The notes beneath the pieces were generated by a model. The model ran no database searches, had not been told where the DNA came from, and saw only the letters and a program-made list of their open reading frames with translations. From contig NZ_MUFC01000001.1 in assembly GCF_001995985.1 (NCBI RefSeq), positions 105,178 to 169,177 on the forward strand: a DNA stretch of 64,000 bases, written 5' to 3'. Both the position numbers and the translations under genes were made by a program. Positions within the stretch are counted from its first letter, which is position 1. Every line of letters begins with the position of its first letter. This DNA comes from Salinivibrio sharmensis (GTDB taxonomy: Bacteria; Pseudomonadota; Gammaproteobacteria; Enterobacterales; Vibrionaceae). Below, one piece after another: positions 1-64,000 of this stretch.

Positions 1-1308
<1,308 letters not shown>

Positions 1309-2625
1309 CTAGCGCTTTTGCGGGCTTTTTGCGTCCAGCTCGTCCAGAAAGGCGAGCTTTTCAGCGATTTTAATTTCTAGCCCGCGATTAACGGGCTGGT
1401 AATAACGCACATCACCGACTTCATCGGGTAAATAACGCTCACCGGCGGCGTAGGCATTGGGTTCATCATGGGCATAGCGATAGCCATCACCGTGTCCCAG
1501 TTGCTCCATCAATGCGGTTGGTGCATTACGAAGGTGCATAGGCACGGGAGCGTTGGCCGTGTCTTTCGCATCGCGTAACGCTTGTTTCCATGCGGTATAA
1601 ACCGCATTACTTTTAGGGGCGCTGGCCAAATACACCGCCGCTTGGGCAATGGCGCGCTCTCCTTCTGCTGGCCCCACGCGGGTAAAGCAGTCCCAGGCGT
1701 TCAGCGCGACCTGCATCGCGCGTGGATCGGCATTACCGACATCCTCCGAAGCGATCGCAAGTAGTCGCCTTGCGACATAGAGTGGGTCGCCTCCTGCACT
1801 GACAATCCGTGCGTACCAATACAATGCTCCATCAGGGCTCGAACCGCGCACCGATTTGTGAAACGCAGAAATCAAGTCGTACCACGCATCCCCCTGCTTA
1901 TCGAACTGCGCCACTTTTTCGCCGGCTACGTCTTTAAGCATCGACATCGTGACTTGGCTATCGGCCATGTCTGCCAACATTTCCAACAGGTTTAACGCCA
2001 TACGTGCATCACCACTGCACGCCGCCGTCAATGCCGGTTTAACCCCTTCCTCAAACGTCAAGGACTGCTCACCAAGCCCACGTTGTGCGTCGGCGAGCGC
2101 TTGATCAATCACCGCTTCCAAATCGCTCTCGTCAAGGCTGGTTAGTCGGTATACTCGGGCACGCGATAGCAAGGCGTTATTAAGCTCAAACGAGGGGTTT
2201 TCCGTGGTGGCACCAATAAACGTGACAGTCCCTGCTTCCACATGGGGCAAAAACGCATCCTGCTGGCTTTTGTTGAAGCGGTGCACTTCATCGACAAACA
2301 GGACGGTGCGAACACCCGCTTGCTTGTTTTGCTCTGCGCGTCCAATCGCCTCTCGGATCTCCTTGACGCCAGACGTCACGGCCGAGATTTGTTCCAACTC
2401 TGCGTTGGCTTGGCGCGCGGCAATATCGGCAAGAGTGGTTTTACCGGTGCCCGGCGGACCCCAAAAAATCATCGAGTGGAGGGAGCCAGACTCAATTGCT
2501 CGGCGAAGCGGTTTACCCTCAGCGAGAAGGTGACGCTGACCGATGTACTGATCAAGCGTGAGTGGCCGCATGCGTGCGGCCAGTGGGCGAAAATCATCTG
2601 CAAAGTCAAGCGGTAAGGTCGACAC
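1309..2625 (-). CDS. rarA: replication-associated recombination protein A (RarA/MgsA AAA+ ATPase)
   Basis: AAA+ ATPase of the clamp-loader-like RarA/WRNIP1/Mgs1 family that acts at stalled replication forks. Walker A (GPPGTGKT, about residues 56-63) and Walker B with a sensor-like follow-on ([19 protein letters not shown]) are intact, as is [12 protein letters not shown]. The C-terminal half carries the tetramerisation-domain signature [12 protein letters not shown]. The frame can begin at a GTG at 2631, but that codon touches the GGAG ribosome site. The GTG at 2625 has a five-base spacing and gives MSTLPLDF, matching the E. coli N-terminus, so I use it (438 residues). It lies 17 bases after lolA, within the ftsK-lolA-rarA-serS run. 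Confidence 0.96.
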
Positions 2626-2642
2626 AGTCACCTCCGAGGCAA

Positions 2643-3272
2643 TTATCTTGGTTGGCGCTGATCGTCGACCATCACTGCGTCTGGTGGCGTAAACGAAAAC
2701 AGGTCTGACGCCGGTGCTTGTCGGCTAAATTGGCTCAGCGAGAACTGGCTCTGTTGCCCATCTTGCTCAACCACGGTAAAGCCGGTCAAGGTACCATCCG
2801 GTTTCACCGTGACTTCAAATTCGCCAATCGTGCCTGTGGTTTTTGGCGTTAAGGTAAAGGTATCAGCCTCTTGGGTGATTTGATACGCCTGCCAATCACT
2901 GGGCTGATTGCGTGTCAGTAGGACAAACGGCGTTTGTGCCGTGGCATCCTCCAACCACATCGCGGTCACTTGCTCAACAAACGGGCTGTAGTACCAGAGC
3001 GTTTCGCCATCGGAAATCATGATGGTTTCGTCGGGTGAGGTCGTGGTCCAGTTAAACAAGTTTGGCCGCTCAATTGCCAAACGCCCTTTGGCTTGATGAA
3101 TTACCTCCCCTTCTGGACTTTGTACAGTTTGCGAGAACTGGGCACTGAACGCATCCACTTTGTTCAATCTTTCCATTAAATGCTGTTGCGCCTGCGTTTG
3201 TGCGTGCGCCGTGAATGCAACAACTAGCGATATCAATGCCACTACGTGGCGGACAGCAGAAAATCGAGTCAT
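2643..3272 (-). CDS. lolA: outer-membrane lipoprotein carrier protein LolA
   Basis: Periplasmic chaperone that takes lipoproteins from the LolCDE exporter across the periplasm to LolB. The protein starts [10 protein letters not shown] with a typical Sec signal peptide ending AHA, then the mature chain with the LolA pattern ([39 protein letters not shown]). I place the start at 3272, where AAGG lies six bases upstream; a longer frame would run into ftsK without a ribosome site. Length 209 residues, close to E. coli LolA (203). It sits 16 bases after ftsK, as in most gammaproteobacteria. Confidence 0.95.
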
Positions 3273-3288
3273 GAAACCTTCCATTCGA

Positions 3289-6078
3289 TCAATCTTTGGG
3301 TGGCGGTGGCGCGATAACTTCGCGGTTGCCATTGTGGCCTGGTGAGCTTACGACACCGTGTGCTTCCAGTTGTTCCACGATCCGCGCCGCCCGGTTGTAG
3401 CCAATTTTGAATCGTCGCTGGACGCCAGAAACAGACCCTCGGCGGCTTTCGGTGACAAATTCAACCACTTGGTCAAAAAGCTGGTCTAGCTCCTCACCAT
3501 CTCCCCCAGAGGGCGCCTCACCCGGCAACAAGCTATCGGAGCCTTGATCCCCTTTGGTAATTTCATCCAGATATTGCGGCTTACCGCGCGCTTTCCAATT
3601 GTTAACCACGCGATGCACTTCTTCATCGCTCACAAAGGCACCATGAACACGAATCGGGTGGTTGGAGCCATTAGGCATAAAGAGCATATCGCCCATCCCC
3701 AGTAACGACTCTGCGCCACCTTGGTCAAGAATGGTGCGTGAATCCGTTTTGGTCGATACCGTAAACGCCATCCGGGTTGGAATGTTGGCTTTGATTAAGC
3801 CTGTGATCACATCGACGGACGGACGCTGGGTGGCGAGCACCAGATGAATACCTGCGGCTCGAGCCTTTTGCGCGAGGCGTGCAATCAACTCTTCCACTTT
3901 TTTGCCCACCACCATCATCAGATCGGAAAATTCATCCACGACCACCACAATATAAGGCAGCTTTTCCAGCTTAGGCGCTGACTCATCCATCGAATCACCT
4001 GGCTTCCAAAGCGGATCGGGAATGGGGTTATTCGCCGCTTCAGCCGCTTTTACTTTCTCGTTAAAGCCTTTTAGGTTCCGCACCCCAAGCGCCGACATCA
4101 GCTTGTAACGACGCTCCATCTCACCAACACACCAACGCAGGGCATTGCCGGCATCTTTCATGTCGGTCACCACCTCGGTTAACAGGTGTGGGATCCCCTC
4201 ATACACCGAGAGCTCGAGCATTTTCGGATCGATCATGATAAAGCGTACATCCTCCGGTGAGGCTTTATACAGCATGCTCACCAACATGACGTTCACGCCC
4301 ACCGACTTACCTGAGCCTGTGGTACCGGCCACCAGCATGTGTGGCGCCTTACCCAAGTCGGTGATAATCGCTTCACCCGCAATATCGTTCCCCAGCACCA
4401 CCGAAATAGGCGAGTGGCTATTCTTAAACCGCTCACTGCCAATCACTTCCGACATAAACACCGTCTCTCGGTGCTCATTGGGGAGCTCAAGACCAATGTA
4501 GGGCTTGCCTGGGATCACTTCGACCACACGCACAGCGGTGGTCGATAAGGCCCGCGCTAGGTCTTTCGACAAGCCCGAAATCCGCGAAACTTTGACCCCA
4601 GGCGCGAGATCGAGCTCAAAACGCGTGATCACCGGGCCTGGGTATACCCCAACCACGCGTGCCTGAACTTTAAAATCTTCTAATCGTGCTTCAACCAAGC
4701 GGGCAATCTTCTCGAGCTCTTCACGCGTGGCCTGCTCTGCGGTATGGCGAGCGGGGTCAAGCAGATCGATGGTCGGGAAAGGCTCAGCCGGCTTGGGAAG
4801 ATCCGGCTCATCTTTGACTAAGAACGGATGATCCAGTCCAGCAGCCTGCTGCTGATTTTTTTGCGCTTGGCGAATGGTTTCTTGGAACGGGTCGTCATCC
4901 TCACCCGCGCCACTGTTCGCTTGTTCTGCACGCTCAAGCTCGGACAGCCCATCTTGATTGCCATAAGTTGTGTCGGCGTGGAGAGACGATGAGGCTAAAG
5001 GCTCTTCGTCCACTTGCAAGCGGTCACTTGTTTGCGCAGTGGAGGCGTTGGTTTCTTCTGTTTCATCGACCTTAACATGCGATGATGAAAAAGAAGGCGC
5101 TTCGTGCTCGATGGCGATATCCCACTGCCCTAATGTCGGCTCACTGGATTGCCCACTTTCATCGGCCACTGATACCGCATTGTCTGCCGATGTATCATCG
5201 TCCGCTGGTATATCGGTCGCGGTGCGCGCTTGACCACCAAAGACAATCGGTGATTCGGCCTGTTCGGACTGACTCTCACTCTTATCATCCATCGCGGCTT
5301 TATCGGGTGCGGACGGCGTCAGGCGGCGTAAGTCACTGAGCTCCATCGGCTCAGAGGTTTGGGTTTCCACATCTGGAGTCTCCGACTCTGCCGGGACGCC
5401 CAGTTCTGCCGGCCTATCGCCACGGATACGGTTCACCGCCCAAGTGACTGCGTTGAGTGTCACCGCACCAAGGTTATCGACAATGGTTAACCACGAGATA
5501 CCGCTAAAAAGCGTAAAACCGGCTGCCCATCCAAATAACATCACCAAGGTGGTACCCAACACATTAAATAACGGTAGCGCCAAGCTATTGGTCACATCAC
5601 CCATGACGCCGCCAGACGAAAAATGCCAAAAGTCGTCAAAGTTCAGATCCGCCAGTGAGCAGCTGGTGAGAAACAAAGTAAACAACCCGAGAATACGCGC
5701 GCCAATAATGGTGTAATTAATGGGTTCGTCGTCACCACGGCGACGTAAAAACACCCAACCACCCAGGATAACAGCCGGAGGTAAGGGGTAAGCCAAAATA
5801 CCGAAAGAGAAGAACAGGCTATCGGCTATCCACGCGCCCATGGCGCCTGCTGCATTGTGAACATCACCATGCCAAGCAGTTTGCGACCAAGACGGGTCGG
5901 CTGGATTAAAAGACAATAACGCCACCGTGGCAAACACGGCAGCCGCGAGTACCAAGATAAACCCACACTCTTTTAACCGCTGAACACCATCTAAACGCGC
6001 TTTGGAACGAGCTGCTTTGGGCTCCCGACGTAAAGAAAACTCCATCATCACCTGTTTAATACCGTTCTTGAACCGCAT
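3289..6078 (-). CDS. ftsK: DNA translocase FtsK
   Basis: Septum-anchored DNA pump that clears the chromosome terminus, activates XerCD at dif and contributes to division. N-terminal hydrophobic segments (about residues 38-60, 85-115, 125-145, 165-200) form the membrane anchor. A short Asp/Glu/Ser-rich linker (about 220-440) follows, then the motor with Walker A GTTGSGKS and Walker [13 protein letters not shown], and a C-terminal winged-helix gamma domain ([22 protein letters not shown]). At 929 residues it is much shorter than E. coli FtsK (1329), mainly in the linker, as is usual in Vibrio. The start at 6078 has AGGA six bases upstream; an internal ATG at 6045 is also possible. It has its own upstream region containing a 17-base palindrome. 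Confidence 0.96.
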
Positions 6079-6204
6079 TCCTCATCCTATTTTGAGGCTT
6101 GCTCATATTGTCCTGACTTTACCACATTCATGCCATGAGGGCAGGCATGATGCCTGCTTACGCTAAATCTTTACCGAGATATCACACAATCCTCAGTGAT
6201 CCGT
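6079..6204 (-). promoter_or_regulatory. ftsK upstream region with 17-base palindrome
   Basis: Spacer between the lrp terminator and ftsK. It contains a perfect palindrome, GCAGGCAT-g-ATGCCTGC, at 6141-6157, partly overlapping a second inverted pair CATGCC/GGCATG. There is no U-tract, so it is more likely an operator or leader structure than a terminator. No LexA box is visible, unlike the SOS-inducible E. coli ftsK. Confidence 0.35.
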
Positions 6205-6236
6205 GCAAAAAATAAGCCGAGCACAATGCTCGGCTT
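6205..6236 (-). terminator. rho-independent terminator of lrp
   Basis: A ten-base-pair stem (AAGCCGAGCA with TGCTCGGCTT, 6214-6223 and 6227-6236) with a three-base loop, followed on the minus strand by ATTTTTTG. It lies just beyond the lrp stop codon. Confidence 0.9.
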
Positions 6237-6278
6237 GCATTCTGAGAGGAGGTGTACCGCCCTCCTTTAAACCACCGG

Positions 6279-6773
6279 CTATCGCGTATGAATAACCAGG
6301 TGATTGCTTTGCTTGACCTCTTCCATTACCACATAAGTGCGCGTGTCATTCACACCGGGCAAACGCAGCAAAGTTTCACCCAATAACTTGCGATATGCCG
6401 ACATATCCGCTACTCGTGTTTTAAGCAGGTAGTCAAAATCCCCTGACACCAACGAGCACTCTTGAATGTCCTCAAGCGTTTGCACGGCTTTGTTAAATTG
6501 TTCGAACACATCAGGTGCACCGCGGTTGAGTGTGATTTCGACAAACACCAACAGTGATGCATCCAAATACTGGGGGTTAAGCAGTGCTGTATAGCCAAGG
6601 ATATAGCCTTGACGCTCAAGACGTCGTACACGCTCTAGACAGGGGGTTGGAGAAAGACCGACACGTTTTGATAACTCAACGTTAGAGACTCGCCCATCCT
6701 TTTGGAGCTCGTTCAGGATGTTGCGGTCAATGCGGTCCAATTCCTTGGAGGGCTTTTTTTTGGTATCTACCAT
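6279..6773 (-). CDS. lrp: leucine-responsive regulatory protein Lrp
   Basis: Global feast/famine regulator that binds DNA as an octamer or hexadecamer and responds to leucine or alanine. The N-terminal helix-turn-helix spans about residues 29-53 (VSNVELSKRVGLSPTPCLERV). The C-terminal RAM/AsnC effector domain follows (SGDFDYLLKTRVADM, LPGVNDTRTYVVMEEVK). Length 164, the same as E. coli Lrp, and very similar throughout. It is divergent from ald, with an Lrp-like box in between, so autoregulation and control of ald are likely. A terminator follows directly. Confidence 0.97.
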   Translation of the reverse strand: MVDTKKKPSKELDRIDRNILNELQKDGRVSNVELSKRVGLSPTPCLERVRRLERQGYILGYTALLNPQYLDASLLVFVEITLNRGAPDVFEQFNKAVQTLEDIQECSLVSGDFDYLLKTRVADMSAYRKLLGETLLRLPGVNDTRTYVVMEEVKQSNHLVIHTR

Positions 6774-6840
6774 TTTTTATTCCACCTTGTTACTTCCTTG
6801 CAAAAAGATATACCAAATTTAATAACATCTAAATGATTTT

Positions 6841-6855
6841 CAGCATCAAATGCTG
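6841..6855. promoter_or_regulatory. Lrp-type operator between lrp and ald
   Basis: The 15-base dyad CAGCAT-caa-ATGCTG fits both half-sites of the known Lrp consensus (YAGHAW...WTDCTR), differing only in the three central bases. The 166-base spacer is AT-rich and separates divergent lrp and ald. A TTGACA hexamer at 6884-6889 faces ald, but no -10 stands at the right distance. Confidence 0.6.
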
Positions 6856-6939
6856 GTTTATTGCCTTTATACTAGCCTGAAAATTGACAATATCAATAAC
6901 AAGCCAGCCGATAACACTGAATAAACAAGAGGTGACAGC

Positions 6940-8064
6940 ATGATCATTGGCGTTCCAAAAGAAATCAAAAACCATGAGTACCGCGTTGGTATGGTACCCG
7001 CGAGTGTTCGCGAGCTTATTTCTCACGGCCACTCTGTCTACGTAGAGACCAACGCAGGTAATGGTATTGGTTTCTCTGACGACGACTATATAGCCGCCGG
7101 CGCGTCTATCCTTCCCACTGCTGCTGACGTCTTTGCTAAAGCAGAAATGATCGTCAAGGTAAAAGAGCCACAAGCCGTTGAGCGTGCGATGCTCCGTGAA
7201 GGACAGATTTTGTTCACCTATTTGCATCTTGCACCAGATTTTCCGCAAACAGAAGACTTAATTAAAAGTAAAGCCATCTGTATTGCCTACGAAACGGTAA
7301 CAGATTCTAAAGGTCGATTGCCACTACTTGCGCCTATGTCTGAGGTTGCCGGTCGTATGTCTATTCAAGCAGGTGCACAAGCGCTTGAGAAATCACATGG
7401 TGGTTCAGGCATGCTGCTCAGCGGTGTGCCCGGTGTTGAGCCGGCTAAAATCGTGGTACTAGGCGGTGGCGTAGTTGGCTCTAACGCTGCACGGATGGCG
7501 GTTGGCCTGCGTGCTGACGTGACTATTCTCGACAAAAATGTCGACACCCTACGTCGCCTCGATGAAGAGTTCCAAGGGCGTGCCAAAGTGGTGTACTCCA
7601 CCGAGGAGACCCTGGAGCAACACGTGCTGAACGCTGATCTAGTCGTGGGCGCAGTACTGATCCCAGGGGCTGCTGCACCTAAGCTGGTGAACGAAGATCA
7701 TATCAAACGTATGAAGCCCGGCGCAGCGGCTGTGGATGTGGCTATTGATCAAGGCGGCTGTTTCGCGACTTCACATGCGACCACTCATGCCGATCCAACC
7801 TATATCGTCGACGACGTGGTGCACTACTGTGTCGCTAACATGCCAGGCGCGGTGGCACGTACCTCTACTGTCGCACTAAACAATGCCACACTGCCATATA
7901 TTGTTAAGCTGGCTAACAAGGGCTATCGCGATGCCTTGGTGGAAGACCAACACCTGCGCAATGGCCTGAATGTTATCGGCGGTCAAGTCACGATTAAAGA
8001 AGTCGCTGAAGGCTTTGATTTGCCGTATGTTGATGCCATGGACGCACTGAGGTCTGCGCATTAA
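6940..8064 (+). CDS. ald: alanine dehydrogenase
   Basis: NAD-dependent interconversion of L-alanine with pyruvate plus ammonium, in the cytoplasm. Full length at 374 residues. The substrate-site lysine (VKVKEP, K75) and catalytic histidine (YLHLAPD, H96) are present, with the Rossmann motif [13 protein letters not shown] (about 172-184) and the DVAIDQGGC segment. AGAGGTG lies upstream of the ATG. It is divergent from lrp, and in many bacteria ald is controlled by an Lrp/AsnC protein in response to alanine. A strong terminator follows. Confidence 0.97.
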
Positions 8065-8090
8065 TCGGCTGCGCCAATCATAGAAATCGA

Positions 8091-8121
8091 GGGCACCATC
8101 ACGGTGCCCTTTCTTTACCTT
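8091..8121 (+). terminator. terminator after ald
   Basis: A seven-base-pair stem GGGCACC/GGTGCCC (8091-8097 and 8103-8109) with a five-base loop, followed by TTCTTTACCTTTC. Confidence 0.85.
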
Positions 8122-8183
8122 TCTAATTTACCTACAATCAGTCCATTCAAAAAAACGAACCTCTTTCCTGCTCGGAGACGTGA

Positions 8184-9146
<963 letters not shown>

Positions 9147-9223
9147 GCCCATGCTCTCATGCAGGCTGCCATTCGGTGGCCTGCCCAGCCTATTTGTAGG
9201 CTCTCATAAAATAATAAGACGAT

Positions 9224-10993
9224 ATGGATAAATCTAAACAGCGGGCGCTAACCCAATGGCTCAAGTCGCAGAGCACGTTAGCCAAACCCTGGTTAGTTGC
9301 GACGATTAGTATTGCACTCCTCTCCGGTGTGCTTTTGATTGCCCAAGCAGCACTTCTCGCCCACCTGCTGCACCAATTGATTATTGAACAAACAGATAAA
9401 TTCGCGCTGCTCCCAAGCTTTGTCGCCTTAGCTGGCATCGTGCTAGCACGTGCGGTATGCAGTTGGGCAAAAGAGCAAACGGGCTACCGCTGTGGTGAAG
9501 CCATTCGCCAACATATCCGTCACCTGATACTGAACCGACTCGATGCGCTGGGGCCGGTAACGATTCAAGGGCGCCCGGCGGGAAGCTGGGCGAGCCTTAT
9601 TTTGGAACAAGTGGAAGAGTTACAAGATTTTTTCGCTCGTTATCTACCGCAGATGGCTATTGCCGTGCTGATCCCCTTGGTGATCTTGGTTGCCGTATTC
9701 CCAATCAATTGGGCATCAGGCGTGATCTTTTTAGTCACCGCCCCGCTCGTGCCTCTTTTTATGGCGTTAGTCGGCATCAAGGCCGCAGATGCCAACCGCA
9801 AGAATTTCAAGGCACTGCAGCGTCTGTCAGGCTATTTTTACGATCGCTTGCGCGGCCTTCCGACCCTCAAGCTGTTTAACCGGGTCGACGCGGAAGCCGA
9901 CCAACTTCACCTCGCCTCACACACGTTTCGTCAACGTACCATGGAGGTGCTGCGTCTCGCCTTTTTGTCATCGGCTGTGCTGGAATTTTTTACCGCGATT
10001 TCCATTGCCGTTGTCGCGGTCTATTTTGGTTTTAGCTTTATTGGTGAGCTCGACTTTGGCCATTATGGCGCCCCTATATCGCTATTTACTGGGTTATTTG
10101 TGCTGGTGCTCGCGCCTGAGTTTTACCAGCCATTACGTGATCTTGGCACGTTTTATCACGCCAAAGCCCAAGCGATTGGGGCTGCCGAATCCATCGTCGA
10201 GTTTCTCGATGCGCAACCCGATACCGGCACACAAGGCCAAGAGACACCCGATCTCGAGGCTGTGACCATCACCGCGCGCGATCTCGAAGTGCTCAGCCCT
10301 GATGGCCATGTCTTGGCAGGGCCGCTCAACTTTGACGTCAAAGCCGGTGAGCATATTGCACTTGTCGGCGTCAGCGGTGCAGGGAAATCAAGCTTGCTTA
10401 ATGCGCTACTCGGCTTTTTACCCTACCGTGGCCGTCTTAGCATCAATGGCTGTGAACGCAGTGAACTTGATTTGACGCATTGGCGTCAGTCGATAAGCTG
10501 GGTTGGACAAAACCCACAACTTTTCCATGGCAGTATTCGCGACAATATTGCCCTCGCCAACCCAGAAGCGAGCCCTGAGACAATCAATCAGGTGATGACC
10601 CAAGCGTACGTAGATGAGTTTGTGATGCGACTGACCGACGGTTTAGCGCACTTTGTCGGCGACCGAAATGGTGGTTTATCGGTGGGCCAAGCGCAACGTA
10701 TCGCTGTCGCACGGGCGTTGCTACAAAATGGCGCACTGTGGGTGCTGGATGAGCCAACCGCAAGTTTGGATGCACACAGTGAACAACGCGTGCTGGACAC
10801 CTTGCATGCCGCCACCCAAGGTAGAACCTGTATTCAGGTTTCCCATCGTTTAGATACGCTGGCAACCAGTGACCAAGTTTGGGTCATGATGAACGGCAAG
10901 TTAGTACAACAAGGCCCTTATCACACACTGGCAGAAACCGGCCCGCTGGCAGAAATGCTGGCTTCCGCCGATAGGAGAAATCTCGATGCGTGA
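9224..10993 (+). CDS. cydD: thiol reductant ABC exporter subunit CydD
   Basis: Half-transporter that with CydC forms an inner-membrane ABC exporter of cysteine/glutathione or haem-linked function, needed for cytochrome bd assembly. N-terminal membrane domain (about residues 25-330) with six hydrophobic segments, then the ATPase domain: Walker A GVSGAGKS (382-389), signature LSVGQAQR (about 485-492) and Walker B LWVLDEP (505-511). The signature has V where most ABC proteins have G; the cydC partner has the canonical LSGGE. The 3' end overlaps cydC by eight bases, so the two are translationally coupled. Confidence 0.95.
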   Translation: MDKSKQRALTQWLKSQSTLAKPWLVATISIALLSGVLLIAQAALLAHLLHQLIIEQTDKFALLPSFVALAGIVLARAVCSWAKEQTGYRCGEAIRQHIRHLILNRLDALGPVTIQGRPAGSWASLILEQVEELQDFFARYLPQMAIAVLIPLVILVAVFPINWASGVIFLVTAPLVPLFMALVGIKAADANRKNFKALQRLSGYFYDRLRGLPTLKLFNRVDAEADQLHLASHTFRQRTMEVLRLAFLSSAVLEFFTAISIAVVAVYFGFSFIGELDFGHYGAPISLFTGLFVLVLAPEFYQPLRDLGTFYHAKAQAIGAAESIVEFLDAQPDTGTQGQETPDLEAVTITARDLEVLSPDGHVLAGPLNFDVKAGEHIALVGVSGAGKSSLLNALLGFLPYRGRLSINGCERSELDLTHWRQSISWVGQNPQLFHGSIRDNIALANPEASPETINQVMTQAYVDEFVMRLTDGLAHFVGDRNGGLSVGQAQRIAVARALLQNGALWVLDEPTASLDAHSEQRVLDTLHAATQGRTCIQVSHRLDTLATSDQVWVMMNGKLVQQGPYHTLAETGPLAEMLASADRRNLDA

Positions 10994-12704
10994 ACTACTG
11001 CCTTATCTTCGCCTCTATAAACGTCACTGGTTTGGATTAAGTCTGGGGATGGTGTTGGCGTTTGCCACCTTGTTTGCCGCTATTGGACTGTTAACGCTCT
11101 CCGGCTGGTTTATTGCTGCTGCGGCTGTCGCTGGCCTAGCGAGCATCGCCACCTTTAATTACATGCTGCCCGCCGCCGGTGTGCGTGGCTTTTCTATTGG
11201 GCGTACATTCGGGCGTTGGGCTGAACGTGTGGTCAGCCACAATGCCACCTTCAAGCTGTTGGCGGATTTGCGGGTATCCTTTTTTCGCAAGCTCGCCCCT
11301 TTAGTGCCAGACCAAAGTCTGAACATGCGTGATGGCGATTTACTCAATCGCATGGTTGCCGACGTCGATGCCATGGACCATGTTTATCTTCGACTCATTA
11401 GCCCTATGGTTGTCGGCATCCTAGGCATTGTGGCTGTGAGTCTGTTTTTAGGTTGGTTTGATCCAATACTTGGCATGGCGCTTGGGCTGACACTACTGGT
11501 GTTATTGGTTGGACTTCCTATCATTTTTTATCGTTTGGGTAATGATCAAGGCCGTGCTCAATTGGAGCAAAACGCAGCCACGCGCATTGCACTGCTCGAT
11601 TGGTTGCAAGGGCACGCCGAGCTGGCTTTATTTGGCGCACGTGACCGTTATCGCGCCCGTATCGATGACAGCGAGCAAGCGATGCTTCACGCACAAGCCA
11701 ATATGGCGCGTATCACCGGGCTGGCCAATGCCGTGCTCGTTGCAGCAACAGGTTTAACACTGGTCGGTATGATATGGCTTGCGGCGGACGGGGTTGGTAG
11801 TCGTCTACCCGGCCCAATGATCGCCATGGTGGCTTTCACTACCATGGCAAGTTTTGAGTTGATGATGCCGATCACTGCCGCGTTCCAATACCTGGGCAAA
11901 ACGCTTACCGCCGCGAAACGGCTCAATGCGATCACCGAGCGCACACCGAGTGTCCCTTTCCCCTCACAAGGACATTCTGGCCCCGCCATCGGCACCATTA
12001 GCTTTGATAACGTCAGTTACCAATACCCTGGCGCAGCACAAGACGCAGTTTCAAATATCTCGCTCCACGTGACACCGGGACAAACACTGGCACTGTTGGG
12101 TAGGACGGGGTGTGGCAAATCAACCTTATTGAACTTGGTCACCCGAGCGTGGGATCCCACCCAAGGTCAAATTACCCTTGATGATGTGCCGCTAACACAA
12201 TGGCAAGAGCCAGCGCTGCGTGACGCAATGTCCGTGGTAACGCAAAAAGTCGATCTGTTTAATGGCACATTGCGCGATAACCTTGCACTCGCCAATCCTC
12301 ATGCGTCAGACGATGTTTTAGCATCAACCCTAGAACGTGTTGGCTTGGGTGGGCTGCTAGAGGGTCAAGGGCTAGATGCTTGGTTGGGCGATGGCGGACG
12401 ACAGCTTTCCGGTGGCGAGCGCCGCCGCTTGGGGATTGCTCGCGGGTTACTGCATCCCGCCCCTATCATGCTACTCGATGAACCCACCGAAGGGCTTGAT
12501 GTGCAAACCGAGGCGGAGATCCTATCCTTACTACACACACATTGTCAGGATAAAACCGTGGTGATCATCACCCATCGCTTAGTCGGATTAGCACACATGG
12601 ACAAAATATGCCTAATGGATGCAGGCCAAATTATTGAGCAAGGTACACACTCGTCGTTGCTCGCTCAGAATGGCCGCTATGCGCAACTCATGAACCGCTT
12701 GTAA
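10986..12704 (+). CDS. cydC: thiol reductant ABC exporter subunit CydC
   Basis: Partner half-transporter of CydD. Membrane domain to about residue 320, then Walker A GRTGCGKS (372-379), signature LSGGERRR (474-481) and Walker B IMLLDEPTEGLD (about 494-505). 572 residues, matching E. coli CydC (573). The start codon lies within the last codons of cydD, and aat begins 14 bases downstream, so trxB-cydD-cydC-aat-bpt probably share transcripts. Confidence 0.95.
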   Translation: MRELLPYLRLYKRHWFGLSLGMVLAFATLFAAIGLLTLSGWFIAAAAVAGLASIATFNYMLPAAGVRGFSIGRTFGRWAERVVSHNATFKLLADLRVSFFRKLAPLVPDQSLNMRDGDLLNRMVADVDAMDHVYLRLISPMVVGILGIVAVSLFLGWFDPILGMALGLTLLVLLVGLPIIFYRLGNDQGRAQLEQNAATRIALLDWLQGHAELALFGARDRYRARIDDSEQAMLHAQANMARITGLANAVLVAATGLTLVGMIWLAADGVGSRLPGPMIAMVAFTTMASFELMMPITAAFQYLGKTLTAAKRLNAITERTPSVPFPSQGHSGPAIGTISFDNVSYQYPGAAQDAVSNISLHVTPGQTLALLGRTGCGKSTLLNLVTRAWDPTQGQITLDDVPLTQWQEPALRDAMSVVTQKVDLFNGTLRDNLALANPHASDDVLASTLERVGLGGLLEGQGLDAWLGDGGRQLSGGERRRLGIARGLLHPAPIMLLDEPTEGLDVQTEAEILSLLHTHCQDKTVVIITHRLVGLAHMDKICLMDAGQIIEQGTHSSLLAQNGRYAQLMNRL

Positions 12705-12718
12705 CGAGAGCGTGTAAT

Positions 12719-13432
12719 ATGACCCTCTTTTTACCGCCTTTAGCGCAAGATGATTTTCGCTTCCCGCCCGTTGACGAGGCACTCTCTCACCCCGATGGCT
12801 TGCTTGCCATTGGGGGAGACCTATCGCCCGCGAGACTGATGTCCGCTTATCGCAGTGGCATTTTCCCTTGGTTTGGCGAAGATGACCCTTTGCTATGGTG
12901 GTCGCCAAGTGAAAGGGCCGTGATCCAACCCTCTGATTTCCATGCCAGTCGCAGTTTGCGTAAAGCCGCCAAAAAGTCCGCGTATACCATCACGCTCAAC
13001 CACGCATTCAAAACAGTGATTGCTACCTGTGCAGCCATTCGTGGACCTGAACAGACTTGGATTACCGATGAGATGCAAGCCGCTTACTGCCAGCTTCATA
13101 CTCAAGGCGATGCGCACAGTGTCGAAGTCTGGCAAAACGATCTCCTTGTCGGTGGACTCTATGGCGTTGCCGTTGGTCAGGTGTTCTGTGGCGAATCAAT
13201 GTTTTCCAAAGCCACCAATGCCTCTAAATTTGCACTTTGGCAATTCAGTCAATATTTTGCGCAGCTGGGTGGCCGTTATATTGATTGCCAAATGATGACA
13301 CCACATTTAGCCTCTTTGGGCGCCAAACCCTGGACACGTGATGCGTTTATCACCGCGCTGCAAGCTCATCGCGACCGGCCCATTATCCAGGGCTGCCAAC
13401 CGCAGCAGATCGCAGATTGGAGACCACAATGA
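12719..13432 (+). CDS. aat: leucyl/phenylalanyl-tRNA--protein transferase
   Basis: Attaches Leu or Phe to proteins with N-terminal Arg or Lys, creating N-degrons read by ClpS and degraded by ClpAP. The family motifs DGLLAIGGDLSPARL, YRSGIFPWF, WWSPSERAV and GGLYGVAVGQVFCGESMFS are present. 237 residues against 234 in E. coli. It lies 14 bases after cydC and its stop overlaps the start of bpt (ATGA). The nearby clpS-clpA pair encodes the readers of this tag. Confidence 0.97.
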   Translation: MTLFLPPLAQDDFRFPPVDEALSHPDGLLAIGGDLSPARLMSAYRSGIFPWFGEDDPLLWWSPSERAVIQPSDFHASRSLRKAAKKSAYTITLNHAFKTVIATCAAIRGPEQTWITDEMQAAYCQLHTQGDAHSVEVWQNDLLVGGLYGVAVGQVFCGESMFSKATNASKFALWQFSQYFAQLGGRYIDCQMMTPHLASLGAKPWTRDAFITALQAHRDRPIIQGCQPQQIADWRPQ

Positions 13433-14154
13433 GTGTGGGGATCCAGGTTGGCGTTACACCGACCGCACCTTGCCAATATTTACCCCGTCAGCAAGAGCAG
13501 CTGGCGGTGGTAATGTCTGCCGATTATCATACCCCCGAGCGGTATGGCGCGCTCCTGGCGGCAGGTTTCCGTCGTAGTGGCAACCTCATTTATCGACCAC
13601 ATTGCTCACAGTGCCAGGCTTGCCAAGCGCTTCGAGTAGATGTGAACCAATATCAACCCTCAAAAAGCCAAAAACGTCATCGCAGTCAGCTCCAGCGCCT
13701 CGACATCAAGGTGAGTGAACAGCTCGATGAAAACTGGTTTAGCCTCTATCAAAAATACATCGCCGCCCGTCATGCTGATGGCAATATGTACCCGGCTAAG
13801 CGTCAAGACTTTCTCGATTTTGTCAGCAGTGACTGGCTGTCACCTCGCTTTATTCACTTGTATCAGCGCGATCACGACCAGCCGACCTTGGTAGCTATCG
13901 CCGTAACCGATGTTGTCAACGATGGCTTGAGCGCACTCTACACATTTTTCGACCCCGACCACCGCTTCTCGCTTGGACGCGTCAGTATTCAAGCACAGCT
14001 TCAGCTAGCGGACTCACTCGGATTACCTTGGCTCTATTTGGGCTATCAAATCGATGCCTGCTCAGCAATGCGCTACAAAGCGGACTATTATCCACATCAA
14101 CGCTTTATCAACCAGCAGTGGCGGGCGTTTTCCTGGCCGGTTATTCCACAATAG
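13429..14154 (+). CDS. bpt: aspartate/glutamate leucyltransferase (Bpt/Ate-type)
   Basis: Transfers Leu from Leu-tRNA to proteins with N-terminal Asp or Glu, in the same N-end rule pathway as aat. The protein has the N-terminal cysteine cluster typical of Ate1/Bpt (HCSQCQACQALRVDV) and the C-terminal signature YLGYQIDACSAMRYKADY. The upstream TTG at 13417 is an unlikely start. The ATG at 13429 has GGAG seven bases upstream and overlaps the aat stop, giving 241 residues. Whether the enzyme is Bpt (Leu transfer) or Ate (Arg transfer) rests on the family as known in Vibrio. Confidence 0.93.
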   Translation: MSVGIQVGVTPTAPCQYLPRQQEQLAVVMSADYHTPERYGALLAAGFRRSGNLIYRPHCSQCQACQALRVDVNQYQPSKSQKRHRSQLQRLDIKVSEQLDENWFSLYQKYIAARHADGNMYPAKRQDFLDFVSSDWLSPRFIHLYQRDHDQPTLVAIAVTDVVNDGLSALYTFFDPDHRFSLGRVSIQAQLQLADSLGLPWLYLGYQIDACSAMRYKADYYPHQRFINQQWRAFSWPVIPQ

Positions 14155-14274
14155 TGGCTATTTTTTCTAGCAAGGAGCGTCCCAACAGGGTAAAATTCGC
14201 ACCCGAACTTTACAGACTTTCAGAATAGAGGCATTATCTGTCGGTCAAAAAATTGGCTACCAGAAGAGGCCTAA

Positions 14275-14502
<228 letters not shown>

Positions 14503-14518
14503 TCCTCCGAACGCGATC

Positions 14519-14548
14519 AAAAAACCCGGCATTTCTGCCGGGTTTTGC
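14519..14548. terminator. bidirectional terminator between infA and clpA
   Basis: CCCGGCA/TGCCGGG stem (14525-14531 and 14536-14542) flanked by A and T runs on both sides. It is followed by TTTTGCTTTTT on the plus strand and TTTTTTGATC on the minus strand, serving convergent infA and clpA. Confidence 0.93.
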
Positions 14549-14587
14549 TTTTTATAATCACGACACCTTTTAATGACTGATAGCCTG

Positions 14588-16843
14588 TTATGCAGGCTCC
14601 ATTTGATCGCTAAATTGGAAGTCCAATCGGTTATCTTTCAATACCACACGAACCGTCCCCCCGTTAACCAAGCAGCCAAAAAGTAGCTCGTTGGCCAGTG
14701 GCTTCTTGAGGTTATCTTGGATAACACGCCCCATCGGCCGTGCTCCCATTGCCTTGTCATAGCCTTCTTCTGCCAGCCAGCGCTTGGCCTCCGACGTCAC
14801 CTCAAGCGACACTCCTTTGGCGTCCAGTTGGGCTTGTAGCTCAACAATGAACTTATCCACGACTTGCAAGATAACCTGCTCATCCAAGTGGTTAAACCAA
14901 ATGATGTTGTCCAAGCGGTTACGGAACTCTGGTGAAAACACCTTCTTAATCTCAGACATCGCGTCATGGCTGTGATCTTGCTGAATCAAGCCAATCGATT
15001 TGCGCACCGTCTCAGCCACACCCGCGTTGGTGGTCATCACCAAGATAACGTTACGAAAATCCGCTTTACGTCCATTATTATCCGTCAAGGTGCCATTATC
15101 CATCACCTGCAGCAGCAGGTTAAAGACGTCTGGGTGTGCCTTCTCGATTTCATCCAACAACACCACGCTGTAGGGGTGTTTGATCACCGCATCGGTTAAC
15201 AATCCGCCTTGGTCATACCCGACATAACCTGGAGGCGCACCAATCAAGCGGCTCACTGTGTGACGCTCCATATACTCTGACATATCAAAGCGCTGCAGTT
15301 CGATGCCCATGGCACGTGCCAACTGCACCGTGACCTCGGTTTTACCGACCCCGGTAGGCCCGGCGAACAAGAAAGAGCCGACGGGTTTATTTTCATCGCC
15401 CAAGCCTGCTCTGCTCAACTTAATCGCTTCAGACAGCGCCGTGATGGCAGTATCTTGGCCGAATACTAGCATTTTGAGCTTGTCATCCAGCGATTGCAGC
15501 ACGTCCTTATCAGACGACGAAATAGATTTCTCAGGAATACGCGCCATTTTCGCAATCATACTCTCAACATCAGGGACGTTGACCGTTTTCTTGCGCTTGC
15601 TGGCTGGCGCCATACGACACCGCGCACCTGCTTCATCAATCACATCAATCGCTTTATCTGGCAGATGACGTTCATTGATGTATTTCGCCGACAGCTCAAC
15701 CGCGGCACGAATTGCCTTATTGGTATAACGCACTTCGTGGTGAGCCTCATATTTGGGCTTCAAACCCATCAGAATCTTGGTGGTATCGTCAATTGATGGC
15801 TCAATCACATCAATTTTCTGGAATCGACGCGCCAAGGCGCGCTCTTTTTCGAAAATAGAGCCGTATTCTTGATAGGTCGTCGAGCCGATACAGCGTAGCT
15901 TTCCGCTACTGAGGAGCGGCTTGATGAGATTAGCGGCATCGACCTGACCGCCACTCGCGGCACCAGCGCCAATGATGGTATGGATCTCATCGATAAACAG
16001 TACCGCATGATCCTCTTTTTCAAGTTGCTTTAAGATCGATTTAAATCGCTTTTCGAAATCGCCACGGTATTTAGTGCCCGCGAGCAACGAGCCAATGTCT
16101 AACGAGTAAATCACGCAGTCTTTAATCACATCAGGTACTTGGCCTTCGACAATGCGCCATGCCAAGCCTTCCGCAATCGCCGTTTTACCAACGCCGGCTT
16201 CACCAACCAATAGAGGGTTATTCTTGCGACGGCGACACAATACCTGGATGGTACGTTCAAGCTCTTTATCACGACCGATAAGCGGGTCAATCCCACCCAC
16301 TCGGGCGAGCTGGTTAAGGTTAGTCGCAAAGTTTTCTAACCGATCTTCTCCCGGTTCTGCCCCGGACTCATCCGCGCTCATGTCGCTGCTTGGTAGATCA
16401 TCCCCTTCGTCTTTGGTCGTACCGTGCGAGATATAATTCACCACGTCGAGGCGGCTGACATCATTCTTTTTCAGCAGATACGCGGCGTGGGACTCTTGTT
16501 CACTGAAAATAGCGACCAATACATTCGCACCGCTCACCTCACTGCGGCCTGAAGACTGCACATGAAAAACAGCGCGTTGGAGTACTCGCTGAAAACTCAG
16601 CGTCGGTTGTGTTTCCCGCGACTCGTCATCTGCGGGGATAAGCGGCGTTGTTTGCTCAATAAAGGCATCGAGCTCTTTGCGTAGCGCCTCCAAGTCCGCG
16701 CGGCATGCCACGAGCGCGTCGTGCGCAGCCGCATTCTCGATTAACGCGAGAAGCAGGTGCTCCACCGTCATGAATTCGTGGCGTTTCTCACGCGCACGTG
16801 CAAACGCGCCATTCAAACTGGCTTCAAGTTCTTTGTTAAGCAT
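14588..16843 (-). CDS. clpA: ATP-dependent Clp protease ATP-binding subunit ClpA
   Basis: Class I Clp unfoldase that feeds substrates to ClpP. N-terminal repeat domain (about 1-145) for ClpS docking, a short acidic linker (about 145-170), D1 with Walker A GEAGVGKT (214-221) and D2 with Walker A GPTGVGKT (about 490-497). The IGL loop that contacts ClpP is present ([10 protein letters not shown]). 751 residues against 758 in E. coli. A good GGGAGGTG precedes the start. It lies 45 bases after clpS on the same strand. Confidence 0.98.
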
Positions 16844-16888
16844 AAAGGCACCTCCCTCAAAAACCGCGCTAAAGCGTGATGGAGCCGG

Positions 16889-17209
16889 CTAAGCTTTCTC
16901 CATCGTACACAGGAGAGGATGACCATGCTCTTTGGCATACATCATCACCTGTGCCACTTTCGTTTCAGCAACCTCGGCGGTAAACACGCCACAGACCGCT
17001 TTTCCTTCATAGTGCACCGTCAGCATGACTTGTGTCGCTTTGTCCACGTCCATGGCAAAAAACGTTTGGAGCACTTCGATGACAAACTCCATCGGCGTGT
17101 AGTCATCGTTGTTTAGCACCACCTTATACATCGATGGTGGTTGCAATTTTGTCTTTTCTGACGTCTCAATGTCTGCGTCAGGCAAACCCCACTGGTTCCA
17201 ATTACTCAT
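16889..17209 (-). CDS. clpS: ATP-dependent Clp protease adaptor ClpS
   Basis: Adaptor that recognises destabilising N-terminal residues (Leu, Phe, Tyr, Trp) and delivers substrates to ClpA. 106 residues, the same length as E. coli ClpS. The conserved [11 protein letters not shown] pocket segment and [13 protein letters not shown] are present. It is upstream of clpA, as in nearly all gammaproteobacteria, and divergent from cspD across a long gene-free stretch. Confidence 0.98.
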
Positions 17210-18015
17210 AACTCATTCAATGCATTGTTAGGGTGTCTAGGTAAGTGATGTGGCGGGGCACTACTGCCATCCACGATTCCCGTCCACCTATACTTAAAGT
17301 TAAGCCACAGATTGTATTCCAGCAACCTTTTCATTGCGAACATCGTCTGCCTGAGCAATTGTTAATCATCACACTGTCTAATAGTGTTGAATGGCGGATT
17401 TCGTTCACCCTGACCGCTAAAAGCCCTTTGTATCGCCCTGCATCGGGATGCATAAAAAACAAGACACAGAAAAACCATGAGGCGTATTCTTTCTTATGCC
17501 TCCCTGACGCAAAAGCTAACGTTTCTGCCTTCGCCTTCTCAGGATACAATATTCACTAAATGTTCATCTTTACGCAAAACTGGCATGGGAGCATAGTGGG
17601 TTCACCCTCGCTCAGACAAAATAGTTAAGTAATAAAGAGCAGACTCTTAGCATAAAAAGCAATAAACAGCCAGCATTTAGCGTGTCTATCACTTGGTTGG
17701 CGTATTATTAGTGATGAAATATGCTGTCGTTACGCTAAATAATCTATGCAATTGAGGTGTCTGTTGCCGGATAAATAATTGCCACTTCCTCACACTTTTT
17801 CGATTTGTTATTACATTACTGTTATAAGTTATATCCCACACTTGACTGCCTAAAAGTATCTACTAAAGTGAAACATGTGGTAGGTAAACTGACCATGTCA
17901 CTTCGGTCAATCCCACGATTGCAGACACACTGGCGTGTCGCGAGTAAGTTTGAAGAAGTGGAATGAGCGCGTTTATCGCAGGTATGCAAAGTTTGATGCA
18001 AGAAGGATGTGTCGC
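17210..18015. other. 800-base gene-free stretch between clpS and cspD
   Basis: I find no credible gene. The longest frame here (17245-17559, plus) has no ribosome site, low-complexity composition and no recognisable motif. Structures seen: a GAGGCGTA/TATGCCTC pair at 17479-17502 with TTTTTC beyond it on the minus strand, a TGACC/GGTCA pair near 17890-17910 and a GACAC/GTGTC pair near 17924-17940, the last two in the probable cspD leader. The region is AT-rich from 17610 to 17870 and must hold the clpS and cspD promoters. It could hide a small RNA; nothing decisive is visible. Confidence 0.4.
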
Positions 18016-18237
18016 ATGGAAACTGGTACAGTAAAATGGTTTAACAATGCAAAAGGATTTGGCTTTATTTGTCCGGTAGAGGGAGAAGGAGATGTATTCG
18101 CCCACTATTCTACCATCCAAATGGACGGATATAAGACATTAAAGGCAGGTCAAACTGTCAATTACGAGGTTCAGGAAGGACCAAAAGGCTACCATGCCAG
18201 CGAGATTGTGCCAGTCGATCAAGAAGCAGCAAAGTAA
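18016..18237 (+). CDS. cspD: cold-shock-like protein CspD
   Basis: Single cold-shock domain protein of the CspD subgroup, a stationary-phase DNA-replication inhibitor in E. coli. It starts [20 protein letters not shown] with RNP1 KGFGFI and RNP2 VFAHY, and continues [19 protein letters not shown] as in E. coli CspD. I use the ATG at 18016 (AAGGA eight bases upstream), giving 73 residues; the longer frame adds 27 unlikely residues. The clpS-cspD divergent pairing is the same in E. coli. Confidence 0.96.
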
Positions 18238-18261
18238 CGCTGCATCCGGTCGGCCAAATGG

Positions 18262-18296
18262 AAAAGGCGAGCTTGCGGCTCGCCTTTGTTGTTTGT
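18262..18296. terminator. terminator between cspD and tdk
   Basis: AAGGCGAGC/GCTCGCCTT stem around 18264-18285 followed by TTTGTTGTTTG on the plus strand. On the minus strand the stem is followed by TTTTCC, so it may serve both converging genes. Confidence 0.85.
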
Positions 18297-18312
18297 GTCA
18301 TCGGCAAGTAAT

Positions 18313-18894
18313 TTAAAGCATCCCTAGCATCTGTTTGTAATGCCGACGACAAACCGATACATAACGCTCGTTGCCACCGATGACGACTTGATCACCATCC
18401 GCAATGGCGTTGCCTTGGCTATCTTGGCGAATGACGCGGCTCGCTTTTCGCCCACAATGACACACGGTTTTCAGTTCAACGAGCTTATCGGCCCACGCCA
18501 GCAAGTATTGTGACCCTTCAAACAGCTCACCACGAAAATCTGTTCTTAATCCGTAGCACAATACGGGGATCCGCAGTTTATCCACTACGTCGGTTAATTC
18601 GAGGACTTGTTGTTTGGTTAAAAACTGGCTCTCATCAATCAATAAACAATCAACCTTCTCTTGCGCTAAGATAGTCGCAACATGCTCAAAGAGCGAAGTA
18701 TGATTATCATAGAGATGCGCATCGGCCTCTAGCCCAATTCGTGAGCTAATTTTCCCTACCCCATAACGATTATCAATCGCTGCTGTGAACAATAGAGGCT
18801 GCATACCTCGCTCTTGGTAGTTAAAGGCCGACTGTAAAAGGGTGGTTGATTTACCCGCATTCATTGCCGAGTAATAGAAATATAATTGAGCCAT
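18313..18894 (-). CDS. tdk: thymidine kinase
   Basis: Type II thymidine kinase of the pyrimidine salvage pathway. P-loop [12 protein letters not shown] near the N-terminus, Walker [10 protein letters not shown], lasso-domain zinc ligands CHCG and CRRHY near the C-terminus. The start is placed at 18894 ([16 protein letters not shown]), the family N-terminus, with GAGACGG upstream; this gives 193 residues, close to E. coli Tdk (205). The longer frame adds seven residues with no support. Confidence 0.97.
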
Positions 18895-18965
18895 AACCGT
18901 CTCTGCACGTAACACCCATTCTGGGCGAGCTGAAATTGATAAACAGGCATGCTACCGCACCAGCA

Positions 18966-18995
18966 GAAAAAGAAAAGCCCCGCGTGGGCGGGGCT
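18966..18995 (-). terminator. terminator after the NhaC-type transporter gene
   Basis: Eight-base-pair GC-rich stem AGCCCCGC/GCGGGGCT (18976-18983 and 18988-18995) with a four-base loop, followed on the minus strand by TTTCTTTTTC. Confidence 0.92.
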
Positions 18996-19001
18996 CGGTG
19001 T

Positions 19002-20585
19002 TTAACCAATCAATTTGCAAGGCCGCTTTTTAAGCCACATCAATCCGGCACAAAGAGCAACAAAGGCAAGTACTGTGACGACAAGTGACCAAAGTAAAGA
19101 GGCAGTAAAGCCTAATACCAAGAAGCCTACTGTTGAGACAACTGCACCACCTATGGCATACGGTAACTGGGTGGCAACGTGGTCAATGTGGCCGCATCGC
19201 GCCCCTGTTGAGGACAAGATGGTGGTATCCGAGATAGGTGAACAATGATCACCAAATACGGCGCCAGCTAATACGGCCGATAACATCGGCAACATCAGTG
19301 CGATATCGGTCGCGGCAGCTAGGTCGCCGGCAATCGGTAGCATAATACCAAACGTTCCCCACGATGTGCCTGTCGCAAAGGCCATCACCGCGGCGAGTAA
19401 AAAGAGTACAACCGGTAAAAGCTGTGCAGGTAGGTTACCTTCGACTAACGAAGACAGGTACTTGCCGGTTTGTAGATCACCAATAATGTGACCAATCGAC
19501 CAAGCAAATAGCAAAATGAGGATCGCGCCGAACATTGATTTGGCACCGACCCACAGTGTTTTAGCAACCGCGGATGCAGCGATATTTTGTCTGCCTGTCA
19601 TCACCAAAGAGATGGCCAAGCCCGCAAGCCCGCCCCACAATAGCGACATACCGACATCGGTATTCTCAAACGCACCAAGGACGGTGAAAGGGAGTTGATC
19701 AGACGCCAATGACTGTCCGCCTGTATATAGCATGGCACCGACAGTGGCGACAACCAATACGACGATCGGCGCGACTAAATCGGCCACCGTTCCCGTTTCG
19801 CTCTCTTCAATCCCCAAGTCGTCACAGATATCCGCACAGTTTTCGCTTTCATCACCAAGACGACTTCCTTTTTTTGCTTGGTATTCAAATTGGCGCATTG
19901 GGCCAATATCCAATTGAAACCACACCACTGCGAATACCAGTAACAAGGCAAAAATCGCGTAGAAATTCATCGGAATCATGGTGACAAACGCGCCTAACGC
20001 CGTGTAATCCGTTACCCCATGTGCAACCAAAATCGACCCGATTACCGTAATAATGTAGGCGCCCCAGCTGGATGCAGGCGTAATGACACACATAGGGGCT
20101 GCGGTTGAATCAAGGATGTATGCCAGTTTTGCTCGAGAAACGTGGAAGCGATCCGTCACAGGACGGGAAACGGCCCCTACCGCCAAACTATTGAAGTAAT
20201 CATCGACAAAAATAAATACGCCGAGAAAAGCAGCCAGTAGTTTCGCGCCACGCTTACTTTTAATTCGACTTTGTGCCCAATTAGCAAAAGCACGTGTGCC
20301 GCCAGACAAGGATAACAGCGCAGTGATCATCCCCAGCAAAATAAGGAAGCCGAGAATACTCAGATTCCAACTATTTAAGCCACCGTCTGCAAAGAATAGA
20401 CCGGCTACCACATCAAGCAGATACTGCCCTGCAGGGACAAACGAAAAGTCAGTCAGTAATACGGTACCCAGTACGATCCCCATGCCCAAGGACAATAAAA
20501 CACGTCGTGTTGCGATCGCGAGGCCTAGCGCCAACAAGGGAGGAAGTAGTGATAAAGCGGATGAAGAAAAATCTGTTAAATTCAT
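19002..20585 (-). CDS. NhaC-family Na+/H+ antiporter-type protein, probable lysine transporter (LysW-like)
   Basis: Integral membrane protein of the NhaC antiporter superfamily, 527 residues with about 11-12 hydrophobic segments. Conserved helices include FIFVDDYFNSLAVGAVSRPV, TPASSWGAYI, FATGTSWGTFG and VFGDHCSPISDTTILSS. On sequence alone it would be called a sodium/proton antiporter. The lysine riboswitch in its leader instead suggests lysine transport, as argued for LysW proteins by comparative genomics in other gammaproteobacteria. The start is ATG at 20585; an in-frame TTG at 20603 is the only upstream alternative before a stop. The ribosome site is weak and lies within a hairpin. Confidence 0.88.
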   Translation of the reverse strand: MNLTDFSSSALSLLPPLLALGLAIATRRVLLSLGMGIVLGTVLLTDFSFVPAGQYLLDVVAGLFFADGGLNSWNLSILGFLILLGMITALLSLSGGTRAFANWAQSRIKSKRGAKLLAAFLGVFIFVDDYFNSLAVGAVSRPVTDRFHVSRAKLAYILDSTAAPMCVITPASSWGAYIITVIGSILVAHGVTDYTALGAFVTMIPMNFYAIFALLLVFAVVWFQLDIGPMRQFEYQAKKGSRLGDESENCADICDDLGIEESETGTVADLVAPIVVLVVATVGAMLYTGGQSLASDQLPFTVLGAFENTDVGMSLLWGGLAGLAISLVMTGRQNIAASAVAKTLWVGAKSMFGAILILLFAWSIGHIIGDLQTGKYLSSLVEGNLPAQLLPVVLFLLAAVMAFATGTSWGTFGIMLPIAGDLAAATDIALMLPMLSAVLAGAVFGDHCSPISDTTILSSTGARCGHIDHVATQLPYAIGGAVVSTVGFLVLGFTASLLWSLVVTVLAFVALCAGLMWLKKRPCKLIG

Positions 20586-20615
20586 GATCTCAGTGTCAAC
20601 CAAGTGGTTGGAGAT
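20583..20615 (-). promoter_or_regulatory. start-site hairpin of the lysine-riboswitch gene
   Basis: On the minus strand, GATCTC and GAGATC pair across an inner ACCA/TGGT pair directly before the ATG at 20585. The paired GAG is the only purine-rich element close to this start, so translation may depend on opening this hairpin. A stronger GGAGG lies some 80 bases upstream, just after the aptamer, and cannot serve this start. The regulatory reading is inference. Confidence 0.35.
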
Positions 20616-20678
20616 CTACTGCAGAAGTGAAGACGGTGAGGCGTGGTATCACACGGCAAACAACTTGCCTCCTACATA

Positions 20679-20850
20679 CAGTAGCGCTCCATAGTGTGTT
20701 TCTAAGTACTATGGCAGTGCTGTCCCTATTCGGTAACAGCCCCAGCTCAATCGGTGTGATGACCAGACTGGCTTCGGCGTTGATTCCTTTTATGCGCCCT
20801 CTTTGGTATCACCCTCTTGCGCACGACTCATAAACAACGCACCTCTACGT
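20679..20850 (-). promoter_or_regulatory. lysine riboswitch (L-box) aptamer
   Basis: Read on the minus strand, the leader contains the ordered conserved blocks of the lysine aptamer: GUAGAGGUGCG, AUGAGUC, AACGCCGAAG, GCUGGGGCUGUU, ACCGAAUAGGGACAGC, CACUGCCAUAG and the closing CUAUGGAGCGCUAC. The last block pairs back to the first (P1) and CCAUAG to CUAUGG (P5). Spacing agrees with known aptamers such as those of lysC. No U-tract follows, so control may be translational: CUAC at the 3' edge of P1 can alternatively pair with GUAG of GUAGGAGG just downstream. Confidence 0.93.
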
Positions 20851-21128
20851 TAAGCGTGGTGCATTCTACACATCGTGCTTACTATCGCAACTGTTTATGG
20901 TTGAAAAAACGCCGAACAGCCCCAAACAGCTTTAATGCCAATAAAACACTTCCTTTATTCTATTTTTTTAGACATCACCACCAAAAAGGCACAGATAATT
21001 TGATCGACATTTGCAGATAACTTGTAAATATTAAATAATATGACCTATTAATATAGGTAACATTGTATATTTTAATTATAATGCTATCATCTTTTTCGAT
21101 TAACATATAAAGCAAATAGGAACCAATA
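20851..21128 (+). promoter_or_regulatory. hns: hns upstream region
   Basis: Very AT-rich stretch with a perfect TATAAT at 21077-21082, about 47 bases before the hns ATG, but no good -35 at 17 bases. A small dyad CCTAT-taat-ATAGG at 21044-21057 lies just upstream and could be an operator. hns genes are commonly autoregulated through curved AT-rich DNA of this kind. The opposite strand must carry the promoter for the lysine-riboswitch transcript. Confidence 0.5.
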
Positions 21129-21554
21129 ATGTCTGATGCAATGAAAGCTCTACTCAATTTGCGTAGCCTACGCGCAGTTGCAAAAGAGATGTCTACTGAA
21201 CAACTGAACGAAGCCTTAGAAAAACTACAAACGGTTGTTGAAGAGCGCAAAGAAATCGATCGCCAAGCGGAAGCGCAAGAAAAAGAGCGTTTAGAGAAGT
21301 TAGAAAAATACCGTGCTATGTTAGAAGCAGACGGTATTGGCCCAGAAGAAATCGTGGCGTTGCTAGGTGGTGCTTCAAAGAGCAAAGCATCGGGTAAACG
21401 CGCGACTCGTCCAGCAAAATATCAATATACGGGTGAAGACGGCTCACAAAAGACGTGGACAGGCCAAGGCCGTATGCCTAAGGTTATTCGCGAAGCCACT
21501 GAAAGCGGCCAAGCAAAGCTTGAAGATTTTCTTATCCCAGGCCAAGAAGCCTAA
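21129..21554 (+). CDS. hns: H-NS family histone-like nucleoid-structuring protein
   Basis: Nucleoid protein that silences AT-rich and horizontally acquired DNA. N-terminal dimerisation helices and coiled coil (about residues 1-80, LRSLRAVAKEMSTEQLNEAL). Flexible basic linker (about 85-100) and C-terminal DNA-binding domain KYQYTGEDGSQKTWTGQGR with the GQGRMPKVI hook that inserts into the minor groove. 141 residues (E. coli 137); the Vibrio name is VicH. AGGA precedes the ATG and a strong terminator follows. Confidence 0.96.
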   Translation: MSDAMKALLNLRSLRAVAKEMSTEQLNEALEKLQTVVEERKEIDRQAEAQEKERLEKLEKYRAMLEADGIGPEEIVALLGGASKSKASGKRATRPAKYQYTGEDGSQKTWTGQGRMPKVIREATESGQAKLEDFLIPGQEA

Positions 21555-21570
21555 GAACTTATCCCAACAT

Positions 21571-21600
21571 AAAAAAAGAGGCGCTCAGCCTCTTTTTTTT
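21571..21600. terminator. bidirectional terminator between hns and the transglycosylase gene
   Basis: AGAGGC/GCCTCT stem (21577-21582 and 21588-21593) with seven A on one side and eight T on the other, working for both converging genes. Confidence 0.94.
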
Positions 21601-21605
21601 ATCAC

Positions 21606-22577
21606 TTAATCAAATTTAATTCTATCCGCTAAATGGCTCACTGCTAAGGCAAAATAGTGCGAGCGGTTCCAATTCAATAGACTTTGATAGTTATTATAGA
21701 CAAGGTACGCTCTACCTTTTTCATCATCAGGCTGAATGAGCCACGCATCAATATCGACTGTGGGTAACGCGTGACCATTCATACGCCGTACCCCACGAGC
21801 TTGCCACTCACTTAATGATTGTGCTTTATCACTTTGCGTACCAAGTAATGTACGATCAATCGCTTCAGGTAGCTGAACCTGCCGCCCCCATGTATAGGTA
21901 TCGTCCCAGCCCGCTTTTCTTAAATAATTGGCCGCAGATGCAAAGACATCAGCTTCTGTTTGCCAAATATCTTTTTTGCCATCTTGGTTTCCATCGACTG
22001 CATAGTTAATAAACGAGCTCGGCATGAACTGGCATTGTCCCATTGCGCCTGCCCACGACCCTTTCATTTCTTCGGGAGCAATATGCCCTTGCTGCAGTAT
22101 TTTCAGTGCAGCCATTGTTTCTTTGCGAAAAAAGGCTTCACGCCGCCCATCAAAAGCTAAGGTTGATAAAGCTTCAATCACGTTATAACTACCCTGGAGC
22201 TTGCCAAAATTACTTTCTACTCCCCACAAGGCAACAATAAAACGCGGCTGAACCTGATAGTGTTCACCGATGGTTTTTAGCGCATCGTAATGCTGGCGGT
22301 AGAGTTTTTTTGCTTGCGCAACTTTCCAATCCGGCACGGCTCTTGGAATGTACTCATCAAGCGTGAGTCGCCGTTCGGGTTGATTTCGGTCAGAGCTAAC
22401 CGCGCGCTCGTGGTACGTTATCCCCTTAAAGGCACGTTCGAGTATTGGCTCACTGATGCCAGCTTCCCGGGCCTCGGCTTTCAACGTGGCAACGTATTTA
22501 TCGAATCCAGGCTTGGCCACTGCAGGAGTTACCAAGAGTGCTGCTGCCATACAGGCTGAAATCATACCTTTGCGCAT
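21606..22577 (-). CDS. lytic murein transglycosylase, MltB family
   Basis: Cleaves peptidoglycan glycan strands with formation of 1,6-anhydro ends. Starts MRKGMISACMAAALLV with a signal peptide ending AVA. There is no lipobox cysteine, so it is soluble periplasmic rather than a lipoprotein like MltB itself. Catalytic glutamate in WGVESNFGKL; MltB-family blocks GAMGQCQFMPSSF and VDGNQDGKKDIW follow. The ATG at 22577 has AAGGAAG upstream and gives 323 residues; the longer frame lacks a signal peptide at its start. It follows ycgL by about ten bases. Confidence 0.92.
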   Translation of the reverse strand: MRKGMISACMAAALLVTPAVAKPGFDKYVATLKAEAREAGISEPILERAFKGITYHERAVSSDRNQPERRLTLDEYIPRAVPDWKVAQAKKLYRQHYDALKTIGEHYQVQPRFIVALWGVESNFGKLQGSYNVIEALSTLAFDGRREAFFRKETMAALKILQQGHIAPEEMKGSWAGAMGQCQFMPSSFINYAVDGNQDGKKDIWQTEADVFASAANYLRKAGWDDTYTWGRQVQLPEAIDRTLLGTQSDKAQSLSEWQARGVRRMNGHALPTVDIDAWLIQPDDEKGRAYLVYNNYQSLLNWNRSHYFALAVSHLADRIKFD

Positions 22578-22587
22578 AGTCTTCCTT

Positions 22588-22863
22588 TTACAGTTTTTCG
22601 TTTTTATTACGAATGGCCTGCAAGGCCGCGTCTGGCGGTGGGGGTAATTGCACAAAAAACCCATCACTTTGCAGGCTTTGCTTAACCTTATTAATGTCAA
22701 CGGCGGCAAGCTTGTCGCGCTTGTCCAGGTTGATCATCATGGCAAATTCGGGTTGTCCAAAGCTGTTCATTAACGCCTCGGGCACATTATCGAATTTATC
22801 TTTCTCTGCTAGATAAAGATAGGTGCCTTCTTTCTTTTTGCTACGATAAATTGCGCAATACAT
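22588..22863 (-). CDS. ycgL: YcgL family protein (DUF709)
   Basis: Small cytoplasmic protein of unknown function, conserved in gammaproteobacteria near minCDE. MYCAIYRSKKKEGTYLYL at the start and FFVQLPPPPDAAL near the end match E. coli YcgL closely. The ATG at 22863 with GAGGA nine bases upstream gives 91 residues; a longer frame adds 27 residues without homology. In E. coli ycgL lies beside minC in the same divergent orientation. Confidence 0.93.
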   Translation of the reverse strand: MYCAIYRSKKKEGTYLYLAEKDKFDNVPEALMNSFGQPEFAMMINLDKRDKLAAVDINKVKQSLQSDGFFVQLPPPPDAALQAIRNKNEKL

Positions 22864-23131
22864 CTCAAAAGTCCTCATGAGCATGCCATAAAACAGGCGA
22901 TACATTGTCATCTTCGGGTAAAGGTTTGTTAAGCTTTGCAGCAAAGTGTGTCAAAACACGTATCTAGTGCCATTTCTCTCTCAAACACTAAAAAACACTA
23001 GTAAGCGGAGAAATAACGCATCAGTGGCAAACCCTGCTTGCCGCATTGGCGCTGTGAATATACCATGCTATCCAACGTCTGATAATGCGCGTCTGACTCG
23101 TGTTTAAACGACAAAACCGGGATCGAATAAC

Positions 23132-23794
23132 ATGCTCAAACAACCGGAGTTGAAAGGCTCAACATTTACCCTTTCCGTCCTCCACCTCGTTGACGATAAT
23201 TTTGCTGCCGCGGCAGACATTTTGACAGAAAAAGTCACTCAAGCACCGGCATTTTTTCAAGGGGCGCCTGTTGTTGCTGACATTAGCCGTCTATCACAGC
23301 GCCCTGATATTCATGCACTCAAACAGTGCTTACAAGCAACAGGGATGATTCTCGTCGGGCTCACTGGCGTGACTCACAATGATACGCGTCAACTCGCCCT
23401 AGAGGCACAATTAGCGGTACTGAAATCGAGTAAACAGTCTCGGGTTGCCGACCCGGTTCAACCGCCGGCAAAAGTCGTGACCACACCGGTGCGTTCCGGC
23501 CAACAAATTTATGCGAAAAACGCTGATCTGGTGATCCTCAATCATGTTAGTGCCGGCGCAGAAGTCATTGCCGATGGCAGTATTCATATCTACGGCGTGT
23601 TACGGGGTCGAGCGATAGCGGGAGCCAGCGGCCAAAAGCAAGCGCGCATTTATTGTCAGAACCTTCAGTCAGAATTACTGTCAGTAGCAGGAAGCTATTG
23701 GCTCAGTGATAAAATTCCATCAGAACATTTAGAGCGCCCCTCAATGGTGTCGCTTAATCAAGAAAGCTTACACATTGACCCCCTCACGCTATAA
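23132..23794 (+). CDS. minC: septum site-determining protein MinC
   Basis: FtsZ-polymerisation inhibitor recruited to the membrane by MinD. N-terminal FtsZ-interacting domain (LKGSTFTLSVLHL onwards), proline-rich linker near residue 110 and the C-terminal beta-helix that binds MinD (RSGQQIYAKNADLVILN, IYGVLRGRAIAGASG). 220 residues, as expected. First gene of minCDE; minD starts 17 bases downstream. Confidence 0.97.
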   Translation: MLKQPELKGSTFTLSVLHLVDDNFAAAADILTEKVTQAPAFFQGAPVVADISRLSQRPDIHALKQCLQATGMILVGLTGVTHNDTRQLALEAQLAVLKSSKQSRVADPVQPPAKVVTTPVRSGQQIYAKNADLVILNHVSAGAEVIADGSIHIYGVLRGRAIAGASGQKQARIYCQNLQSELLSVAGSYWLSDKIPSEHLERPSMVSLNQESLHIDPLTL

Positions 23795-23811
23795 GAGAAT
23801 AAGGAAGAGGA

Positions 23812-24624
23812 ATGGCACGAATTATTGTAATCACCTCCGGTAAAGGCGGTGTTGGAAAAACAACGTCGAGTGCAGCATTAGCGACCGGGTTGGCCATGAC
23901 GGGTAAAAAAACCGCCGTGGTCGATTTTGATATTGGCCTACGCAACCTAGATTTAGTGATGGGTTGTGAGCGCCGCGTGGTCTATGATTTTGTTAACGTC
24001 ATAAACGGCGAAGCCAATCTCCATCAAGCGTTAATTAAAGACAAACGCGTTGAGAACTTGTTTATTTTACCGGCCTCTCAGACGCGCGATAAAGATGCGT
24101 TGACCAAAGAAGGTGTCGAGCGTGTTTTAAAAGACATGGACGAGCTTGGCTTTGAATACATTATTTGCGATTCACCGGCGGGGATTGAAGCTGGCGCGTT
24201 GATGGCATTGTATTTTGCAGATGAAGCCATTGTGACCACCAATCCAGAAGTTTCATCCGTACGCGATTCGGATCGAATTCTTGGTATTCTCGATTCTAAA
24301 TCGCGCCGCGCAGAAAACGGTGAGGATCCGGTCAAACATCACTTGTTACTCACTCGCTATAACCCTGCACGCGTCACCAATGGTGAGATGCTCAGTGTTG
24401 AAGATGTAGAAGATATTCTGCGTATTCCACTATTAGGCGTTATCCCGGAGAGCCAGTCGGTGTTGCACGCTTCCAACAAAGGCGAGCCTGTGGTGCTTGA
24501 CCAAGAGTCAGATGCCGGCCAAGCCTACGAGGATGCAATTGCTCGGTTACTGGGTGAAGAGCGCCCCTTCCGATTTATTGAGGAAGAGCGCAAAGGTTTC
24601 CTAAAACGCTTATTTGGAGGCTAA
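23812..24624 (+). CDS. minD: septum site-determining protein MinD
   Basis: Membrane-cycling ATPase of the ParA/MinD family that drives Min oscillation. Deviant Walker A GKGGVGKT at residues 10-17, switch region [10 protein letters not shown], and a C-terminal amphipathic membrane-targeting helix ([13 protein letters not shown]). 270 residues, as in E. coli. AAGAGGA lies before the ATG. Confidence 0.99.
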
Positions 24625-24625
24625 T

Positions 24626-24895
24626 GTGGCACTGCTTGAATTCTTCCGCCCATCAAAGAAAAAATCGGCCAACATTGCCAAAGAGCGTCTGCAAATCATT
24701 GTTGCTGAGCGCCGCAGTGCCGATAGCCCAGCTCCCACGTATCTGCCCCAGTTAAAGCAAGATATCTTGGATGTGATTCGCAAATACGTAGATATCGCAC
24801 CAGACCAAGTGTCTGTTAGCCTCGAGCAAGGGGATGATGACTTGTCTGTGTTGGAGTTAAACGTCACCCTGCCTGAAGAGGGGAAAGAGAGCTAA
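24626..24895 (+). CDS. minE: cell division topological specificity factor MinE
   Basis: Stimulates MinD ATPase and drives pole-to-pole oscillation. Starts with GTG at 24626, one base after the minD stop and six bases after GGAGG. This gives the family N-terminus [20 protein letters not shown], with the MinD-binding segment [13 protein letters not shown]. 89 residues. The in-frame TTG at 24614 lies inside minD and would overlap the ribosome site, so it is rejected. Confidence 0.97.
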
Positions 24896-24920
24896 CTCTA
24901 ACGCGGTTGGGATAATAACA

Positions 24921-24954
24921 AGAAAGCGGTACCTTTGGGGCACCGCTTTTTTAT
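24921..24954 (+). terminator. terminator after minE
   Basis: AAAGCGGT with ACCGCTTT as outer stem and a small inner pair, followed by TTTTTTAT. The reverse side has TTTCTTG, so it may also end rnd transcripts. Confidence 0.88.
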
Positions 24955-24968
24955 GCGCGGAATAATCG

Positions 24969-26102
24969 CTATGTACCAGGGGCGTTAGGGATCATCGCCA
25001 GCAAGTCCTTCCCCACAATTCGATAGCGCCAACCCGTGGCGAGATCGGGCCGCTTCTCCTCCTGGCATTGCTCGCGCCATACCCAGGTAATTAACTGGTT
25101 CAGCTGTTTCTTTGAACCGATAAACTCAGGCGCAAGGCCCAGTTGGTCCGCCACGGTTTGTACCTGCTCTTTAATATTTTTAATCAACGATTTATAGCCA
25201 GGTTCATCCACCAAGCGTGTGATGACAGACGGGCATTTTACTACTGGCGTCTTGTCCGCTTGTGACGCCATTTTTATCAGCGTTTGCGCGTGATAGCGCA
25301 CTTCATTTTTGTCGAATCCATGTTCATTCATTTGCTCAACGGTACGGATACCGTAGCGTGCCATTTTAAAAAGGTGCTGCTCTTTAACAATGAAGTTGAG
25401 TGCCATATTTCGGCGTCGTGCTTCCTTTGCACGCCATTTGGCAAGGGCTTGCAAAACGGCCAGTTGTTGACGATTAAGCTGCCACGCATATTTGATATCG
25501 AGGTAAGCGGCCTCATCTGATTTTGCCAGCTGTTTTTTACGGCTCAGCAATGCACACTCTTCCACCATCGCGTCTTGCCACTGAGTCTGCGCCAGTGCTT
25601 TGGTCAACGCTTGATAAAGCGGTAGTAAATAGTACACATCGGCGGCTGCATACTGTTTCTGCTTTTCTGTTAGAGGGCGCGCGCACCAATCGGTGCGGGA
25701 CTCCCCTTTATCCAAGCTGACACCGACATAGCGCTCCACTAAGCTGGCAAAGCCTTCGGAGACGCCATGACCCAAGAAAGCAGCGACAATTTGGGTATCG
25801 ATCATTGGGGTTGGCAACACCCCAGCATAGTGTTGAAAGACTTCTAAGTCTTCACTGCTTGCGTGCAGTACCTTGGTGACGCGCGTATCACTCAACAACG
25901 CCCATAGCGGCGAAAGATCATCGATGGCTAGCGGGTCAATGAGCACAAGGTGCTCGCCATCATAAATCTGAACAAGGCCCAGTTGTGCATAAAAGGTACG
26001 CGTGCGGACAAACTCGGTATCAAGCATCACAACAGGTTGTTGACGCAATTGCGCACAGATAGAGGCCAACTGTTGATTTGAGGTGATTTGTTGGTAATTC
26101 AC
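24969..26102 (-). CDS. rnd: ribonuclease D
   Basis: 3'-5' exonuclease that trims tRNA precursors. DEDDy exonuclease motifs: LDTEFVRTRTFYAQLGLVQ (I), LHASSEDLEVF (II) and QYAAADVYYLLPLY (III), followed by HRDC-type C-terminal domains. The frame opens at an ATG at 26114 with no ribosome site, directly after a terminator-like hairpin. The GTG at 26102 gives MNYQQITS, matching E. coli Rnd (MNYQ), with GGG upstream across a run of T. I prefer the GTG (377 residues). It follows fadD. Confidence 0.95.
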   Translation of the reverse strand: MNYQQITSNQQLASICAQLRQQPVVMLDTEFVRTRTFYAQLGLVQIYDGEHLVLIDPLAIDDLSPLWALLSDTRVTKVLHASSEDLEVFQHYAGVLPTPMIDTQIVAAFLGHGVSEGFASLVERYVGVSLDKGESRTDWCARPLTEKQKQYAAADVYYLLPLYQALTKALAQTQWQDAMVEECALLSRKKQLAKSDEAAYLDIKYAWQLNRQQLAVLQALAKWRAKEARRRNMALNFIVKEQHLFKMARYGIRTVEQMNEHGFDKNEVRYHAQTLIKMASQADKTPVVKCPSVITRLVDEPGYKSLIKNIKEQVQTVADQLGLAPEFIGSKKQLNQLITWVWREQCQEEKRPDLATGWRYRIVGKDLLAMIPNAPGT

Positions 26103-26114
26103 AAAAAAGCCCAT

Positions 26115-26140
26115 AAAGAAAATGCCGGCTAGGCCGGCAT
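26115..26140 (-). terminator. terminator-like hairpin between fadD and rnd
   Basis: Perfect eight-base-pair stem ATGCCGGC/GCCGGCAT (26122-26129 and 26133-26140) with a three-base loop, followed on the minus strand by TTTTCTTT and, after a few bases, a second run of six T before the rnd GTG. It should end most fadD transcripts and leaves rnd with a U-rich leader. Confidence 0.85.
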
Positions 26141-26187
26141 CTCGTGATTCGTTATCGACAGTTTACCCTTTTCTGGGCCCGTTCGCA

Positions 26188-27879
26188 TTAAGCCGAGGCT
26201 TTTTGCTCCGTGGCTTGTGGTTCATCACGTAACTCTCGACGAAGAATTTTACCCACGTTGGTTTTAGGCAGTTCGTCTCTAAACTCCACAACACGTGGCA
26301 CCTTGTAGCCAGTGAGGTGTTTGCGACAGTGCGCCACAAGGTCATCGCGCGTAAGAGAAGGGTCTTTTTTGACCACACAGATTTTAACCACTTCTCCAGA
26401 ATTCTCATCCGGCTGACCAATAGCGGCAACTTCTAACACCTTATCATGCAAAGCAACGACATCTTCCACTTCATTAGGATACACATTAAAGCCCGAGACG
26501 AGGATCATGTCTTTCTTGCGATCCACGATATGTAAAAAGCCGTCATCGTCAAATTGCACCACATCCCCGGTGGCTAACCAACCATGCTCGTCAATGCTCT
26601 CTCGTGTCGCCTCTGGACGATTCCAATACCCTTGCATCACTTGCGGGCCGCGCACTAACAACTCACCCGGTTGATTATCCGCCACATCGTCCCCTTGATC
26701 GCCGACGATGCGTACCTCCGTTGATGGCACGGGGAGACCAATGGAGCCGTTATAGTCACGTAAGTCATAAGGGTATGCAGCGACAAGGGGTGAGCACTCT
26801 GTTAACCCATAGCCTTCGAGTAGATGCTTGCCCGTTAGCTTTTTCCAACTCTCGGCAACGGCACGTTGTACCGCCATACCACCACCCACTGTCAGGCGCA
26901 GATTGGAGAAGTCCAACTCGTGGAAGTCTTCATTGTTAAGCAAGGCATTGAATAACGTGTTAACGCCAGTGATTGCTGTAAACGGATACTTTTGTAGCTC
27001 TTTGACAAAGCCTGGAATATCACGTGGATTGGTGATCAATAGGTTTTGTCCACCCATTTCAATAAACAATAGGCAGTTTACCGTGAGGGCGAATACGTGA
27101 TACAGCGGCAATGCGGTGACCACCAGCTCTTCGCCTGCATTAAGTACCGGCTGATACGTGCCTTTCGCCTGATAGACATTAGCCAGCATATTTCTGTGAG
27201 TCAGTACCGCACCTTTCGCCAGCCCCGTGGTGCCACCGGTATATTGTAAAAACGCAATGTCTTCGCCTTTTAAAAAAGGCTTCACGTATTGCATACGTCG
27301 GCCACGGCGCAGCGCTTGGCGCATCGAGGTCGCGTGCGGCAAATGATACTTAGGCACCATTTTTTTGACGTACTTGACCACGAAATTAACCAGAGTCCCT
27401 TTGGCTCGTGGCAACTGTTCACCCAAGCTGGTCAATACCACATGTTTTACTGGTGTATTATCGACAACCTTCTCTAGCGTGTGAGCAAAGTTACTGACAA
27501 TCACAATTGCTTTGGCCCCTGCGTCTGTCAACTGGTGCTCAAGCTCGCGGGGGGTATACAGCGGATTAACGTTAACGGCGACACAACCCGCACGCAAAAC
27601 ACCGAACAATGCAATCGGGTATTGCAGCAAGTTCGGCATCATAATGGCAACGCGATCGCCTTTTTTCAGTTTCAGCTCATTTTGTAGATAGGCAGCAAAC
27701 GCTCGGCTACGCTCTTCCAATTTGCGAAATGTCATGACCTGCCCCATGTTGATGAAGGCAGTTTGGTCTGCGTACTGTTGTACAGAATGTTCAAACATCT
27801 CAACGAGAGAGCGATGGGCATCTGGATCTATTTCCGCCGGTACATCCGACGGGTAGCGATTAAGCCATACCTTTTCCAC
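26188..27879 (-). CDS. fadD: long-chain fatty-acid--CoA ligase
   Basis: Activates exogenous long-chain fatty acids to acyl-CoA at the inner membrane, the entry step of beta-oxidation. AMP-forming superfamily: P-loop [12 protein letters not shown], then [41 protein letters not shown] and the catalytic lysine region [12 protein letters not shown]. Starts with GTG at 27879 (AGGAG seven bases upstream), giving [14 protein letters not shown], the E. coli N-terminus, and 563 residues. It is followed by the rnd leader hairpin. I see no clear FadR site in its own 120-base upstream gap. Confidence 0.97.
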
Positions 27880-28000
27880 TGGCTTTCTCCTATGTGTTAG
27901 CTTGCAGGCCATGTGGCCTACTTCGATCGACGCGAGGCATAATTCAAACAGGTGTTTAACCTACCCACCATAGCGTTAACATTATTGTTACACGAGCATT

Positions 28001-28960
28001 TTAAGTGCGCGTTTGAATTTTGGTCACAAAATCCGTTATCAACGACACAGTTTGTTGCGGTTGCTGAAGGTGGCAATGATGTGTCCCGGGGAGTTCAACA
28101 AGGGTTAGTTGCCGAAACCACCTCGTGCGTTGCTCTGCATCGGCAGCGCGCAGCGCAGGATACCCATCGGTTGCTCGAATCGCGAGTACAGGGCACTCTA
28201 TCGACTTAATAATCGACTCCCCATGGCCTGGTGCCATCCGATACAATGGCTCATTGCGAAGCTTGGGGTCGTGACGCCAACTGACACCACCATCACATCT
28301 CTGGATCCCTCTTGCGACCAACGGCATCAGTTGCTCACTCGCGACCTTGTTGATGGACGCGCGCAATTGTAGCGCCTTGACAGCAGAATCAAAGATGCGC
28401 GGACGTTTTTGAGCCGAATTTAAGCGCTGATTAAGACTTTTCGCTATTCGTTCGGTGATTTTGTGCTCAGGTTCAACAATAGGGCCAAGTGCTTCTATCG
28501 ATATCATGCCATTTATCGATGTAGGAAAGCTGGCCGCATAGCAACTCGCCACTAGCCCTCCCAATGAATGCCCCACCAATATCAAAGGGCCCCTTTCCTC
28601 GTTCGGTGACAACAACGCGTGATTGAGCACTTGATGTAAGCTATCGAGATAGTCAAAAAACGGATAATAGTGATCCCCTTTTTTATGCTCAGACAAACCA
28701 TGCCCGGGCCAATCAAAGAGCAGCACCCCATACTCTTGAGGCAATAACGGGATCAACGGGTGAAAGCTTGCTAGGTTATCTTGCCAACCATGTAAAAAAA
28801 CCAGTGTCGGCGCTAAGCCGCGTGCCGGGCGTGTTGCCGCAGCCACTGTTACATCGTTAAGTTGTATGGAGGTCGGGGTTAAGCCGGGGGCGACACCAAG
28901 CTCTGCAGGGTTAGATGCCAGCAAGGCGTCAAAGGCGCCGGCCAATTGAGAGGTTGTCAT
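28001..28960 (-). CDS. alpha/beta hydrolase
   Basis: Alpha/beta-hydrolase fold enzyme of unknown substrate, about 319 residues. Oxyanion segment FLHGWQDN, nucleophile elbow GHSLGG and a C-terminal GTHHCHLQQP carrying the likely catalytic histidine. The cap region (about 160-235) is not one I can assign. Neither the GTG at 28969 nor the ATG at 28960 has a clear ribosome site; since slp ends only 18 bases before the ATG, translational coupling is plausible. It sits in the minus-strand group yoaA-tsaB-unknown-slp-hydrolase, followed by fadD, an arrangement also seen in Vibrio. Confidence 0.85.
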   Translation of the reverse strand: MTTSQLAGAFDALLASNPAELGVAPGLTPTSIQLNDVTVAAATRPARGLAPTLVFLHGWQDNLASFHPLIPLLPQEYGVLLFDWPGHGLSEHKKGDHYYPFFDYLDSLHQVLNHALLSPNEERGPLILVGHSLGGLVASCYAASFPTSINGMISIEALGPIVEPEHKITERIAKSLNQRLNSAQKRPRIFDSAVKALQLRASINKVASEQLMPLVARGIQRCDGGVSWRHDPKLRNEPLYRMAPGHGESIIKSIECPVLAIRATDGYPALRAADAEQRTRWFRQLTLVELPGTHHCHLQQPQQTVSLITDFVTKIQTRT

Positions 28961-28978
28961 TGCGGTCACGTTTAATCG

Positions 28979-29527
28979 CTAATAAGGTAAGGTAATAACA
29001 CTTTGCACCCGCCCAGTGCCAACGCCAATGCGCACACGAGAGCAATACAAGCCGTAGCAATACGGCCTATCATCGTCGACAAGGTGCTGCTCTATGTCCC
29101 AAAGCTGGTGCCCTTTTACCACGATAACTGGGTAGTCATAGGAGTAATCGCCGACTTTGCCTGATTGACGCTGCTGAAAGTCGCCCAATACCGTAATCGG
29201 TCGACCTTTCGCGTAATCTGCCGGTTCGATAAAACCTGGAAAAATCGCTTTGAAACGCCCGAGCGATGAAGCATCGATATCGGGCCGACCCGCATGGGAC
29301 GTTGGCAAGGCCACAATTTCAACCACAGAGTCGTTTTCACGGTTTTTCACTGCGGCGATAAGCCCGCCTAGACGGACTTCTTCCCCTTGCTGCGCCTTGG
29401 TCATCTTTGCGACCACCGGATATTCCGTCACCGGCTGCTCCATTCGACCCTTTAGCGATTCAGGCAAGCTTGTGCAGCCACTCAACACCAAGGCACCCAG
29501 TGCAACGACAAACAAATACGGCTTCAT
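28979..29527 (-). CDS. Slp family outer membrane lipoprotein
   Basis: Lipoprotein with a signal peptide and lipobox LSGC (Cys at about residue 18), hence anchored after acylation; residue +2 is Thr, so sorting to the outer membrane is expected. The family blocks GGLIAAVKNRENDSVVEIVALP and GRFKAIFPGFIEPADYAKGRPITVLG match the Slp/YeaY family. 182 residues. Slp proteins are starvation or stationary-phase lipoproteins of unclear role. AAGGAG precedes the start. Confidence 0.93.
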   Translation of the reverse strand: MKPYLFVVALGALVLSGCTSLPESLKGRMEQPVTEYPVVAKMTKAQQGEEVRLGGLIAAVKNRENDSVVEIVALPTSHAGRPDIDASSLGRFKAIFPGFIEPADYAKGRPITVLGDFQQRQSGKVGDYSYDYPVIVVKGHQLWDIEQHLVDDDRPYCYGLYCSRVRIGVGTGRVQSVITLPY

Positions 29528-29549
29528 TTAAGGCTCCTTCAATGCCACG

Positions 29550-29852
29550 TCAAACATAAATATCGACGCCAACTAAATTGATCAGTTCCTCGCGCCTTGC
29601 TTGATTTAACACCGCGAAATACGATTCCATCGCCTGACGACCGCGACCGTCTGGCAAATCATATTGCACATATGCCTGTTTTGCCTGTTCGGCTTGAGCG
29701 ATAGAAGCGGGATCCACGCGTTGACGCACCGCCTTAGCAACTTGCGTCGGTTTCGGTGTTTGCTTACGCGTGGCTTGCGGTTTTTTGCCCGTGCGTTGGG
29801 GCTGATTCGGCCGGTTAGCTTGTGGGGAGGATACGCCATTAATCGATACCAT
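29550..29852 (-). CDS. conserved hypothetical protein, basic/proline-rich N-terminus
   Basis: I do not recognise a characterised family. 100 residues from the ATG at 29852 (AAGGA seven bases upstream). The first half is Pro/Gln/Lys/Arg-rich and probably disordered (RPNQPQRTGKKPQATRKQ). The second half is predicted helical (QAEQAKQAYVQYDLP, GRGRQAMESYFAVLNQARR) and ends ELINLVGVDIYV. No signal peptide or membrane segment. Tight spacing to tsaB and slp, and a similar small gene at this place in Vibrio as I recall it, argue that it is real. Confidence 0.75.
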   Translation of the reverse strand: MVSINGVSSPQANRPNQPQRTGKKPQATRKQTPKPTQVAKAVRQRVDPASIAQAEQAKQAYVQYDLPDGRGRQAMESYFAVLNQARREELINLVGVDIYV

Positions 29853-29885
29853 ATTCACTTCCTTATTCCGCCGGCCTCATTCAGG

Positions 29886-30581
29886 TTATTCGCGCCCTGG
29901 CAATTTTTTCCATGTCACTTTATCACGCAGATACGTCGGACTTGCGAGCTCTGCAGCAACCGTTTCTCCCGCGCGGTAGGCGTGCTTGGCAATGTCCAAC
30001 ATATCTTGCGCTTGAGGGTATAACACCTCAGAGGACACAGTCTGCAAAGATAAACGAGCAGCTAGATCAGGATAGGCTGGCCAACCCGTTCCTGCCAATG
30101 TCCACGCTCCCTCGGTACACTCAGGGGTGAATGCTTCCGGGGCGACAACCCTCTCTTCACCGACACACTGCCATACGCCAGCGTCAGTCCGCCGATATTG
30201 GCCAACATAGAGTTCACCCATACGCGCATCAATCGCCGCTAGTACCTGGGTCGACTCATGTAGCCGATAGCTTTGTGCGGCCATCGCTTCTAGTGTTGAA
30301 ACACCAATCATGGGCACATCCGCCCCAAACGCTAAACCTTGTGCAATACCGATGCCAATACGCACACCGGTGAAGCTTCCTGGCCCGCGGCCAAACGCCA
30401 GAGCATCTAATTGCGCCAGCCCAACACCCGCTTCTGCCAATACCTCATCCACCATGGGTAAGATTTTGTTGGTATGCTCTCGTGGTGCGACTTCACTACG
30501 CGCTATGATCTTATTATCACAGCACAATGCCACTGAGCAGTTTTCGGTCGCCGTATCGACGGCAAGTATTCGTAGCGTCAT
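29886..30581 (-). CDS. tsaB: tRNA threonylcarbamoyladenosine biosynthesis protein TsaB
   Basis: Scaffold paralogue of TsaD in the TsaBDE complex that makes t6A37 in ANN-decoding tRNAs. ASKHA-fold blocks [29 protein letters not shown] and [21 protein letters not shown] are as in E. coli TsaB; 231 residues, the same length. The ATG follows immediately after the TAA stop of yoaA, indicating translational coupling; the yoaA-tsaB linkage is conserved. Confidence 0.96.
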
Positions 30582-32546
30582 TTAACCCTCTATAGGTTGA
30601 TCTGATAAATGCGAGTTAATTGGGTTACTCTCGGTGCCACTAACCGACAAAAAATCGTCGATTTGGTGTAAATCCCGCGTGCGCGGGATTGCCGGCAAGC
30701 TCCGTAAAAATGTCGCCCCATAGGCGCGGGTCACTAGGCGGTTATCACAAATAACCAGTGCGCCAAAATCTTGTTGGTCTCTAATTAGACGGCCAACCCC
30801 TTGCTTTAACGTGATCACTGCCTCGGGGATCTGCACCTGGGCAAAGGGATCCCCACCTTGCAATTTACAGTCCTCAATCCGGGCTTTTAGCAAAGGATCG
30901 TCGGGTGAGGCAAAAGGCAGTTTATCGATGATCACGCAACTGAGCGCTTGCCCACGCACATCAATACCCTCCCAAAAGGCGCCCGTCGCCACCAGCAACG
31001 CATTGCCCAACGACAAATATTCAGCCAATAGGCGCTGCTTGGGCATCTCACCTTGCATGAGCACCGGCAATGACAGCTGTTCACGAAATAAGGCTGACAG
31101 CTCGCGTACCATTTGATGTGACGTACACAGGAAAAAGCAACGGCCTTGGTTACGTTCAATCACTGGCCCCAATAATGCAGCAAGTTTGTTGGCACGACGA
31201 AAACTATTGGTTTCCGGTACATGACGAGGCACGCAAAGCCTCGCCTGATTGGGATAGTCAAAGGGGCTTTCCAGTGTCATTTGCTGCTTAGCATCAATTC
31301 CTAGGCGGTGGTTAAAATGCGCAAAGTCTCCTTCAACGGCCAAGGTTGCGGAAGTGAAAATCCAAGCACCACCCTGTTCGGCCATTTGCTCACGAAAGCG
31401 ATCGGCGACCGACAAGGGCGTAATGTTGAGGCTAAAGTGATGCCGCGTACATTCGTACCAATAGGAGTAGCCAGTGATTGAGGTGTCTTTTAAGCGCGCA
31501 AGCCGTGCTTTAAATAAGGTAATACGGTCAAACGCAGCGTCAAGTAATTGGCTTCGCCCCAAGGATAACTTCACTACATCATGGGCAAGTTCGAGGGCAT
31601 CAGCCAATCGTACCAACTCTTTTTCAACCGTGGGCGAAGCCTGAAGTTCACGCCAATTGCCGCGGTAACCGGGCTCGCCCATCACCAAACGCATATCCAT
31701 TGCCGCTTGTGAGAGACGTTCGGCCACTTTTTCTAATTGGCGAGTATCTCGCAGCTCAGTGCGATAAGCGATATGAATGTCTTTGGCAACATCTTGCAAT
31801 TGCCGACTGGATAGCGATTGACCAAAATACTGACTGGCGATATCGGGCAACTGGTGCGCTTCATCAAACACCATCACGTCCGCTTCTGGGATCAGCTCGC
31901 CAAACCCCGTTTCTTTGATGGCAACATCAGCCAAAAACAAATGATGGTTAACCACCACCACGTCGGCATCCATCGCACGACGTCGGGCTTTGACCACGTA
32001 GCAATCTTCGTAGCTCGGGCAATCTTTACCAAGGCAATTGTCATTGGTGGACGTCACAACGGGAATTAGCGGGCTGTCTTCTGCCAGTGCCTCACATTCA
32101 CTTAGATCCCCCGACTCGGTATACGACGACCACTCGCGAATCTTCACCAGCTGACTCAATTGCCCAGGCTCGCTATCGGGACGATGGCACTCACTAATTT
32201 GGCGCTCGAGTCGCTCTGGACACAAGTAATTGACGCGACCTTTCAACAAGGCGGTGGTTCCTGTGTAGCCCAAGGCTGACTTCATCAGCGGTAAATCACG
32301 GTGGTAAAGCTGCTCTTGCAGATTTTTCGACCCGGTGCTGATGATCGCCTTTTTACCGCTCAATAAAACCGGGGCGAGATAGGCATAGGTTTTCCCTGTC
32401 CCTGTGCCCGCTTCTACCACAAGCTGGCCTTGGTCACGAATTGTTGCATCAACAGCAATCGCCATATCTGTTTGCGGCTGACGAGGTACAAAACCATCAA
32501 TCGCTTTAGCCAGCGCGCCAGTGTCTGAGAAAACCTTACGGATCAT
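30582..32546 (-). CDS. yoaA: DinG-family ATP-dependent DNA helicase YoaA
   Basis: Superfamily 2 (XPD/DinG-like) Fe-S helicase; in E. coli YoaA pairs with HolC (DNA polymerase III chi) in replication-fork repair. Walker A EAGTGTGKTYAY, the four Fe-S cysteines (NYLC, CLGKDCPSYEDC region), DEAHQLPD box, and late motifs FWEGIDVRGQ and QGVGRLIRD. I place the start at 32546 (MIRKVFSDTGALAKAI, 654 residues); the open frame upstream adds 58 residues unlike the family and overlaps purU. The start has no good ribosome site, and a LexA-like box overlaps it. Confidence 0.95.
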   Translation of the reverse strand: MIRKVFSDTGALAKAIDGFVPRQPQTDMAIAVDATIRDQGQLVVEAGTGTGKTYAYLAPVLLSGKKAIISTGSKNLQEQLYHRDLPLMKSALGYTGTTALLKGRVNYLCPERLERQISECHRPDSEPGQLSQLVKIREWSSYTESGDLSECEALAEDSPLIPVVTSTNDNCLGKDCPSYEDCYVVKARRRAMDADVVVVNHHLFLADVAIKETGFGELIPEADVMVFDEAHQLPDIASQYFGQSLSSRQLQDVAKDIHIAYRTELRDTRQLEKVAERLSQAAMDMRLVMGEPGYRGNWRELQASPTVEKELVRLADALELAHDVVKLSLGRSQLLDAAFDRITLFKARLARLKDTSITGYSYWYECTRHHFSLNITPLSVADRFREQMAEQGGAWIFTSATLAVEGDFAHFNHRLGIDAKQQMTLESPFDYPNQARLCVPRHVPETNSFRRANKLAALLGPVIERNQGRCFFLCTSHQMVRELSALFREQLSLPVLMQGEMPKQRLLAEYLSLGNALLVATGAFWEGIDVRGQALSCVIIDKLPFASPDDPLLKARIEDCKLQGGDPFAQVQIPEAVITLKQGVGRLIRDQQDFGALVICDNRLVTRAYGATFLRSLPAIPRTRDLHQIDDFLSVSGTESNPINSHLSDQPIEG

Positions 32547-32561
32547 TGTATAAATACACAG
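32546..32561. promoter_or_regulatory. LexA-like box at the yoaA start
   Basis: TTGT-ATAAATAC-ACAG matches the gammaproteobacterial LexA consensus CTGT-N8-ACAG in seven of eight fixed bases, with the expected AT-rich centre. It lies in the 158-base divergent spacer between yoaA and purU and touches the yoaA ATG. Position so close to the start is unusual for LexA. Confidence 0.45.
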
Positions 32562-32704
32562 GGGGAAAGCCGCCATTATGCCAAACCCCTCTACCGGATG
32601 AAACCACTGCCCTGAGAAACCGATGGCGCATCGTAAAATCACTTTGACCTCGCGGCTGAGACAGGGTACAACCGAGGGTTTAGTCATCAGCAGTACACAA
32701 CAAC

Positions 32705-33538
32705 ATGGAACGAAAAACACTTCTCACGGACTGTCCTGACGCCCAAGGGCTTATCGCGACCATCACCAACATTTGCTACAAACATCAACTCAACATTATT
32801 CACAATCGTGAGTACGTCGATAATGTCACTGGGCAGTTTTATATGCGTACTGAGCTGGAGGGGATTTTTAATGATCACACCCTGCTTCTCGACCTTGACC
32901 ATGCCCTGCCACCAGGTAGCCAGCGCCAACTGATTAGCTCGCGCCGCAAACGAGTGGTCATCATGGTCACCAAAGAATCCCACTGCCTGGGCGACATTTT
33001 AATGAAAGCCTACGACGGCTCGCTCGAGATTGATATTGCAGCGGTGGTCGGTAACTACGATAAGCTCCAGCCCCTGACAGAGCGCTTTGATATTCCTTTT
33101 CATTACGTGAGTCATGAAGGCCTAAGCCGCGAAGAGCATGAACAGGCGATGCTGAAAGCTATTCAAGGCCATCAACCTGATTACATTGTGTTGGCAAAAT
33201 ACATGCGAGTACTGACACCGGACTTTGTCGCCCAGTATCCACATCGCATCATCAATATCCATCACAGCTTTTTGCCTGCTTTTATTGGGGCCCGTCCATA
33301 CCACCAAGCGTTCGAGCGCGGCGTTAAAATCATTGGCGCGACGGCGCACTTTGTCACCAATGACTTAGATGAGGGACCGATTATTGGCCAAGACGTGATT
33401 CATGTTGATCACAGCTTTAGCGCACAAGACATGGCCAAAGCAGGTCGAGATGTAGAAAAGAGCGTACTGAGTCAAGCCATCGAGTCTGTCACCGAGGACC
33501 GTGTTTTTGTCCATGGCAACAAAACCGTGATCCTATAG
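32705..33538 (+). CDS. purU: formyltetrahydrofolate deformylase
   Basis: Hydrolyses 10-formyl-tetrahydrofolate to formate and THF, balancing one-carbon pools and feeding PurT. N-terminal ACT domain (about residues 6-80, TDCPDAQGLIATITNICYKH) for glycine/methionine sensing. The formyltransferase-fold catalytic domain follows with LAKYMRVLTPDF, NIHHSFLPAFIGARPYHQA and GATAHFVTNDLDEGPII carrying the Asn/His/Asp catalytic set. 277 residues (E. coli 280). Divergent from yoaA, convergent with yecM. Confidence 0.97.
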   Translation: MERKTLLTDCPDAQGLIATITNICYKHQLNIIHNREYVDNVTGQFYMRTELEGIFNDHTLLLDLDHALPPGSQRQLISSRRKRVVIMVTKESHCLGDILMKAYDGSLEIDIAAVVGNYDKLQPLTERFDIPFHYVSHEGLSREEHEQAMLKAIQGHQPDYIVLAKYMRVLTPDFVAQYPHRIINIHHSFLPAFIGARPYHQAFERGVKIIGATAHFVTNDLDEGPIIGQDVIHVDHSFSAQDMAKAGRDVEKSVLSQAIESVTEDRVFVHGNKTVIL

Positions 33539-33581
33539 CACGTGACCTTGTGACAAAGTACGCTGACCGTGAAGCCTGTGA

Positions 33582-34157
33582 TTAAAAATGGGTTTCACTG
33601 GCAATGATTTCCGCCAGTGAATACGGGTGAAACTTCACGCTAACACCGCGGTGTTTAAAGGCAATGGTTGGGTTAGCTAGGCGCTCTCCCACCACCTGCG
33701 GCTCACTGCGCTTGACCGTTACCGCCTCCATGCTAGCCGCGCGCGTCAATAAGCCCGGGAAACGTGATGCTAGCGCGGCTTCAAGCGCTGTCATGGTTGC
33801 CGTTTGGCACGGCACCACAAACTCTACGTGTTCCCAGCTTTGAAACGGGTATGTTTTGTGATTGGGAAAGGGCAACTCGACCAAATCAGTTTGCCAGTGC
33901 CCAATGTGCATTGGCGTTTCTAGCTGGTAAATATGAATGGGGCGCGCATTCACGGTGGCTTGCGAGAGTAATTGCCCCCGTTCACCCAAATGTTCGGCCA
34001 GCGAATCAGTGAGCGCGTGATCATTGGTACGAATCGCGACGTGATCAAGCACGAGTTCACGACAGTCGATCGCCAACACTTCCAGCAACTGATTGATTTT
34101 ATCTGTAAAAGCTGCTTGATCTCGCATCAGGGATGTCCAATTGCTGGCATCATGCAT
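33582..34157 (-). CDS. yecM: YecM family VOC-fold protein
   Basis: Member of the YecM family (vicinal oxygen chelate fold, putative metal-dependent enzyme of unknown reaction). Blocks LDHVAIRTND, HIYQLETPMHIGHWQTDLVELPFPNHKTYPFQSWEHVEFVVP are characteristic, with His/Glu residues suited to metal binding. 191 residues against 188 in E. coli, where yecM also lies beside argS. GAGAGG precedes the ATG. Divergent from argS here. Confidence 0.92.
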   Translation of the reverse strand: MHDASNWTSLMRDQAAFTDKINQLLEVLAIDCRELVLDHVAIRTNDHALTDSLAEHLGERGQLLSQATVNARPIHIYQLETPMHIGHWQTDLVELPFPNHKTYPFQSWEHVEFVVPCQTATMTALEAALASRFPGLLTRAASMEAVTVKRSEPQVVGERLANPTIAFKHRGVSVKFHPYSLAEIIASETHF

Positions 34158-34438
34158 AATGACCTCTCAAGGTTTTAAGGTGCTCGTTGTCTTCCAGTCG
34201 CGAAAGATATCAAGGATGGCGTTGAATAACTATTGCCAATGCCTGCTGTTTTATGGGTATCATTAGGGTCATCCACGTCGGTGGACGTCATGGTTCGCAA
34301 CAATACAGCATCCCGCCAACACTGTGTTTGCATGCTTTTATGTGGCAGTGCAGTGTTGGCGGATTCTTGTATTAATAAGCTGGAAGCCCACATAACGGGT
34401 CGTTCATAATCAGCCCGGCTAGTAGTAAAGGTAAGCAA
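34158..34438. promoter_or_regulatory. yecM/argS divergent region with long inverted repeat
   Basis: 281 bases without a gene. It contains a perfect 12-base inverted repeat, CCGCCAACACTG at 34313-34324 and CAGTGTTGGCGG at 34351-34362, with 26 bases between, and a smaller hairpin TCCAC-gtcg-GTGGA at 34272-34285. After the large stem, on the plus strand, comes ATTCTTGTATT, a poor terminator tract. The repeat probably lies in the argS leader or is an operator; function unknown. Confidence 0.5.
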
Positions 34439-36169
34439 GTGAATATTCAAAGTCTTCTTAACGAAAAAGTGTCTGCCGCGATGGTTGCGGCGGGTGCCCC
34501 AGAGGGCACACCAGCGGCAGTGCGTCAGTCTGCGAAGCCACAATTTGGTGACTATCAAGCCAATGGTGTGATGGGCGCAGCCAAAAAGCTCGGCACTAAC
34601 CCCCGTGAATTTGCCCAGAAAGTGTTGGACGCCCTCGATTTAGGTGATGTGGCGAGTAAAACAGAAATCGCCGGCCCCGGCTTTATCAATATTTTTTTGA
34701 ATGATCAGTGGCTGGCAAAGCAGGCTGATGCCGCGCTATCAGACGAGCGCCTCGGTGTCGAAAAGCAAGACACACAAAACATTGTGGTAGATTACTCCGC
34801 CCCTAACGTGGCGAAAGAAATGCACGTTGGCCACCTTCGCTCCACCATTATTGGTGATGCCGTCGTACGCACTCTGGAGTTTTTGGGTCACAATGTCACC
34901 CGCGCCAACCACCTAGGTGACTGGGGAACCCAGTTCGGCATGCTCATTGCCAACCTCGAGCTACACGAGTCACGCGGTGACGATATTTCCATGGAGCTTG
35001 GCGATATCGAAAACTTCTATCGTGAGTCAAAGGCGCGTTACGATGAAGACGAAGCCTTTGCTGCGACAGCGCGAGACTACGTGGTCCGCCTACAGCGCGG
35101 TGACGCCTACTGTAAAGAAAAGTGGGAAAAGTTGGTAAAAGTGACGTTGGAGCAAAACCAACGTAACTACGATCGGCTAAACGTCTCATTAAGCGATAAA
35201 GACGTCATGGGCGAAAGCCTCTACAACGACATGCTGCCCGGTATTGTTGCAGACCTAAAAGCCAAAGGCATTGCCGTAGAAGATGATGGCGCGCAAGTTG
35301 TCTTCCTGGACGAATACAAAAATAAAGACGGCGAGCCGATGGGGGTTATCATCCAAAAACGTGATGGTGGCTATTTGTACACCACCACGGATATTGCTTG
35401 TGCCAAATATCGTTACGAGCAGTTCAATGCCGACCGTGTGCTCTACTTCATTGATTCCCGTCAGCATCAGCACTTAATGCAAGCGTGGACGATTGTGCGT
35501 AAAGCAGGCTATGTGCCCGACTCGGTCAGCCTTGAGCACCACGCTTTTGGCATGATGCTCGGCAAAGACGGTAAACCCTTTAAGACACGTTCAGGGGGAA
35601 CTGTTCGTCTTGCCGACTTGCTTGATGAAGCAGAAACACGTGCCAAAGCGCTTATCGCTGAGAAAAACCCTGATATGGATGCAGAGACACAACGCGATAT
35701 CGCCACCACAGTGGCGATGGCCGCGGTGAAGTATGCTGATCTGTCAAAGCATCGTACCACGGACTATATCTTCGACTGGGATCATATGCTGGCCTTCGAG
35801 GGTAACACCGCCCCTTACATGCAGTATGCCTACACCCGTGTGGCGTCAGTCTTTGCCAAGTCAGGAGTTGACCGTGATGCACTCGACGGTGAAATGCTGA
35901 TCGAGCATGAGAAAGAAAAAGCGCTGGTTGCCAAATTGCTTCAGTTTGAGGAAGCGGTTAAATCTGTGGCGCGCGAGGGTCAACCACACCTGATGTGTAG
36001 TTACCTGTTTGAATTAGCTGGCTTGTTCTCTAGCTTCTACGAGGCTTGCCCTATCCTGCTTTCTGAAGGAAATACCCGACAGAGCCGCCTGAGAATGGCA
36101 GCCTTGACCGCCAAAACGATCAAGCAAGGTCTGGGTCTTCTCGGTATCAATACGCTTGAGCGCATGTAA
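34439..36169 (+). CDS. argS: arginyl-tRNA synthetase
   Basis: Class I synthetase charging tRNA-Arg. GTG start with AAGG seven bases upstream, then [11 protein letters not shown] as in E. coli. N-terminal Add-1 domain, HIGH-type motif [21 protein letters not shown], and the KMSKS-region substitute [19 protein letters not shown] typical of ArgRS. C-terminal DALR anticodon-binding domain ends [12 protein letters not shown]. 576 residues (E. coli 577). A strong terminator follows. Confidence 0.98.
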
Positions 36170-36206
36170 TCCCCCTTACCTATCCAGCTAAAATAGGTAG
36201 CAACTA

Positions 36207-36250
36207 AAAACGAGCGCCCGCCGGAATCAAAGGTGGGCGCTTTTTTTTAT
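36207..36250. terminator. terminator between argS and the DUF924 gene
   Basis: Nine-base stem GCGCCCGCC/GGTGGGCGC (36214-36222 and 36232-36240, one G-T pair) followed by eight T on the plus strand. On the minus strand it is followed by TCGTTTTTAG, so it can also serve the opposing gene. Confidence 0.93.
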
Positions 36251-36262
36251 CCATCACGACTT

Positions 36263-36868
36263 TTAGCCTTGACCAAAGTGCTGTTCGGTTTCGCTGAGCC
36301 ATAACCGCTCCTCAGGAGTGGATAACCGCCCCATTACCGCATTACGATGCGGAAAACGACCAAAGGTGGCAATAATGTCATAGTGCTGGCGTGCGTAATC
36401 AAAGCATTGCTCGTACCAGGCTTTGACTTCGCCATGCATTTGTTGATGTAATTGGTCGAACCGAAACAACGCCTCTTCTTGTTCGGCTTCGTCCTCCGCG
36501 TGCTCGAGGGGAAGATAGAAAAACACCCGCTGAAGCGGGGTTAGAGCTTGGTCGTCACCTTTGGCGAGCCCTGCCTTACATAGCGCCAATGCCAAGGCAT
36601 CGTATCGGTATGCGGCCGCTAAACCGCGGTATAAGTTTCGCGGGAATTGGTCGAGCAGAATAATCAATGCCAACCGTCCCTCTGCGGTCTGGGCCCAGTT
36701 ATTTAATGCGCCCGCACCAGCGGCACTGACCCAAGATTGAAACTGCGCGCGAATGGCCTCGTCAACCTCCTGGCTACCACCAAACCATCGTGCTTGCGAC
36801 GTCGACGAAGGAATCTGATAACTACTCTCGTCGCCGAACCAAAAAGTCAGAACGTCTTGGTAATACAT
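36263..36868 (-). CDS. DUF924 family protein
   Basis: Cytoplasmic all-helical protein of the DUF924 (TPR-like) family, function unknown. Start at 36868 with a near-perfect AGAGGAGGTG, giving MYYQDVLTFWFGDE and 201 residues. Family blocks: LDQFPRNLYRGLAAAYRYDALAL, VFFYLPLEHAEDEAEQE, FGRFPHRNAVMGR. Divergent from the HIT-protein gene across about 170 bases. Confidence 0.93.
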   Translation of the reverse strand: MYYQDVLTFWFGDESSYQIPSSTSQARWFGGSQEVDEAIRAQFQSWVSAAGAGALNNWAQTAEGRLALIILLDQFPRNLYRGLAAAYRYDALALALCKAGLAKGDDQALTPLQRVFFYLPLEHAEDEAEQEEALFRFDQLHQQMHGEVKAWYEQCFDYARQHYDIIATFGRFPHRNAVMGRLSTPEERLWLSETEQHFGQG

Positions 36869-37034
36869 GCCACCTCCTCTCGCTCTCGCCGATAAGTTCA
36901 AACAGCCATTGCTCGTTTAAGCGTACTTGCTTTTTGTATACCATGAAGCAAAGCTCGGTTTTCAGTCAGGCGTTTGTGACCCACAAGCAAGTTATGATGT
37001 AAGCTAAACACTCGCATTACAATCAGGAGCCTAT

Positions 37035-37463
37035 ATGTCTTTTACCCTTCACCCACGCCTGGCCGATGACAGTGCTTATGTTGGCGACTTTCCCTTGTGT
37101 CAGTTACGCCTTGCGCATGCCGATATTGGCCCATGGTTACTACTGGTTCCACGTAAGCATGCGGTACAAGAAATTCATCACCTTGACGACAGCGAGCAAC
37201 AGTCGCTTTGGCAAGAATCGGCCATGGTGGCGCGCTGTCTTGAGCGTTTATTTTCTCCAGACAAACTCAATATTGCCGCGATTGGAAACCTGGTACCACA
37301 ACTCCATGTCCATCATGTCGCTCGGTTTCAAACCGATCCTGTCTGGCCAAACCCCATTTGGGGTCACTTACAAGTCGGTCAACGAACAAATCAGCAAGAG
37401 GGGGGTATTGTCCTGCAGATAAGAGAAGAGCTTGCCCCTAAAGGCTTAAAGGTCGAGGCGTGA
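37035..37463 (+). CDS. HIT family protein
   Basis: Histidine-triad nucleotide hydrolase/transferase fold, 142 residues, AGGAG upstream of the ATG. N-terminal half LHPRLADDSAYVGDFPLCQLRL and WLLLVPRKHAVQEIHHLDD fit the fold; the active-site stretch reads NLVPQLHVHHVARF. In this subfamily the motif is QLHxHH rather than the strict HxHxH. Probable nucleotide or dinucleotide polyphosphate hydrolase; the substrate cannot be read from sequence. No terminator follows directly. Confidence 0.88.
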   Translation: MSFTLHPRLADDSAYVGDFPLCQLRLAHADIGPWLLLVPRKHAVQEIHHLDDSEQQSLWQESAMVARCLERLFSPDKLNIAAIGNLVPQLHVHHVARFQTDPVWPNPIWGHLQVGQRTNQQEGGIVLQIREELAPKGLKVEA

Positions 37464-37537
37464 ATACGTTTCGTTATTTTCGTCAAAATCGCCATCAAGA
37501 AAATAAGTCGATAATTATCATGAGGTTATGATAGAAA

Positions 37538-37735
37538 CCCAGCCGGACAAGTTGGCGGTTTAGTCATAACTACGCGATCTAAGGTTGCGATATAATATCG
37601 TCAATCGTTGGGCAACAAACGCCCTCGAAAGCAGTTTTTACCAGGGCGGGTCACCCCGCCCCCGGCAGCAAGCGAAGGTGTCTTTGACACCCGTGGCATG
37701 GCTCCCCGGCTATGCCACGTTTTCTTTTCTTTCCT
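37538..37735 (+). ncRNA. candidate small RNA with own promoter and terminator
   Basis: No protein-coding frame is credible between 37464 and 37766. On the plus strand there are possible -10 elements TATGAT (37527-37532) and TATAAT (37591-37596), then a chain of hairpins. GGGC/GCCC is near 37610-37624, GGGCGGG-tca-CCCCGCCC at 37644-37661 and GGTGTC-ttt-GACACC near 37678-37692. CGTGGCAT/ATGCCACG (37692-37699 and 37712-37719) is followed by TTTTCTTTTCTTT, a good rho-independent terminator. A Fur-like half palindrome GATAATTATC lies at 37510-37519. No gene precedes the terminator except the HIT gene, 230 bases away. It matches no RNA family I recognise; -35 elements are poor, and it could be the 3' UTR of the HIT gene. 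Confidence 0.45.
37692..37732 (+). terminator. plus-strand terminator opposite the propeller-AraC gene
   Basis: CGTGGCAT/ATGCCACG stem with a 12-base loop region that can extend partially, followed by GTTTTCTTTTCTTT. There is no U-tract on the minus strand, so it serves plus-strand transcription only. Confidence 0.8.
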
Positions 37736-37766
37736 ATCTAGTAGACGACTTTCACCGACATCAGCA

Positions 37767-40484
37767 CTAGTCGAGCATATCAGCCATGGTCACTTCGGTT
37801 CTTGCTTGCCGATAATGCGAGGGGCTTACACCATAATAGCTTTTAAAGCGCTGACTAAAATATGCTGGGTCACGATAACCACATATCTCCGCCACATCGG
37901 CAACGGCATTACCATGTTGTAAAAGTGCAGCGGCATCGCTAAGTCGCTTTTGTGTGACATACGCTGTGACTGTGACACCAAAAAGCTGACGACATTTGCG
38001 TTGCAAGTTACGCTCAGACATAGCTAAAGCGTTCGCTAAATCCGCTGTTGAAAAGTCAGGCTCTTTGTACCTGACTGCAACCGCTTGCTCAAATTTTGCT
38101 GCCCACTGCTGGGCCTCATTATTGTGCGCCAGGCCAAACGATGGCGGATACCCGATATCGTTTGCCGCTCCCCTTCGCGTAGCTGGGTTAGTTTTTGCAA
38201 CCATGGAAGCAAAGGTTGGCGCGTTGGCTGTAGCTGCATCCGCTATCGACATCCGACGTTGCCGTAGCGCCAATAACACCGCGGCAAGGACTAAGCTCGC
38301 AAAGCCAGCTAACACAATACCGTTAATAAAATGAGGTAACATGGGCAGCGACACTGAAAGATCTAACACGGTGTGGGACGCACCGTCACGTGGTATCGCA
38401 ATCCGCAATTGATAATGCCCACCGACCATATTGGCCAAGGAGATGGTATCGTTTCCTGTCTGCTGCCACGCCGCCAGTTTATCTACCATAGGCTGTCCGG
38501 ATTGCTGATAAGGCACGAGCTGATAATGGACGCGTGTCACTTGTCGCTCTGGTGGCCAACTCCCCCACGCCAAGTGAGCGGGGCTTCGTTCTAGCAAGGT
38601 CACCGCGGTCTGTTGGCGAGGGCCAATCCGCCAGCGTTTGTTTTGTTGCCATACCGCTCCCACCACGACGTTTGGCGGCTTACGTAAAGAGAACGCCAAT
38701 TGGTCAGTGTCAATCTGGTAGGTATTGTCACCAGCTAATAGCGTAAGCCGGTGAGGTTGGTTGGCGTAGCAAGCGATATCGCTCGCATCAGACGGTAGGC
38801 GGAACGTGCGTACAAAGCCTCGCGGCGCAATATGCACCAGCGCTTGATTGCTATAAGCCCACACGCCGTCTCGATTCCCAGTGACACACTGAAATTGCTC
38901 ATCCGACATCGATAAATAGGCCGCGGACACAGCGTCCGGCACACTGGGATCGTACTGGTAAACGCCTTGCGCACTGGCTAACCAAAGGCGCCCACGCTCA
39001 TCTGAGTACATACTCAGCACAGGCAGCAGCGCCTCTGTCAACGGTACGGGCTGAAAACGTCCATCGCGATAGCGTGTTAAGCCATTTTGGTCACGGATCC
39101 AAACATTGCCGTACCCATCATCGTAAAAACCCAACACCTTACCCGCCTCATGCGTCTGCCAACGTGTACCATAGCTGACTAACGTCTGCGTATCGGGCCA
39201 ATAGCGCATCACCTGGTTATTCACCGACAACCAAAGCACCCCTTCAGCATCAATATATAAGTGCTCGGCAGGGAGTTGGGCTAACCGTGCTGGTAACGGG
39301 ATCGTATTCCCCGTTTGAATATCAACCCCGGTTATTCCGGACACACTTGACCACCAAAGGTGTTTGTCGTCTCGGGTAGCACTGATTGCATCTGTGGCGT
39401 CCCATTGTCCCTGTAATGGCCGAGTTCCACTTAAATCTCGCCAGCCATTAGTGTCATACGCCCAAGGGTTGTTCGCCGCCATAAATCCCTGGGTGAACAG
39501 TTTAGGAAAAACGCGGTGCTGGTGAGTTATCCACCGCTGTCCCGGGGCGCGATATCGGGTGGCACGATCGGTGGAAAACCATATGCCCCCCTCAAAATCC
39601 GCCCACAAAAACGTCACGCTTTGTCCTGGGATAGCACGGTCATCTGGGGCCCAAACAGGGGTTGCAACCCCATCCAGCGATAGGCGAAATAGCCCATTCT
39701 CATTCGCTGCCCATAGCCCACCAGATCCCATAGTTAGCCGTTGATAACCGCCCCGCGTGTTCAACAAGTGTCGTGCTTTCACTTGATGGCTTGATAGTGC
39801 CAGTAAATACACCGCGTTTTGGGTACTCACCCACGCTCGGTCTTGTTTACCGGTGATCGCTGTGATTGGCGACGAAAAACGAGTCAGTTGACGCACACCC
39901 TGCTCATCAAATTGATATAAGGTTTTCCCGACCGCAAACAGTCGGTGTTCCTCTGTCAACCACACTCTATCAGCTCGCCACCGCCCAGCACGCCATATAT
40001 CAAAGGCTCCATCTTTCGCCCGATAGATACTCAGCTGGCCGTCTTGAATATGCCAGAGTGTATTGTTCACCGTCGCAAGTCGCGGACCACCTGAGGAAGA
40101 CACCGGCGCGCGAGGTGTCGGCCCCGATTTAGGCAGTGGGTACGAGGTAAGCTGATTGGTACTCGGTTGAAAGCGATATACTTGCTCTTTACCCGCCATC
40201 CAGAGTGCCTGATGGGCGTAAGCAATGGTAAGAATTTTTTCATCGGGTAATGTTAAGGCGTCGCGGAGTGGGTGACGCTGGTGGCCATCAAAAAAATCAA
40301 TCTGTCCTTGATTATCCAACAACCACATGCCGCCCGAGGCTTGCACCGCCACATCTTTAACGTTACCCACCCCATTCAGACCACCATAAGACTGAAATGA
40401 AGTTTGCAGCGCATCATGCGCCTGCAACGGTAGGCAAGGAAAGACAAGAACCAGCCATAACAAACAAAGACATTGGCGTTTCAT
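37767..40484 (-). CDS. membrane-bound regulator: periplasmic beta-propeller sensor fused to AraC-type DNA-binding domain
   Basis: 905 residues. Signal peptide or anchor at 1-22 (ending LQAHD). About 30-640 holds at least twelve propeller strands with the pattern G-x-(L/I/V/M)-W followed by a turn and G (GGMWLLDN, GGLWAANENGLF, GGIWFSTD, GVLWLSVNN, GNVWIRDQNGL, GRLWLASAQGV), the two-component-regulator propeller repeat. About 640-715 fits a Y_Y_Y-like beta-sandwich, 719-740 is a single membrane span, and 795-895 is an AraC/XylS double helix-turn-helix (DFSTADLANALAMSERNLQRK, VADVAEICGYRDPAYFSQRF). There is no histidine kinase or receiver, so it would signal in one step. Ligand and targets are unknown. 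Flanked by housekeeping genes; a repeat cluster lies upstream. Confidence 0.88.
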   Translation of the reverse strand: MKRQCLCLLWLVLVFPCLPLQAHDALQTSFQSYGGLNGVGNVKDVAVQASGGMWLLDNQGQIDFFDGHQRHPLRDALTLPDEKILTIAYAHQALWMAGKEQVYRFQPSTNQLTSYPLPKSGPTPRAPVSSSGGPRLATVNNTLWHIQDGQLSIYRAKDGAFDIWRAGRWRADRVWLTEEHRLFAVGKTLYQFDEQGVRQLTRFSSPITAITGKQDRAWVSTQNAVYLLALSSHQVKARHLLNTRGGYQRLTMGSGGLWAANENGLFRLSLDGVATPVWAPDDRAIPGQSVTFLWADFEGGIWFSTDRATRYRAPGQRWITHQHRVFPKLFTQGFMAANNPWAYDTNGWRDLSGTRPLQGQWDATDAISATRDDKHLWWSSVSGITGVDIQTGNTIPLPARLAQLPAEHLYIDAEGVLWLSVNNQVMRYWPDTQTLVSYGTRWQTHEAGKVLGFYDDGYGNVWIRDQNGLTRYRDGRFQPVPLTEALLPVLSMYSDERGRLWLASAQGVYQYDPSVPDAVSAAYLSMSDEQFQCVTGNRDGVWAYSNQALVHIAPRGFVRTFRLPSDASDIACYANQPHRLTLLAGDNTYQIDTDQLAFSLRKPPNVVVGAVWQQNKRWRIGPRQQTAVTLLERSPAHLAWGSWPPERQVTRVHYQLVPYQQSGQPMVDKLAAWQQTGNDTISLANMVGGHYQLRIAIPRDGASHTVLDLSVSLPMLPHFINGIVLAGFASLVLAAVLLALRQRRMSIADAATANAPTFASMVAKTNPATRRGAANDIGYPPSFGLAHNNEAQQWAAKFEQAVAVRYKEPDFSTADLANALAMSERNLQRKCRQLFGVTVTAYVTQKRLSDAAALLQHGNAVADVAEICGYRDPAYFSQRFKSYYGVSPSHYRQARTEVTMADMLD

Positions 40485-40500
40485 GTACGGGAAGCGAGAC

Positions 40501-40561
40501 AGGTTGCAGGGTTTAGCGGCATAGTGTCCTGCGACCTGCCTTTAAATGAAACCCTGCAACC
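40501..40561. repeat. inverted/direct repeat cluster upstream of the propeller-AraC gene
   Basis: GGTTGCAGGGTTT at 40502-40514 and its exact reverse complement AAACCCTGCAACC at 40549-40561. Between them lies a related copy, GTCCTGCGACCTG, at about 40526-40538, in the orientation of the right arm. The cluster begins 17 bases upstream of the regulator's start codon, a natural place for autoregulatory operator sites. Confidence 0.6.
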
Positions 40562-40564
40562 CTA

Positions 40565-40586
40565 AATGTGAGCTAGGCCTCACATT
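40565..40586 (-). terminator. possible weak terminator after mepM
   Basis: Eight-base stem AATGTGAG/CTCACATT (40565-40572 and 40579-40586) with a six-base loop, followed on the minus strand only by TAGGG. It resembles a CRP site but the half-sites TGTGA and TCACA are eight rather than six bases apart. Confidence 0.35.
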
Positions 40587-40597
40587 ATTGATTTAAT

Positions 40598-41935
40598 TTA
40601 TCCATTCAGTCGCTGCGCTAACGCCTGGTGGGCACGCTTTGCTTGGCGCTGGAATGACCCGCGCTCGTCAGTGGGGACAGGATGCGCTTCGGGGAGTGGT
40701 ACCTTCATCGCATTAACTGGGTGCCCGTATTTCAGGAGTTCAAAGTGAAGGTGAGGGCCGGTCGAACGACCTGTATTACCACTCAAACCAATTCTCTGCC
40801 CCATCGACACATGATCGCCCGGCTTAACCAAAATCCGGTTTAAATGTAAGTATCGGGTTGAATACTCGCGTCCGTGCTTTATTACCACGTAGTTACCCGC
40901 TAGACGGTGATGGCGGGCTTTAACCACAACGCCCTCTCCCGCCGCCAGTACCGAGGTACCAATTGGCGTCGCGAAATCAGTACCATTATGTGGCGAAATG
41001 CGTCCTGTAATGGGATGCTTGCGGTGTGGATTAAACGATGAGCTAATACGATAGCGCTTTGCGGTAGGATAACGGCGAAGCGCACGATCCAAGCTCTGCC
41101 CTTGCTCATCGTAAAAACGCCCGTCATGGTGACGGTAGACAAAAATGTCTCGACCTCCCGCCTTGTAGAGCATGGCCGTGACCTTACCCGATGACACGGG
41201 TTTATTGTCAATGAACTCCCTGTTCACTTGTACCGCAAACTGGTCGCCTCGGTGAGACTGGCGCCCGAAATCAAAACGCCATTGCAAAGCCGAAACCAGG
41301 TTCTGAATTTGATTAGGTGTTAATCCCGCTTGGCGCGCTTGCTGATAAAAACTACTGTTAACTCGTCCAATTAACGTAACTTTCTCAAACTTACCCTTAG
41401 TTTCCAGGCGCTGGTAATCGACCTGCCCTTGATTAAATTGGTAGTGGTCACGATATTTAATCGACTGATAAGCAGTGAAAGTCAGTAAATGCCCTTGTCC
41501 GTCGACTTGCCATTCCATTTTTTGGCCCCGACGGATATCACCAGCGTTATCGTTCACCTCCAAGATTTGATACAACTGGCTCATTGGCAGCCCATACTGA
41601 GAGAAAATCTCGCCCAGGGTATCGCCAGCGGCAACCGTGTGTTGGTGAACACGCGGCGCTTCAGATGTGATGTCTTGCTCAAGCGCATCTTCCGGTACAC
41701 GCAAAGCAGGATCATCAGCATCCAACCCTTGTTCAATCGGCTCACTATGCTCAGACGCCGCCGGGTGTTGACGCTCGTTGGCGACGGGAGCAGGCTGACG
41801 TTCCTTGGAAGGCGCAAAAGGAGAAGGCTGCCACATCAGGGCAGCGCCGACTAAAAGAGACAGTGAAGCAAGGGCCAGCTTATGCTGGCGGGGTAGTCTG
41901 GCTGTTAAAGCGAGCCAGTTAGTCAGTAGTTTCAT
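40598..41935 (-). CDS. mepM: murein DD-endopeptidase MepM (M23 family)
   Basis: Zinc metallopeptidase that cuts D-Ala-mDAP crosslinks to let new peptidoglycan in. N-terminal membrane anchor (LALASLSLLVGAALMW, about 20-35), an OapA/LysM-like region (HTVAAGDTLGEIFSQYGLP, about 97-145) and the C-terminal M23 LytM domain. Zinc ligands: HNGTD (His316, Asp320) and HLHF (His397), with His395 as catalytic partner. 445 residues (E. coli 440). Overlaps the 3' end of znuA by 17 bases; the znuA-mepM linkage is the same in E. coli. Zinc-dependent peptidoglycan growth under Zur control makes sense of the pairing. Confidence 0.96.
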   Translation of the reverse strand: MKLLTNWLALTARLPRQHKLALASLSLLVGAALMWQPSPFAPSKERQPAPVANERQHPAASEHSEPIEQGLDADDPALRVPEDALEQDITSEAPRVHQHTVAAGDTLGEIFSQYGLPMSQLYQILEVNDNAGDIRRGQKMEWQVDGQGHLLTFTAYQSIKYRDHYQFNQGQVDYQRLETKGKFEKVTLIGRVNSSFYQQARQAGLTPNQIQNLVSALQWRFDFGRQSHRGDQFAVQVNREFIDNKPVSSGKVTAMLYKAGGRDIFVYRHHDGRFYDEQGQSLDRALRRYPTAKRYRISSSFNPHRKHPITGRISPHNGTDFATPIGTSVLAAGEGVVVKARHHRLAGNYVVIKHGREYSTRYLHLNRILVKPGDHVSMGQRIGLSGNTGRSTGPHLHFELLKYGHPVNAMKVPLPEAHPVPTDERGSFQRQAKRAHQALAQRLNG

Positions 41936-42815
41936 GCTTTAAACAACGTGTGAAACGATTTCCCATATCTTGTAAAAACACCTGATAGCCATCAGGTGCT
42001 ACCTGAATTGATGTCGCCAATGGATCCAAGGCAAAAACATTGACGTCATTGTGTCGCGTCACAGCATCAATCAGTGCGGGATTAAACTGCGGCTCCGTGA
42101 AGATACAGGTCGCATCGTGATTAAGCAAACCTCGGCGAATTGTGACTAAGGTTTTCGCGCCCGGCTTTTGACTTGGGTCAACCGTAAAGTGGCCTGTTTT
42201 TTCCAAGCCAAATGCATCTTCGAAGTAACCGTAGGCATCATGAAAGACAAAATAACCCGATTGAACTTTGGTGGAGAGATCGTGCTCAATATTGGCAACA
42301 GTTTTATCTAGCTGGGCATTAAAGCGGGCTAAGTTGGCCTGATATTGCTCTTTTTTATTGGGCGCCGCTTTAATCAGCGCCTCAGTAATGGCTTGCGCCG
42401 CCACGCGGGTTGGTTTCGGCCCCAGCCAAAAGTGCGGATCAATATTGTGCTCGCCATGATCGTGACCGTGATCGTGGTGATGCCCACCATCAAAATGGCG
42501 TAAAGGCATATTATCTGCCTGTGTTAGGGTAAGCACCGACGGTTTATCCGCCAGTAGTTTGGAAAGAAATAGTTCGAGTTCAGGCCCCACCCAAATCGTC
42601 ACATCCGCTTGGTTTAACGCACGGATATCTGAAGGCTTCAATGCATAGCTGTGAGGGGAGGCACCTGGGGGCAGTAGGACATCCAAACTATCCTCCTCCG
42701 TGATTAAACCCGCGGCGATCAGCTGCAAAGGTTTAATCGATGTCATTACTGACGTGGCTTGTGCAGGCAGTGCAAGCAATAGCGCAATAAATACCCCAAC
42801 GATACGAGCTATCAT
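41919..42815 (-). CDS. znuA: zinc ABC transporter substrate-binding protein ZnuA
   Basis: Periplasmic high-affinity zinc receptor. Start at 42815 (GAGGAAAG upstream) giving signal peptide MIARIVGVFIALLLALPAQA and 298 residues. Zinc ligands include the His in SPHSYALKPSD (about H55) and DPHFW (about H128); between them lies a His/Asp-rich loop, about residues 112-123 (HHHDHGHDHGEH), thought to capture zinc. The longer frame from 42875 crosses the Zur box and lacks a signal peptide start. Confidence 0.97.
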   Translation of the reverse strand: MIARIVGVFIALLLALPAQATSVMTSIKPLQLIAAGLITEEDSLDVLLPPGASPHSYALKPSDIRALNQADVTIWVGPELELFLSKLLADKPSVLTLTQADNMPLRHFDGGHHHDHGHDHGEHNIDPHFWLGPKPTRVAAQAITEALIKAAPNKKEQYQANLARFNAQLDKTVANIEHDLSTKVQSGYFVFHDAYGYFEDAFGLEKTGHFTVDPSQKPGAKTLVTIRRGLLNHDATCIFTEPQFNPALIDAVTRHNDVNVFALDPLATSIQVAPDGYQVFLQDMGNRFTRCLKHETTD

Positions 42816-42849
42816 CTTTCCTCTCATTCTTGTGTTTCTACAACGGCAA

Positions 42850-42872
42850 GAAATGTTATAATATAACAATTC
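42850..42872. promoter_or_regulatory. Zur box between znuA and znuC
   Basis: The dyad GAAATGTTATA / ATATAACAATTC agrees with the E. coli znu operator (GAAATGTTATA-n-TATAACATTTC) in all but one or two bases. It contains TATAAT-like -10 sequences on both strands, so Zur with zinc should block both znuA-mepM and znuCB promoters. Confidence 0.92.
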
Positions 42873-42895
42873 CAATTCACAATGTTTTTTTCACT

Positions 42896-43660
42896 ATGAC
42901 TGACTCGCTAGTCTCGCTCGACGCGGTGACGGTCACCTTTAACGGCCGTAACGTGCTGGATAAGGTATCGATGCAATTAAGACGCGGGCAAATCACCACG
43001 CTAATCGGCCCGAATGGTGCAGGTAAATCCACGTTGGTTAAAGCGCTGATCGGTTTGGTTAAGCCCAACGCCGGTATCGTACAGATAACTAAAGGCGCGA
43101 AAATCGGTTACGTGCCACAAAAGTTACAGCTTAATCAAACGCTACCGCTAACGGTGGATCGCTTCATTCGCTTAGGCACTCGCTATACCAACGCGCAAAT
43201 TAGCCATGCGCTGCAAACAGTGAATGCCAAAGCCCTGCAATACGCGAATATGCACACACTGTCTGGTGGCGAAACGCAACGGGTGTTACTCGCAAGGGCT
43301 ATTTTAAAGCACCCAGATGTCCTGGTACTGGATGAGCCAGTGCAAGGTGTCGATGTCAGTGGTCAGCTAGAAATGTATAGCCTGATTAGTCAACTACGTG
43401 ACAGCCTAGGTTGCGCAGTGCTCATGGTCTCACATGATTTGCATTTAGTGATGGCGAAAACTGATGAAGTGATTTGTTTGCAGCATCATGTCTGCTGCTC
43501 GGGTGAGCCCGATGCCATCTCGCAACACCCTTCTTATGTCGCGATGTTTGGTCGCCAAACCAGTGAGCAACTGGCGCTTTACCATCATCACCATCATCAT
43601 AAACACGACCTTGCGGGGCAACCTGTAAGCTGCGAACACCAAGAGCATCATCATGATTGA
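42896..43660 (+). CDS. znuC: zinc ABC transporter ATP-binding protein ZnuC
   Basis: ATPase of the ZnuABC importer. Walker A GPNGAGKS (38-45), signature LSGGE (about 122-126), Walker B VLVLDEP, H-loop MVSHDLHLVM. 254 residues from the ATG at 42896. The C-terminus carries a run of six histidines (YHHHHHHKHD) and a second His/Glu cluster (EHQEHHHD); E. coli ZnuC has a shorter version of this tail. The 3' end overlaps znuB by eight bases. The upstream frame from 42830 crosses the Zur box and is rejected. Confidence 0.96.
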   Translation: MTDSLVSLDAVTVTFNGRNVLDKVSMQLRRGQITTLIGPNGAGKSTLVKALIGLVKPNAGIVQITKGAKIGYVPQKLQLNQTLPLTVDRFIRLGTRYTNAQISHALQTVNAKALQYANMHTLSGGETQRVLLARAILKHPDVLVLDEPVQGVDVSGQLEMYSLISQLRDSLGCAVLMVSHDLHLVMAKTDEVICLQHHVCCSGEPDAISQHPSYVAMFGRQTSEQLALYHHHHHHKHDLAGQPVSCEHQEHHHD

Positions 43661-44441
43661 GTTCTTATTGGCCCCTATTATGGGCGGCTTGTTGATCGCC
43701 GCCATTGCCGGCCCTTTGGGCTCATTTGTGGTCTGGCGACGTATGGCCTATTTTGGCGATACACTGGCTCACGCCTCACTACTCGGTTTAGCGTTAGGAT
43801 TTCTGTTGCAAATCGATTTGAACCTCGCACTTGTGATCACCTGCTTACTCTTGGCGGTGTTATTGGTTGGACTACAGCGTCAGCACTTGGTCTCAACCGA
43901 TACCCTGTTAGGCATATTGGCTCACAGTGCCCTATCTTTGGGGCTAGTGTCGGTGAGCTTTTTAGATAATATGCGCGTCGACCTGATGGCCTATTTGTTT
44001 GGCGATCTGTTGGCGGTCTCGTTTGCTGATCTTACATGGTTAGCGGTCGGTGCCTGCCTAACACTTGGTGTGTTGGCGTACTACTGGGAACAACTGCTAT
44101 CGATGACCGTCAGCGAAGAGCTTGCCAAGGTGGAAGGCATTGCAGTAGAAAAACTGCGGCTGTTATTGATGCTACTGATTGGTTTGGTCATTGCGCTGGC
44201 AATGAAATTTGTCGGGGCATTAATTATTACCTCTATGCTAATCATTCCCGCGGCAACGGCAAGGCGTATCGCCTCTACCCCAGAGCAAATGGCTTCGTTT
44301 GCCAGCCTCATCGGCATGGGCGCCGTTGTGCTTGGCATGGCAGGCTCATGGTTTTATGACACGCCAGCAGGCCCATCTGTTGTGGTGGCAGCAGCCAGTG
44401 TCTTTATGTTGGCGCAGTTATTGCCGAATCGCTCGCACTAA
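43653..44441 (+). CDS. znuB: zinc ABC transporter permease ZnuB
   Basis: Membrane subunit of ZnuABC, 262 residues with about eight hydrophobic segments. Family blocks: GPLGSFVVWRRMAYFGDTLAHASLLG, MAYLFGDLLAVS, KFVGALIITSMLIIPAATAR. The start lies within the end of znuC, so the two are coupled. A strong bidirectional terminator follows. Confidence 0.97.
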   Translation: MIEFLLAPIMGGLLIAAIAGPLGSFVVWRRMAYFGDTLAHASLLGLALGFLLQIDLNLALVITCLLLAVLLVGLQRQHLVSTDTLLGILAHSALSLGLVSVSFLDNMRVDLMAYLFGDLLAVSFADLTWLAVGACLTLGVLAYYWEQLLSMTVSEELAKVEGIAVEKLRLLLMLLIGLVIALAMKFVGALIITSMLIIPAATARRIASTPEQMASFASLIGMGAVVLGMAGSWFYDTPAGPSVVVAAASVFMLAQLLPNRSH

Positions 44442-44470
44442 GCCCTAACCACTTATAATGTTTTCTATAT

Positions 44471-44502
44471 CAAAAAGCCGCTCATATGAGCGGCTTTTGT
44501 TT
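44471..44502. terminator. bidirectional terminator between znuB and sucD
   Basis: Near-perfect palindrome AAAAGCCGCTCAT/ATGAGCGGCTTTT (about 44473-44497). T-tracts follow on both strands (TTTTGTTT plus, TTTTTG minus). Confidence 0.94.
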
Positions 44503-44522
44503 ATGCGATTACTTTGTCTGGC

Positions 44523-45395
44523 TTACCAGCTTGTTTTCTCGCGCAATGCTTTACCAATATCAGCCAGGCTTTTAACCGTCGTGACACCCGCCGCTTCAAG
44601 GGCAGCAAATTTATCGTCTGCGGTTCCTTTACCACCAGAAATAATTGCCCCCGCATGACCCATGCGCTTACCTGGAGGTGCCGTTACCCCGGCAATATAT
44701 GCCACTACAGGCTTGGTCACATTGGCTTTGATGTAAGCCGCCGCTTCCTCTTCAGCAGTCCCGCCAATCTCGCCAATCATCACGATCGCCTCGGTCGCCG
44801 GATCCTTTTCGAACATTTCTAAAATGTCGATAAAGTTAGACCCTGGAATAGGATCGCCACCAATACCAACACAAGTCGATTGGCCAAAGCCTTCGTCTGT
44901 GGTTTGTTTGACCGCTTCATAGGTCAATGTACCTGAACGTGACACAATACCCACTTTACCAGACTGGTGAATATGGCCTGGCATAATGCCAATTTTAGAC
45001 TCATCCGGGGTGATCACACCTGGGCAGTTAGGGCCAATCATCCGCACGCCCGCTTGCTCCAGCTTCACTTTTACTTCCAGCATATCCAGCGTTGGGATAC
45101 CTTCGGTAATACATACAATCAGCTCGATACCCGCATCGATCGCTTCTAAGATAGCGTCTTTACAGAAAGGAGCCGGAACATAAATGACTGATGCTGTCGC
45201 ACCCGTCGCCTCGACCGCATCGGCCACCGTGTTGAATACAGGCAAACCAAGGTGCGTCGTACCGCCCTTACCCGGTGATACACCGCCGACCATTTGTGTT
45301 CCATACTCGATAGCTTGTTCTGAGTGGAAAGTACCTTGTCCACCCGTAAAACCTTGGCAGATCACTTTGGTATCTTTATTAATCAGCACTGACAT
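44523..45395 (-). CDS. sucD: succinyl-CoA synthetase alpha subunit
   Basis: Substrate-level phosphorylation step of the TCA cycle, as an alpha-beta complex with SucC. N-terminal CoA-binding domain ([19 protein letters not shown]), ligase domain with the phosphorylated histidine in [12 protein letters not shown] (about His247). 290 residues (E. coli 289). Two bases separate the sucC stop and its start codon context. Last gene of the sdhCDAB-sucABCD run. Confidence 0.98.
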
Positions 45396-45397
45396 TG

Positions 45398-46564
45398 TTA
45401 TTTACCCTCCGCTGCAGCAACGACTTTTTGAGCGGCTTCGGTTAGCGATGTTGCCGCAATGATGTTCAAACCACTATCGGCGAGTTTCTTGGCGCCGACA
45501 TCAGCGTTATTACCCTCAAGGCGGACGACCACAGGGACTTTAACGCCAACTTCTTCAACCGCACCTATGATGCCATCTGCGATCAAGTCACAGCGCACGA
45601 TACCGCCGAAGATATTCACCAAGACTGCCTTCACGTTACTGTCAGACAGAATAATTTTAAACGCTTCCGTTACACGCTCTTTGGTCGCACCGCCCCCTAC
45701 ATCGAGGAAGTTGGCCGGGCTGCCACCGTGTAAATTAACAATGTCCATGGTGCCCATCGCTAGGCCCGCACCATTGACCATACAGCCAATGTTGCCGTCG
45801 AGAGCAACATAGTTAAGCTCCCACTGTGCGGCATGCGCTTCACGCTCATCTTCTTGGCTTGGGTCGTGCATTGCTCGAACTTTTGGCTGGCGATAAACAG
45901 CGTTGCTATCAATCGCCAATTTAGCGTCCAAACAGTGCAGGTTGCCTTGGTCAGTGATCACTAACGGGTTGACTTCGACTAGAGCAACATCTTTGTCCAA
46001 AAACAACTGGCCGATGCCAACAAAGATCTTAGTGAACTGCTTGATTTGTTCGCCTTCTAGACCCAGTTTAAACGCCAGTTGACGGCCTTGGTATGGCTGA
46101 GGGCCAACGAGCGGATCAATCGAGGCTTTATGGATAAGCTCAGGGGTTTCTTCCGCCACCTTCTCAATTTCAACGCCACCTTCAGTCGATGCCATGAAGA
46201 CAACACGACGAGAGCCGCGATCGACGACGGCACCCAAATACAGCTCTTTGGCAATATCTGTGCATGACTCAACCAAAATTTTGCTTACGGGTTGACCGTT
46301 TTCGTCGGTTTGAAAGGTAACCAGGTTTTTACCTAGCCATTGTTGCGCAAACTCGCGGATTTCTTCTTTGGAGTTGGCCAGTTTTACGCCACCCGCTTTA
46401 CCACGGCCACCTGCGTGGACTTGGCATTTTACTACCCATTTGTTTCCGCCAATTTTATCGGCTGCTTCAGCAGCTTCTTGTGGAGTATCGCAAGCATAGC
46501 CCTCTGAAACTGGTAGACCATATTCAGCGAACAGCTGCTTTGACTGATATTCGTGCAGATTCAT
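45398..46564 (-). CDS. sucC: succinyl-CoA synthetase beta subunit
   Basis: ATP-grasp subunit that binds nucleotide and succinate. [19 protein letters not shown] start, [26 protein letters not shown] and the [13 protein letters not shown] helix are diagnostic. 388 residues, as in E. coli. A 106-base gap containing a hairpin separates it from sucB, so sucCD may be expressed at a different level from sucAB. Confidence 0.98.
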
Positions 46565-46615
46565 GATGTTCTATCCGTGTTAGTGTCCATTATTGTGTAT
46601 TTGTGCTTTCCAAAT

Positions 46616-46635
46616 GAGGGGACCTCCGTCCCCTC
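46616..46635 (-). promoter_or_regulatory. hairpin in the sucB-sucC spacer
   Basis: Perfect eight-base stem GAGGGGAC/GTCCCCTC (46616-46623 and 46628-46635) with a four-base loop and no U-tract on either strand. It may be an RNA-processing or stability element at the sucAB/sucCD boundary. Confidence 0.5.
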
Positions 46636-46670
46636 AAAATGACTGCCCCCGCCAACACGAGGGAAAGCCA

Positions 46671-47879
46671 TTAAACGTCCAGAAGCAGACGTGTTGGGTC
46701 TTCTAGAAGTTCTTTGATGGTCACCAAGAAGCCTACTGACTCACGACCGTCAATCAAACGGTGATCATAAGAAAGCGCCAGGTACATCATCGGCAAGATT
46801 TCTACCTTGCCATCCACCGCCATCGGGCGGTCTTGGATCTTATGCATGCCGAGAATGGCCGCTTGAGGTGGGTTAATGATCGGTGTTGACATCAATGAGC
46901 CAAATACACCGCCATTGGTTAGGGTAAAGTTACCGCCAGTCAGTTCATCAACAGTAAGCTTACCATCACGACCTTTGATCGCCAGATCGCGAATACCCTT
47001 TTCAATATCCGCAAAGCCCAGTTTGTCGCAGTCACGAAGCACAGGAGTCACCAGACCACGCGGTGTAGATACGGCCATGCTGACATCGAAATAGTTGTGA
47101 TAAACGATGTCATCACCGTCGATGGACGCATTGACTTCTGGATAACGCTTCAAGGCCTCTACGACCGCCTTAACATAGAAAGACATAAAGCCAAGGCGGA
47201 TGTCATGACGCTCTTCAAAGCTGTCACGATATTGCTTGCGCAGATCCATGATGGGCTTCATGTTCACTTCGTTGAAGGTGGTGAGCATCGCTGTGCTGTT
47301 TTTCGCCTCCAACAAGCGCTCAGCCACTCGCTTACGTAAGCGCGTCATCGGCACACGCTTTTCGCCGCGCTCGGCGACGGGTGGCACGTCTTGCGTTTGC
47401 GTTTTAGCCTCACCTGACTCAGATTGGGTTTTAAGATGCGCTTCTACGTCTTCACGCGTGATGCGTCCACCCACACCGGTGCCTTTCACTGCGTCTGGCG
47501 AGAGATCATGTTCCGCGAGCAAACGACGCACGGCAGGGCTTAACGCATCATTCGTCTCCTCCTCGAGAGACGCCGTATGGCGCTTGTCCGGTGAGGACTC
47601 TGATTGTGCAGGGACATCTTTGGTTGGCTCGCCTGCGACGGCACCTTCTTTAATTTTCGCAATAGCTTGTTTCGCTAATACGGTTGACCCTTCATCTTCA
47701 ATGATGGACTCCAACACCCCATCAGCGGGGGCAGGCACTTCCAGCACGACCTTATCTGTTTCAATATCAACCAGTACTTCGTCACGGGTTACCGAGTCAC
47801 CTGGCTGTTTGTGCCATGTGGCAATGGTTGCGTCAGCCACAGATTCGGGTAAATCGGGAACCAGAATTTCGATTGTCAT
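46671..47879 (-). CDS. sucB: dihydrolipoyl succinyltransferase (E2 of 2-oxoglutarate dehydrogenase)
   Basis: E2 core of the 2-oxoglutarate dehydrogenase complex. Lipoyl domain with attachment lysine in [10 protein letters not shown] (K43), a Pro/Ser/Glu-rich linker, the peripheral-subunit-binding domain [16 protein letters not shown]...[10 protein letters not shown] (about 115-150), and a catalytic domain ending with the active-site histidine [10 protein letters not shown] (about H373). 402 residues (E. coli 405). It follows sucA by 28 bases. Confidence 0.98.
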
Positions 47880-47907
47880 ATCGTATTTATCCTTAATGTT
47901 CTAGTTC

Positions 47908-50718
47908 TTACTTGAGGGTCAGAGCGTCTTGAACTAACGCTTTTTGTTGTTTCTGGTGTACAGACATATAACCTACCGCTGGTGATGCCGATGCCGAACG
48001 TCCGGCATAGGTCAATGTGGCATCTTTGGGTAAGGCTGCACGGAAGTTGTGCTGGCTGCTGTACCAAGCCCCTTGGTTTTGTGGCTCTTCTTGGCACCAA
48101 ACAAAGTCTTTCGCATTGCTATAAGGCGCAATCGCGTCTTTAACCGCATCCAGAGGGAATGGATAAAGCTGCTCAATACGAATAATGGCAACATCATCAA
48201 TTTCTTGCTCTCGGCGTGCTTGTAGCAAATCATAATAGACTTTGCCCGAGCACATCACGACGCGCTTCACTTTGCTTGGTTCAAGGTCATCCATTTCGCC
48301 AATGGCAGGCATGAAGTCACCATCGGTCAGATCTTCCAAGTTAGACACACACAGCGGGTGACGTAACAGCGATTTTGGTGACATGACGATCAAAGGACGA
48401 CGCATGGGGCGCACCACTTGGCGGCGAAGCATGTGGTAAACCTGCGCGGGGCTTGATGGCACCACAACTTGCATGTTTTGCTCGGCACATAGTTGCAAGT
48501 AACGCTCCAAACGTGCTGAGGAGTGCTCAGGTCCTTGACCTTCATAACCATGCGGTAACAGCATCGTCAAGCCGCACATCCGGCGCCACTTTTGTTCACC
48601 AGAACTGATGAACTGGTCAATCACCACTTGCGCACCATTACCAAAGTCACCAAACTGCGCTTCCCAAACGGTTAAACCGCCTGGCTCTGCCGTCGCATAA
48701 CCATATTCAAATGCCAGTACCGCTTCTTCCGATAATACGGAGTCGTAGATCTCGAATGGCCCTTGTTTGTCATGGATATTGGCAAGTGGCAAATACGTGC
48801 TGCCATCTTCTTGGTTATGAAGCACCGCATGACGGTGGAAGAAAGTCCCACGGCCTGAGTCTTGGCCGGTAATGCGGATACGTTTGCCATCATCAACCAA
48901 GGTGGCATACGCCAAGGTTTCTGCCATCCCCCAATCAACCATCTTTTCGCCTTCTACCATCGCTTTGCGATCTTTGTAGAGCTTGGCGACTCGGCTGTGG
49001 AGTTTATGGCTGTCCGGCAACTGGCAAATGCGATGGCCAAGCTCTTTCAGGCGCTTAGCATCGAACTTATTTGCCCACTCTACCGTCCAGTCGTGGCCTA
49101 GATAGGGCGTCCAGTCGACAGAATGCAACACCATGGGTCGCCACTCTTTCACCACACACTCACCACTGTCGAGGAGATCACGATACTCATTGATCATCTC
49201 CGTGGCTTTTTCGAGGTTAGCGACACCTTGTTGATCCAATACATCGGCATACAGCTTACGCGGGGTTGGATGCTTTTTGATCTTTTGGTACATCATCGGC
49301 TGAGTCGCGTTGGGCTCATCCGCTTCGTTGTGTCCGTGGCGACGGTAACAAACCAAGTCAATGACCACATCACGCTTAAACTCATTGCGAAAATCGAGCG
49401 CCAAGCGAGATACAAAAGCAACCGCCTCAGGATCGTCCGCATTCACATGGAAAATCGGTGCCTGCACCATCTTGGCGATGTCAGTGCAGTATTGCGTCGA
49501 GCGTGAGTCTGCTGGGTTTGAGGTGGTAAAACCAATTTGGTTATTGACCACGATGCGCACGGTGCCGCCGACTTGGAAGCCTCGCGCCTGCGACATATTG
49601 AAGGTCTCTTGTACCACCCCTTGACCCGCAATAGAGGCATCACCATGGATGGTGATCGGCAGCACACTTGATCCTGTATTGTCTTCCAAACGGTCTTGGC
49701 GAGCACGCACTGACCCCATCACCACTGGATTGACAATTTCAAGGTGCGATGGATTAAACGCCAAGGCAAGATGCACATCACCGCCCGGTGTCGCGAAGTC
49801 AGATGAAAAGCCCTGGTGATACTTCACATCGCCAGTGCCCCAGGTATCGTCTTGCTTACCCGCAAACTCATCGAACAGCTCAGAAGGCTTTTTACCCAGC
49901 ACATTCACCAGCACATTGAGGCGGCCTCGGTGAGCCATACCGACAACCACTTCTCGTGCGCCTTCGCTACCTGCATGACGAATCAGTTCTTTCAGCATCG
50001 GGATCAGAGAGTCGCCGCCTTCAAGAGAGAATCGCTTGGCTCCTGGGAATTTGGCACCCAGATAGCGTTCAAGACCTTCAGCTGCAGTGAGCTCTTCCAA
50101 AAAGGTCAGCTTCTCTTGCTCGGTAAACTGCGGCTGTCCAACCACAGACTCCAAGCGTCCTTGAATCCAACGCTTCTCTTCGGTATCGGTGATGTGCATG
50201 TACTCTGCACCGATCGACCCACAGTAGGTCTTCTCAAGTGCATCATACAGCTCACCCAGTTGCATACTGTCTTTGCCAATCGCAAATGAGCCGACATTGA
50301 AGGTTTCGTTGAAGTCCTGCTCATTGAGAGAGTGAAAAGCAGGCGACAGATCAGGTACAGGTTTACGTTTCCATAATCCGAGAGGATCTAGGCTGGCCTG
50401 TTGGTGGCCGCGAAAACGGAAAGCATTGATAAGTTGGAGAACTTTAACTTGTTTCGCGTCTACGTCTGGATCATTGACTGAAGCACTTGCACGCGATGTA
50501 TCGGTAGCTAAGCGTCGAAAGTAATCACGAACACGAGAGTGAGGTTGTTCCACCGCGGTGTCACTCACCACTGGTAGCTGGTCGAAAACCGCTCTCCATT
50601 CTTGATCAACTAACTCCGGGTCACTGAGGTACATTTCGTAGAGATCTTCTACGTACGTTGCATTGGCGCCAGCCAAATGAGAAGACTCTATCCAAGCCTT
50701 CATCACGCCATTTTGCAT
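47908..50718 (-). CDS. sucA: 2-oxoglutarate dehydrogenase E1 component
   Basis: Thiamine diphosphate-dependent decarboxylase of the TCA cycle. N-terminal segment MQNGVMKAWIESSHLAGANATYVEDLYE as in E. coli. ThDP-binding region GDASIAGQGVVQETFNMSQ and GFTTSNPADSRSTQYCTD; C-terminal transketolase-type domain with GHDWTVEW, RGTFFHRHAVLHNQ and LPHGYEGQGPEHSSAR. 936 residues (E. coli 933). It starts 115 bases after sdhB, past an unusual hairpin. Confidence 0.98.
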   Translation of the reverse strand: MQNGVMKAWIESSHLAGANATYVEDLYEMYLSDPELVDQEWRAVFDQLPVVSDTAVEQPHSRVRDYFRRLATDTSRASASVNDPDVDAKQVKVLQLINAFRFRGHQQASLDPLGLWKRKPVPDLSPAFHSLNEQDFNETFNVGSFAIGKDSMQLGELYDALEKTYCGSIGAEYMHITDTEEKRWIQGRLESVVGQPQFTEQEKLTFLEELTAAEGLERYLGAKFPGAKRFSLEGGDSLIPMLKELIRHAGSEGAREVVVGMAHRGRLNVLVNVLGKKPSELFDEFAGKQDDTWGTGDVKYHQGFSSDFATPGGDVHLALAFNPSHLEIVNPVVMGSVRARQDRLEDNTGSSVLPITIHGDASIAGQGVVQETFNMSQARGFQVGGTVRIVVNNQIGFTTSNPADSRSTQYCTDIAKMVQAPIFHVNADDPEAVAFVSRLALDFRNEFKRDVVIDLVCYRRHGHNEADEPNATQPMMYQKIKKHPTPRKLYADVLDQQGVANLEKATEMINEYRDLLDSGECVVKEWRPMVLHSVDWTPYLGHDWTVEWANKFDAKRLKELGHRICQLPDSHKLHSRVAKLYKDRKAMVEGEKMVDWGMAETLAYATLVDDGKRIRITGQDSGRGTFFHRHAVLHNQEDGSTYLPLANIHDKQGPFEIYDSVLSEEAVLAFEYGYATAEPGGLTVWEAQFGDFGNGAQVVIDQFISSGEQKWRRMCGLTMLLPHGYEGQGPEHSSARLERYLQLCAEQNMQVVVPSSPAQVYHMLRRQVVRPMRRPLIVMSPKSLLRHPLCVSNLEDLTDGDFMPAIGEMDDLEPSKVKRVVMCSGKVYYDLLQARREQEIDDVAIIRIEQLYPFPLDAVKDAIAPYSNAKDFVWCQEEPQNQGAWYSSQHNFRAALPKDATLTYAGRSASASPAVGYMSVHQKQQKALVQDALTLK

Positions 50719-50783
50719 TGTTATCCCTTAACCACTAGTTATTTATCCAAACACCGGTCTGAGGCCGGGTTACCTGTTATTAA

Positions 50784-50811
50784 GCCCCGTCCGAGGACGG
50801 GGCATTTTTTA
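50784..50811 (+). terminator. terminator-shaped hairpin in the sdhB-sucA spacer, facing the opposite strand
   Basis: Stem GCCCCGTC/GACGGGGC (50784-50791 and 50796-50803) with a four-base loop, followed by ATTTTTTAT on the plus strand. The genes on both sides run on the minus strand, where the stem is followed only by TTAATAAC. As a terminator it would act on antisense transcripts; on the sense strand it may only pause or stabilise. Confidence 0.6.
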
Positions 50812-50833
50812 TCTACGTTATTGGTTGTGCGTT

Positions 50834-51544
50834 TTAAACGCCGCGCTGAATCAGCATAGACTTGATATGCCCAATTGCCTTAGTTGGGTTAAGCCCCTTT
50901 GGACATACACTGACACAGTTCATGATCCCGTGGCAACGGAAGACACTAAAAGCGTCGTCTAGATCAGATAACCGCTCTTCGGTCGCTGTATCACGGCTAT
51001 CCGCCAACCAGCGATATGCGGCAAGCAAGCCCGCTGGGCCGACAAATTTGTCTGGATTCCACCAAAATGAAGGACATGCGGTACTACAGCATGCACACAT
51101 GATGCACTCATACAAACCGTCTAATTCAGCACGATCTTCCGGCGCTTGCAGGTTCTCGCGAGAAGGTGGCGTTTCATCGTTCATCAGGTAAGGTTTGACA
51201 CGCTCATAGTTCTCATAGAACTGCCCCATATCGATAATGAGGTCGCGCACAACCGGTAAGCCTGGTAATGGACGAATCACAATTTCCGACTTGTCCATCA
51301 GCGAGGACAGCGGCGTGATACACGCGAGGCCATTTTTACCGTTCATATTGACGCCGTCAGAGCCACAGACACCTTCTCGGCACGAGCGGCGGAAAGCCAA
51401 CGTAGGATCTTGCTCTTTCAGCTGGATGAGCGCATCCAGCAGCATCATGTCAGACCCTTCAGGCACATCCAGCGTGTAGTCTTTCATGTATGGCGCATTG
51501 TCCACATCTGGGTTGTAGCGATAGATAGAAAACTTAACATTCAT
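50834..51544 (-). CDS. sdhB: succinate dehydrogenase iron-sulfur subunit
   Basis: Electron-transfer subunit of complex II. [2Fe-2S] site CREGVCGSDG...C (C55, C60, D63, C75), [4Fe-4S] site CIMCACCSTACP and [3Fe-4S] site CHGIMNC with the following CP, spaced as in E. coli. 236 residues (E. coli 238). Last of sdhCDAB; sucA follows. Confidence 0.98.
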   Translation of the reverse strand: MNVKFSIYRYNPDVDNAPYMKDYTLDVPEGSDMMLLDALIQLKEQDPTLAFRRSCREGVCGSDGVNMNGKNGLACITPLSSLMDKSEIVIRPLPGLPVVRDLIIDMGQFYENYERVKPYLMNDETPPSRENLQAPEDRAELDGLYECIMCACCSTACPSFWWNPDKFVGPAGLLAAYRWLADSRDTATEERLSDLDDAFSVFRCHGIMNCVSVCPKGLNPTKAIGHIKSMLIQRGV

Positions 51545-51558
51545 CGTTCTCGACCCCC

Positions 51559-53325
51559 TTAGTAACTGCGGACTTTCGGTGGGAAAGCCTCACGGTGCAC
51601 TGGCGCCATATTGACGTCGCGCTTCGACATAGCTTCGGTTTCTGGGTTATAGATGGAGTGGCATAGCCAGTTCTCATCATCGCGATCTTGATAGTCGAAA
51701 CGCGCATGTGCGCCACGGCTTTCAGTACGATAATGGGCTGACACCGCTGTTGAGTACGCGGTTTCCATCAAATTCTCCAGCTCCAAACATTCGACGCGCT
51801 GGGTGTTGAACTCGGTTGACGTGTCATCAAGACGCGCCGACTTGAGTCGCTCACGAATTTCCTTCAGCTCTTTCAGCCCTTTTTCCATGGCCTCGCCTTC
51901 TCGGAACACGGAGAAGTTTTCTTGCATACAAGCTTGCAAGTCTTTGCGGATCTCAACCGGATCTTCACCCTGTTGAGTGCTATTCCAACGATTAACACGC
52001 GCCAGGGACGCCTCGATGTCTGACTCACTCGCATCGCGCGCTTCTACTTGTGCGGCGAGTGTCTCCCCGAGATGAAGGCCAGTCGCGCGGCCAAAGACAA
52101 CCAAGTCGAGCAGTGAGTTGCCGCCCAAGCGGTTCGCACCATGCACAGACACGCTGGCAATCTCGCCACAGGCAAACAAACCTTGTACTTCAATGTCATT
52201 GCCGAGCGGGTCTTGCTTGATTGCTTGGCCAGACACTTGTGTTGGAATGCCTCCCATCATGTAGTGACAGGTTGGGATTACCGGAATCGGCTCTTTGATA
52301 GGATCAACATGCGCAAAGGTGCGAGACAAGTCGAGAATGCCGGGAAGACGAGACTCAAGCACGTCTTTACCCAAGTGATCCAGCTTGAGCTTCAGGTGCG
52401 GTCCCCATGGCCCATCACAACCACGCCCTTCTCGAATTTCGATCATCATCGAGCGCGCCACAACGTCACGACCTGCGAGGTCTTTAACATTAGGCGCATA
52501 ACGTTCCATAAAACGCTCGCCATCTTTATTGAGCAAGTAACCGCCTTCACCGCGGCAACCTTCTGTCACCAATACACCCGCGCCTGCAATGCCGGTTGGG
52601 TGAAATTGCCACATTTCCATGTCTTGCATGGGCACGCCCGCGCGCAGCGCCATACCCACGCCATCACCGGTATTGATGTGCGCATTGGTGGTTGACTGAT
52701 AGATACGACCTGCTCCCCCTGTCGCCAACACGGTTGCTTTGGATTTGAAGTAGCAAATCTCGCCCGTTTCCATACACATGGCAGTCGCACCAACAATCAC
52801 ACCGTCTTGGTTTTTCACCAAATCAAGCGCATACCATTCAGAGAAGATGGTGGTCTTATTTTTAATGTTTTGCTGATACAAGGTGTGCAGCAGTGCGTGC
52901 CCGGTTCGGTCAGCTGCCGCCGCGGTGCGTGCAGCTTGCTCGCCACCAAACTCTTTAGACTGGCCACCAAACGGACGCTGATAAATGGACCCATTCTCAA
53001 ACCGAGAAAAAGGTAACCCCATCTTCTCTAGCTCAATCACTGATTGCGGGCCCGTCTTACACATGTACTCAATGGCGTCTTGGTCACCAATGTAGTCTGA
53101 CCCTTTTACCGTGTCATACATGTGCCATTGCCAATTGTCTTTGTGCGAGTTACCCAGTGCTACCGTAATCCCGCCCTGCGCCGACACGGTGTGAGAGCGG
53201 GTAGGAAACACTTTCGATAACAGTGCACAGGTTAGTCCCTGCTCTGATATTTGCAGCGCGGCACGCATACCTGCACCGCCTGCGCCAATTACAATTGCGT
53301 CAAATTCGCGAACTGGAATACTCAC
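51559..53325 (-). CDS. sdhA: succinate dehydrogenase flavoprotein subunit
   Basis: Catalytic subunit oxidising succinate to fumarate. FAD-binding [12 protein letters not shown] at the N-terminus and the covalent-flavin histidine in [12 protein letters not shown] (H45). Active-site segments [29 protein letters not shown] and [12 protein letters not shown]. 588 residues, as in E. coli. It starts with GTG directly after the sdhD stop, with GGGGTG six bases upstream. Confidence 0.98.
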
Positions 53326-53676
53326 TTACACACCCCACAATACAAAGATACCGGCAAAAACGTAGATCAGTAGCACGGCCACAACGCCAAGTTGCAACAT
53401 GCCACGCAGCAAGGCTGGCTTAATATAGTCAGTCAATACTTGCCACATTCCGATCCAGCCGTGAATCAGCACGGAGACCAGGGCTAACATGGTAAAGACT
53501 TTGGTACTGGTCTGGCCGAAAAACGCTGTCCATGAGGAATACGTAATCTCAGGGCCAAAAACGGCAAAACCGACCATATAAAGTGTGTAAAGTGTGATAA
53601 GAATCGCAGTGGCGCGAATCAGCACATAGTCGTGCACGCCATTGCGCCCGACCGATGAGATGTTTTTCGTTACCAT
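53326..53676 (-). CDS. sdhD: succinate dehydrogenase membrane anchor subunit SdhD
   Basis: Three-helix membrane anchor that with SdhC binds haem b and quinone. The haem-ligand-type histidine lies in [21 protein letters not shown]. 116 residues (E. coli 115). Its ATG overlaps the end of sdhC by seven bases and its stop abuts the sdhA start. Confidence 0.97.
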
Positions 53677-54062
53677 ACTAAAACCCCCGCCAACACAGAC
53701 AACACGCCAGTGATAACAAATGCAACCTGCGCACTTTGCACGCCAGACTCCAGTTCTTCAAAATAACCCATGTCTTGGATTAAGTGACGGATGCCACCGA
53801 CAATGTGATAAGCAAGCGCGGTCAAAATGCCCCAAAGGATCAGTTTGACGAAAAAGCTATCGACAATCGCAGCAGCGGATTGGAATCCATCAGGGGAAGA
53901 GAGAGAAAGGCTAAGCAGCCATAGGAGGATGGCGATCGAGACAAAGGTGATGACACCTGCCACTCGATGCAATATAGACGCAATCGCTGTTATCGGAAAA
54001 CGAATCGTCTGGAGGTCGAGGTTTACGGGTCTTGACTTTCTTTCTTTCACGATATTGCCCAC
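53670..54062 (-). CDS. sdhC: succinate dehydrogenase cytochrome b556 subunit SdhC
   Basis: Membrane anchor with three helices; [20 protein letters not shown] and HRVAGVITF are the conserved N-terminal block, and the haem-ligand histidine is in [12 protein letters not shown]. 130 residues. The frame begins with GTG at 54062 (GGAG four bases upstream); a second GTG at 54050 is an alternative and would give the shorter N-terminus common in the family. First gene of the sdh-suc cluster. Confidence 0.95.
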
Positions 54063-54461
54063 TCAGCTCCATTGAGCATTTATAGTTATTACACTCTCTG
54101 AACCTCAGTACTCAAAGCGTAGAACCTGCAACATCTGCGTAACGCGCTTCATGTACCTTATTGCTTATAACTGCAATTCTTGGCGAATGGATCACGTCAG
54201 TTAGGAAAGGTGTTTGAGCCCCTAAACGCCCTAGGATACTGATTTGCCCAGAGACCTCGGAAAAGTATACGTGGCGTAACAGACAATTACAAACGCACAA
54301 AATTGACCGGAATCTCACAACAGATATTTAACGCGCATTGCAAATAAGTTATTAACTGACGCACACATCGATAGGTTAAAAATTGACATCATTAGGGTCG
54401 ATCGGTACAACGGTCGAGTCCGTATCCTGGATGGGATTATAAAATAACAAAGGAGATTGTT
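54063..54461. promoter_or_regulatory. divergent sdhC/gltA control region
   Basis: About 400 bases without a credible gene. A good sigma70 promoter faces gltA: TTGACA at 54383-54388, 17 bases, TACAAC at 54406-54411, with GGAG before the gltA ATG. A second possible pair is TTGACC (54303-54308) and ATTTAA (54326-54331). AT-rich segments near 54325-54360 include GTTATTAAC, reminiscent of ArcA sites, but I would not call a box. The sdhC promoter was not pinned down. Confidence 0.6.
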
Positions 54462-55751
54462 ATGGCAGAGAAGAAAGCTACCCTACACATTGAAGGGAAA
54501 GCACCAATCGAACTGCCGATTATCGAGGGCACCGTCGGTCCAGAAGTCATTGATGTGCGCCAGCTGGTGAACGAAGGGTATTTCACCTTCGATCCCGGTT
54601 TTGTCGCAACGGGTTCATGCAATTCGCAAATCACCTACATCGATGGCGCAGCTGGCGTATTGCTGCACCGAGGTTACCCGATAGATCAACTTGCCAATAA
54701 CGCTGATTATTTAGAAGTCTGTTATATCCTGCTCTACGGTGAAGTCCCGACGACGAAGCAATATGATGAGTTTCGCTCAATGATCGTGCGCCACACCATG
54801 GTGCATGAGCAAATTGCGAGTTTCTTCCACGGCTTCCGTCGTGACGCTCACCCAATGGCTGTTATGGTTGGGGTTGTAGGTGCCTTGGCCGCGTTTTATC
54901 ACGATTCTCTCGACATCAACAACGACCAGCACCGTGAAATCACGGCGTTCCGTCTGTTATCGAAAATGCCGACACTGGCTGCAATGTGTTACAAATACTC
55001 GATCGGACAGCCATTTATCTACCCTCGTAATGATCTTGATTACGCGGAAAACTTCCTTCATATGATGTTCGCCACCCCGTGTGAAGAATATGAAGTGAAC
55101 CCCGTGGTCGCGCGCGCAATGGATAAGATCTTTACCCTGCATGCAGACCATGAACAAAACGCATCGACATCAACGGTACGTCTGGCGGGCTCTTCAGGTG
55201 CTAACCCATTTGCTTGTATTGCGGCAGGGATCGCCTCGTTATGGGGACCTGCACACGGTGGTGCGAACGAAGCGTGCTTGCGCATGTTTGAGCAAATTGG
55301 GCATGTGGATAACATCCCTGAGTATATTGCTCGCGCCAAAGACAAAGACGATCCGTTCCGTCTGATGGGCTTTGGTCATCGTGTCTACAAGAACTATGAC
55401 CCTCGTGCGACAGTAATGCGTGAAGCCTGCCATGAAGTGCTTAACGAGTTACAAATCCAAGACCCATTACTTGATGTGGCGATGGAGCTGGAGCGCATCG
55501 CATTGTCAGACGATTACTTTATCGATAAGAAACTTTATCCGAACGTTGATTTCTATTCAGGCATTATCCTGAAAGCGATCGGGATTCCTACGTCGATGTT
55601 TACAGTGATCTTCGCGATGTCTCGTACCATTGGTTGGATAGCTCACTGGAATGAGATGCATACCGACCCACACAAGCGTATTGGGCGTCCGCGTCAGCTT
55701 TACACCGGGTATACACAACGCGAATTTACCCCAATGGACAAGCGCAGTTAA
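54462..55751 (+). CDS. gltA: citrate synthase (type II)
   Basis: Condenses oxaloacetate and acetyl-CoA, first step of the TCA cycle. Catalytic segments: [38 protein letters not shown] and the aspartate of YPNVDFYSG. 429 residues with an N-terminal extension, typical of the NADH-inhibited hexameric gammaproteobacterial enzyme (E. coli 427). AAAGGAG precedes the start. Divergent from sdhCDAB-sucABCD; a terminator follows. Confidence 0.98.
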
Positions 55752-55770
55752 GCCGCAAATGTCATACAAC

Positions 55771-55800
55771 AAAGCCGCCAACAGGCGGCTTTTTGTTTAT
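55771..55800 (+). terminator. terminator after gltA
   Basis: Stem AGCCGCC/GGCGGCT (55773-55779 and 55784-55790), four-base loop, followed by TTTTTGTTTAT. Confidence 0.93.
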
Positions 55801-55864
55801 CATCGGCAGTTTATCAGATTGCTGCGCCTGTATTTCTATCGCACTTAGCCTCAACGCCTAGGCG

Positions 55865-56623
55865 TCATGCTGGATTGTCGATATCAATAAAGTGCACATT
55901 CAAACCATGCTGCTGAGCAAGCCACTCCCCTAGCGCTTCCACGCCATAACGCTCTGTAGCGTGATGCCCTGCCGCGATATAATGCACACCCTGCTCGCGC
56001 GCCGAAAAGGTCGTGCGCTCAGAAATCTCACCCGACAGATACGCATCCATCCCTTGTGAAGCGGCCAAGTCGATAAAATCTTGCGCGCCACCGGTACACA
56101 GACCGACGGTTTCAATCCGCTTTTGTTGCCCACCGTCAATCACAAGGGGCGCCCGGTTAAGCACCGTAGCCACTTGTTGCTCAAACTGTGCCAACGTCAT
56201 GGGTGTTGAAAGCTTTCCATAAACAGGAATCGAGACAGGGTTGTCAGGCTCCAGTCCTCCTAGCAGCTCAATGCCTAAACGTTTGGCAAGCTGCGCGTTG
56301 TTACCCAGCGTCGGGTGAATATCCAAAGGCAAGTGATAACCGTATAGATTGATGCCATGTTCAATCAACATCTTGATACGTTGGTACTTCATGCCGCGAA
56401 TTTGCTGTGGTTCGCCGCGCCAGAAGTAACCATGGTGCACCAAGATGGCATCCGCGTTCTGCTCAATCGCTGCATCAATCAAATCTTGACAGGCCGTCAC
56501 CCCGGTGACGATCGTTTTTATCTCATCACGTCCTTGCACCTGTAGACCATTCGGACTGTAGTCTTTGATGCTATCCGGTTTTAGTTCGGCGTTGAGCAAT
56601 GCTTCCAGTTCAAAGTTATTCAT
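55865..56623 (-). CDS. Nif3-like dinuclear metal-centre protein (YbgI family)
   Basis: Conserved Nif3/DUF34 protein; the family forms toroidal hexamers with a dinuclear metal site, and a GTP cyclohydrolase-like activity has been suggested. Metal-binding blocks: VHHGYFWRGEP, YGYHLPLDIHPTLGNN, AAGHHATERYGV. Start at 56623 (MNNFELEALLN) matches the E. coli YbgI N-terminus (MKNTELEQLIN), giving 252 residues. The ribosome site is weak. The longer frame to 56671 is not supported. Confidence 0.92.
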   Translation of the reverse strand: MNNFELEALLNAELKPDSIKDYSPNGLQVQGRDEIKTIVTGVTACQDLIDAAIEQNADAILVHHGYFWRGEPQQIRGMKYQRIKMLIEHGINLYGYHLPLDIHPTLGNNAQLAKRLGIELLGGLEPDNPVSIPVYGKLSTPMTLAQFEQQVATVLNRAPLVIDGGQQKRIETVGLCTGGAQDFIDLAASQGMDAYLSGEISERTTFSAREQGVHYIAAGHHATERYGVEALGEWLAQQHGLNVHFIDIDNPA

Positions 56624-56678
56624 AGCATTCACATTCACTTGCGAGACAATGGCAACAGTGTAACCTGACAAGCAAACA

Positions 56679-56710
56679 TAAAAAAAGCGGTGAGACCGAG
56701 TCTCACCGCT
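56679..56710 (-). terminator. terminator after ybfA
   Basis: Ten-base stem AGCGGTGAGA/TCTCACCGCT (56686-56695 and 56701-56710) with a five-base loop, followed on the minus strand by TTTTTTTATG. It lies upstream of the Nif3-like gene, separating it from ybfA. Confidence 0.92.
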
Positions 56711-56764
56711 TACTGAATATCACGTATTTTTCTACGGACGTGTGGGTCACTAACCGGTTACGAA

Positions 56765-56962
56765 TTAGAAAAACCCGCCGGCTTTTTCAGATTCAGCCAA
56801 CCAGACTGGCTTGGTGCTGTCTTTAAGCCAGACTTGATGTAAGTGGCTATATACACGCGAGGCCATGGGCGGCACAATCAGTGTTGGCAGGCAAGTGATG
56901 CCCGCGATCACAACCGCGCAGCGGCGCAACACAACACGGGTTCTATCGAACGGAGTATACAT
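56765..56962 (-). CDS. ybfA: YbfA family protein (DUF2517)
   Basis: Small protein of 65 residues with one hydrophobic segment (VVIAGITCLPTLIVPP). The C-terminal half (RVYSHLHQVWLKDSTKPVWLAESEKAGGFF) aligns with E. coli YbfA, which ends similarly with the SYLHRVW...KPVW pattern. Function unknown. Start at 56962 with GAGG upstream. Ends in its own terminator. Confidence 0.85.
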   Translation of the reverse strand: MYTPFDRTRVVLRRCAVVIAGITCLPTLIVPPMASRVYSHLHQVWLKDSTKPVWLAESEKAGGFF

Positions 56963-57109
56963 AATCAACCTCACTCATCTGACCAGTTTGCTAGTATGAG
57001 CGTAGTGTATCATCTGTTTTGTTTTTTTACTACATTATTGGTGATTTTTTACTCAAAAACCACCAATGGCAGCCTTAACAAGCCTTTAACAAGGTAATAA
57101 AATTACATC

Positions 57110-57916
57110 ATGAATGACGCCTATCCGCTATTTAGCAACCAAGCTCAAATCACTGCCGACTTTAGCTGGTTGCAAAATCAGTTCTCACTACTCAGCGATA
57201 AGCATTTCCCGATTGTGCCTCATCATCTTTGGCAACCCACATTACTGCCATCTCCCACGCCCTATACAGGACCGAAGCGTATCGGCTTTTACTATCAGTG
57301 GCTGCTCACTCAGCTCATTGATTGTCACCCGCATTTGGCGCTGGAAGCTGAGGAAATCCAGATTAATGAAGGCGGCAAAACGCGAGGCGCCATCGACTTT
57401 TTAGTCAGTTATCAGGGGCAACTAGAACACTGGGAGGTGGCGGTAAAATTCTACCTCGCCTTTGACAACCGCTGGTTAGGCCCAAACGCTAAGGATGCGC
57501 TTGATATCAAAGTGGCGCGGATGCTTAACCACCAATTGGCGCTATCCAGCCACCCAAGCTTTTGTCAGCAATACCCGCACTGGCAACCGAATAAGAAACG
57601 TCTGATGGTGCAAGGAAGATTGTACCGCCATTATCACAGCGAGCGGCTCCTACCAGAGTGGCCACCCGTCAATCATGACAGCATTGGGGGATGGTGGTGT
57701 TGGCCAGATGCATTACCAACAGACAGGGAGTTTGCCGTATTGGCACGCGACCAGTGGTTGTCACTGCCCGCTTTCGCTGACTTGCCCAAGCTAGAACGCG
57801 CATCACTCGAGGGGCTATCTCGGACCTGTCACTTGTTAGATGACTCACTCACCCCTTGGTTCGTGGTACCCAGCGACTGGCCAGAGACGATACCCGCCTT
57901 ACCCGCTTTGAAATAA
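57110..57916 (+). CDS. DUF1853 family protein, nuclease-like motif
   Basis: 268-residue cytoplasmic protein of the uncharacterised DUF1853 family. The best-conserved stretch is YYQWLLTQLI, then LEAEEIQIN (E79-E82), GAIDFLVSY (D96) and HWEVAVKFYL (E109, K113). The E...D-(12)-E-x-x-x-K spacing resembles a PD-(D/E)XK nuclease core, though the usual lysine is one residue out of the strict E-x-K pattern. RLMVQGRLY and LPEWPPVNHDSIGGWW follow. Activity is inference. The start has a weak AAGG rather far upstream. Divergent from ybfA. Confidence 0.8.
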   Translation: MNDAYPLFSNQAQITADFSWLQNQFSLLSDKHFPIVPHHLWQPTLLPSPTPYTGPKRIGFYYQWLLTQLIDCHPHLALEAEEIQINEGGKTRGAIDFLVSYQGQLEHWEVAVKFYLAFDNRWLGPNAKDALDIKVARMLNHQLALSSHPSFCQQYPHWQPNKKRLMVQGRLYRHYHSERLLPEWPPVNHDSIGGWWCWPDALPTDREFAVLARDQWLSLPAFADLPKLERASLEGLSRTCHLLDDSLTPWFVVPSDWPETIPALPALK

Positions 57917-57949
57917 AAAAACGCGCACATTGTCTGTACGCGTTTTTAA
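57915..57949. terminator. bidirectional terminator between the DUF1853 gene and pgm
   Basis: AAAAACGCG and CGCGTTTTT flank a 13-base loop; runs of A and T on both sides serve the converging genes. Confidence 0.8.
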
Positions 57950-57972
57950 CTACAGCGTCACGACGAAACGCG

Positions 57973-59619
57973 CTAAACGCCTTGAGCGTTGAACACGCGG
58001 TCAACAATTTGTTGCGCTTCTTGTTCAATCAAACGCAAGTGCTCATCACCTTTAAAGCTTTCACAGTAGATTTTATAGATATCTTCTGTCCCGGAGGGGC
58101 GCGCCGCGAACCAGCCAAATTCAGTGACCACTTTCAAACCGCCGATGGCAGCGCCGTTACCCGGTGCGTGGGTCAGTTTGGCGGTGATGGTATCGCCCGC
58201 CAAGCTCTCTGCCGTCACCATCTCGGGGCTGAGCTGGCTCAATACCTTCTTTTGCGCTGCATTGGCAACCGCTTGTAATCGGTTATACGACGGATCACCA
58301 TGCTTGTGGGCAAGCTTTTGATAGTACGCCTGCGGCGTCAGCCCCGTTACTGCCAAGATCTCAGCCGCCAATAAGCAAAGAATGATGCCATCTTTGTCAG
58401 TTGACCAAGGTTTACCATCAAATGTTAAAAATGAAGCACCGGCACTTTCTTCCCCGCCAAAGCCAAGAGTGCCCTCACTCAAGCCGGGCACAAACCATTT
58501 AAAACCGACGGGCACTTCAACCAGTGGGCGAGCGAGGTCGCCAACCACCTTATCAATGATCGCACTGGACACCAGTGTCTTACCCACGCCTAAATCGGCT
58601 GACCATTGCGGACGGTGACGGAATAAATAATCAATGCACACTGCTAAATAGTGATTCGGGTTCATCAAGCCAGCCGGGGTCACTATGCCGTGGCGATCAA
58701 AATCTGGATCATTACCAAATGCCAAATCATATTCATCTTTGTACGCCAGTAGTCCAGCCATTGCGTATGCTGACGAGCAATCCATACGAATCACGCCATC
58801 ACCATCGCGAGGCATAAAGCCAAAGGTTGGGTCGACATGGTCATTAATCAGGGTAATATCGAGTTGATAATGCGCGGCAATTTGCTGCCAATAGCGGATC
58901 CCTGCGCCCCCCAAAGGGTCGACGGCAAGTTTTAAACCCGCTTTTTGAATAGCGTCGATATCAACAACCTTGGCCAGCCCAGAGACATATGGCGTCACAA
59001 GATCTTGCTCTTGGTAATAGTCACTGTGCATTGCCGCATCAATCTCCACGCGTTTAACGCCGACGAGATGGGTTTCAATATAGTGATTCGCTCGCGTTTC
59101 TATTGCTTTTGTGATTTCGCCTTCGGCGGGTCCACCATGGGGCGGGTTGTATTTGATGCCTCCATCTTGCGGTGGGTTGTGCGAGGGAGTAATGACAATC
59201 CCGTCCGCTTGCTCAGCATGATCACGGTTATAAGCCAGTATTTGTTGGGAAATACCCGGCGTTGGCGTATAACCCTGATCGACTTGCGCAACAACCTGTA
59301 CCTGATTGGCCGTCAATACTTCAACCACGGCACCGAAGGCGGGTTCGGAAAGCGCATGAGTGTCTTTTCCCACAAAGACAGGGCCCGAAATACCGCGCGC
59401 GCTGCGCTCATCACAAATTGCTTGTGCAATGGCCAGAATATGATCGCGGTTAAACGTGGTGTTCAACGCGCTTCCACGATGGCCTGACGTCCCAAACGCA
59501 ACGCGTTGCGAGGCCTGACCTGGACGTGGTTGAGTCTGGAAAAAACGCGTCACAAGCGCCGGAATATCACACAAGTCTTGCGGATGCGCGCGCTGTCCGG
59601 CTTGAGGATGCACTGCCAT
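57973..59619 (-). CDS. pgm: phosphoglucomutase (alpha-D-glucose-phosphate-specific)
   Basis: Interconverts glucose 1-phosphate and glucose 6-phosphate. Phosphoserine loop [11 protein letters not shown] (S146), metal loop [10 protein letters not shown], sugar-binding [10 protein letters not shown] and phosphate-binding [12 protein letters not shown]. 548 residues (E. coli 546). It lies 28 bases after seqA on the same strand, the same operon as in E. coli. Confidence 0.98.
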
Positions 59620-59647
59620 AATTCTCTTCTCCCATGAGTGGCATAGA

Positions 59648-60193
59648 TTAAATCGCGTTCACAACCTTCTCAGTCAAATCACTCGGGAACTGCATTTTTT
59701 CCATAAGCTGTTCCACCATCTGACGCTTACGGCCAGTATTCGTGTTGGTGATGACCCAAAAAGGAGTGTCTGGTATCTGCTTGGGTTTGGTGGTTTTGCC
59801 GCTTTCTAATAAGGTTTGTGGATTATCGGCAAAATACAGACGGGTACGCCCTTTTAGCGCCATCCCATCCGCGAATCCTTGTTGGTCAACACGGTATAAG
59901 GAGGTGAGGATCAGCATAAAACGACCAATCGCTCGCTCTTGAGCCGCAAACTCATCTGAAATCAATAACGTTCGCATCGCTTTGACACGATCAACGGACG
60001 CACTGCGCCCAGCGTCTTTACTGACAACAATACCGCTAGAACGAGAGGGCGTCGTCGGCGCAGCCTGAGTTGGCTGCGGTGCCGAGTCCGACAGCAGTAA
60101 GCGACGCAAGATGTCTGATGCGCTTTCGCCAATATGCTGAGTTTGGCTGGCAATATACCGGTATAGATCGTCGTCAACCTCTATCGTCTTCAT
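59648..60193 (-). CDS. seqA: negative modulator of replication initiation SeqA
   Basis: Binds hemimethylated GATC sites, sequesters oriC and organises new DNA. N-terminal multimerisation region [31 protein letters not shown], flexible linker (about 40-65) and C-terminal hemimethyl-GATC-binding domain ([22 protein letters not shown]). 181 residues, as in E. coli. Its presence implies Dam methylation in this organism. Confidence 0.98.
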
Positions 60194-60292
60194 TGTTTTT
60201 CATCGCGTCCTGTTTATCGTTTAACGGGGCGATTATACAGAGATAGATCGGTATACTCTACGTTAAAGCCAGTAATCTGAGAGAAAAGCAAC

Positions 60293-61066
60293 GTGTTGTT
60301 CAACGGAAAGTCTCGCGGTGAGGGCTCACCGCTCGTATTGATCCACGGTTTATTCGGTGATCTCGACAATTTAGGCGGGCTAGCAAAGACACTGGCCGAT
60401 CATTTTTGTGTCTATCAAATTGATCTACCTAACCATGGTCGCTCCTATCATACAGAGAGCACAGATTATCAAAGCCAGTCCGATGCCGTGGTCGCATGGA
60501 TGGATGGACAACAGCTTGAGTCAGCCATCATCGTCGGTCACTCAATGGGCGGCAAAGTGGCCATGGCCGTCGCTCAACGTTTCCCTGAGCGTGTGGAACA
60601 ATTAGTGGTGATGGATATTGCCCCAGTCGATTATCAAGTTAGTCGCCACGACAATGTTTTCAAGGCATTACATCAAACGCAAAGGGTAACACTGAAAAGC
60701 CGTCAGCAAGCGCAAACCATCATGAATGAATCGATCGAAAATCCAGGCGTGAGCCAATTTTTATTGAAATCACTCTATAAAACCGATCACGGTCACTACG
60801 CCTGGCGCTTCAATATTGATAATCTTTATCACGGCTATCGTGACATCATGGGATGGACAGAGTTTGGCCAGTATTCGGGCCCAACTCTGTTTGTCAAAGG
60901 GCAGAATTCTGAATACATTCTGCCAGACCACCGCGAGGCCATTGTCGCTCAGTTTCCTCATTCAAAAGCGCATATGGTGGCAGGCACGGGTCATTGGCTA
61001 CATGCTGAAAAACCGGCGGTGGTTGCCAGCGTCATAGAACGTTTTTTAATGCCGAGCGAGCGTTAA
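60293..61066 (+). CDS. ybfF: alpha/beta-fold esterase YbfF
   Basis: Acyl-CoA/palmitoyl esterase-like hydrolase. GTG start; IHGLFGDLDNLG oxyanion segment, nucleophile GHSMGG (Ser84), HRHD-like VDYQVSRHDNVF block, and the catalytic His in GTGHWLHAEKP. 257 residues (E. coli 254). Divergent from seqA across 99 bases, the same neighbourhood as in E. coli. Confidence 0.95.
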   Translation: MLFNGKSRGEGSPLVLIHGLFGDLDNLGGLAKTLADHFCVYQIDLPNHGRSYHTESTDYQSQSDAVVAWMDGQQLESAIIVGHSMGGKVAMAVAQRFPERVEQLVVMDIAPVDYQVSRHDNVFKALHQTQRVTLKSRQQAQTIMNESIENPGVSQFLLKSLYKTDHGHYAWRFNIDNLYHGYRDIMGWTEFGQYSGPTLFVKGQNSEYILPDHREAIVAQFPHSKAHMVAGTGHWLHAEKPAVVASVIERFLMPSER

Positions 61067-61126
61067 CAGTTAAGTGACCCTTGTGATATATTGCGCCGCA
61101 TAAGTCGGTGCTCAATGGAGGCACGC

Positions 61127-61348
61127 ATGCTTTACGAGCACTTTCAATTGCTCGAGAAAATAGGTCTAGATCTCGTCTTCGCCGCGATTTTCTTTTTTAT
61201 CGGCATGGCAATTAAAGACGTGTTACGTGAGGGCAATGTGCCAGTATTCGGCCGACGGATCGTCTGGTTTGTGCTCACACTAGGCTGTGTCGGCTTTATC
61301 GTAAAAGGTGTGATTCAGTTAGTTTGGGAAGGGGTCGGCATCGGCTAA
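61127..61348 (+). CDS. DUF2788 family small membrane protein
   Basis: 73 residues with two predicted membrane helices (IGLDLVFAAIFFFIGMAI and IVWFVLTLGCVGFIVKGV) joined by a short basic loop (REGNVPVFGRR). I use the ATG at 61127, five bases after GGAGG; the longer frame to 61091 has no ribosome site. Function unknown; it lies between ybfF and fldA as in Vibrio. Confidence 0.9.
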   Translation: MLYEHFQLLEKIGLDLVFAAIFFFIGMAIKDVLREGNVPVFGRRIVWFVLTLGCVGFIVKGVIQLVWEGVGIG

Positions 61349-61459
61349 CCCTAGCACTGAAGTCACTGGTTAATCATATAGGTTTGAAAAAGCGACGCTT
61401 TTTCTTTAATTCGAGTTAGTTGCAAACAGCAACCCACTGACAAAACGGGTGTTTTTTAT

Positions 61460-61987
61460 ATGGCGAGTGTAGGTCTCTTCTTTGGTAGTGACACGGGAAA
61501 CACGGAAGCAATTGCAAAAACCATTCAAAAGCAGTTAGGCAAGCAAATGGTTCACGTGCAGGATATCGCGAAGAGCAGCAAAGAAGATATTGATAACTTC
61601 GATTTGCTGCTGATCGGTATTCCGACATGGTATTACGGTGAAGCGCAGTGCGACTGGGATGACTTTTTCCCAGAGTTAGAGCAAATTGACTTTTCAACAA
61701 AACTCGTGGCTATTTTCGGCTGTGGCGACCAGGAAGATTACGCAGAATACTTCTGTGATGCCATGGGCACCGTCCGCGACATCATTGAAGCGAAAGGCGC
61801 TACCATCATTGGTCATTGGCCAACTGAAGGGTATGAGTTTGAAGCCTCACAAGCATTGGTTGATGATAACCACTTTGTTGGCTTATGTGTGGATGAAGAC
61901 CGCCAGCCTGAACTGACCGACGAGCGAGTGAGCAAGTGGGTGAAACAAGTCTACGAAGAAATGTGTCTAGCAGAGCTTGAAGACTAA
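61460..61987 (+). CDS. fldA: flavodoxin
   Basis: FMN electron carrier for ribonucleotide reductase, MetH, IspG/H and pyruvate-formate lyase activation. FMN phosphate loop GSDTGNTEAIAK (about residues 9-20), PTWYYGEAQCDWDDF and GCGDQEDYAEYFCDA FMN-stacking loops. 175 residues, long-chain type as E. coli FldA (176). The ribosome site is weak (T-rich). It ends in a terminator and is near fur. Confidence 0.98.
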   Translation: MASVGLFFGSDTGNTEAIAKTIQKQLGKQMVHVQDIAKSSKEDIDNFDLLLIGIPTWYYGEAQCDWDDFFPELEQIDFSTKLVAIFGCGDQEDYAEYFCDAMGTVRDIIEAKGATIIGHWPTEGYEFEASQALVDDNHFVGLCVDEDRQPELTDERVSKWVKQVYEEMCLAELED

Positions 61988-61998
61988 GTCTGGCTTAT

Positions 61999-62036
61999 CA
62001 AACGCCAAGGATACTCAACCTTGGCGTTTTTTTATC
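61999..62036 (+). terminator. terminator after fldA
   Basis: Ten-base stem AACGCCAAGG/CCTTGGCGTT (62001-62010 and 62019-62028) with an eight-base loop, followed by TTTTTTTATC. Confidence 0.94.
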
Positions 62037-62058
62037 TAATCGGTGCACAACGGGCTGA

Positions 62059-62547
62059 TCATGCGGCTTGTTTGCTGGCTGTATCCCGATACTGGCGTTT
62101 TTTTCTCACATAAAGAGTACGCCTTACTTCAGCAACCACCTCGCCATGCGCGTCTTTGACGTGGACAACAAACTCGGGTAATACCTTATCGCCTCGTCCT
62201 GCTTGTTGTTGGATATCGGTTAACACCGCATCACTGATCACAAAATCTGCGTATAAGTCCGTGGTTCCCGGCTTGATAAAATTGATATCTGCTTGTTTGT
62301 CCCAAACATGGTACTGAGGGCCGAGAATACCCATTAACATGAGCGCATAGACAGGATCAGTTAAGGAGAAGATGCTACCGCCATACTGGGTACGATTGGC
62401 ATTTTTGTTCCACCAGCGGAGTTTCAAGCGCATGTTGACGCGTTTAAAATCCTGGCTAATGGCATCAATATGGATCCCTGCGCCCCAAAAAGGTGGCCAG
62501 CTGTTAAGTGCCCACTTAACAATTCGTGGTTTGTAGAAGCGATACAT
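62059..62547 (-). CDS. DUF4442 hotdog-fold thioesterase-like protein (VC2105-type)
   Basis: Hotdog-fold protein of the DUF4442 family, related to acyl-CoA thioesterases. Blocks: PPFWGAGIHIDAISQDFKR, LRWWNKNANRTQYGGSIFSLTDPVYALM, and a C-terminal beta stretch VHVKDAHGEVVAEVRRTLYVRKK. Start chosen at 62547 (AAGGA ten bases upstream, 162 residues); the ATG at 62559 sits on the AAGG itself. A FadR-type palindrome lies immediately upstream. In V. cholerae the gene in this position next to fur (VC2105) has been reported as FadR-repressed, as I recall it. Confidence 0.88.
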   Translation of the reverse strand: MYRFYKPRIVKWALNSWPPFWGAGIHIDAISQDFKRVNMRLKLRWWNKNANRTQYGGSIFSLTDPVYALMLMGILGPQYHVWDKQADINFIKPGTTDLYADFVISDAVLTDIQQQAGRGDKVLPEFVVHVKDAHGEVVAEVRRTLYVRKKRQYRDTASKQAA

Positions 62548-62561
62548 GTAAGTTGACATCC

Positions 62562-62582
62562 TTATCTGGTCTAACCAGATAA
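62562..62582. promoter_or_regulatory. FadR-type operator upstream of the DUF4442 gene
   Basis: Nine-base inverted repeat TTATCTGGT-cta-ACCAGATAA. The core ATCTGGTCTAACCAGAT fits the FadR consensus (A-n-CTGGTC-n-GACCAG-n-T) with one deviation. It lies directly before the DUF4442 start, where repressor binding would block transcription. The divergent fur gene starts about 160 bases away. Confidence 0.75.
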
Positions 62583-62743
62583 TATTCACATCTAGTAAAC
62601 ATTGATGCAACCACAAATGATCAAATTTCGCCCTAAGAACGCATGTCGAGAGTAGCGAGAGCAGTGCAATTTTGATAGGCTTATAAAATATTTTCCTTGC
62701 TAATCCAACTGTCTTAACTCAGGCAGAAAACAGGTAGATACAC

Positions 62744-63190
62744 ATGTCAGACAATAACCAGGCGTTGAAGCAAGCTGGGCTCAAAGTCACCCTCCCACGG
62801 CTCAAGATCCTAGAAGTGCTGCAACAGCCAGATTGCCAGCACATCAGTGCCGAAGACCTGTATAAGAAATTAATCGACCTAGGTGAAGAAATTGGCCTAG
62901 CAACCGTGTACCGCGTACTGAACCAATTTGATGATGCAGGCATTGTCACGCGTCACCACTTTGAAGGCGGAAAGTCCGTATTTGAATTGGCGACACAGCA
63001 TCATCATGACCATTTAGTCTGTCTTGACTGCGGTAAAGTGATTGAATTTTCTGATGATTTGATTGAAGAGCGTCAGAAAGAAATCGCCGCTCGCTTTAAT
63101 GTGCAACTAACAAACCATAGTTTGTATTTGTATGGTCACTGTAAGGAAGGCGATTGCAAAGCTGACCCATCCATTCATAACGCTGATTGA
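62744..63190 (+). CDS. fur: ferric uptake regulator Fur
   Basis: Iron-sensing repressor. N-terminal winged helix (about 1-82, recognition helix GLATVYRVLNQFDDAG) and C-terminal dimerisation domain with the metal-site histidines HHHDH (about 86-90) and cysteines C93 and C96 (VCLDCG). 148 residues, as in E. coli. The small uof-like leader gene known upstream of E. coli fur is not evident. Confidence 0.98.
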   Translation: MSDNNQALKQAGLKVTLPRLKILEVLQQPDCQHISAEDLYKKLIDLGEEIGLATVYRVLNQFDDAGIVTRHHFEGGKSVFELATQHHHDHLVCLDCGKVIEFSDDLIEERQKEIAARFNVQLTNHSLYLYGHCKEGDCKADPSIHNAD

Positions 63191-63206
63191 TTCAGTGTGA
63201 ACGGTT

Positions 63207-63245
63207 TAAAAAAGCCGGCGTGATCATCACGCCGGCTTTTTATTT
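63207..63245. terminator. bidirectional terminator between fur and glnS
   Basis: Long palindrome AAAAGCCGGCGTGA and its complement around TGATCATCA (63210-63238), followed by TTTTTATTT on the plus strand and by TTTTTTAAACC on the minus strand. Confidence 0.94.
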
Positions 63246-64000
63246 ATTTACCTTCTATCTTCGCCCAGGTATCACGCAAGCTCACCGTCCGGTTGAAGAC
63301 CAGTGACTCAGCACCACTGTCTTTGCTATCCGCACAAAAATAGCCTGTACGCTCAAATTGATAGCCCTTTTCTACCGGTGCATGCTGCATACTTGGCTCG
63401 ACAAAGCCATGTTGTACCTGTAAAGACTCAGGATTGATGGTTTCCGCGAAGTTGTCCGCGCTGGCCGGATTTGGCACCGTAAATAAGCGGTCATACAAAC
63501 GGAATTCAGCGGGTAGCGCCTCAGCAGCAGAGACCCAATGGATCACGCCTTTGACTTTACGCCCATCGGCAGGGTCTTTACCGAGGGTGTCTGGATCATA
63601 GCTGCAATACACAGTGGTAATATTGCCCTCATCGTCTTTCTCGCAACGCTCTGCTTTTACCACATAGGCATTGCGCAAACGCACTTCCTTCTCCAGTACC
63701 AGTCGCTTGTACTTCTTGTTAGCAGATTCACGGAAATCTTCACGCTCAATCCAGATCTCGCGCGAAAATGGCACCTGACGCGTGCCCATCTCTGGCTGAT
63801 TGGGATGGTTTGGCGCATCAAGCCATTCGACATCATCGGCTTTGTTTTCAATCACCAGTTTAATCGGATCGAGTACCGCCATGGCGCGTGGTGCATTTTC
63901 GTTCAAATCATCGCGTACACAAGACTCAAGCGCACTCATTTCAATGGTATTATCTTGCTTGGTCACACCAATGCGCTGGCAAAATTCACGGATGGAGGCG
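63244..64000 (-). CDS. glnS: glutaminyl-tRNA synthetase, partial (N-terminal part off the window)
   Basis: Class Ib synthetase charging tRNA-Gln. The frame runs open to the right edge, where it reads [17 protein letters not shown], the segment preceding the anticodon-binding beta-barrels in E. coli GlnRS. The visible 251 residues cover [21 protein letters not shown] and both barrel domains to [13 protein letters not shown]. About 300 N-terminal residues, including the HIGH motif and KMSKS loop, lie outside the window. Confidence 0.97.

Follow-up and report, generated by a model that had tools for sequence, protein, structure and literature searches.

A kinase-free TfoS ortholog beside the tfoR small RNA gene in Salinivibrio sharmensis

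A 905-codon open reading frame on the minus strand of a 64,000-nucleotide stretch of the Salinivibrio sharmensis genome (the window) raises the question of which signal and which target belong to a membrane-bound regulator that has the sensor of a two-component protein and no kinase. The sequence-only reading of this DNA had described a one-protein transmembrane regulator, inserted between housekeeping genes, whose target was left unassigned. The frame is real. We are confident that this frame is the TfoS (VC2080) ortholog of Salinivibrio, with chitin-responsive activation of the small RNA gene tfoR as the best explanation of its role. The features of the locus are listed below; neighbouring genes were named by sequence recognition and marker motifs rather than by profile searches.

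37035–37463, plus strand: HIT-family-like gene, the neighbour on the other side (named by sequence recognition)
37553–37568, plus strand: TGKCG-N6-T-N2-TA, a putative binding box for TfoS in the promoter of tfoR (promoter comparison)
37636–37729, plus strand: gene for the small RNA tfoR, convergent with tfoS (Rfam RF02100, 77.7 bits with a gathering threshold of 70, E 4.1e-19)
37767–40484, minus strand: tfoS ortholog, 905 aa (ORF, Pfam, synteny)
37797–38129, minus strand: AraC-type DNA-binding domain, residues 786–896 (Pfam HTH_18 816–893, E 3.4e-22; model helices)
38130–38225, minus strand: low-confidence linker, residues 754–785, where many orthologs have a kinase region (pLDDT, alignment, dN/dS)
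38226–38339, minus strand: membrane helix, residues 716–753, hydrophobic core 722–740 (hydropathy and AlphaFold2)
38340–40415, minus strand: periplasmic sensor, residues 24–715, with predicted propeller strands in 42–592 (first propeller about 27–313) and an eight-strand segment at the Y_Y_Y position in 605–712 (AlphaFold2; best PDB matches are the HTCS sensors BT4663 and BT4673)
40416–40484, minus strand: signal peptide, residues 1–23 (hydropathy, 5–23; model helix 2–14 at low confidence)
40598–41935, minus strand: M23 peptidase-like gene, found next to tfoS in Salinivibrio, Photobacterium and some other groups
41919–44441: znuA (minus), znuC (plus) and znuB (plus), conserved neighbours (named by sequence recognition)

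The AraC domain (HTH_18/HTH_AraC, residues 816–893) and one Reg_prop (residues 488–504) are the sole Pfam matches in the protein. HisKA, HATPase_c and Response_reg are not listed up to E≤1, and the absence of kinase and receiver domains noted earlier is thus borne out by profile search. Hydropathy indicates a signal sequence (residues 5–23) and a single span (residues 722–740). In the AlphaFold2 model (mean pLDDT 79.4, pTM 0.62, alignment of 40 sequences), 51 strands in residues 42–592 are followed by an eight-strand segment (605–712), one helix (716–753), a linker with pLDDT below 50 (752–786) and the AraC helices (786–896). At four strands per blade, the model would accommodate about 13 blades and hence two propellers, a count that had been left to structure prediction. 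The Y_Y_Y-like segment is confirmed in part: the eight strands occupy that position and the Pfam model matches 12 of the 40 aligned orthologs (E≤0.001), but it misses the 905-residue protein itself.

Residues 27–313 of the modelled sensor superimpose on G-beta propellers (Z ~21, rmsd 2.7–2.8, ~264 aligned residues), which we take to have the seven-bladed fold. Over residues 27–715, the top Foldseek and VIA matches are the periplasmic domains of the Bacteroides hybrid two-component (HTCS) proteins BT4663 (Foldseek E 2.3e-30; VIA Z 25.7, rmsd 6.7, 647 aligned) and BT4673 (VIA Z 26.6, rmsd 18.1, 640 aligned), with BT3049 next in Foldseek; by its own note, VIA-align mainly tested residues 27–320. 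The signal sequence, propeller sensor, single membrane span and AraC output proposed from sequence are all recovered. With its HTCS-type periplasmic sensor, this one-protein regulator is likely to act on DNA while anchored in the membrane.

The position of the gene is conserved. In all seven congeners the tfoS ortholog is flanked by an M23-type gene and a HIT-like gene. Five of them carry orthologs of 902–919 aa with 57–75% identity; in the other two (G004 and G006) the gene, in the same position, stops just behind the membrane span, giving products of 798 and 755 aa that lack an AraC domain. The order in other Vibrionaceae is sucD - znuB - znuC - znuA - (M23) - gene - feoB - HIT - argS, and syntenic orthologs are present in Enterovibrio, Grimontia, Photobacterium and Vibrio loci. 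Among 16 named loci checked, 13 have the ortholog between the znu genes and feoB/HIT, as does S. siamensis without feoB; feoB is missing in S. siamensis, V. albus and Vibrio sp. HA2012. The M23 gene is absent from the locus in Enterovibrio and several Vibrio, and feoAB is absent from it in Salinivibrio, where tfoS is retained. A search for the genes that accompany the homologues elsewhere thus returns znu, feo/HIT and argS. What had been taken for an insertion relative to the usual Vibrio order is a conserved znuBCA-(M23)-tfoS-(feoAB)-HIT-argS locus of Vibrionaceae, and the statement that no uptake genes are adjacent overlooked znuABC (zinc uptake, recognised from sequence) at 41919–44441.

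As judged by synteny and tree, the gene is an ortholog of tfoS. We take VC2080 to lie near znu and feo, and VC2077–2078 to be feoBA. The tree was built from the sensor and AraC domain only (41 rows, 859 columns; V. cholerae is not a row) and contains clades of Salinivibrio with Enterovibrio and Grimontia (97/88), of Photobacterium alone (99/97) and of Vibrio with Aliivibrio (100/99). In excerpts of the literature, tfoS is VC2080 in V. cholerae and is termed a "transmembrane transcriptional regulator" (PMC12282291), the TfoR sRNA is encoded between VC2078 and VC2080 (PMC8545128), and chitin-induced transformation requires both TfoS and ChiS, whose site of action is the tfoR promoter (PMC11856585). 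Further TfoS/tfoR experiments are described in excerpts of PMC13316777 (V. cholerae) and PMC7564644 (V. parahaemolyticus, where TfoS is VP0854); the latter excerpt describes TfoS as devoid of a two-component signature domain, with a sensor akin to that of hybrid two-component proteins. TfoS is mentioned once in the excerpt of PMC6618264, and TfoS, tfoR and ChiS receive no mention in PMC6918086. A literature search for a propeller-AraC one-component regulator gave nothing useful among the matches listed, and those listed for Salinivibrio competence (with TfoX, transformation) included no such study. The architecture claim of the sequence-only reading stands, but a homologue with the same architecture, TfoS/VC2080, is already characterised and the protein is no novelty in this respect.

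The Salinivibrio protein is strongly diverged. It shares only 19–24% identity with the orthologs sampled from other genera, the V. cholerae protein not being among them, and its branch in the tree is long (2.13). Thus, the ligand may have changed in Salinivibrio. VC2080 is listed among genes nearly exclusive to V. cholerae in the excerpt of PMC12282291, and TfoS-type matches were found in 88 of 150 Vibrionaceae genomes (Vibrio-type query, E≤1e-35, which misses Salinivibrio among others). This suggests that TfoS diverges so fast that identity-based surveys can miss it.

The tfoR gene adjoins tfoS at a distance of 37 nt from the stop codon. Since TfoS of V. cholerae acts at the tfoR promoter and the Rfam tfoR match lies next door, the neighbouring tfoR is very probably the target that the earlier description could not name. 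Rfam searches found tfoR in 27 of 61 relatives (26 above cut-off) and, within the genus, in six of the eight Salinivibrio; it is missing exactly in the two genomes whose TfoS has lost the AraC domain. Across the family, 97 of 150 genomes have a tfoR match (93 above cut-off). A match at E≤0.001 is present in 80 of the 88 TfoS-positive genomes and a match above the Rfam cut-off in 77, leaving eight or eleven, respectively, with TfoS and no tfoR match. The eight (G120, G122, G134, G144, G158, G164, G167 and G171) all bear genus code g8. Conversely, G011 and G046 carry tfoR with no tfoS alongside, and in G010 tfoR is present with no tfoS as far as the contig end. The pair is thus not obligatory, each gene occurring without the other in some genomes. 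In G156 a weak tfoR match lies far from tfoS, and in G023 tfoR scores below the cut-off.

A short box, TGKCG-N6-T-N2-TA, recurs in the tfoR promoters. It was found in 66 of 71 promoters (that of the window and those of the 70 of 80 named loci in which the 15-nt core of tfoR is exact), starting 91–139 nt before the tfoR core, with 0.14 expected after shuffling; this count is no independent test, since the motif was written after seeing 20 promoters and some species are shared between the two sets. The reverse strand of the 71 promoters contains no copy, and the remaining five promoters have near variants, judged by eye. The pattern occurs at five further places in the window and is therefore not specific by itself. 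The box is absent in G011 and G046, where no tfoS lies beside tfoR, and in G019, whose TfoS matches lie in short frames; it is present in G023.

The other components of the chitin-competence circuit are encoded in the same genome. ChiS (51% identity to an Enterovibrio query, 1157.7 bits) adjoins an rne-like gene and an oligosaccharide-type ABC operon resembling that beside Vibrio ChiS. Each of the eight Salinivibrio genomes has two TfoX_N genes. A c-di-GMP-I riboswitch distinguishes TfoY from TfoX; it precedes one of the two in all eight genomes, and that gene is taken as TfoY, the other as TfoX. TfoX of G004 is a mere fragment near a contig end. A FeoB-like ORF is located ~2 kb from tfoX. ComEC is present in 8/8 Salinivibrio (in shorter frames in G004 and G006), as is GH18 chitinase (in pieces in these two). 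The genome of the window has a GH18 - LPMO-like - GH18 cluster with two GH18 genes (LPMO by recognition). GH94 chitobiose phosphorylase was found in none of the eight Salinivibrio, compared with eight of nine other genomes tested, which weighs against the chitin reading. In five of six genomes, the unconstrained duplex energy of tfoR with tfoX did not surpass that of 46 other upstream regions; in the sixth (G005), 35 of the 46 upstream regions beat the tfoR-tfoX duplex, although none of 200 shuffles attained its energy. A search for contiguous tfoR-tfoX complementarity revealed no site common across Salinivibrio, and the same test was equally blank in Vibrio-type and other controls; the pairing result is weighed on neither side.

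Most likely, TfoS resides in the inner membrane and its propeller and Ig-like sensor sample the periplasm, with chitin oligosaccharides as the most likely ligand. Binding would rearrange or possibly dimerise the sensor. The membrane-tethered AraC domain would then bind the tfoR promoter and activate tfoR, which is transcribed toward tfoS, and TfoR in turn would raise TfoX translation and induce competence. ChiS probably helps, as in V. cholerae, by bringing the promoter to the membrane. Phosphotransfer would not be involved.

A regulator descended from TfoS might instead have been rewired to another signal and target, for example zinc or ferrous iron. The sensor is strongly diverged in Salinivibrio, znuABC lies nearby and feoB follows the gene in most of the named loci. 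However, tfoR and its promoter box are kept adjacent and are lost together with the AraC domain, tfoS remains at a locus from which feoAB is absent, and the V. cholerae protein acts on tfoR. Rewiring is therefore improbable, and the protein is best regarded as a TfoS that probably responds to chitin. The chitin-competence switch would thereby extend to Salinivibrio, and the orphan of the sequence-only reading would gain a likely target.

The orthologs at this locus differ in the region between membrane span and AraC domain. Four Photobacterium copies (L051, L054, L071 and L108) are 1272–1297 aa long. HATPase_c scores above the Pfam cut-off in all four. Response_reg is detected in all four at E≤0.01, above the cut-off in three and below it in L051. 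HisKA is detected in three at E≤0.01, above the cut-off only in L071 and below it in L051 and L054; for L108 it is not listed. Thus, L071 is the sole copy with all three domains above their cut-offs. P. lipolyticum (L031/L109, 1163 aa) retains HisKA and HATPase_c with no receiver listed. The phospho-acceptor His is kept in four of the five Photobacterium copies with a kinase region (L108 has N) and gone in all 23 sampled Vibrio/Aliivibrio copies. No kinase was found in the Salinivibrio, Enterovibrio and Grimontia copies (902–936 aa) or in P. jeanii. In G022 two ORFs take the place of the single gene, one for a 778-aa sensor and one of 135 aa for the AraC part; they overlap by 4 nt, and tfoR is retained together with a box-like sequence. 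As a side observation, tfoR is the usual neighbour across these forms; the exact tfoR core was not found beside L051 and L054, two of the four HTCS-length Photobacterium copies.

These orthologs form a reductive series at one locus, from HTCS proteins (Photobacterium) through a His-less kinase region (Vibrio) to kinase-free proteins (Salinivibrio, Enterovibrio, Grimontia), which is apparently new; among the matches listed by a full-text literature search covering few subscription papers, there was no report of an HTCS-type TfoS from Photobacterium. The tree requires three switches between presence and absence of the kinase region, including one in V. albus and Vibrio sp. HA2012. The kinase-free proteins of these two species were rejected as syntenic orthologs: they are located elsewhere in the genome, the DNA retrieved for them contains no exact tfoR core, and they may be paralogs. 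Rows for the tree were chosen by hand from the named loci (38 of 80); of three outgroup rows, one was kept for the construction, and its branch is very long. The direction of change, loss, accordingly rests more on the domain argument than on the root. Decay in place would be the simplest reading, in which an ancestral hybrid two-component protein probably lost kinase and receiver at the same locus.

The AraC-less copies of G004 and G006 share one junction, at which ~840–880 nt of the arrangement in G003 are exchanged for ~230–275 nt without similarity. This replacement removed the AraC domain, tfoR and the tfoR promoter. G006 also lacks ChiS (its best match, 162 bits, is at the level of other kinases), and ChiS of G004 is in three overlapping pieces. 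Both genomes have a break in the second GH18 gene at an identical profile position (118/120), which is suggestive. Single frameshifts in their chitinase and ChiS genes may be assembly errors, since argS is also split in those assemblies; only the shared replacement is treated as secure.

The sequences of the Salinivibrio copies bear on whether the gene is a decaying remnant without function. Among intact copies, dN/dS is 0.08–0.12 in the sensor (four of five pairs) and 0.06–0.17 in the AraC domain, with one of the five pairs saturated in both and dS above 1.5 in two more. The linker (746–789) has dN/dS of 0.2–0.96. None of the eight copies contains an internal stop. In favour of a remnant, the AraC domain and tfoR are missing from two congeners and the kinase region is also gone, but the low dN/dS and the lack of stops make decay very improbable. 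Still less credible is an inserted one-component regulator with polysaccharide ligand and target both unassigned, which has the architecture in its favour and the syntenic orthologs in four other genera and the adjacent tfoR against it.

The AraC-less sensor still shows purifying selection: between G004 and G006 it has dS 0.71, dN/dS 0.136 and no stops, in a comparison that does not separate divergence before and after the deletion. Pre-deletion divergence should be small, given the same junction in both. Under neutral change, ~21 stops per lineage are expected (minimum 9 in 300 simulations). It is possible, if still doubtful, that the locus preserves the steps from an HTCS receptor to a one-component membrane transcription factor that kept its target sRNA as a neighbour, and that in two Salinivibrio the TfoS sensor does a job independent of DNA. 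The latter is suggested by selection on the sensor after loss of the DNA-binding domain, tfoR and, in G006, ChiS. Such a job might be to hold chitin oligosaccharides or to talk to another membrane partner.

What this work adds is the kinase-free Salinivibrio form, the HTCS-type orthologs that share its locus and an AraC-less sensor that is under selection. One locus offers natural orthologs that are HTCS-type, with a His-less kinase region, kinase-free, split or AraC-less, together with one short candidate promoter. This set would allow kinase loss by phosphorelay receptors and the sufficiency of membrane tethering alone to be tested.

The closest known systems are TfoS of V. cholerae (VC2080) and V. 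parahaemolyticus (VP0854), with which the Salinivibrio protein shares the locus, HTCS-type sensor, single span, AraC output, adjacent tfoR and ChiS in the genome. It differs by lacking the vestigial kinase region seen in 23/23 sampled Vibrio/Aliivibrio TfoS (1100–1178 aa) and, compared with TfoS of other genera, by having no feoAB next door. Bacteroides BT4663, BT4673 and BT3049 have a similar sensor fold (Reg_prop/Y_Y_Y type) and presumably also an AraC output, whereas HisKA, HATPase and receiver are absent from the Salinivibrio protein. ToxR, TcpP and CadC are, like TfoS, one-component regulators acting from the membrane. Their winged-helix output lies in front of the membrane span, whereas the AraC output of Salinivibrio TfoS lies behind it. 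TfoS is tabulated with these three as a transmembrane transcription regulator in the excerpt of PMC10269533. In Salinivibrio TfoS, too, the sensor, membrane span and DNA-binding domain that characterise this class are combined in one chain.

The TfoS sensor of two Salinivibrio species (loci L026 and L027) lacks the AraC domain, and both species are also devoid of tfoR, the adjoining sRNA gene. The sensor has a dN/dS of 0.136 in these species and contains no stops.

L026 2699-5095, TfoS sensor without AraC domain
L027 8094-10361, TfoS sensor without AraC domain

At two further loci TfoS is present as two ORFs, which may reflect either translational coupling or a frameshift.

L037 7031-9367, sensor-membrane ORF; 9364-9771, separate C-terminal ORF
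L074 5158-7443, sensor-membrane ORF; 7443-8633, separate C-terminal ORF

The reverse arrangement, tfoR retained at the locus with no tfoS seen beside it, was also observed. In genomes G011 and G046 tfoS is missing at the locus and tfoR is still there; in G010 tfoR is present and tfoS was not found as far as the contig end.

L170 about 9993-10096, tfoR
L171 about 9935-10032, tfoR
L169 4910-5013, tfoR

Salinivibrio retains an oligosaccharide-type ABC operon linked to ChiS; GH94 chitobiose phosphorylase was not found in any of the eight Salinivibrio genomes. In the window's genome, feoAB is missing from the znu-tfoS locus, although a FeoB-like ORF occurs ~2 kb from tfoX.

L209 9709-14903, ChiS-linked ABC operon
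L208 1263-3590, FeoB-like ORF; 5645-6232, tfoX

V. albus and Vibrio sp. HA2012 likewise have genes for kinase-free propeller-AraC proteins. No exact tfoR core is located near these genes, which adjoin an apparent ABC transporter operon.

L048 5866-8676, V. albus, and L049 5848-8604, Vibrio sp. HA2012, propeller-AraC protein
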